Source: an uncultured Woeseiaceae bacterium
GTDB lineage: Bacteria > Pseudomonadota > Gammaproteobacteria > Steroidobacterales > Woeseiaceae
DNA length: 35,582 nucleotides
Assembly: GCA_947258485.1 (NCBI GenBank)
Contig: CAMYIS010000294.1
Location: forward strand, 1 to 35,582
Direction of reading: 5' to 3'
Shown: positions 1 to 35,582 of the stretch, piece after piece
How positions within the stretch are numbered: the first letter of the stretch is position 1
Layout of the letters: every line of letters starts with the position of its first letter
Made by a program: the position numbers and the translations under genes
Notes under the pieces: generated by a model
What the model saw: only the letters and a program-made list of their open reading frames with translations
Databases searched by the model: none
What the model was told of the DNA's origin: nothing

Positions 1-1
1 A

Positions 2-391
2 CTACGCGCCGAGCTGTCACGTGCCGGATTCGGTGACAGTGAAATCGAGCGCGCATTGCAGTGGCTGGATGGCCTGACAGATCAGCAGCAAAGCCTCGAC
101 TACGGTGGCCAGACCGGGTCCGGCATGCGCATCTACAACGACTTCGAACATGAAAGGCTGGATTCGTCATGTCGCGGCTACATGACCTATCTCGAGCAGA
201 TCGGCATTTTGTCGCCACCACAGCGCGAGATACTGGTAGATCGACTGTTGGCGCTGGAAACTGCAGATATTGACGTCGATCAGATCAAGTGGGTTGTTCT
301 CATGGTGCTGTTCAGCCAGCCCGGCCAGGAACTGGCCTACGCCCGCATGGAAGACCTTGTATTCGACGAAAGTTCGGGGTCAATCCACTAA
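2..391 (+). CDS. smg: Smg/DUF494 family protein, 5'-truncated by window edge
   Basis: Frame is open from base 2 (LRAELSRAGFGDSEIERALQWLDGL...), ends ...MEDLVFDESSGSIH; located directly upstream of topA as in many gammaproteobacteria. Confidence 0.85.
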   Translation, partial: LRAELSRAGFGDSEIERALQWLDGLTDQQQSLDYGGQTGSGMRIYNDFEHERLDSSCRGYMTYLEQIGILSPPQREILVDRLLALETADIDVDQIKWVVLMVLFSQPGQELAYARMEDLVFDESSGSIH

Positions 392-438
392 GTCCGGAAC
401 TGCGACAACTTGACACGTAGCTAACAAGCCTGTAATTG

Positions 439-470
439 AACCGCGGCACCGTCCGCGGTTTTATTTTTTT
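439..470 (+). terminator. Intrinsic terminator-like hairpin between smg and topA
   Basis: AACCGCGG-CACCGT-CCGCGGTT followed by TTATTTTTTT. Confidence 0.8.
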
Positions 471-487
471 GGGACCCCAAATACACG

Positions 488-2941
488 ATGTCAAAGAATC
501 TCGTTATTGTTGAATCGCCGGCCAAGGCGAAAACGATCAGCAAGTACCTGGGCAAGGACTTCGACGTCTTGGCTTCCTATGGCCATGTCCGGGATCTTGT
601 GCCCAAAGAAGGCGCCGTCGATACCGAAAACCAGTTTTCAATGAAGTACCAGGTCATTGAACGCAACGAGAAGCATGTCAAGGCGATTATCCGCGCCCTG
701 AAGAAAGCCGATGCCCTGTACCTCGCAACTGACCCGGATCGCGAGGGCGAAGCTATTTCGTGGCATCTGATTGAGTTGCTCAAGGAAAAGAAGGTCCTTG
801 ATTCGAAGGACGTGCACCGCGTCGTCTTTCATGAAATTACGAAACAGGCGGTGCAAGAAGCTGTCGCCAACCCGCGCGAGCTATCCGGCGACCTGATCGG
901 TGCGCAACAGGCTCGCCGCGCGCTCGACTACCTCGTAGGATTCAACCTCTCACCGCTTCTGTGGAAGAAGGTCCAGCGGGGCCTTTCCGCCGGTCGCGTG
1001 CAGAGCCCCGCCCTGCGCATGATTGTCGAGCGTGAGCTCGAAATCGAAGCATTCAAGGCACGCGAATACTGGACGATCGAAGCCGACGTCAGCAAGAACG
1101 AACAACCGTTCGTGTCACGGCTGGTCAGCTATAAGGGCGACAAGGTCGAGCAGTTCAGTTTTGAAAACGAAGTGGCAGCTCGCGATGTCGAAAAGACAAT
1201 TCTCGATGCCGCACAGGGACAGCTCGATGTTGTCAGCGTCGCGAAGAAACAGCGGCGTCGAAATCCCGCCGCGCCGTTCACTACCTCGACTTTGCAGCAG
1301 GAAGCATCTCGTAAACTCGGGTTCAATACCCAGCGCACCATGCGCGTCGCACAAAAACTTTACGAGGGCATCGAGCTACCCGGCGAAGGGCTTGTCGGCC
1401 TTATCTCCTACATGCGTACCGACTCAGTGACACTCGCCGACCTCGCCGTCAACGAGATTCGCGAGGTCATTGCAGCGCGTTACGGCAGTGAGAATGTCCC
1501 CGACGCACCGCGCGCTTTCAAAAACAAGTCCAAGAATGCCCAGGAAGCGCATGAAGCGATTCGTCCGACCTCGGTCGCGTACATACCCGATGAGATCAAG
1601 GGATCTCTCGACAAGGACCAGCACAAACTCTATGCGCTGATATGGAAGCGCACGATGGCTTGCCAGATGGTGCCCGCCGTGTTCGATACCGTTGCCATCG
1701 AAATGGCCGCCGGCAGTGAAGATCAGGGCCACCGCCTGCGCGCCAACGGCTCGGTTCTGGTCGAGCCGGGCTTCATGGCCGTCTACCAGGAGGGCAGGGA
1801 CGATTCAAAAGAAGACGATAGCGACCGGCTGCTGCCCGAGGTCGCTGAAGGCGATACGATCAAGCTCGAAGAATTACGCCCCGAACAGCATTTCACGGAA
1901 CCACCGCCGCGCTTTACTGAAGCAAGCCTCGTCAAGGCACTCGAGGAGTACGGCATCGGCAGGCCTTCAACGTACGCCAACATCATTGCGACGCTCAAGA
2001 ATCGTGAGTACGTCGAAATGGATGCCAAGCGTTTCATCCCGACCGACATTGGCCGAATCGTCAACGGTTTCCTGACCGAGCATTTCACGCAGTATGTCGA
2101 CTACGACTTCACGGCGAAACTCGAGGACGATCTCGACCTCGTGTCGCTTGGCAAGAAGGAATGGGTACCATTGCTCGAACATTTCTGGCGACCATTCCAC
2201 AAGCTCTGCGAGGAAAAGGAAACGTCAGTCACTCGTGAACAGGTTGCGCAGGCGCGGGAACTAGGTACTGACCCGAAAAGCGGCAAGCCGGTTACCGTGC
2301 GCATGGGCCGCTACGGTCCGTTCGTGCAGATAGGTACCAAGGACGACGAGGAGAAACCGAAGTTCGCAGGTTTGCGGCCTGGCCAGAAGATGAACGAGAT
2401 CGACCTCGAGACAGCGATGGCCCTGTTCAAGTTGCCGCGAAAGCTCGGCGAAACGCCCGACGGGCTGGCGGTATCGGCAAGCATCGGTCGCTTCGGCCCG
2501 TACATTCGCTACGGCGACAAGTACGTATCGATTCGTGGCGGCGAAGAAAGCAACGACGATCCGTATACGATCGAGTTGCCGCGAGCGCTCGAGCTTATCG
2601 AGGCCAAGAAGATAGAAGATGCGAACCGGATTATTCAGGACTTCGAGGATGAGGGCATCCAGGTACTCAATGGGCGTTATGGCCCGTACATAACCGACAA
2701 ATCGAAAAACGCCCGCGTACCAAAGGACCGGGAACCGAAGTCACTGACACTCGAAGAATGTAAGGAACTGCTGGCAGCCGCGCCAGAACGTGGCCGCCGC
2801 GGCAAGAAGAAAGTCACAAAAAAGAAACCCGCGAAGAAAGCGGCCAAGAAAAGAGTAACGAAGAAAAAAGCCAAAAAGAAGACAAAGAAAAAGGCCGTCC
2901 GGAAGAAGCCAGCGACGAAAGCGAAGAAAAAAAGCGGCTGA
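488..2941 (+). CDS. topA: DNA topoisomerase I with lysine-rich C-terminal tail
   Basis: MSKNLVIVESPAKAKTISKYLG Toprim start, TDPDREGEAI, active-site region SYMRTDS, repeated GRYGPF/GRFGPY modules. Confidence 0.97.
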   Translation: MSKNLVIVESPAKAKTISKYLGKDFDVLASYGHVRDLVPKEGAVDTENQFSMKYQVIERNEKHVKAIIRALKKADALYLATDPDREGEAISWHLIELLKEKKVLDSKDVHRVVFHEITKQAVQEAVANPRELSGDLIGAQQARRALDYLVGFNLSPLLWKKVQRGLSAGRVQSPALRMIVERELEIEAFKAREYWTIEADVSKNEQPFVSRLVSYKGDKVEQFSFENEVAARDVEKTILDAAQGQLDVVSVAKKQRRRNPAAPFTTSTLQQEASRKLGFNTQRTMRVAQKLYEGIELPGEGLVGLISYMRTDSVTLADLAVNEIREVIAARYGSENVPDAPRAFKNKSKNAQEAHEAIRPTSVAYIPDEIKGSLDKDQHKLYALIWKRTMACQMVPAVFDTVAIEMAAGSEDQGHRLRANGSVLVEPGFMAVYQEGRDDSKEDDSDRLLPEVAEGDTIKLEELRPEQHFTEPPPRFTEASLVKALEEYGIGRPSTYANIIATLKNREYVEMDAKRFIPTDIGRIVNGFLTEHFTQYVDYDFTAKLEDDLDLVSLGKKEWVPLLEHFWRPFHKLCEEKETSVTREQVAQARELGTDPKSGKPVTVRMGRYGPFVQIGTKDDEEKPKFAGLRPGQKMNEIDLETAMALFKLPRKLGETPDGLAVSASIGRFGPYIRYGDKYVSIRGGEESNDDPYTIELPRALELIEAKKIEDANRIIQDFEDEGIQVLNGRYGPYITDKSKNARVPKDREPKSLTLEECKELLAAAPERGRRGKKKVTKKKPAKKAAKKRVTKKKAKKKTKKKAVRKKPATKAKKKSG

Positions 2942-2951
2942 GGACTGAGTC

Positions 2952-3518
2952 ATGATGTTTGTTACGCGTGCCGCTGAAGTCCTGCTGGGCGGTGGCGTCA
3001 TCGCGTATCCGACTGAGGGCGTGTTCGGCCTGGGATGCCTTCCGGATGACATCATGGCCGTTGAGCGACTGCTGGACATCAAGAATCGCGATGCGGCAAA
3101 AGGTCTTATCCTCATCGCATCAAACTTCGAACAACTCGACGGGTGGGTTTCCTTGCCCGACAGGTCGACCCTGCCTTTACCTGACCCGGCACATCCCGTG
3201 ACCTGGATAGTGCCACCCGGCCCGCGCGTACACCCGATGGTTCGCGGCGAGCATCCCGGACTCGCCGTCCGCCTCACGACTAACCCGGTTGCCGCCGCAA
3301 TCTGTGATGCCGTCGCATCTCCAATCGTGTCCACCAGCGCGAACCTCAGCGGCAAGCCCACGGCACGCAATCGCTTCGTCCTTCGCCGTCAATTTGGCGC
3401 TCGTGTAGACTACATCGTTCCCGGTAACTGTGGACCCGCTTCGGGTGCTTCGGAGATTCGGGACCTGACGAGCGGCAAGGTGCTGCGGGCTGGATGGCCA
3501 AGCACAATTCGCTCGTGA
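2952..3518 (+). CDS. tsaC: Threonylcarbamoyl-AMP synthase (YrdC/TsaC); last ~7 residues probably altered by a junction with hemF
   Basis: [46 protein letters not shown] motifs. Confidence 0.9.
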
Positions 3519-4329
3519 CGCCTGGGAACGGCCGGGCGGCGGAGGCGGCGAAAGCCGCGTGATGACCGGCGGTGACGTGTTCGAGCAGGCCGGCGTCGGT
3601 TTTTCGCACGTGTTTGGAGACCAGATGCCGGCATCAGCCACCAGGACGAGGCCCGAGCTGGCCGGAAAACGCTTCCAGGCCGTCGGTGTTTCGCTCGTGC
3701 TGCATCCCAACAATCCCTATGTTCCGACAACGCATGCGAACCTGCGGTTCTTTACGGCTGGCGAACGACAACCCGTTTGGTGGTTCGGCGGTGGCTTCGA
3801 CCTCACGCCTTATTATCCGTTTCATGAAGATGTACTGCACTGGCACCGCACGGCGAGAGCGGCCTGCGAGCCTTACGGCGAGGACTTGTACCCGCGTTAC
3901 AAAGAGTGGTGCGACAAATACTTTTATCTGAAGCATCGAAATGAAACGCGTGGCGTGGGCGGGCTGTTTTTCGATGACGTCAATGAACAGGGTTTCGACA
4001 AGAGTTTCGCGTTCCTGCAGTCGGTAGGCGACAGTTTCCTGCGGGGCTATCAACCCATCGTCGAGAAACGCCTCGCACATCCTTATGGCGACAGGCAGCG
4101 CAACTTTCAACTTTACCGGCGCGGCCGATACGTCGAATTTAACCTGCTCTATGATCGCGGCACGCTGTTTGGCCTTCAGTCGGGTGGGCGAACCGAATCC
4201 ATTCTCATGTCTCTGCCACCACAGGTTCGCTGGGCCTACAACTGGCATCCCGAGCCGGGATCGGCGGAAGAAAAACTGTACCGCAACTACCTTGAGCCGC
4301 ACGACTGGCTCGGAGAACCTGATCGCTGA
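3469..4329 (+). CDS. hemF: Aerobic coproporphyrinogen III oxidase; 5' end disrupted or missing
   Basis: [55 protein letters not shown]. Conserved residues ([23 protein letters not shown]) are encoded in frame upstream of the first usable ATG (3559); the frame is closed by a TGA at 3466-3468 with no ATG/GTG/TTG before 3556. Confidence 0.9.
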
Positions 4330-4536
4330 TCTCTTTTGCTCCCGCCGTGGAGGACCGGTGACCGATCCCACCTCCGCCGAAACTTTTTTAGCTTGCCGTA
4401 CTGCGAGCGTGGGCCGATTATCTCGCGCGAGCATTCAAGAGCTTTGCAGGTCTGGCGCAATATTTTGCCATCGAAAGGCATGTGAGGTTAATGTAGGTTG
4501 CTCCAGACTGATAAAAGAACAACTAGGGGTGTTTAC

Positions 4537-5670
4537 ATGATTTTCCGTACACGAAGCGGCAGCGCGTTGGCGCGCTTCCTCCTTTCGTTCGCAGTAACTC
4601 TTGGGGTGGTAACTGTCGCAAACGCACAAACCTACCTCATTGGCATCAACAATATCGGCAACGCCATCGTTATTGAACAGGCCAAACCAGAATACCCCGC
4701 GGACCAAGTGCGCAGGCGCCAGGAGGGCTGGGTCAGAATGCACTTTGTCGTTACCGCGGATGGAAGAGCCACGGATCCGGTCATTATCGATTCCAGCGGT
4801 GGGGTGGAATTTGAGGAAGCAGCCCGCAAAGCAGCTGGCGAATGGCGTTTCGAGCCGCCCGAATCTGGGGCCGAGCTACCCAATAACCTTGCCAATATCC
4901 GCACCCGTATCCGTCGCGGCAAGGACGCTCCCAGCTCGGAATTCATTCGCGACTATCGCCGTATTGTCATCCAGGTCAACGGTCAGCAAATTGAAAACGC
5001 ACGGACTTTGTCTGATGAAACCCGCCGAAAGGGTGGCTGGAATCTTTACGAATCCACATTGCTCTGGTTGCTCGTCGGTCGCATCGAGGGCGCCGAGGGT
5101 GGCGCGATTGAAAAGCTCGAGGCTTATCGGCGGGCATTATCTATCGCAACGCCCCTGTCGCTCGGCGACAATGATCGCCTCGGATTGCTCGGGAGAATCT
5201 TTGCGCTTCAGGACGAACACCATCATTACGCCGACGCAAAGCGCACCTATGCACGAATGAAAAAACTTGATGAAAGCAGTGAACTGGTTGCGACACTTGC
5301 ACCGCGAGCTGCTGAAATAGCCGCCATGATGGGCTCCGAGGCAATCCTGAGCGCCCGCGCGACTATATATAATCCCTGCAATTGCGCCGAGGGAACGCCA
5401 CTTTGGTACTATCGACCTGCCCGTAGAACATTCTCTTTTGCCAATCTCAGTGGTAACGTCACTAGCTTTGAAGCACGGTGCGAAACGAATCGCATCCGCG
5501 GCGATGTTGAAGAAGGCCCGTCGTGGACGCTCGCACCTGAATGGGGCAGCTGCCGCGTGTTTGTCTTCGGTGAAGATGGTGCAAGCTTCGATTTTATCGA
5601 GCACCTGGATGACAACCATGACGACAACGCTCGGGAGCCTGCCGTCGCGAGGAGCCATGTCCTGGATTGA
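4537..5670 (+). CDS. Secreted protein with TonB C-terminal-like domain
   Basis: Signal-peptide-like N-terminus (MIFRTRSGSALARFLLSFAVTLGVVTVANAQ); PEYPADQVRRRQEGWVRMHFVVTADGRATDPVIIDSSG...AAGEWRFEPP matches the TonB-C pattern. Confidence 0.75.
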   Translation: MIFRTRSGSALARFLLSFAVTLGVVTVANAQTYLIGINNIGNAIVIEQAKPEYPADQVRRRQEGWVRMHFVVTADGRATDPVIIDSSGGVEFEEAARKAAGEWRFEPPESGAELPNNLANIRTRIRRGKDAPSSEFIRDYRRIVIQVNGQQIENARTLSDETRRKGGWNLYESTLLWLLVGRIEGAEGGAIEKLEAYRRALSIATPLSLGDNDRLGLLGRIFALQDEHHHYADAKRTYARMKKLDESSELVATLAPRAAEIAAMMGSEAILSARATIYNPCNCAEGTPLWYYRPARRTFSFANLSGNVTSFEARCETNRIRGDVEEGPSWTLAPEWGSCRVFVFGEDGASFDFIEHLDDNHDDNAREPAVARSHVLD

Positions 5671-6217
5671 AGAAGTTGAGGTCAGCGAAGCCGAAGGCAA
5701 ACTGGCAGAGATGTACGCCGCGCTAATCAAGCAGCGCGGCAAGGTCTCTAACATTCTCAAGGTTCACAGCCTCAACCCAGACGCAATGGGCGACCATCTC
5801 GACCTCTATATGACGTTGATGTTCGGCAAGTCCGGGCTCAGTCGGGCTGAACGTGAGGCGGTTGCCGTCGTAGTTTCCGCGAACAACGACTGTGAGTATT
5901 GTGTCAGCCATCACATTGAGGCGCTAAAACGCTACATTGACGACGAAGAAACGCTAACCATGCTTATGACGTCGGACGGGCTGGAAACGCTCGAGCCGCG
6001 CCTGAGTAATATTGTGCGCCACGCAGAGAAACTCACTACGGCGCCCGTAGCGATGACCGACAGTGATCTGGATGAACTTCGCGCCGAGGGCCTATCGGAC
6101 AGAGATATTCTCGACCTCACGCTGATCGTCTCGTATTTCAATTTCGTTAATCGCATTGCCCTGGGCCTGGGCGTCACGTTCTCTGCCGACGAATTGAGCG
6201 GCTACCGCGACGATTGA
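5657..6217 (+). CDS. AhpD-like / carboxymuconolactone decarboxylase-family peroxidase-related protein
   Basis: LSRAEREAVAVVVSANNDCEYCVSHH contains the CxxC...H AhpD core; overlaps the 3' end of the preceding ORF. Confidence 0.85.
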   Translation: MSWIEEVEVSEAEGKLAEMYAALIKQRGKVSNILKVHSLNPDAMGDHLDLYMTLMFGKSGLSRAEREAVAVVVSANNDCEYCVSHHIEALKRYIDDEETLTMLMTSDGLETLEPRLSNIVRHAEKLTTAPVAMTDSDLDELRAEGLSDRDILDLTLIVSYFNFVNRIALGLGVTFSADELSGYRDD

Positions 6218-6231
6218 TTAGCGGCCGGCCG

Positions 6232-9200
6232 ATGAGACGCTTTCGCTTACAGCTGACCTGCGGCCTGCTGCTGCTCTCTGCAGCATCCATGGCGCAGACG
6301 GAGTCATCGCTGCGCGACGCAGGCGCGATCCCGGTACGTCTTGCCGGCAGCGAAGATCCGGCAGCAGCCCGGGTTTACATTGTGCAGCTGCGAGCGCCAT
6401 CGATCGCAGCACACCATGCCAGCCAGCTTAAGGCAGTCGCGCCCACCGCGACCATGAAACTGAAACCTCGCCTCGACAGGACCAGCGCCGCGGTTGAAGC
6501 CTACGGGAAGGAACTGGCAAACGAGCAAGACCGGGTACTCAGCAAAGCCGGTCCCGGTACCCAGAAAATCTACAGCTACCAATATGGCCTCAACGGATTC
6601 GCGGCCAGCATGAGCGTGGCACAGGCCCAGAAACTCGAAAACATGCCCGAGGTGCTCAATGTGTGGGAGGACGAGATCCGTCCCATGGCATTGCGTTACA
6701 GCCCGACGTTCCTGGGCCTCTTCGATAACGACGTCGGCCTGAGAAGCACGCAGGGCCTCGACGGCGAAGGCATCATAATTGGCGTGATTGACAGCGGCGT
6801 CGCGCCCGAACACCCGGCACTTCGCGATACCCGCGAGGCAGATCGCCCGAGACTATGCCGTGGCAGCTGGGCGGAAACCACGCTGCTCGGGCAGTGGCTT
6901 TGTCGGCGCTTCAGAAAGCTCCCCGACACACTGGTTTTTGAAGCGCCAGAGAACTGGAACGGCGCGTGCGAGTCCGGCGAACAGTTCGCCGATACAGATT
7001 GCAACAACAAGCTTGTCGGTGCGCGCTGGTTTATCGAAGGTGCGCTCGAATCCGGTCCCATCGATGACGGTGAAATCCGCTCTGCGCGCGACGTGGATGG
7101 ACACGGCACGCACACCGCAACTATTGCCGTCGGCAACCGCAGCAGCGCATCAATTTTCGGCACATCGATCGGTGACCTGGAAGGCATTGCACCGAAGGCT
7201 CGTGTCGCCGCTTATAAAGCCTGTTGGCTGCGTCCCGGCGCAACGCGTGCGAGTTGCAACACGTCCGATCTTGTTAATGCGATCGATGCAGCGGTCGCCG
7301 ATGGAGTCGACATCATCAGCTACTCTATCGGCAGTTCTTTACGAAGAATTACTGCGCCCGACGATGTCGCGCTCATGGCGGCGACGAAAGCCGGCGTGCT
7401 ATCCGTGGTGGCCGCAGGTAACGACGGGCCGAATCTGAGGACGATCGGCTCACCGGCCGGCGGGCCATGGGTCATCACGGCCGCCGCCTCGAGTCGTGAC
7501 GGAGAATCGTCAGTCGAAGCGCTGCAAATAACGGCACCACCAGCGCTGGCTGGCAAGTACGCGACCAAAGAAGCCAATTTTACGCCGCCGCTGCAGGACA
7601 GTGACCCGATTGAAGCCAGGCTCGTTCTCGTTGACGACGATGACGATTCACTGCCGGACGGATCGAGCGGCACGCCGTCGGATGCTTGCCAGGCACTTGT
7701 GAACGGCGATGACATCAGCGGTAACATTGCCCTGATCCAGCGCACGGGCTGTCTTTTCGAAGACATGGTGAAAAACGCTGCAGATGCCGGTGCGATTGCA
7801 GCAGTCGTTTACAACATTGCAGGCGACCCTATCGTCATGAACGGTACGGAAGGCCTGTCCGACATCCCGGCAGTCATGATTGGACAGGCCGACGCCAACC
7901 TGATTCTTGCCGAGCTTGACGCCGGCAACGACGTCACGGTCGTTCTTGACAAGGGATTCCTCTTGACGACCGACGATACCGGCAACGTAATGGCATCCTT
8001 CTCCGCCCGTGGCCCGGCTCCCGTTGCCGACGTCCTCAAACCAGACGTCACAGCGCCGGGCATCAACATACTGGCCGGGTTCACACCTGACGCCGCCAAT
8101 GCGGCATCGGGTGAGAACTACGCTTTCCTGAGCGGTACGTCGATGGCGACGCCACACGTCGCCGGCGTCGCCGCATTGCTGCTGCAAGAACACCCGGATT
8201 GGACGCCGTCCGCCATCAAGTCGGCGTTGATGACAACGGCGCGGCGCGACGTCCGCGCTTCGGCGGGCTTAAGCGATGCCAGTCCTTTCGATTTCGGCGC
8301 CGGTCATATTGCGCCGAACGGGGCCGTCGACCCCGGCCTGGTTTTTGACGTAAGCGACGATGAGTTCGACGCGTTTGCGTGCGGTACCGAATCACCGGCC
8401 GTCTCGTCGACGCGCTGTGACGAGCTCGCGGCAGCCGGCCTGTCGTTCGCGGCCGTGGCACTCAATCAACCCTCCATCGCCGTCTCCGAACTTACAAGCC
8501 AACAGACGGTACAACGACGGGTGACTAACGTCAGCGACGAAGCGGATTCCTACGCGATCACAATTTCTGCACCGCCCGGGATGAACGTCGATGTGAATCC
8601 GCCGAGCCTGTCTTTGGGCTCCGGCGAATCGGCCAACTACGATGTTACGCTCACCTACCTGTCCGGGCCTCTCGACCTGTGGCGCTTCGGTTCGCTGACG
8701 TGGTCAAGTGCAACGCGTGACGTTTATAGCCCGATCGCCGTGAAGCCCGCATCGGTCTCTGCGCCAGGCGAGATAACGACGTTCGGTGGTACCGGCACCA
8801 CGAGCTTTGAGGTCGAGTTTGGTTACGACGGTGGTTATTCGCCCGGCGTTCACGGCCTTAACCTGCCGCTCATCCTGAACGGCTTTGTCGATAACGATCC
8901 CACGAAGACGTTTTCGTTTAGAGACACGGATGGTGTGACGGCGCATGTCATCTCGGTGCCAGCCGATCAGCTCTACCTGCGATTCTCCTTGTTCGACGCG
9001 CTGACGGACGGGGAGGATGACCTCGACATGTACGTGTACTACTGCGGCGCTGACGGCACGAGCTGTCGCAAGATCGGTGAGAGCGGCGAACCGACGTCGG
9101 AGGAGCAGTTCGACGTGTTTCGCCCGGCAGCCGGTCTCTATAACGTGCTCATCCATGGATTCGAGACTGACCAGGTATCCGGCGGTCCCGGCGCGAACTA

Positions 9201-9405
9201 CCAGCTGCTCGGTTGGGCCATCGGTATCGTCGACGACAAGGGCAATATGAGTGCATCAGGGCCAGCGTTCGTGAGCCCCGGCACAACGGCGGATGTGACC
9301 ATCAATTGGTCCGGCCTGACCTCGAACGCAATCTACCTGGGCGGCATCTCGCATAACACGCCTCAAGGCCTGTCCGGGCTGACGATCATCACAATTGGTA
9401 ACTGA
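6232..9405 (+). CDS. Secreted S8 subtilisin-like serine protease with PA domain and C-terminal extension
   Basis: Signal peptide; catalytic motifs IIIGVIDSGVAPEHPAL (Asp), DVDGHGTHTATI (His), FLSGTSMATPHVAGVAALL (Ser). Confidence 0.93.
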   Translation: MRRFRLQLTCGLLLLSAASMAQTESSLRDAGAIPVRLAGSEDPAAARVYIVQLRAPSIAAHHASQLKAVAPTATMKLKPRLDRTSAAVEAYGKELANEQDRVLSKAGPGTQKIYSYQYGLNGFAASMSVAQAQKLENMPEVLNVWEDEIRPMALRYSPTFLGLFDNDVGLRSTQGLDGEGIIIGVIDSGVAPEHPALRDTREADRPRLCRGSWAETTLLGQWLCRRFRKLPDTLVFEAPENWNGACESGEQFADTDCNNKLVGARWFIEGALESGPIDDGEIRSARDVDGHGTHTATIAVGNRSSASIFGTSIGDLEGIAPKARVAAYKACWLRPGATRASCNTSDLVNAIDAAVADGVDIISYSIGSSLRRITAPDDVALMAATKAGVLSVVAAGNDGPNLRTIGSPAGGPWVITAAASSRDGESSVEALQITAPPALAGKYATKEANFTPPLQDSDPIEARLVLVDDDDDSLPDGSSGTPSDACQALVNGDDISGNIALIQRTGCLFEDMVKNAADAGAIAAVVYNIAGDPIVMNGTEGLSDIPAVMIGQADANLILAELDAGNDVTVVLDKGFLLTTDDTGNVMASFSARGPAPVADVLKPDVTAPGINILAGFTPDAANAASGENYAFLSGTSMATPHVAGVAALLLQEHPDWTPSAIKSALMTTARRDVRASAGLSDASPFDFGAGHIAPNGAVDPGLVFDVSDDEFDAFACGTESPAVSSTRCDELAAAGLSFAAVALNQPSIAVSELTSQQTVQRRVTNVSDEADSYAITISAPPGMNVDVNPPSLSLGSGESANYDVTLTYLSGPLDLWRFGSLTWSSATRDVYSPIAVKPASVSAPGEITTFGGTGTTSFEVEFGYDGGYSPGVHGLNLPLILNGFVDNDPTKTFSFRDTDGVTAHVISVPADQLYLRFSLFDALTDGEDDLDMYVYYCGADGTSCRKIGESGEPTSEEQFDVFRPAAGLYNVLIHGFETDQVSGGPGANYQLLGWAIGIVDDKGNMSASGPAFVSPGTTADVTINWSGLTSNAIYLGGISHNTPQGLSGLTIITIGN

Positions 9406-9429
9406 CCGCACCCGTCAACGAAGGTCAGC

Positions 9430-9870
9430 CTAGGTCAGCCAGCCTTTTGCTTTCGCAGACCATGAATACCAGATCTCAACGAGGCAAATGACGAACACGA
9501 CAGACGGCAGGTACAAAGCGCTGTTTCCCCACACGCCCTTCCAGTCACTCAGTATGAACGCGTTGAAATCCTGCACCAGGACGGCGACAAAAGACAAAAT
9601 GAAGAACGGCAAGGCGAGCGCCTTTCGCATCAGAAGCAGCGCGGCAGCGATCACACCGGCCGTAACTGCAATTGCATAAGCCGAGGTCGCCCAGGCCGGC
9701 TCGTTCATCATCCACGCCTGCTGTGCCTCTGTGAAATTCTCGGCCATTACTTCAGGGGTCATCGTGACCTGCGTGTAGTAACCAAACAGTCCGAGCAAGT
9801 TCCAGAGCAAAAATATGACGCCTAATACCCAGAACGAAGTCGGCAGTTTACCGTTCAGTGCATCAATCAT
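9430..9870 (-). CDS. Small integral membrane protein of unknown function
   Basis: Complete ORF with about four hydrophobic segments (FWVLGVIFLLWNLLGLFGYY..., TAGVIAAALLLM..., LPFFILSFVAVLV..., LPSVVFVICLVEIWY). Confidence 0.75.
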   Translation of the reverse strand: MIDALNGKLPTSFWVLGVIFLLWNLLGLFGYYTQVTMTPEVMAENFTEAQQAWMMNEPAWATSAYAIAVTAGVIAAALLLMRKALALPFFILSFVAVLVQDFNAFILSDWKGVWGNSALYLPSVVFVICLVEIWYSWSAKAKGWLT

Positions 9871-9952
9871 GGTGAATCCCTCTTATTCGGTTTATTCGCG
9901 GGAAAGACCAGATATACAACCTGAAATGCCTCCATTGCAAGCGTGTCGCACG

Positions 9953-10549
9953 CTATCCCTTGTTTTTCGCCATTGCGGCGCACGTCCCGTGGCGGAAACA
10001 GCCGGTCACGTGGTCGTTCACCATGCCGGTCGCCTGCATATGTGCATAGATAATCGTGCTGCCAACAAACCTGAATCCGCGCTTTTTGAGATCTTTGCTC
10101 AATGCATCCGACTGCGGCGACGTTGCCGGCACCTCGCTATCTTTTTCGAAAGCATTCTGGACCGGTTCACCATCGACAAATTGCCAGACGTAATCGCAAA
10201 ATGTACCGAACTCCTTCTGCACGTTAAGAAAAGCTTTTGCATTTGTCACGGCCGACTCAACCTTGAGACGATTCCTGACGATAGACGGATCCAGCAGTAA
10301 CTTCTCAACGCGTTTTTTCGTAAAACGAGCAACCTTCTCCGGGTCGAATTCTGCAAACAGTTTGCGGTAACCATCGCGTTTGTTCAGTATGGTTGACCAG
10401 CTCAGGCCCGCCTGCGCTCCTTCGAGCACGAGGAATTCGAACTGCCTTCGATCGTCCCACACGGGCACGCCCCACTCTTTGTCGTGGTACGCAATGTAAT
10501 CGAGGCTAACGCCTTCGGCCCACTTGCAGCGCGTGACAGCTTTACTCAT
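9953..10549 (-). CDS. tag: DNA-3-methyladenine glycosylase I
   Basis: CKWAEG...YIAYHDKEWGVPVWDDRRQFEFLVLEGAQAGLSWSTIL...YGHMQA-like tail (GSTIIYAHMQATGMVNDHVTGCFRH). Confidence 0.95.
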   Translation of the reverse strand: MSKAVTRCKWAEGVSLDYIAYHDKEWGVPVWDDRRQFEFLVLEGAQAGLSWSTILNKRDGYRKLFAEFDPEKVARFTKKRVEKLLLDPSIVRNRLKVESAVTNAKAFLNVQKEFGTFCDYVWQFVDGEPVQNAFEKDSEVPATSPQSDALSKDLKKRGFRFVGSTIIYAHMQATGMVNDHVTGCFRHGTCAAMAKNKG

Positions 10550-10634
10550 AGCGGTATCTTTGCAAATTTGGAGCCCTAATCTAACAGTCAAATTCTCCGC
10601 GGTCATCCGGCATAAATAGCTATTTGCATAAAAA

Positions 10635-10656
10635 AGCCCGCGCAATTGCGCGGGCT
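10635..10656 (-). terminator. Rho-independent terminator downstream of the EGSCG-repeat gene
   Basis: Perfect 22-bp palindrome AGCCCGCGCAATTGCGCGGGCT; minus-strand reading is followed by TTTTT. Confidence 0.85.
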
Positions 10657-10682
10657 TTATTGCACTACTTTTGAGGCTGGTT

Positions 10683-11102
10683 TTAAGCAGAGCCCCCGCA
10701 GGAGCCTTCGCCTTTCTTCTCATCCGTGTCAGCTCCGCAAGAGCCTTCGCCACAGCTACCTTCGCCTTCTTTCTCGCCACAGCTACCTTCGCCTTCCTTG
10801 TCAGCACCGCAGGAGCCTTCGCCGCAGCTACCTTCGCCCTCTTTCTCGCCACAGCTGCCTTCGCCTTCCTTGTCAGCGCCACAGGATCCTTCACCGCAAC
10901 TGCCTTCGCCTTCTTTCTTGTCACCTTTGTCACCGCCACAACCACCTTCGGTCGCGCCGAGCATGTAACCGGCACTTAAGGTAGACATTGCAAACGGATT
11001 CTCGACAGAGTCTGCGTTCACCGCGCCGCTAAGCGCGAATGTTCCCGCCAATGCAGCGCCTACAGCCAGCGCAACCGGTTTAACTATTTTCTTTTCTGAC
11101 AT
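10683..11102 (-). CDS. HvfA-like EGxCG-repeat low-complexity protein (candidate RiPP metallophore/bufferin-type precursor)
   Basis: Signal-like N-terminus MSEKKIVKPVALAVGAALAGTFALSGAVNADSVENPFAMSTLSAGYMLG followed by nine EGSCG motifs and one EGGCG. Confidence 0.8.
   Translation of the reverse strand: MSEKKIVKPVALAVGAALAGTFALSGAVNADSVENPFAMSTLSAGYMLGATEGGCGGDKGDKKEGEGSCGEGSCGADKEGEGSCGEKEGEGSCGEGSCGADKEGEGSCGEKEGEGSCGEGSCGADTDEKKGEGSCGGSA
10735..10925. repeat. 72-bp in-frame tandem repeat, ~2.6 copies, inside the EGSCG gene
   Basis: Units begin at 10735, 10807 and 10879 (ccgcaagagcc..., ccgcaggagcc..., ccacaggatcc...) with exact 72-bp spacing. Confidence 0.85.
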
Positions 11103-11165
11103 CTTTAGATCTCCTACCAGGATTATGGCCCAAAACCGGGCGCTCGTTTGTCAATGAAGAGAGTC

Positions 11166-11897
11166 TCAGGTACTCCACTTCACTGAATTCAAAACACTCT
11201 TTTCGATGCGCTCGAGCTTTTCTTCCCGAGCGCCCATGATCGCGATGCTACCTGCGCCTATCGGCAAGATAACACCGTGAACGTTCTCACCATCCAGCGA
11301 AACGGCTTCCGCCACTGCTTCGTCAGGCATCAGAAGGATGGTTACCGGACCGTGTTCGCCCTGTATGACCAGGTGCGGCACGCTCTTGCCATTGATCTCG
11401 CAGCTACGAGCATAGGTAATCAGCCCCGCGCTGTGATCCAGCTGCGCGACATCCGCGGGCACAACCTTCGCAAGGCGAGTGTCGGTGACGGGTGTGCTCG
11501 ACGCTCTCAGCGCGACCGGCTCATGATCGAGGTGCGCCAGCACCTCTTCGCCCAGCGAGTCATAGTGAACGCCGACGCCAAACATGCGAACACCAACGAA
11601 CGCTGCGAGCAGGACCGTCGCGGCCAGTGCAAACCACGCGGGTTTCGAGAACGGTTTGCGTGCCGCTATGGACACTACGTTCTCTGTCTCGATCTCGGGT
11701 AGCTGCAGGAGCTTCAGCTCGGGGACAGTAATCTGCATCGCCTTCGCAATTTTCAGGTTCAGCGACTGAATGTCACGTCGAAATGCCTGGCATTCGCCGC
11801 ACGAAGACAGGTGTCCGGCACCGCCGTCAAACGTCGGATCCGCTGAGATCATTTCCCTGTATTCGTCGCAGTTCATCAATTTGGTCACCGGGCTCAC
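11166..11897 (-). CDS. Anti-sigma-factor-like membrane protein (DUF3379 type)
   Basis: N-terminal MNCDEYREMISADP...HLSSCGECQAFRRD zinc-finger-like motif, one TM segment (PAWFALAATVLLAAFVGVRMF); start overlaps the sigma factor stop. Confidence 0.8.
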   Translation of the reverse strand: MSPVTKLMNCDEYREMISADPTFDGGAGHLSSCGECQAFRRDIQSLNLKIAKAMQITVPELKLLQLPEIETENVVSIAARKPFSKPAWFALAATVLLAAFVGVRMFGVGVHYDSLGEEVLAHLDHEPVALRASSTPVTDTRLAKVVPADVAQLDHSAGLITYARSCEINGKSVPHLVIQGEHGPVTILLMPDEAVAEAVSLDGENVHGVILPIGAGSIAIMGAREEKLERIEKSVLNSVKWST

Positions 11898-12409
11898 GAG
11901 CGTTCCTCGTCAGCCACTTTTTCCTTCAGCTTTAGTCGGGCCCGGTGCAGGCGCGTTAGTACCGCACCCTGCTTCAGACCCATCATCTCTCCAATCTCGG
12001 TGGTGCTGTAGCCCATCAGGACCTGCAGAACCAGCGGTTCTCTGTAATCGTCATCGAGCTCGTAGATCGACTCGCGCAGCTCCTCGAGCTCTTCGTTGGG
12101 CGCCTCGGCCAGCAGTGCCGCCTGAGATGCCGTCAAATTATCTATGTCAACCGTTTCCAGCCGTCGCCGCTCAAAATAGCGGGCGTTTTCCCGTCGTACG
12201 ATCGTCAGCAGCCAGTGTTTGGCAGCGGCATCGTCGCGCAGCGCATCCAGCGACTTCCAGGCCCGTAGCAACGCCTCCTGGACAACGTCCTCCGCTATCG
12301 CCTTGTCCCTGCAGAGCCACGCCGCGTAGCGGTACATATCGGCGTGAAATACCGCCACTATGCGGTCGAACCTTCGCCTTCGCGCGGCCTCAGCCCTGCT
12401 AGTGTTCAT
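11894..12409 (-). CDS. ECF-type RNA polymerase sigma-70 factor
   Basis: Region 2 (YRYAAWLCRDKAIAEDVVQEALLRAWKSLDAL) and region 4 (YREPLVLQVLMGYSTTEIGEMMGLKQGAVLTRLHRARLKLKE). Confidence 0.95.
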   Translation of the reverse strand: MNTSRAEAARRRRFDRIVAVFHADMYRYAAWLCRDKAIAEDVVQEALLRAWKSLDALRDDAAAKHWLLTIVRRENARYFERRRLETVDIDNLTASQAALLAEAPNEELEELRESIYELDDDYREPLVLQVLMGYSTTEIGEMMGLKQGAVLTRLHRARLKLKEKVADEERS

Positions 12410-12524
12410 ACGAGATGACCCGCCTCATGTGGCATTTATTACCGGAATCCTTCAATACTGTGATTAATACGTGGAAACCGTAGCTAAATACATGGAAAAT
12501 AAGAACTTCTCTTTATTATTCTAG

Positions 12525-13543
<1,019 letters not shown>

Positions 13544-13544
<1 letters not shown>

Positions 13545-14322
13545 TGTCGGCGGATCGCTACGGAGTCATGGGATACCCGATCTCGCACAGCCGTTCCCCC
13601 GTGATACATCGCCTGTTTGCAATACAGACCGGCCAAGACATGCAGTACGAATTACTGCAGGTCTCCCCGGAAAAGCTGGAACCTGCCGTGCGCCAGTTTC
13701 AGCGAACCGGCGGCAAGGGCTTAAACATCACCGTGCCGCACAAGACTGAAGTCACACGCCTGGTTGATCACCTGAGCGAACGGGCCAGCACGGCCGGGGC
13801 CGTCAATACGCTCACGTTCAAGGAGGGTGAAATTCTCGGTGACAATACCGATGGTTTTGGTTTGCTTCGCGACCTCGTCGTGAATCTCGAGCTCACGCTG
13901 GACGGCGCCAATATCCTGGTTCTCGGCGCGGGCGGCGCTACCCGCGGCATCATCGGCCCACTGCTCGAAATGCAGCCAGCTTCTCTTCGCATCGCAAACC
14001 GGACCCTGGGCAAAGCCCAGGCGCTTGCCGATCACTTCTCTCGCTCAGGGCCCGTGACCGCCTGTCGCTTCAACGTCGTACCCGTCACCGAAAACTACGA
14101 CCTGATTCTGCTGCCGCCATATCGCAGCAGACCGTCTGTTACGACCTTTCCTACGGCCTGAAGCCCACGCCGTTCAGTATCTGGGCGCGCGAACACGGCG
14201 CGGCCCGGTCCGTAATGGGCTGGGGTATGCTGGTCGAACAGGCGGCAGAATCATTTCGTATCTGGCGGGGTGTGCGTCCAGACACGGCCAGCGTCCTGAA
14301 GCAAATGACGATTACCGCATAG
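13544..14322 (+). pseudogene. aroE: Shikimate dehydrogenase, frameshifted by a short internal loss near 14108
   Basis: Frame 2 (13544-~14107): YGVMGYPISHSRSPVIH...GLNITVPHKT...ENYDLIL; frame 1 (~14110-14322): [59 protein letters not shown]. The INATS-type motif expected between them is absent. Confidence 0.9.
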
Positions 14323-15655
14323 TTACGAGTTCTTCGGCGCTGGTCGGATGGATCGCGACCGTGTCGTCGAAATCGGCTTTGGTCGCGCCCATGCGCATTG
14401 CAACCGCAAACCCCTGCATCATCTCGTCGGCGCCCTCGCCGATAACATGGCAGCCAATGACGCGCTCTTCGGCGCCGGTCGTGATCAACTTCATCGTTGA
14501 GCGTTGCTTGTCCTGGCCCAGGGCGTAGTACATGCCAATAAATGCCGACGTGTAAACCTTGACGTCATCCCCGAACCTGGCGTGCGCTTCGTCTTCGGTC
14601 ATGCCGACTGTGCCGATGGTCGGGTGACTGAAAATCACGGTCGGGATCAGGTGATACTCGAGGTGTCGTCCGTCCATGCCACCATAGAGGCGATCGGCAA
14701 GTCGGCGTCCCGCGGCGATCGCCACGGGTGTCAGCGCATCACGACCGGTTACGTCCCCCAGCGCGAAAATATGATCCACATTGGTTTGCTGGTATTCGTC
14801 CGTAGGTATGAAGCCCTTGTCGTCCATGTGCACGCCGGCGCTGGCAGCCTCCAGCATTTCTGTGTTCGGCGACCGCCCTACGGCCCAGATCAGCGTATCG
14901 ACAGGTCCGAAAGAGCGCCCGTCTGCAGCATGCAGAACTATCCCGTCACCGGTTTGCGCCACGGTCTCGGGGATGACGCCGGTGTCGAGTCGGATGCCGC
15001 TGTTTCGCATGGCCTCCATCAACTCGGTGCTCAGCATCTTGTCGAAGCTGCGCAAAACGCCCTCTTTGCGAACCACCACCTGCGTCTCGCTCCCCAGGGC
15101 ATTGAGGACACCCGCGAGTTCCACTGATACATAGCCGCTCCCCACCAGAAGCACCCGCTCCGGGCGTTCCTCGAGCTCGAAAAAGCCGTCTGAGGTGATA
15201 CCCAGCTCGGCCCCGGCAATATCGGGCACGATCGGTTTGCCTCCCGTTGCGATCGCGATGCGCTCGGCCCGGTACCTGCGGCCAGCCACGTCGACCGTGT
15301 GTGCGTCAACGAAACGTGCGCCGCCCTGAATATGAGCCACACCGCGTTTGTCCAGGTTATTGGCGTAAATTCCGTTCAATCGCTTGATATACGCGTCACG
15401 GCGGGACTTGAGCGCACCCCAGTCGTGGCCCTTGACGACGACATCGAACCCATAGTCCGGCGCGTGATGCAACTGGTGCGCTTGATGCGCCGAATACCAC
15501 ATAATCTTCTTCGGCACGCATCCGACATTGACGCAAGTGCCACCCAGCGGACCGTATTCGACGACGGCTGCGTTTGCTCCGTATTCGGCCGCGCGCTGCG
15601 CGTGCGCGAGTCCGCCGCTGCCACCACCGATCACGAGCAGATCGAATTTGTCCGT
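14312..15655 (-). CDS. gor: Glutathione-disulfide reductase; start approximate (ORF open to 15700)
   Basis: [63 protein letters not shown]. Confidence 0.95.
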
Positions 15656-15751
15656 CACATTTTTCTCCGTCGTTAAGTCAATTTGTACGCGCGGCGCCAC
15701 CGGCAGCCCGTGTTAATATTGTGCGCCAGAAAACAGATATCAACCCGCTTT

Positions 15752-17770
15752 ATGAATAACCCTCTGCTCGACACCTCAACGCTGCCCCGTTTTGACGAAA
15801 TTACGCCGGAGCACGTCGTGCCCGCAATCGAAAAGGTCATCGCCGACCATCGAGCAAAGCTCGATGAGTTACTCGATACCAATAGTCAGCCCGACATCGA
15901 CTCGTTGGTCAGTCCGATCGAACAGATGGAACACACGCTGGGGCGCGTCTGGTCCCCCGTCAGGCATCTGCAAAGTGTACTTGGATCAACGGATTGGCGT
16001 GAGGCTTATAACCAGGCGCTGCCTTTACTGACCGAGCATGGCACCGAAATATCACAGAACGAACGGCTGCAGCGTGCCTACGCAGAGGTCGGAAAGACCT
16101 TGCCCGACGATGCCAGCCGGGCGAGTCGCCGCGCTGTCGAGCACGCCTTGCGCGACTTCCATTTGGCTGGAGTCGACCTCGAAAATGAGGCCAAAGACCG
16201 CTTCAAGGCCATCATGCAGGAGCTTGCGGCAACTCAGGCGAATTTCGAGCACAACGTGCAGGACGCATCGGACGCGTGGAATTTACACCTGACCGACATC
16301 GACGGGCTGGCTGGACTGCCGCAGCAAGCCATCACCAGGGCAGCCGAAGACGCGGCGCTCAAAGGACTCGACGGCTGGTTACTGTCGCTTGACTACCCGA
16401 CCTACGACGCTGTCATGAAACATGCCGACAATCGCGGTCTTCGGGAGACCCTGTACCGCGCTTGGGTAACTCGCGGATCGGATCAGGGGGAAAGCGAGGA
16501 ATGGGACAACAGCGCAAACATCGAGAAGATTCTCGCGCTGCGTCACGAGGCCGCGGATCTTGTCGGCTTCCCGACGTATGCCCACTACTCGCTGGCAACC
16601 AAGATGGCCGATTCTCCGGACCAGGTTATCGGCTTCCTCCGCGAGCTTGCAACACACTCGCGCAGCGCCGCCGAGCAGGAGTATGCCGACCTGTCGGCGT
16701 TCGCCGGGATCGGGCTCGAGCCCTGGGATGTCACTTTTTGGCTGGAAAAATACAAGCAGTCGGAGTTTTCGATCTCCAACGAGGAGCTGCGACAGTACTT
16801 TCCTGCCGATACCGTGATCAACGGTCTGTTTGCGCTCGCCGCAAAACTTTATGACGTTGAGTTGGCGCCAGACGAAGGCGTCGAAACCTGGCACAAGGAC
16901 GTTCGCTATTTCACGGTTCGCGAGCCTGGCGGCGAGATACTGGGTGGTTTTTATACAGACCTGTTTGCACGAAATGGAAAGCGCGCAGGCGCTTGGATTG
17001 ACGAATGCATCGGCCGCCAGCAGCTCAACGGAACGCTCGATTTACCCGTTGGTTTCCTGGTCTGCAATTTCCCGCCGCCCAATGGAGACGGCCAGTCACT
17101 CCTGACTCACGACGACGTCGTAACGCTGTTCCACGAGTTCGGACACATGTTGCATCACCTGCTTACGCGGATCGGCTTTCCGAGTATTTCCGGCATCAAT
17201 GGCGTTCCGTGGGATGCCGTGGAGTTACCGAGCCAGTTCATGGAAAACTTCGCTTGGAGCTACCGCGTGTTGACGCTTTGCTCGTCACACGCCGAGAACG
17301 GCGAGCCGCTGCCGCGCGAGTTGTTCGACAAGCTCGACGCAAGCCGTCATGCCGGCGCCGCACTCGCGATGATCCGCCAGCTCGAACTCGGGCTTTACGA
17401 TTTCAGATTACATGCGGAATACGATCCGCAAAAACCGCCGCGCGTGCTTGAGACACTGGCCGAAGTGCGCGATGAAGTAGCCTTGATCCGCCACCCCGAT
17501 TACAATCGTTTTCCCCATGCGTTTTCGCATATTTTCGCTGGCGGCTATGCGGCCGGATACTACAGTTACAAATGGGCCGAAGTCCTGGCGGCGGACGCGT
17601 TTGCCGCCTTTGCCGAAGCCGGGATATTCGACCAGGCTACGGCGCAACGATTCAGACACGAGATACTCGAAATAGGCGGAAGTCGCGACTTCATGAAAGC
17701 CTACGTTGCCTTTCGCGGCCGCGAACCGACAATTGACGCGCTGCTACGGCAGAACGGAATCCAGCCTTAG
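15752..17770 (+). CDS. prlC: M3 family oligopeptidase A
   Basis: LFHEFGHMLHHLLT (HExGH), SGINGVPWDAVELPSQFMEN, FSHIFAGGYAAGYYSYKWAEVL. Confidence 0.96.
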   Translation: MNNPLLDTSTLPRFDEITPEHVVPAIEKVIADHRAKLDELLDTNSQPDIDSLVSPIEQMEHTLGRVWSPVRHLQSVLGSTDWREAYNQALPLLTEHGTEISQNERLQRAYAEVGKTLPDDASRASRRAVEHALRDFHLAGVDLENEAKDRFKAIMQELAATQANFEHNVQDASDAWNLHLTDIDGLAGLPQQAITRAAEDAALKGLDGWLLSLDYPTYDAVMKHADNRGLRETLYRAWVTRGSDQGESEEWDNSANIEKILALRHEAADLVGFPTYAHYSLATKMADSPDQVIGFLRELATHSRSAAEQEYADLSAFAGIGLEPWDVTFWLEKYKQSEFSISNEELRQYFPADTVINGLFALAAKLYDVELAPDEGVETWHKDVRYFTVREPGGEILGGFYTDLFARNGKRAGAWIDECIGRQQLNGTLDLPVGFLVCNFPPPNGDGQSLLTHDDVVTLFHEFGHMLHHLLTRIGFPSISGINGVPWDAVELPSQFMENFAWSYRVLTLCSSHAENGEPLPRELFDKLDASRHAGAALAMIRQLELGLYDFRLHAEYDPQKPPRVLETLAEVRDEVALIRHPDYNRFPHAFSHIFAGGYAAGYYSYKWAEVLAADAFAAFAEAGIFDQATAQRFRHEILEIGGSRDFMKAYVAFRGREPTIDALLRQNGIQP

Positions 17771-18488
17771 TGAAGATCGCAACCTGGAACATCAACTCGA
17801 TGAACGTGCGACAGCCCCATGTCATCGAGTGGCCACGGAAAAGTTTCCATCCGACGCCCTGCAGGAGCTGGGTTATCACTCCATTGCAAGCGGACAAAAG
17901 ACCTATAACGGCGTCGCCGTCATCAGTAAGAGCCCGGCGTCCGATCCCGTCACAGACTTCCCGGGATACGAGGACCCGCAGCGACGTATCCTCGCCAGTA
18001 CTATCGGCAACGTCCGTGTGATCGACCTCTATGTACCTAACGGATCCGAAGTCGGTTCGGACAAGTACGACTACAAGCTCGCTTGGCTTGCGTCACTCCG
18101 GAGCTTTCTGCAAGTGGAGCTACAGCAGCACGAAAACGTCGTTGTGCTCGGCGATTTCAATATCGCTCCCGCCGACGAAGATGTTTACGATCCTGAGAAA
18201 TGGGGTGACGCGGTTCTCTGCAGTCCGCGCGAACGCGAGGCGCTAAAAGCGCTACTCGATCTCGGGCTGACCGACGTATTTCGCAAGTTCGACCAGCCTG
18301 AGAAATCGTTCAGCTGGTGGGATTACCGAGCCGCCGGTTTTCGTCGTAATGCCGGCCTGCGCATCGACCTGATTCTGACCAGCGCGGCAATGACAGAACG
18401 CTGCACCGCAAGTTATGTGGACAGGGAACCACGCGCCTGGGAGCGTCCGTCGGATCACGCCCCGGTTGTCGCCGAGTTCGAATTGTGA
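17770..18488 (+). pseudogene. xthA: Exodeoxyribonuclease III, frameshifted by a short internal loss near 17832
   Basis: Frame 1: GTG-start VKIATWNINSMNVRQPHVIEW; frame 3: ATEKFPSDALQELGYHSIASGQKTYNGVAVISK...VLGDFNIAP...SFSWWDYRAAGF...PSDHAPVVAEFEL. The PDVLxLQETK segment (catalytic Glu) is missing at the junction. Confidence 0.9.
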
Positions 18489-18498
18489 TGATGCGTAA

Positions 18499-18530
18499 AG
18501 AAAACCGACATAACATATTGCCGGTTTTCT
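18499..18530. terminator. Terminator-like hairpin after xthA
   Basis: AGAAAACCG ... CGGTTTTCT inverted repeat with A/T-rich arms. Confidence 0.55.
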
Positions 18531-18585
18531 AACTGTGAGCAGCGGGCCCACCATGTATCATGGAAAGAAAAAAAGCAGGAGCACG

Positions 18586-19623
18586 ATGTCTCAGGATCGC
18601 CGTAACGATTACGACGTCACCAATACCGTGCAGGTTAGCAATCCTGCAGCGGTACGGGATGCAGTACACGAATTATTTTTTCAGACTTTTCCCGGTACAT
18701 CGTTCGATAAACTCTGGCTGGCGTTCTACGATTTCGAGCGCCTTTTTACGGGTCGTTATCCCGGCTACAAGGGCTGTGACACGACCTATCATGACATGCA
18801 GCACACGCTCGACATGACCCTGGCGCTCGCCCGTCTCGTTGCCGGTTACGAGCGCAGTGTCGAGCCGCCTGACAAGCTTGGTGCGGCGCGTGCACAAATG
18901 GCCATCATCACATCGCTGTTCCACGACTCCGGCTACATTCGACACGAGGAACGTGACAAGGACTTCACGAACGGTGCGGAGTTCACGCTCTATCACGTCT
19001 CGCGAAGCGCCGATTTTCTACGACGCTACCTGCCGGACCTTGGCCTGGCCAAAGATGTGGGTATCAGCAGCATGATCGTGCACTTCACCGGCTATGAGCT
19101 GGACCTCGATAAAATAGAACTGGACGACCCACGCGACGTTATTTGCGGGCACCTCATTGGCACCGCAGACCTGATCGCGCAAATGGCCGACCGTTGCTAC
19201 CTCGAGAAGTGCCGGGATCGGCTGTACAAGGAGTTTGTAGTTGGCGGCGTCGCTGTAGAGAATGCCGCGCCTGGCGAATACATGGTCCGATACAAGTCCG
19301 GCAAAGACTTGCTGCAAAAGACGCCCGCGTTCTACCAGCAGGTCATGCGTGAACGACTGAACTCCAAGTTCAATCGGGTCTATCGCTACATCGAGGTCCT
19401 GTACAACGGCCACAATCCGTATATCGAAGCTATCCGCAGCAACATTACGCACCTGGTTCGTATTCTCGAGACCGGAAACTGGTCCCTCTTGCGCCGGGAG
19501 CCCGCATTTTTCCTCGGCATCGCCAATGCCGTCCAGGACATCGAGCAGCTGGTGGTCAAGCAGCTTGCCTCGTTCAAAGGCTCGGCGATTGCCAGCGACA
19601 ACCCCTTAGTGATGCCGGTCTGA
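18586..19623 (+). CDS. HD-domain (metal-dependent phosphohydrolase-like) protein
   Basis: TTYHDMQHTLDMTLALARL ... MAIITSLFHDSGYIRHEE HD-type metal-binding motifs. Confidence 0.8.
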   Translation: MSQDRRNDYDVTNTVQVSNPAAVRDAVHELFFQTFPGTSFDKLWLAFYDFERLFTGRYPGYKGCDTTYHDMQHTLDMTLALARLVAGYERSVEPPDKLGAARAQMAIITSLFHDSGYIRHEERDKDFTNGAEFTLYHVSRSADFLRRYLPDLGLAKDVGISSMIVHFTGYELDLDKIELDDPRDVICGHLIGTADLIAQMADRCYLEKCRDRLYKEFVVGGVAVENAAPGEYMVRYKSGKDLLQKTPAFYQQVMRERLNSKFNRVYRYIEVLYNGHNPYIEAIRSNITHLVRILETGNWSLLRREPAFFLGIANAVQDIEQLVVKQLASFKGSAIASDNPLVMPV

Positions 19624-20169
19624 TTCGGAACGCCACAAGCGCAAAGCATAGTACTGCGATCGCGTGAGCTGCCTGTTTGCAAGGAAAGCGGCAAGACCGG
19701 CGGCAAACAGCGCATAGAAACCATCGGCTGCGGTAAGCACCTCGTCGAAGAACACGGGCCAGGTCATGCTCGTAACTGCGCGCAATACCTGTAGCGTTCC
19801 TGTGTCGAAGGTCTCTGCCGTATAAGAAGCGGCGACGACAATGTTGGCCAGCAGTGCGCCAAGCAGCGTAAGCCCTGCCGCGAGCACGGGAAACCGCCAA
19901 TCGACACCGCGGCCGGCGCGTCGTACCGCAAACCCCAGCATGGCGCCGAGCACCACGGTCATCCATGGAAAAACCCGGTTGGTCAGGGACGACAACGCGA
20001 CCCAAAGCACTGAAAAGATCGCGATCGTAATTACCCCTGCGAAGAGGCCGTATCGGAACGACTGTGCAAGAACCAGACGCTCGCCGTCTGCCGCACTGAT
20101 ATCGCGGCGTACGCCGGATCCGTGTTTCTTCCGCAGCCTGAGCGGCAAATTTGAAGGGGGCTGTTTCAT
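19606..20169 (-). CDS. Membrane protein of unknown function
   Basis: Complete ORF with several hydrophobic segments; overlaps the convergent HD gene at its 3' end. Confidence 0.6.
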   Translation of the reverse strand: MKQPPSNLPLRLRKKHGSGVRRDISAADGERLVLAQSFRYGLFAGVITIAIFSVLWVALSSLTNRVFPWMTVVLGAMLGFAVRRAGRGVDWRFPVLAAGLTLLGALLANIVVAASYTAETFDTGTLQVLRAVTSMTWPVFFDEVLTAADGFYALFAAGLAAFLANRQLTRSQYYALRLWRSESDRHH

Positions 20170-20217
20170 ACCTGCAGTCCGTCAGACGCATCGTCTGCAA
20201 TGCTAGACTGCCTGCAA

Positions 20218-20781
20218 ATGAATGCGCTCGCAAATAACAAGAAAACCATGCGCACGGCGAGGGATATCCTGCACTACCTTGCCTACGGTTCGAATCTGCA
20301 TCCGTATCGCCTTATCCAGCGCGTTCCGCACGCAAGACTCGTTACAACGACGCGTCTGGACGGCTATGACGTTTCGTTTTCGAAGCGCAGTCATGACGGT
20401 TCGAGCAAGTGCAACCTGGCCATGAGCGAGTGTACGGATAGCGCCGCGCATGTCGCTATCTACAAAATTCCTATGGTCGAAAAACACCTGCTCGACGCCG
20501 CGGAGGGACTCGGCAAGGGCTACGACCACGCCCGATACAATGTAAGGGTGGCCAACAAGGCATATGATGTTTTCACTTACGCCGCCGCAAGCACGCATAT
20601 CGTCCGAGAATTATTGCCGTACGACTGGTACAAATCGATGGTTATCGAGGGGGCGCGTTACCACGGTTTTTCGGACGACTATATCGGGGCCTTCGAGTCC
20701 CAACCGAGCTGGCAAGACCCTGACATCCGGCGCCGGCTTGAAGCGGAGGAACTTCTCAACCAGATGCAGAGACAAAGATAG
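20218..20781 (+). CDS. Gamma-glutamylcyclotransferase-like (GGCT/AIG2 fold) protein
   Basis: LHYLAYGSNLHPYRLIQRVPHARLV; DAAEGLGKGYDHARYNV. Confidence 0.8.
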   Translation: MNALANNKKTMRTARDILHYLAYGSNLHPYRLIQRVPHARLVTTTRLDGYDVSFSKRSHDGSSKCNLAMSECTDSAAHVAIYKIPMVEKHLLDAAEGLGKGYDHARYNVRVANKAYDVFTYAAASTHIVRELLPYDWYKSMVIEGARYHGFSDDYIGAFESQPSWQDPDIRRRLEAEELLNQMQRQR

Positions 20782-21213
20782 ATGCAGTCCGACTTCCTGT
20801 TTCTACTCGCCGCAGACGTTCTTCTTCTGAGTCACGTCTTGTTCGTTGCGTTTGTCGTCCTTGGCCTGGTGCTGATTCTTGTCGGGAAACTTCTTGGTTG
20901 GGCATGGATACTAAACCCATGGTTCCGAGTCACACACCTGGCTGCAATAGGCATTGTCGTAATGCAGTCCTGGGTTGGTGTGATTTGCCCGCTTACAACT
21001 TGGGAAATGACGCTGCGTGAACGCGCGGGCTCCGCGGTGTACTCCGGTTCTTTCATTTCGCATTGGCTCGAGGCCATTCTTTATTACCAAGCGCCTGCGT
21101 GGGTATTCACTGTTTGTTACACAACTTTCGCCGCCGCCGTTGTCGCCAGCTGGTTTTGGGTTCGTCCGCGACGGTTTGGCGATGCCCCGACGCACGACGG
21201 TGCGCGAGACTAG
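20782..21213 (+). CDS. DUF2784-family membrane protein
   Basis: LLLSHVLFVAFVVLGLVLILVG...NPWFRVTHLAAIGIVVMQSWVGVICPLTTWE; ATG directly abuts the upstream stop. Confidence 0.85.
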   Translation: MQSDFLFLLAADVLLLSHVLFVAFVVLGLVLILVGKLLGWAWILNPWFRVTHLAAIGIVVMQSWVGVICPLTTWEMTLRERAGSAVYSGSFISHWLEAILYYQAPAWVFTVCYTTFAAAVVASWFWVRPRRFGDAPTHDGARD

Positions 21214-21219
21214 ATACGA

Positions 21220-21411
21220 ATGAGGGAGCTCAGTGAACGACACGTCGAATGTCCCTATTGCGGAGAGAGCATCGGCGTACTAGTCGACCCCTCCGTTCCT
21301 CAACAAGACTATATAGAGGATTGCCAGATTTGCTGTCGTCCCATTAATTTCAGTATTGAAATCGAGCCCGACGGCCACATCGGTATGCGGGTCGCCAGTG
21401 AAAACGAATAA
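21220..21411 (+). CDS. CPXCG-motif cysteine-rich small protein
   Basis: HVECPYCGESIGVLVDPSVPQQDYIEDCQICCRPINF. Confidence 0.9.
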   Translation: MRELSERHVECPYCGESIGVLVDPSVPQQDYIEDCQICCRPINFSIEIEPDGHIGMRVASENE

Positions 21412-21431
21412 GCGGAGCAAGCGGTTTTACG

Positions 21432-21515
21432 ATGCCCTACAAGAGCGAATCAGATTTACCGCAGAGCATGCGCGAGCATCTAACTTTTCATGCACAAGAG
21501 CGCTATCGTCACACT
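21432..21515 (+). pseudogene. ChaB-like N-terminal fragment
   Basis: MPYKSESDLPQSMREHLTFHAQERYR resembles the ChaB N-terminus (MPYKxxSDLPxxV...LPxHAQEIY); similarity then stops and the frame runs antisense through the convergent amidotransferase gene. Confidence 0.65.
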
Positions 21516-22339
21516 GCGGTGGCAGCCGCAGCCGGCTTTCGTACCCAGACCATCCCCTGCGTCAGTGCAATGACCTCGCCCTCGCCGATCGGCTCCCACG
21601 GCTCGTCGGTCAACGGCACGCTGGCGACGAGCGCCAGCTCCTGAGCCACGGGGGCCAGCATGATTCCGGACTGGCTCAGGTCGACGGCCTGCTCGTTGCT
21701 TGAGCGGACGAGCAGGTGCAGTCCCGGTGGCCGGGTTTCGCCGTCGCTCTGGGTCCTGCGGTGCGAATGAACGAATAGCGCGTCGCCGTCAGAGTAAACG
21801 AAATTGAATGCGCCGAGCGGTCGCAACCATGCGGCGAAATTGGCCACGATCTCGAGGCGCGCATCGACTGACGGCGCCCCGTCCGTTGAATGGTCCCACA
21901 GTTTTCCGAGCCGCTCGAGCAGACAACAGAACGCCAATTCCGAATCGGTATCGCCGACTGGCGTAAATCGCTGTGAATCAAGGCAACATTTTTCTTTGAT
22001 GCCCGGCATGTTGCCGTTGTGAGCGAATACATGCGCGCGTCCGCCAAGTTCGCGCTGGAACGGCTGCGTATTACGCAACGCCGGTTCGCCTTGGGTTGCC
22101 AGGCGAATGTGTGAGAGCACGAGGTTGCTCGGCGGCCCGTTCTTCTCCATGAATCTTACCAGGCCGCTTTCCGCAGCGGGTCTCGACTCCCGCAGCAGAA
22201 ACACGTCGTGATCCTCAAAATACGCGACGCCCCAGCCATCCTTGTGGGGCCCGTCGTGTCCGCCGCGACGGGCGAGCGTTTCCAGCGAAAAACCGACCGA
22301 TGTAGGGTACCGGCTCGACATTGCAAATAGTTCGCACAT
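21509..22339 (-). CDS. Class II glutamine amidotransferase (YafJ-like)
   Basis: MCELFAMSSRYPT (Cys2 nucleophile), RGGHDGPHKDGWGVAYFED, SHIRLATQGEPALRNTQPF, FAHNGNMPG. Confidence 0.93.
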   Translation of the reverse strand: MCELFAMSSRYPTSVGFSLETLARRGGHDGPHKDGWGVAYFEDHDVFLLRESRPAAESGLVRFMEKNGPPSNLVLSHIRLATQGEPALRNTQPFQRELGGRAHVFAHNGNMPGIKEKCCLDSQRFTPVGDTDSELAFCCLLERLGKLWDHSTDGAPSVDARLEIVANFAAWLRPLGAFNFVYSDGDALFVHSHRRTQSDGETRPPGLHLLVRSSNEQAVDLSQSGIMLAPVAQELALVASVPLTDEPWEPIGEGEVIALTQGMVWVRKPAAAATAV

Positions 22340-22442
22340 GTCTTTTGTGACTCATAGGCAACAAAATCCATTAAAGTATAAGCGTCTCGATAACTGGATT
22401 TCGACCGACTGCGTCGCGATTTTGCTGCGAAGAAAGGCTCTG

Positions 22443-22952
22443 ATGAAGCAACTCAATTCTACGTTGGCCGCCTGGCAGCGTCTGTCCAGGAAGCCCGCCG
22501 GAAAATGGATATTTGCCCGGCTCGTCTGTTGGAAAGCTCCCTACTTCGGCAGCATAAGACCGAGGTTCGTCGACCTGCGCCCTGGGTTTTGCGAGGTGCG
22601 CGTGAAAAAGCGCCGGCGGGTCCTCAATCACATTGGTACTGTTCACGCCATCGCGATGTGCAACATGGCCGAGCTGGCCGGCGGGACCATGACCGAGGTG
22701 ACAGTCCCCTCTGGCTATCGCTGGATTCCGAAAGGTATGACCGTGGAATATATCTCGAAGGCCGAGACAGACCTGCAAGCCGTCGCAAAATTTGATCCGA
22801 TACCAACGTTCGCCGGGGCGGCTGACATGCCGGTCACGGTTACCGTTACGGATACGGGCAGCAAACTCGTATTCCGCGCCGTTATTACGATGTGGGTGTC
22901 ACCGAAGACGGTCGAGGTGACGCCCGGAAGGCAAAAGAAACAACGTAATTAG
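22443..22952 (+). CDS. DUF4442 / hotdog-fold thioesterase-like protein
   Basis: ARLVCWKAPYFGSIRPRFVDLRPGFCEVRVKKRRRVLNHIGTVHAIAMCNMAELAGG. Confidence 0.85.
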   Translation: MKQLNSTLAAWQRLSRKPAGKWIFARLVCWKAPYFGSIRPRFVDLRPGFCEVRVKKRRRVLNHIGTVHAIAMCNMAELAGGTMTEVTVPSGYRWIPKGMTVEYISKAETDLQAVAKFDPIPTFAGAADMPVTVTVTDTGSKLVFRAVITMWVSPKTVEVTPGRQKKQRN

Positions 22953-23290
22953 AACGACCCCTTCTTCTTGCGTTTCTTCTTCGGCCTCGGCGCCGGAAGT
23001 TCATTTTCCGTAATTAACAGCAGCTCGGTCAGCCAGTCCCCATCTTCAATCTCATCCCCGATGAGGAACGAGTTTCTAGCCCCCTCATATGGCGGCGCTT
23101 CAACGACTGCCCCAATGTAAGCACGGCCCGGCTCGGTCGGTTTGACGAACAGCTGATTATCGCAGATCAGTCCGACCACTTTGCCATTCACATACAGCGT
23201 CGTCCCGCCAAACATATGGCGGTACGTCGCATCACATCCGTTCCGCACCTGGTCAACAACGAACTCGATAAAGTCCTGGTCATTCGGCAT
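22949..23290 (-). CDS. TfoX N-terminal-domain protein
   Basis: DATYRHMFGGTTLYVNGKVVGLICDNQLFVKPTEPGRAYIG; lysine-rich C-terminus. Confidence 0.88.
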   Translation of the reverse strand: MPNDQDFIEFVVDQVRNGCDATYRHMFGGTTLYVNGKVVGLICDNQLFVKPTEPGRAYIGAVVEAPPYEGARNSFLIGDEIEDGDWLTELLLITENELPAPRPKKKRKKKGSF

Positions 23291-23414
23291 AAGCTTTCAC
23301 CTCATAGCGCATGGCCAGGATAATATTACCTTAGGACAGCAGGCATTCATCTCATGCTAGACTCCGACGCATCCCGGACCGGAACTCCTCCGGGAGAGGA
23401 CACTTCAGCGCGCT

Positions 23415-24458
23415 ATGGCCAAAAAACTCGACACAGCTCAACTCAGGAGCCTCATCCCGCTGAATGGGCTGAAGACGGATACCCTCCGCGCGATTCTCGA
23501 CAAGATCGAATTGCGAGAAGCAAGCCGCGGACAGACTCTCTTCAAGAAAGGCGATACACATAAGCAGACGGTCTATGTGCTGTCCGGAACGATAGGACTC
23601 GTGGAGGGCGACAAAGTCGTTCAAACCATCGCTGGCGGTACGGATGAAGCGCGTAGCCCGATCGATCCCGTACTGCCACGCCAACGGACTGCCGTAGCGG
23701 CGGACGACGTCAAGTACATCAGCATAGATAGTGAATTTCTGGATGTGACATTGACCTGGGATCAGACCGGTATCTATGAGGTTGGTGACTTCGGCACCGA
23801 AAAACTTAAGGAGACCGGAGACTGGATGGCCTCCTTTCTTCATGTCAAAGCTTTCCAGAACATACCGCCGGCAAATATTCAGACGATCTTCATGCGCCTC
23901 GAGCAGGTCAACTTTAAAGCGGGCGACGTCGTTATCAAGCAGGGCAATGCCGGCGATTATTTCTATGTCATCAGTCGCGGCCGTTGCATGGTGACACGCG
24001 AGACGCCTTTGAGTGACAAGGGCATCGACCTGGCTCAGCTGACAGTCGGCGACACATTCGGCGACGAAGCGTTGCTCTCAGAAGCAAAGTGCAATGCGAC
24101 AGTAACGATGCAGACGGACGGCGTCTTGATGCGATTGGGAAAAGAAGACTTTCAGGCGCTGCTAAAAGAACCGATGCTCGAGTGGTTAAACCAGGATGAA
24201 GCGGACAAGGTTGTTGCCAACGGCGGTCAATGGCTCGATGTCCGCCTGCCGAGTGAATTCAAGGTCTTCCATAAAGATGGCGCCCTGAATATGCCGCTTT
24301 ACGTTTTTCGTCATAAGCTCAATATGCTGGACCGCGGAAAACAGTACGTAGTCTGTTGTGATACCGGCCGGCGCAGTTCAGCCGCGGCCTTCGTACTCAA
24401 ACAGAAGGACTTTCAGGTCTTCGTGTTGACGGGTGGACTGAAGCAGGGCGAAGCCTAG
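23415..24458 (+). CDS. Two cyclic-nucleotide-binding-like domains fused to a rhodanese domain
   Basis: CNB-like N-terminal half; second CNB (FKAGDVVIKQGNAGDYFYVISRGRCMV...GDTFGDEALLSEAKCNATV); rhodanese (WLDVRLPSEFKVFHKDGALNMPL...YVVCCDTGRRSSAAAFVL). Confidence 0.9.
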   Translation: MAKKLDTAQLRSLIPLNGLKTDTLRAILDKIELREASRGQTLFKKGDTHKQTVYVLSGTIGLVEGDKVVQTIAGGTDEARSPIDPVLPRQRTAVAADDVKYISIDSEFLDVTLTWDQTGIYEVGDFGTEKLKETGDWMASFLHVKAFQNIPPANIQTIFMRLEQVNFKAGDVVIKQGNAGDYFYVISRGRCMVTRETPLSDKGIDLAQLTVGDTFGDEALLSEAKCNATVTMQTDGVLMRLGKEDFQALLKEPMLEWLNQDEADKVVANGGQWLDVRLPSEFKVFHKDGALNMPLYVFRHKLNMLDRGKQYVVCCDTGRRSSAAAFVLKQKDFQVFVLTGGLKQGEA

Positions 24459-26164
24459 TTCGCGCGTTGCTCTCGTATTGCTTTGAACTCCGAGCCTGCC
24501 TTCCACTGCGGCCAGCGTGTCGAGTTACCCAAATCTTCGAGTATGATTCTGAAAAGCTCAATGTCCTCAGCGGCACCGCGCAGGTCCCAGTCGGGGCTCC
24601 ACTCGTCACAGGTCTGGTGATAGCAGCTGCCGATGTAATCGGCGATCCACTGATCGCCCGCTTCCCGTCCGCCCTCGACCAGATCCGCGCCGCCTGCAAT
24701 AGCCATGATCAACAGCACCGGCACACCTCGCCGTGCCAATGAAAAGTGGTCGGCACGAAAGAACAATCCATTTTCCGGCAGGCTCTCGGGCGTCACAACG
24801 CGCCCCTGGCGGGCAGCCGCGTTTGCGAGATCGTCCTCCAGGTCGCTCTGGCCTTCGCCGACGAGGATCACGTCGCGGGCCGGGCCGGCAGTCTGCAGGA
24901 TATCCAGCGTCAGGTTAGCGACAGTCTTCTCCAGCGGATAGACGGGATCGTTAGCGTAGGCCTCCGACCCCAGCAGGCCGCTCTCCTCTGCGGTCCAGGC
25001 CGCGAACACAACGCTGCGCTCCAGCGCCGGGCCGCTCGCAAGGACACGGGCGATCTCGAGAACACCGGCCGTCCCGAGAGCGTCGTCATTGGCGCCCGGC
25101 CGCATCGTACGGCCCTGCGCATCAGGCTCTCCGAGGCCATAGGCATCCCAGTGCGCCGATACCATTAATATCTCATCGGGACGGGTTGCACCGGGCAATT
25201 TGGCGAGCACGTTGCTGCTCTCGATTGTCTCCACCTTTACCGACAGATCGGCGCCAAAAGTGACGTCATCAAGCTCGAATGCCTCGAATTCCGGACTGCG
25301 TGCGCGAACGCGCAACTCGTCGAGATCGTAACCGGCCGCACTGAGGAGGTCGGCTGCCGCATCGCCATGCAGCCACCCCTGCAACGTAACCGGATCCGAT
25401 TCGGACTCGTCTCGTACCACCGCGTAGTTTTCACCCGGCGACGATGACGCAACATTCCAGCCGTAACCGGCTGCCTCCGTTTCGTGGATTACCAGTGCGG
25501 CTGTGGCGCCGCGACGGGCCGCTTCGGCATATTTGTACGCCCAACGTCCGTAATAGGTCATGCGGCGGTCTCCGAATCGCCCGGCAGCGGGTTCGTCAGG
25601 CGCAGCAGCAAAATCAGGATCGTTGACAAGATAAAGCGCGACCTTGCCATTGAGGTCAATATCACCATAGTCATCCCAGTCGCGCTCGGGCGCGTAAGCA
25701 CCGAAACCGACGAATACGACGGGCGCATCAATCGCGATCGACTGGACCGGCCGCACGGTGCTGGCTTCGATATCGGTCTGCTGCTCCAGCGTCTGCGTCG
25801 CGCCGCCAACGCTGAAATTCATGGGTGCGGGTGTCTGCACCTGGGTCCGGATCAACGGCACTGCGTGGACCCAGGAGCCGTTCTTGCCGCCCGGTTCGAG
25901 ACCCAGGTCTTCAAATTGCCCGATCAGGTATTTGACGGTCTTTCTGCCGCCGGGCGTTCCGGGCGCCCGACCTTCGAAATCATCGGAAGCCAGGACCTTG
26001 ACGATGGCCGACAATCGCTCAGTATCGATCTTTGCGGTACTTTCGTCCGCCGCCGCCGTCGCAATGTCAACAGCATCAGGAGCCGTAGCGGGGTCCTGGT
26101 CCGCAACACCGCAGCCGGCCAATCCTGCGACGATCGAAACAAACAGCAGTATTCGGTGCAACAT
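24455..26164 (-). CDS. Secreted lipoprotein-like M28 family zinc peptidase with PA domain
   Basis: Lipobox-like LVSIVAGLAGC region; SAHWDAYG, PGANDDALGTAGVLEIAR, AAWTAEESGLLGSEAYA. Confidence 0.93.
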   Translation of the reverse strand: MLHRILLFVSIVAGLAGCGVADQDPATAPDAVDIATAAADESTAKIDTERLSAIVKVLASDDFEGRAPGTPGGRKTVKYLIGQFEDLGLEPGGKNGSWVHAVPLIRTQVQTPAPMNFSVGGATQTLEQQTDIEASTVRPVQSIAIDAPVVFVGFGAYAPERDWDDYGDIDLNGKVALYLVNDPDFAAAPDEPAAGRFGDRRMTYYGRWAYKYAEAARRGATAALVIHETEAAGYGWNVASSSPGENYAVVRDESESDPVTLQGWLHGDAAADLLSAAGYDLDELRVRARSPEFEAFELDDVTFGADLSVKVETIESSNVLAKLPGATRPDEILMVSAHWDAYGLGEPDAQGRTMRPGANDDALGTAGVLEIARVLASGPALERSVVFAAWTAEESGLLGSEAYANDPVYPLEKTVANLTLDILQTAGPARDVILVGEGQSDLEDDLANAAARQGRVVTPESLPENGLFFRADHFSLARRGVPVLLIMAIAGGADLVEGGREAGDQWIADYIGSCYHQTCDEWSPDWDLRGAAEDIELFRIILEDLGNSTRWPQWKAGSEFKAIREQRAN

Positions 26165-26259
26165 AGGAATCTCCTCTCTTCACCGCACCCGAGGCACGAC
26201 AGTTCAATCAGATGGCGCCGGGACAAGTTTGCGCGCGGCCTAGTTTCTTTGCTGACGTT

Positions 26260-26598
26260 TCAGGGTCGTCCCCATTCGATCTTCGATATGCGTAAAGCAT
26301 CGTCGAATTGAGAAATTGTCACTGTTATTGCTTCGGAGAAGACATCGCCCTCGAGTGGCACGTAAACTATCGCCCGGTCGTTTGCCGACATATCCGGCCA
26401 CTCCTTCAAAATTACCATTGGTGTGCCGATCGCCGTGACGCCGCCCATGTCCTCTGCCAACGACTCGAATTGCGACGAGAGGTCCGTCGCTGCGATTGCA
26501 GCACCCAGGTCGTCTGACAACATCATGTGTGCGGCCTTTGAATCGCCGTCAACAATTGCTTGAGCGAATCTGGCCGAAAATTCGAGTTCGTCTGTCAT
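26260..26598 (-). CDS. Small protein of unknown function, possibly NTF2/DUF3887-like
   Basis: Complete 112-aa ORF (FSARFAQAIVDGDSKAAHMMLSDDLGAAI...) immediately downstream of the Zn-ADH gene on the same strand. Confidence 0.6.
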   Translation of the reverse strand: MTDELEFSARFAQAIVDGDSKAAHMMLSDDLGAAIAATDLSSQFESLAEDMGGVTAIGTPMVILKEWPDMSANDRAIVYVPLEGDVFSEAITVTISQFDDALRISKIEWGRP

Positions 26599-26601
26599 GT
26601 G

Positions 26602-27618
26602 TCATACCACCTCTGGAAATCCATCAAGCACGGTTTTTCCAACCGCTCGGCCGCTCTCCTGCAGAGCGTGCGCTGACTGAAGCGACGCAACACCTATCTT
26701 GCCGAGGTTCTTCGTCGCCGTCGTAACCAAAACTCCGTCATCGACCAGCTGGGAAACCCGATCCAGGAGCTCGTGCTGTTTCACCATATCATCTGTCTGG
26801 AACATCGAGCGGGTAAACATGAACTCGAAGCTGAAGGAGAGCGACTTCGTTTTGATCGCGTTGATACTCAAAGACTTTGGGTCGTCAATCATGGCTATAT
26901 GGCCGCGCGGCTTGATCAGCTCAACAACCGAATCGAAGTGTTGATCTGAGGCCGTAAGCGATGCCACGAAGCGGGGCGTCCGGCCTAACTCACGTACCTG
27001 GTCAGTCAGCGACTCCCTGTGATTAATAACGTGGTCGGCCCCCATCTTCCTGACCCACTCGACGGTTTCCGGTCGGGATGCTGTTGCAATAACCGTCAGG
27101 CCAGTCAGCTGCTTTGCCAGCTGAATCAGGATCGAGCCTACACCGCCGGCGCCGCCGATAATGAGAAGCGCATCGTCCTCTCCATGTCCTTCCTTCAGGG
27201 CAAAGCAGTCGAACAGGATTTCCCATGCCGTGATTGATGTCAGGGGCAGCGCTGCTGCATCCGCGAAATCAAGCGTCGCTGGTTTCTTTCCAACGATGCG
27301 TTCGTCAACAACGTGCAGCTCAGAATTCGTACCAGGCCTTGTGAGATCGCCGGCGTAGAAAACTTCATCGCCTACTTCAAACAAGCTGGCACCGTCCCCG
27401 ACTTGTTTCACAATGCCGGCCGCATCATAGCCGATAATTTTCGTTCCAGCGTCCGGCGAAACGTTGGCGCGAACTTTCGTGTCAACCGGGTTTACCGATA
27501 TTCCGCGAACCTCGACCAAGAGATCGTTGGCACCGAATTTCGGCACTGGTGCGTCAATTTCGACAAGGGCGTCTTCAGCCGTGATAGGACCTGCTTTGTT
27601 GTATCCGATGGCTTTCAT
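26602..27618 (-). CDS. Zinc-binding alcohol dehydrogenase family / quinone oxidoreductase-like MDR protein
   Basis: [12 protein letters not shown]...[12 protein letters not shown]...[10 protein letters not shown]...[32 protein letters not shown]. Confidence 0.93.
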
Positions 27619-27796
27619 ATTTGACTCATTTTGTTGACGGTAAACTCTGCAGCCGTTCCGATGCTAGTATTTCCCGAATTGAAAGGGCTGCAATGGACCC
27701 AAAGCGGACAAAGGAAATATGGACTAGACTGATCCTATATCAAAGCCGAAATCGAGTCCGCTGATTCCAAAAAACCATAAAAACAGGGGAGTCGCC

Positions 27797-27880
27797 ATGA
27801 GAATTTCGAAGAATTGGCTCACTGGGATACTTCGCCGTGATATGGCTCGCACCCACCCGCTAATAGTTAGGCCTTACTGA
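27797..27880 (+). CDS. Candidate 27-aa small ORF upstream of the chlorite-dismutase-family gene
   Basis: SD-like AGGGGAG 8 nt before ATG; MRISKNWLTGILRRDMARTHPLIVRPY*; ends 11 nt before the next ATG, which has its own GAGGAA SD. Confidence 0.35.
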   Translation: MRISKNWLTGILRRDMARTHPLIVRPY

Positions 27881-27891
27881 GGAAAGTTGAT

Positions 27892-28455
27892 ATGCCCGCG
27901 CGATTGTTTTCGTTCATTGGTGGTGCGACAGGCCTCTGGCGTGTCACCGAAATGGAAGTGATAGTTGGCGAGCCACTGCCAGCGGTGGTAGGGGTCGATA
28001 TCGCTTCCGGCTCAGAGATTCCATCCGATCCACATGCGTCCTGGGTTCTTCGTGGAATAACAAGCAATGAGCGGTATGCCGATCGCGAGGAAAGGCGTCA
28101 AATCGTCGCCAAGCTGCTCGATCTTGGGCGCCCGGAGGCAACGTGCGCGGCGCTGATCCTGATTCGCAAGAACGAGGCCTGGTGGGCACTCACACAAGAG
28201 GAACGCCTGAGCATTTTCAAGGAGCAATCTCACCACACAAAAATCGGACTGGAGCATTTTCCCACGCTGGCTAGAAGGCTCCATCACTGCCGTGATCTCT
28301 CGGAGAACGAGCCGTTCGATTTCATCACTTGGTTCGAGTACGCGCCATCTGATGAGGTGCGGTTCAACAATCTCCTTGCTGCATTGCGTGCTATACCTGA
28401 GTGGCAGTATGTTGAACGAGAAGTGGACATCCGGCTAGAGCGTGATCAGGTCTAA
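27892..28455 (+). CDS. Chlorite dismutase family protein
   Basis: SWVLRGITSNERYADREER...RPEATCAALILIRKNEAWWALTQEERLSIFKEQSHHTKIGLEHFPTLARRLHHCRDL...FDFITWFEYAP...EWQYVEREVDIRLER. Confidence 0.85.
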   Translation: MPARLFSFIGGATGLWRVTEMEVIVGEPLPAVVGVDIASGSEIPSDPHASWVLRGITSNERYADREERRQIVAKLLDLGRPEATCAALILIRKNEAWWALTQEERLSIFKEQSHHTKIGLEHFPTLARRLHHCRDLSENEPFDFITWFEYAPSDEVRFNNLLAALRAIPEWQYVEREVDIRLERDQV

Positions 28456-28466
28456 CCCTTCGTTGC

Positions 28467-28492
28467 AGCGGCCGGCCTTCGACCGCCGCTGA
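28467..28492. repeat. GC-rich hairpin downstream of the chlorite-dismutase-family gene
   Basis: CAGCGGCCGG-CCTTCG-ACCGCCGCTG imperfect stem-loop. Confidence 0.55.
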
Positions 28493-28564
28493 ACTCGATC
28501 ATTACGAATGACCGGAGTTGCTGCGTTTGCGACCTTCACTGGAACCCGGGGAATGTCGCTTTCT

Positions 28565-28616
28565 GGCCGTTCTGAGACGGTCGCCTGGTTCGCGGTATAA
28601 TTTCCGCTACTGACCC
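28565..28616 (+). repeat. Intergenic repeat copy A (short form) with TATAAT at 28596-28601
   Basis: GGCCGTTCTGAGACGGTCGCCTGGTTCGCGGTATAATTTCCGCTACTGACCC; 47/52 identical to copy D. Confidence 0.85.
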
Positions 28617-28662
28617 GATAGGGATGACCTTGGGACCTAAGAGAAGAACAGCGAACACTACG

Positions 28663-29031
28663 ATGAGCGAAATTCCCGTCACCATAAGACTTCGAAAAGC
28701 ATCGTGCCAAATCACCTTGGAGTATGAGGACGGGACATCCTTTGACCTTCCGTTCGAGTACCTTCGTGTCTATTCACCGTCTGCCGAAGTTCGAGGGCAC
28801 GGATCCGGCCAGGCGGTACTACAAACCGGCAAGGAGAATGTGCGGGTAACCTCAATTGAACCAATCGGGTATTACGCGTTGCAGTTCGTTTTTGATGATG
28901 GCCACGATACCGGCCTATATACGTGGGAATATTTGTTCGAACTAGGCGCGCAACAGGATGAAAAATGGCGCGCTTATCTCGGCCGACTCAAAGCGGCAGG
29001 GTATGATCGTCCTGGATCCACAGACAACTAG
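28663..29031 (+). CDS. DUF971 (GBBH-like N-terminal domain) protein
   Basis: VTIRLRKASCQITLEYEDGTSFDLPFEYLRVYSPSAEVRGHG...VRVTSIEPIGYYALQFVFDDGHDTGLYTWEYL. Confidence 0.93.
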   Translation: MSEIPVTIRLRKASCQITLEYEDGTSFDLPFEYLRVYSPSAEVRGHGSGQAVLQTGKENVRVTSIEPIGYYALQFVFDDGHDTGLYTWEYLFELGAQQDEKWRAYLGRLKAAGYDRPGSTDN

Positions 29032-29063
29032 AATTTAGACAGGGGTATGGCCGGTATAAGCTT

Positions 29064-29113
29064 CGCATAGCCGCCGGTCGATTGAACTAAGGTAAAATGC
29101 CGGCTGTTGACCC
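29064..29113 (+). repeat. Intergenic repeat copy B (3' half form) with TAAAAT at 29093-29098
   Basis: CGCATAGCCGCCGGTCG...GGTAAAATGCCGGCTGTTGACCC; 44/50 identical to 34321-34370. Confidence 0.85.
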
Positions 29114-29134
29114 AAACCGGTCGCCCACAATTTC

Positions 29135-29177
29135 CGTAGGAGCGCCTTCCAGGCGCGATTCCCAAATGCCCGCTGCC
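29135..29177 (+). repeat. REP-like element, left copy of a 43-bp inverted repeat
   Basis: CGTAGGAGCGCCTTCCAGGCGCGATTCCCAAATGCCCGCTGCC; contains GTAGGAGCGCCTTCCAGGCGCGAT, similar to Pseudomonas/Stenotrophomonas-type REP motifs. Confidence 0.85.
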
Positions 29178-29281
29178 GGCCACAAGCTGTCGTTGGACGA
29201 CTTAGTCAAATAAGTCAGTGCCCGGCACCTTTTTCGAAAGTTGACTTAGACGAAACATCCAAAGAAGTTTATGGTAAGCGT

Positions 29282-30859
29282 ATGTATGCATCCCACGGCT
29301 TTTTGCGATCCGACATCGGCGACGTTGACGTGCTTTACCACGACGGTGTGTTTCACCTCTTTCATCTGGTGTTGCCCAACCATGACTTTATCGCTCATGC
29401 CGTAAGCAACGACGGGCTCAGTTGGCGCCGTGTGAAAAACGCGCTGTATGTCGGTGAACCCGGTGCATGGGATGATGACATGCTGTGGACAATGCACGTT
29501 AGCCCAGACCCCTACCAGCCGGGGCGGTGGCGCATGTTTTACACAGGACTCAGCCGTCACGAATATGGGCGGGTACAGCGTGTGGGGCTGGCGACATCGA
29601 CTGACTTGCTGAATTGGAATCGTGTGGATGGTGAAGGATATCCGCTGGAGGTATCGAGTTCGTACTACGAATCAAGTGTCGATGAGGGCCGAAGATGGGT
29701 GAGTTTCCGAGATCCATTTTTTTATCAGGACCCAGAGAGTGGCCGGCGGATGTTGATCGCATCGGCCCGCGTCAACACAGGCCCCTTAGTGCGACGAGGA
29801 TGCGTGTGTGTGGCCGATGAAGTTTCTCCGGGGAATTTTGAGTTTAAGCCCCCATTGCACCAGCCACGGATCTACGATGACGTAGAGGTGCCTAATCTAT
29901 TGCAAATCAATGGCCGGTATTTTCTGTTGGGGTCTATCCGCGAAGATACGAAAGTCCATTACTGGTATGCGGACGAGTTGGATGGGCCTTACCTGAACTT
30001 TTTTGACAACGTCTTGTTACCCAGTGGCAATTATGCGGCGCGTGGCTGTCAGTTCGGCGATCAGTGGCTGCTCTTTAATTTTTTCACAAAACAAGAAAAC
30101 CATTTTGGCAAAGACATCACCAAAAAATTATTGCCTCCGCCGAAGCATCTGGTGACAGACTCGACCGGTCGACTACGGCTAAAGTCATACGGCGGTTTTG
30201 ACGCGCTTGTGCAACATCAATGCACGGTTTCCATCCCCGATAAATTGGAGCGCCTGTTTGATAACCCCTTGGCGTATTCCAAGGGTTCCCAGGAAGAGAT
30301 GCATTTGGGGTGCCCGAGTGGATACGAAGCTTTCTTGCTGCCGAATGATTTTGAAAGTTTCAGACTGCGCGCGCAGATCGGTCTGGAAGGGTCGGGGAAG
30401 TGTGGCATGGTGCTGCGTGTGAACGCTCACGGCGATGGCTATTACTTGTCGTTAGACTTGTTCAAGGGGGTGGCGCAACTGCGGGCGTGGGGGGTGAACG
30501 GGCCAGCCGAGTCAGAGCACGCATTTACTTATGAGCAATTGCAGGCGGGGTATTTCGTCAGTCGTGACGAGGGGCCATGGGACCTGGAAGTGCTGGCGCA
30601 TGGCATGTATCTGGAAGTATCCATCAATGGGTATGTAATATTGAGCCTTGTGGATGATGCCTATGGCGATGGAAAGCTGGGCTTCTATACCGAATCCGCA
30701 CAGATTGTTTTACGCCACATGAGTGTGGAAAAATTATACCCACCCGAGCAGGAAGAGCCGAGCGGACCGATGTACACGTCAATCACGACACAACCGCCGC
30801 CGGACATGGTGCCAACAGACCTGATTGACGGCCAGCCCGAAAAAAAACGCATTGAGTAA
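29282..30859 (+). CDS. GH32/GH68-clan-like glycoside hydrolase (putative sucrose hydrolase)
   Basis: Beta-propeller-style motifs: DVDVLYHDGVFHLFHLV, SFRDPFFYQDPESG (RDP), VEVPNLLQINGRYFLLGS (E-x-PNL). Confidence 0.75.
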   Translation: MYASHGFLRSDIGDVDVLYHDGVFHLFHLVLPNHDFIAHAVSNDGLSWRRVKNALYVGEPGAWDDDMLWTMHVSPDPYQPGRWRMFYTGLSRHEYGRVQRVGLATSTDLLNWNRVDGEGYPLEVSSSYYESSVDEGRRWVSFRDPFFYQDPESGRRMLIASARVNTGPLVRRGCVCVADEVSPGNFEFKPPLHQPRIYDDVEVPNLLQINGRYFLLGSIREDTKVHYWYADELDGPYLNFFDNVLLPSGNYAARGCQFGDQWLLFNFFTKQENHFGKDITKKLLPPPKHLVTDSTGRLRLKSYGGFDALVQHQCTVSIPDKLERLFDNPLAYSKGSQEEMHLGCPSGYEAFLLPNDFESFRLRAQIGLEGSGKCGMVLRVNAHGDGYYLSLDLFKGVAQLRAWGVNGPAESEHAFTYEQLQAGYFVSRDEGPWDLEVLAHGMYLEVSINGYVILSLVDDAYGDGKLGFYTESAQIVLRHMSVEKLYPPEQEEPSGPMYTSITTQPPPDMVPTDLIDGQPEKKRIE

Positions 30860-31619
30860 TTTGGGAAAAATACAACCCAACCAGTGGCTGCTGATCAGTG
30901 ACGTGGACGACACACTGACCGGCGACGCATCTGCCCTGCAGGATTTCGTGCAACAGGTTGCAAAGCGACAGCCTAGACTTTTTGTCGCGCTCAATTCCAG
31001 CCGTCCCGCGGACAGCGTCGATGCGACACTACGCCAGGTTTTTCCTAAGAACTTCACACCTGATGCGATCATTACAGCGATGGGGACGCAGATCAGGGTA
31101 GAAGGCGAGTGTGTGCAGGCGTGGACGGAACAATTCTCAAACTGGCCGCGGGCAGCGATCGTCAATGCCGTATTGTCCTGTGGCCATCGTGCTCATGACG
31201 ATGAATATCAGACGGAACACAAAGCCAGCTTTGCGGTGCCCCGTGGAGAGGCGCAGGCCCAGGTCATCACGGAGCTCGAGCGTTTGGCCCTGCCGTGTCG
31301 CGTGATTGCTTCGGGTCAGGACGATCTGGACATTCTTCCTCCCCGGGGGGGGAAAGACCATGCCACGTTGTTTCTGGCCAAGTTGCTCGGTGTTGACGCC
31401 CAGACGCTTCTGGTGGTGGCGGGTGACTCAGCCAATGACCTGGCGATGTTTCAGGTGGCGCCGCACGCCATCGCTGTGGGCAATGCGCGAACGGAGTTGC
31501 TCCAAGGCATGCCATCTGAATCCAGCTACCACGCCAATGCCCATCATGCCGCAGGTGTTCTGGAAGGCCTGGAACACTTTGGTGTATGGGATTCACCTGG
31601 GATCGGCCAGAGGGAATAA
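30825..31619 (+). CDS. HAD-family sucrose-phosphate phosphatase-like protein; start uncertain (TTG)
   Basis: WLLISDVDDTLTGD (HAD motif I), ALNSSRPADSV, AIITAMGTQI, GGKDHATLFLAKLLG, VVAGDSANDLAMF (motif IV). Confidence 0.85.
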   Translation: MTASPKKNALSNLGKIQPNQWLLISDVDDTLTGDASALQDFVQQVAKRQPRLFVALNSSRPADSVDATLRQVFPKNFTPDAIITAMGTQIRVEGECVQAWTEQFSNWPRAAIVNAVLSCGHRAHDDEYQTEHKASFAVPRGEAQAQVITELERLALPCRVIASGQDDLDILPPRGGKDHATLFLAKLLGVDAQTLLVVAGDSANDLAMFQVAPHAIAVGNARTELLQGMPSESSYHANAHHAAGVLEGLEHFGVWDSPGIGQRE

Positions 31620-31666
31620 ATCAACATGTATACTGTGTCTACTCTCAGTCTGACTCTTTAATCAGA

Positions 31667-32968
31667 ATGCAGCTATCTGTGTCACCGCAGTCCAATGGCT
31701 CGATCCTCATGATTTCCCTGCACGGCTACGTTGCAGGCAGTCCCGAACTCGGAAAACCCGATACGGGGGGGCAGGTTGTTTTTGTGCTGGAACTGGCCAA
31801 ACGGTTCGCCCGGCTGGGCTATAGAGTCGATGTCCTGACCCGACAATTTGAGGGCCAGCCCGCACAAGACAAGATCAATCCCAACCTCCGTGTCTGGCGC
31901 GTGCCGTTCGGCGGGAAGCATTTCATCCGCAAAGAAGACATGCATGATTGGTTTGGTGATTTTGTCACCAATACATTGGCGATCATCCGCAAAAAAGCGC
32001 TGAAGTACGACTTTGTCAATAGTCACTATTGGGACGCGGGCGTGTCGGGCCAAAAAATCGCTGAGGAGTTGCAGATCCCTCACATCCACACGCCGCACTC
32101 GCTGGGCTGGTGGAAGCGACAACGTATGAAAGGCGCGAAAGAGGCCGGTGAAGGCGGGAGCCTGCGCTTTGATGAGCGCATCCAGAAAGAATTTTTGCTT
32201 TTCCGTTCTTGTGATCATGTGATCGCCACCAGTGAACAGCAAGTGGACCTAGTCGAGCGCGAATACCAGCTCCCCAATGATCACATCACCATGATCCCTC
32301 CGGGAATCGACGAAGCCCGGTTTACGCCCGCCCCTCCATTGCAGCTTGAGGCGATCCGCAAGAAGCTTAAGATGCGCGAAACCGATGTTTATGTCGTGGG
32401 TCGAGCTGCGCATAACAAGGGTTATGACCTTATTATTAAGGCTTTGCCCCACCTGAAAAAACTTCAGCCCAAGGCTCGTCTGGTTCTCGCGGCTGGTGCC
32501 AACTCTGCGCAAGACGAGAAACTCATCAGCAAGTGGAAAAAAATTGCGACCGACGCCGGCATCGGGCGGTCGATCAAGTGGCTGGGCTACATTGATGATG
32601 AAGACCTCGCGGACTATTACCGCGCGCCGGGTATTTTCACATTGCCCTCACGCTACGAACCCTTTGGTATGACCGCGGTCGAGGCCATGTCCTGCGGCAC
32701 ACCCACCGTGCTCACCACGCACGGCGGGTTGTTCCAACAAATCGAGTTCGGCAAACACGCGCTTGTGGCAGACCCCAAACGCCCCGCTGAGTTTGCCGCC
32801 ATGCTCAGCATGCCCATGCAATACCCCTGGTTGCGCGAGACACTCACGGTCGAGGGCGCCCGCTTCGCCCGGCGCGCTTTCGGCTGGACCGGCATTGCCC
32901 GCCGAACGCTCCAGGTCTTTGATCAGTTCAAAGGCAAATACCAGCGCAACCGCCGCGATGATGAGTGA
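31667..32968 (+). CDS. Sucrose-phosphate synthase-like GT4 glycosyltransferase
   Basis: ISLHGYVAGSPELGKPDTGGQVVFVLELAKRFARLGYRVDVLTRQF, HTPHSLGWWKRQRM, PSRYEPFGMTAVEAMSCGTPTVLTTHGG. Confidence 0.88.
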   Translation: MQLSVSPQSNGSILMISLHGYVAGSPELGKPDTGGQVVFVLELAKRFARLGYRVDVLTRQFEGQPAQDKINPNLRVWRVPFGGKHFIRKEDMHDWFGDFVTNTLAIIRKKALKYDFVNSHYWDAGVSGQKIAEELQIPHIHTPHSLGWWKRQRMKGAKEAGEGGSLRFDERIQKEFLLFRSCDHVIATSEQQVDLVEREYQLPNDHITMIPPGIDEARFTPAPPLQLEAIRKKLKMRETDVYVVGRAAHNKGYDLIIKALPHLKKLQPKARLVLAAGANSAQDEKLISKWKKIATDAGIGRSIKWLGYIDDEDLADYYRAPGIFTLPSRYEPFGMTAVEAMSCGTPTVLTTHGGLFQQIEFGKHALVADPKRPAEFAAMLSMPMQYPWLRETLTVEGARFARRAFGWTGIARRTLQVFDQFKGKYQRNRRDDE

Positions 32969-33019
32969 CAAACTTCCTGTGACTTTTTTCTTGACCTGTA
33001 AACTTATTTGATCAATGAG

Positions 33020-33928
33020 ATGATCGAATCGAAGCTAATCGTTGTCGGATTGGGCGAAGCTCTATTTGATGTGTTTGCCTCAGGCAAGAAGCTCGGTGGC
33101 GCGCCACTGAATGTCGCGGCGCATGCCCATCAACTGCTTGCCAGCGTTGGTGGGTGTGGTGCGGTCGTGACGCGCGTTGCTCACGACGAACTGGGCGTTG
33201 AATTGATGCAGCAAGTGCGATCCCTGGGACTTGACACTTCATATATCCAACAAAACGCGGACGCTCCGACCGGGCGCGTTGAAGTGCAACAACACGAGGA
33301 TGGCGGCCATACCTTTCACATCGAGAGGCCATCCGCCTGGGATGAAATTGAGTTTACCCGTCAAGCGGAACAGCTGGCTCATCAATGCGATGCCGTCGCT
33401 TTTGGGTCTTTGGCGCAACGATCCACCACGTCAAGATCATCGATCCGTTCATTCCTGGCCGCAGCCCCTCAGGCAATCAAGTTGTTTGATGTCAACCTAC
33501 GATCCTCTCGAGGACACGATTTCTTCGATGGCCCCATACTGATGGACGGGTGTCAGGCGGCCGACCTGGTTAAACTCAACGAGGAAGAACTGGAAACCGT
33601 CTGCCAACTCACCGAAGTGTCGGACCCTGGCGCGTTGCGCACTCGGTTTGACCTGCAAGCGGTCATCCTGACCCGAGGCCCGAAGGGGACCGCTGCGCTC
33701 GCTGCGGATGGATGGATCGAGGGTTCTGAAATCCAGTATCCGCGCATGGACGGTGCGGATACCGTCGGGGCGGGTGATGCGTGCAGCGCTGGCTTGCTGT
33801 CCGCGCTGGTCAGTGGGAAAAACTTAGCGCAAGCACTGGAACTGGCCAACCACATGGGGGCGTATGTTGCAGGACAAATCGGAGCGACGCCCACGCTGCC
33901 GGAATCGTTGCAGGGCTGGCTGGCTTGA
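33020..33928 (+). CDS. PfkB-family carbohydrate kinase, probable fructokinase
   Basis: GLGEALFDVFASGKKLGGAPLNVAAHAHQL; VILTRGPKGTAAL; DTVGAGDACSAGLLSALVSG (PfkB signature 2). Confidence 0.9.
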   Translation: MIESKLIVVGLGEALFDVFASGKKLGGAPLNVAAHAHQLLASVGGCGAVVTRVAHDELGVELMQQVRSLGLDTSYIQQNADAPTGRVEVQQHEDGGHTFHIERPSAWDEIEFTRQAEQLAHQCDAVAFGSLAQRSTTSRSSIRSFLAAAPQAIKLFDVNLRSSRGHDFFDGPILMDGCQAADLVKLNEEELETVCQLTEVSDPGALRTRFDLQAVILTRGPKGTAALAADGWIEGSEIQYPRMDGADTVGAGDACSAGLLSALVSGKNLAQALELANHMGAYVAGQIGATPTLPESLQGWLA

Positions 33929-34204
33929 TGTCCATTAGGCTGCTGGGATTCAACGCACGGCATTTACGTTGGCCAGGCAGCTACACCCGTTTCATAGATC
34001 AATAACGGGAATTGTTACGCTCTTCAACACCCTGAAAAGTGCCCCATAGGGCGTAGCAGCGGAATCCGGTGCCGGCCACAACTTATTTGACTATCTAGCT
34101 TCCGCGGAGGTGTTTTTGCTGATGAACGACTGGTGATTGGCGTAGGGCGGCCCCCTCTCGTCGACACGCGGCGCGACGAATCCCACGAATGTCGCTTTTG
34201 GGTC

Positions 34205-34247
34205 GGCAGCGGGCATTGAAGAATCGCGCCTGGAAGGCGCTCCTACG
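34205..34247 (-). repeat. REP-like element, right (inverted) copy of the 43-bp repeat
   Basis: GGCAGCGGGCATTGAAGAATCGCGCCTGGAAGGCGCTCCTACG; reverse complement matches 29135-29177 at 40/43 positions. Confidence 0.85.
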
Positions 34248-34270
34248 GGAGCATACCAATGTCAGCTTGT

Positions 34271-34370
34271 GGCCGTTCTGAGACGGTCGCCAGGAAGCTG
34301 GGCGAGCGACTGCTAAACGTCGCATAGCCGCCGGTCGAGCGATCTGAGGTAAAATGTCGGCTGCTGACCC
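34271..34370 (+). repeat. Intergenic repeat copy C (long, composite form) with TAAAAT at 34350-34355
   Basis: 5' 21 bp GGCCGTTCTGAGACGGTCGCC identical to copy A; 3' 50 bp 44/50 identical to copy B. Confidence 0.85.
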
Positions 34371-34409
34371 AATGCCGACTATCGCAGTTCAACCTGAAGA
34401 GATAATGTC

Positions 34410-34886
34410 ATGGACTACTTTCAAGGTGTAGTGACAGAGTACCTCGTTGCTGATCGCTCCGCTTTCGTAAATAGCGAGCTATTAATACAGCTCGATCTTG
34501 ACGAACCGAGAAAGGGAAGACACTGGTATTGTGACGCTGCGGCTGTCAGTTTGCGTGAGCAATCACTTTACCTTTGTGAGGTGACATATTCGAAGTCAAT
34601 GTCTGGCCTTGCGAAGCGCCTGCTTGCTTGGGATGCAAATTGGCCAGATGTCCGTAGCGCACTGGTGAGAGATTGCGGAATCCCAGAGAGTTGGACAGTT
34701 CAGCCTTGGGCGTTTATTCCACGAAACTACAGCCAAGTGCTGAAGTTGAAAATTCAGGAACTCGTCGCTGCTGATCGAGGGCAAGACGCTATGCCTTATC
34801 CCCAAATCACCCACTTGGAAGACGTAGTTCCTTGGAACTACGTTACTTGGGATAGAAAAGTCGCGGCGTTAGAGGAAGAGGGCTAG
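34410..34886 (+). CDS. Conserved-looking hypothetical protein
   Basis: Complete 158-aa ORF (MDYFQGVVTEYLVADRSAFVNSELLIQL...HWYCDAAAVSLREQSLYLCEVTYSKSMSGLAKRL...PWNYVTWDRK). Confidence 0.7.
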   Translation: MDYFQGVVTEYLVADRSAFVNSELLIQLDLDEPRKGRHWYCDAAAVSLREQSLYLCEVTYSKSMSGLAKRLLAWDANWPDVRSALVRDCGIPESWTVQPWAFIPRNYSQVLKLKIQELVAADRGQDAMPYPQITHLEDVVPWNYVTWDRKVAALEEEG

Positions 34887-34905
34887 AGTTTCACGGTCCG
34901 CTATT

Positions 34906-34957
34906 GGCCGTACTGAGACGGTCGCCTGGTTCGAGGTATAATTTCCGCCGCTGATCC
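34906..34957 (+). repeat. Intergenic repeat copy D (short form) with TATAAT at 34937-34942
   Basis: GGCCGTACTGAGACGGTCGCCTGGTTCGAGGTATAATTTCCGCCGCTGATCC. Confidence 0.85.
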
Positions 34958-34993
34958 ATTGCAGCCGGTCAAGTGGAAGCCGGAATCCTTCAG

Positions 34994-35401
34994 ATGATCG
35001 ACCAAACCGCACCCTATCTGCTAATTCTCACTGCATACGTTTTTGCAACTGTAGTTTGTTTACTCTTTTTCGTTCGATCTACAGTTCTATCAGACTCGAA
35101 ACTAACTGCTTTCGGTCTCGCCTTACTCTGGTCCGCAATCTGCCTGATTCCTCAGATCGTGTTGCTCGGACTGCCCCACCATTGGAACGCACTGAGCCTG
35201 GCGGGGAAATTGCTCGCACAAATCATGGGCAATTTCATTGTGTTTGCGGCTGCTGGTTGGACGATGTCGTTCGCAAAGGAGCGCGAAGTAAACACACGGC
35301 GTCGCGCAATCGCGGGTTTCTCATTCGGACTACTGGCGATTGTGCCATCAATGATAGCAGTGCTATTTTTGAGCTGTGCGTTTACAAATGACTGCATTTA
35401 G
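34994..35401 (+). CDS. Membrane protein of unknown function
   Basis: ORF with four hydrophobic segments (YLLILTAYVFATVVCLLFFV..., AFGLALLWSAICLIPQIVLLG..., IMGNFIVFAAAGWTM..., FGLLAIVPSMIAVLFLSCAF). Confidence 0.65.
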   Translation: MIDQTAPYLLILTAYVFATVVCLLFFVRSTVLSDSKLTAFGLALLWSAICLIPQIVLLGLPHHWNALSLAGKLLAQIMGNFIVFAAAGWTMSFAKEREVNTRRRAIAGFSFGLLAIVPSMIAVLFLSCAFTNDCI

Positions 35402-35425
35402 CACGGTTCGCGAGCGGCTCCTTGT

Positions 35426-35524
35426 GGCCGTACTGAGCCGGTGGCCTGAAGAAATTTCGACCGGCGGCTAAGCGCCCGAAAGCCGCCAGTCAGGTCTCTT
35501 GCGTTATAATTTCCGCCACTGACT
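35426..35524 (+). repeat. Intergenic repeat copy E (long, diverged form) with TATAAT at 35505-35510
   Basis: GGCCGTACTGAGCCGGTGGCC ... GCGTTATAATTTCCGCCACTGAC. Confidence 0.75.
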
Positions 35525-35543
35525 GTGACTTCAACCGGTCAAT

Positions 35544-35582
35544 TCAACACCTAAGCTCTTACTATAGAGCGGGAGGTGTTGA
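35544..35582. repeat. Hairpin at window edge
   Basis: TCAACACCT...GCTCT-TACTAT-AGAGC...AGGTGTTGA nested inverted repeat. Confidence 0.6.

Follow-up and report, generated by a model that had tools for sequence, protein, structure and literature searches.

A putative captophorin-type metal-buffering pathway divided between two distant loci that share an ECF-type promoter in Woeseiaceae

The window, a 35,582-bp stretch of one contig from an uncultured Woeseiaceae bacterium (GCA_947258485.1, CAMYIS010000294.1), contains an open reading frame (ORF) whose predicted product resembles the HvfA-type precursors that are modified by MNIO (DUF692) enzymes and an HvfC-type partner, and no such enzyme is encoded beside it. 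How this precursor could be matured, if it is matured at all, was the question raised by the locus. The original prediction left two options, modification in trans by a distant enzyme and function as an unmodified Cys-rich metal buffer. The features bearing on the question are listed in Table 1; where genomes, contigs, loci, and other families of the order have to be told apart, they are designated by G, C, L, and f numbers.

The ORF was confirmed on the minus strand with nine EGSCG motifs and one EGGCG motif, and the N terminus, predicted to be cleavable-signal-like, resembled a Sec signal by inspection, with a basic start, a hydrophobic stretch, and a putative cleavage site. Residues 1 to 30 were the best-conserved portion of the protein in a sequence alignment. 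The likeness to HvfA held for the HvfA KCGExKCG domain of NCBIfam (NF050137; 34.4 bits, cut-off 19.5) but not for the stricter HvfA equivalog (NF050188; 19.2 bits, cut-off 95), which was also missed by split-locus relatives with EGKCG motifs (43 to 77 bits). A Pfam search with the window HvfA gave no match. Because hvfA is encoded in 86 of 107 genomes of the family and its N terminus is strongly conserved, the ORF is not just a low-complexity frame that arose by chance. Two antisense ORFs across the repeats (10646-10984 and 10671-10979, plus strand) and a Lys/Ala-rich frame fused to tag (9953-10975, minus strand) were read as artifacts of the hvfA repeat. A small GCCC..GGGC hairpin located just 5' of the hvfA ribosome-binding site (11103-11165) is conserved, and doubled in some genera; covariation analysis gave it no support and its stability was no better than that of shuffled sequences, and no functional role is claimed for it on these grounds.

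Table 1. Features of the precursor locus (window coordinates) and of the remote operon (contig C91)
Feature	Location	Strand	Remarks
hvfA, HvfA/oxazolin-type (captophorin) metallophore precursor	10683..11102	-	139 aa, 10 Cys
Predicted Sec signal peptide, HvfA residues 1-30	11013..11102	-	cleavage between VNA and DS; inspection and conserved N terminus (alignment)
HvfA repeat region	10692..10949	-	9 EGSCG + 1 EGGCG
ECF-type promoter GTAATAA-N15-GGTC, before sigma gene	12417..12442	-	conserved sequence element
ECF sigma factor (PRK12517 type)	11894..12409	-	overlaps anti-sigma start
DUF3379 anti-sigma factor	11166..11897	-	PF11859, 99 bits
Intrinsic terminator after hvfA	10630..10658	-	perfect palindrome 10636-10655 + T run; fold z -3.2
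tag (DNA-3-methyladenine glycosylase I)	9953..10549	-	conserved neighbor past terminator
hemB	12531..13544	+	conserved divergent neighbor, locus landmark only
hvfB	C91 10663-11391	-	
hvfC	C91 9897-10667	-	
doxX	C91 9389-9886	-	

The description of this precursor as an orphan was correct in that it lies apart from any MNIO gene, but hvfA is the third and last gene of an ECF sigma/DUF3379/hvfA unit (12409-10683) and has a conserved partner operon. A gap of 63 bp separates the end of the DUF3379 gene from hvfA on the same strand. The start codon of the sigma gene lies 7 nt past the GTAATAA-N15-GGTC element, which is strongly conserved and laid out like an ECF promoter, and the mRNA of the sigma operon is possibly leaderless. 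From this promoter through the sigma, DUF3379, and hvfA genes to the terminator, the arrangement reads as one operon. As predicted, the next gene downstream is tag, beyond a perfect terminator (20-nt palindrome with a T6 tail) that separates it from the system, of which it is not thought to be part. A pattern-based terminator scan of the window did not report this terminator, an Rfam search returned subthreshold matches only, at the terminator hairpin, a sigma-70 promoter scan gave nothing useful, and a plasmid search gave no match. Between hemB and the sigma promoter (12443-12530), a conserved block like GATTTTCCCTGTATTTAGGTAGGGTTTCCACG was observed across the family, possibly a hemB promoter or operator. 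Elsewhere in the window (29282-33928), a GH32-like protein, a sucrose- or mannosylfructose-phosphate phosphatase/synthase pair, and a fructokinase were recognized by eye.

Sigma regions 2 and 4 were present in the product of the sigma gene, and its DUF3379 partner contained the sequence H29-x3-C33-x2-C36 (numbered from GTG at 11897, with ATG at 11876 being the likelier start), an HX3CX2C motif that we take to be the zinc-anti-sigma (ZAS) signature; the pair thus has the hallmarks of an ECF factor and a ZAS protein. This N-terminal motif is followed by a single transmembrane segment and a C-terminal periplasmic domain. Across 62 DUF3379 homologues drawn from Woeseiaceae and further families of its order, H122, C166, and H175 never varied and H125 and E126 hardly did, with the same conservation found again in a second alignment. 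These H/H/E/C/H residues of the periplasmic domain suggest a candidate metal site and, because they are conserved in a protein that also carries the ZAS motif, the trigger sensed would be a metal, perhaps copper. An AF2 model of DUF3379 was of moderate confidence (mean pLDDT, 76), and a Foldseek search with this model produced weak RseB/MucB-like matches, none of them significant.

The genome that contains the window is a metagenome-assembled genome (MAG) of 3.03 Mb in 357 contigs (93% complete, 8% contaminated). A genome-wide search for DUF692/HvfB and HvfC, which had been proposed as a check, returned one of each, an MNIO gene (hvfB) and a DUF2063 gene (hvfC) that adjoin on contig C91 and are followed by doxX. 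Neither an MNIO nor a DUF2063 gene occurs within the window, so that for these two the predicted lack of a DUF692-, HvfC-, or DoxX-type gene beside the precursor was upheld. On C91 the operon lies between DUF1841, nth, and rsx genes at one end and a transporter gene with lpd at the opposite end, and no precursor was seen adjoining it. As assembled, hvfB is missing 126 bp that are present in the relatives inspected, a deletion that keeps the frame but costs the protein 42 residues, an invariant Glu-Asn among them (deletion site G000:C91:11059-11073, locus L003); hvfB passes the PF05114 family cut-off but does not retain all invariant residues, whereas those of the relatives are complete. The site 3 iron ligands of HvfB (N175, D242, and H244; PMC13419390) appear to fall outside the deleted stretch. 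Because the deletion removes the invariant Glu-Asn, the enzyme as assembled should be dead. The promoter, hvfC, and doxX around it look intact, and the deletion represents either a recent loss of the enzyme in this strain or an assembly error.

The separation of precursor and enzymes recurred throughout the family. MNIO genes were found in 87 of the 107 genomes, with both hvfA and MNIO in 83, neither in 17, hvfA alone in 3, and MNIO alone in 4, a co-occurrence that was significant without phylogenetic correction (Fisher test, P = 2.6e-13); most of the double absences were in small genomes (1 to 2 Mb). The two genes shared a contig in only 2 of the 83 genomes, both on megabase contigs, and were far apart there (104.7 kb versus 2,477 kb in G105 and 2,909 kb versus 814 kb in G011). 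In one genome of another family (G178), the loci were ~0.73 Mb apart on a single contig, and the single-contig separation of the hvfA and hvfB loci was 0.7 to 2.4 Mb overall. Fragmentation or contamination of the assembly was ruled out as the cause of the split, since genomes that have both loci on one and the same contig also show it. In the complete family loci inspected, the precursor locus had the order gor-aroE-hemB diverging from ECF-DUF3379-hvfA-tag, with the exception of G094, in which tag is ~4 kb off. G094 also has a second, divergent hvfA paralogue elsewhere (L078, 8573-9007), with a DoxX-like gene ~4.6 kb away. The maturase locus had the order rsx-nth-DUF1841-hvfB-hvfC-doxX in the family, and both arrangements recur in several other families of the order. 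Within a collection of named genomes, 70 of 80 HvfA loci contained ECF/DUF3379 and/or tag, none of them with MNIO within 4 kb, and the remaining 10 (Lysobacter plus a few more) had MNIO adjacent and no ECF/DUF3379.

A shared promoter sequence was found at the two loci. Exactly two GTAATAW-N15-GGTC sites were present in the genome of the window, one before the sigma operon (C294:12417-12442) and one before hvfB (C91:11421-11446). The genome of G094 also had exactly two, at its sigma and hvfB operons, and G044, G098, and G100 had three each, with both operons included. The element occurred at the same spacing 5' of hvfB at 18 of 18 loci in one set and at 24 of 25 in another, the sets overlapping in genomes and the single exception being truncated by a contig end. 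Distinct versions of the promoter numbered 38 for hvfB and 67 for the sigma operon, and their 15-base spacers differed widely. In 20 MNIO loci (660 kb, both strands), 19 exact sites were found, every one at the promoter of the MNIO operon. The pairing was repeated in families f3, f4 (G109), f5, f9, and f16 (G145), and the element was absent from clusters in which hvfA and hvfB adjoin. The exact motif was not found before hvfB in f11, f14, f8, and some f16 and f4 genomes, though the split is kept in them; in f11 and f14 the promoter may have drifted.

Some relatives had extra sites just 5' of genes for exported thioredoxin/redoxin-like proteins (G098, G100, G101, and G105). In G105, the element also immediately preceded a VTT-pyridine-nucleotide oxidoreductase gene and the gene of a small membrane protein that resembles DoxX but gave no Pfam match. 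Several further matches inside genes are probably due to chance. A second MNIO operon in G011 has the same ECF-type promoter and a double BufA2 precursor (NF050166, 128.5 versus 60 bits; L104, 8897-9367), and in family f10 (L107, L119, and L129) ECF-DUF3379 adjoins MNIO and/or BufA2 precursors. Together with the other extra targets, these cases suggest that the ECF-DUF3379 regulator belongs to MNIO-made metal buffers generally. A broader reading, to which we give an even chance, takes in the DUF3379 family as a whole. Its members would be anti-sigma factors that sense metal (copper class) in the periplasm through an H-H-E-C-H site, and the ECF factors paired with them would govern a dispersed regulon of MNIO-made metal buffers with precursors of different types (HvfA and BufA2), split precursor/maturase loci included.

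Ser instead of Lys at position 3 of the motif, which had been singled out as unusual, was found in 9 of the 10 motifs of the window HvfA but is a trait of the whole family and is also seen where MNIO is adjacent. EGSCG was the commonest motif of the family loci (367 of 431.G.CG motifs, some loci being counted twice) and occurred in clusters with adjacent MNIO (f15; loci L311 and L313); several other split-locus families have EGKCG instead. FonBC tolerates Ala, Arg, and Thr at position 3 and is blocked by Phe and Glu, and Ser is not among the variants named in the available portion of that report (PMC13097082). By analogy, Ser is probably tolerated as well and, because MNIO-adjacent clusters carry EGSCG and FonBC accepts Ala, Arg, and Thr, modification of EGSCG by HvfBC is likely. 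Residues that differ between the MNIOs of the EGSCG and EGKCG groups exist and were listed.

From the genes, the two gene orders, the separation and co-occurrence of the loci, their shared promoter, and the residue conservation of the anti-sigma factor, we infer a captophorin/oxazolin-type metal-buffering pathway that is split over two loci and joined by one ECF sigma regulon, a reading that we consider probable. Envelope metal stress, most likely from copper, would be sensed by the periplasmic domain of DUF3379, which would then free the ECF sigma factor. The latter would recognize GTAATAW-N15-GGTC before its own sigma/anti-sigma/hvfA operon and before the remote hvfB-hvfC-doxX operon, where the promoters are seen in the sequence. 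HvfBC would act on the cysteines of EGSCG, with 5-thiooxazoles as the product by precedent, and HvfA, exported via Sec, would bind metal in the periplasm, as extrapolated from characterized relatives.

Modification in trans by a distant enzyme is thus the better of the two options originally offered. The other, in which the Cys-rich HvfA would buffer metal or redox state in the periplasm without being modified, with the remote MNIO acting on different substrates, is quite unlikely and, except for the damaged hvfB of this genome, is not favored. It would fit the loss of 42 residues from the sole MNIO of this MAG and the presence of hvfA in one genome that is about 100% complete and in which MNIO was not detected (G063). 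However, the hvfB genes of relatives are intact and have a promoter and phyletic pattern in common with hvfA, and neither the scanned split-type hvfB loci nor the hvfA search of this genome yielded a further Cys-rich.G.CG precursor. That hvfA is a decaying, nonfunctional remnant left after the cluster moved is highly improbable: its isolated position and the damaged hvfB would agree with decay, but hvfA is kept in most family genomes, with signal peptide, repeats, and position conserved.

The shared element could also serve ECF factors in general or bind a different envelope-stress regulator; the two loci would then still be co-regulated, but not specifically by the hvfA-linked sigma factor. 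The extra sites that some relatives have 5' of genes for periplasmic thioredoxin/redoxin-like proteins and for the small DoxX-like membrane protein are consistent with such a role, and these genomes are expected to encode further ECF factors. This explanation is nevertheless unlikely, given that conservation is strongest at the sigma gene's own promoter, as in autoregulated ECF factors, that the genome of the window has two sites only, and that f4 genomes without a detected DUF3379 are also without the motif before hvfB.

For the preferred reading, a two-locus pathway under one ECF regulon, the promoter element reunites precursor with enzymes across megabases in several families and offers a means of matching other orphans with their partners. 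It is assumed in RiPP mining that precursor and enzyme genes lie together, and stand-alone MNIO precursors have been noted without an assigned partner. A metal-sensing anti-sigma factor would also be the first functional hypothesis for DUF3379, which was not mentioned in the open-access full text searched. The open-access papers searched described no two-locus captophorin regulon and no promoter that connects an orphan precursor with its maturase.

According to the available parts of the reports concerned, the chemistry of HvfA and FonA, the core genes, the sigma-NrsF pair of Buf1, and stand-alone precursors are already known (PMC12452194, PMC13097082, PMC13419390). Oxazolin (HvfA/HvfB/HvfC/HvfX, Haemophilus) and fontiphorin (FonABC) are grouped there as "captophorins," and the chemistry of HvfBC and FonBC has been characterized (PMC13419390, PMC13097082). 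The system described here resembles both in having a precursor (here predicted to be exported, as it is there) with paired five-residue Cys repeats, an MNIO, a DUF2063/RRE partner, and a doxX gene. Unlike them, it has Ser for Lys at position 3, encodes precursor and enzymes in two different operons, places the precursor gene in an ECF sigma/DUF3379 operon, and has an ECF-type promoter common to both operons. Buf1 bufferin clusters carry a sigma factor and an NrsF anti-sigma factor, and the survey, in its available portion, reports sigma genes for Buf1 clusters and none for those of Buf2 (PMC12452194). Here, too, the genes predict an exported copper buffer that is made by an MNIO and accompanied by a sigma/anti-sigma pair. 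In contrast to Buf1 as portrayed there, the anti-sigma factor is DUF3379 (PF11859, ZAS type), not NrsF, two loci are involved, and the precursor is of the HvfA type without a Pfam match, not DUF2282, with BufA2 in f10 and G011; neither NrsF nor a DUF2282 precursor was found at the window locus. The ECF-type sigma pair or promoter at the BufA2 loci of f10 and G011 contrasts with the distribution given in that portion of the survey (PMC12452194). Stand-alone bufferin precursor genes, which like this one do not adjoin an MNIO gene, have also been reported, with flanks called not conserved and no partner locus or shared promoter given in the text available (PMC12452194), whereas a conserved neighborhood, a partner locus, and a shared promoter were all found for Woeseiaceae hvfA. 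Contiguous hvfA-hvfBC clusters (Lysobacter, f15, and f2) have a homologous precursor, MNIO, and partner, some of them also with EGSCG, but there the genes are adjacent, without ECF/DUF3379 and without GTAATAW-N15-GGTC.
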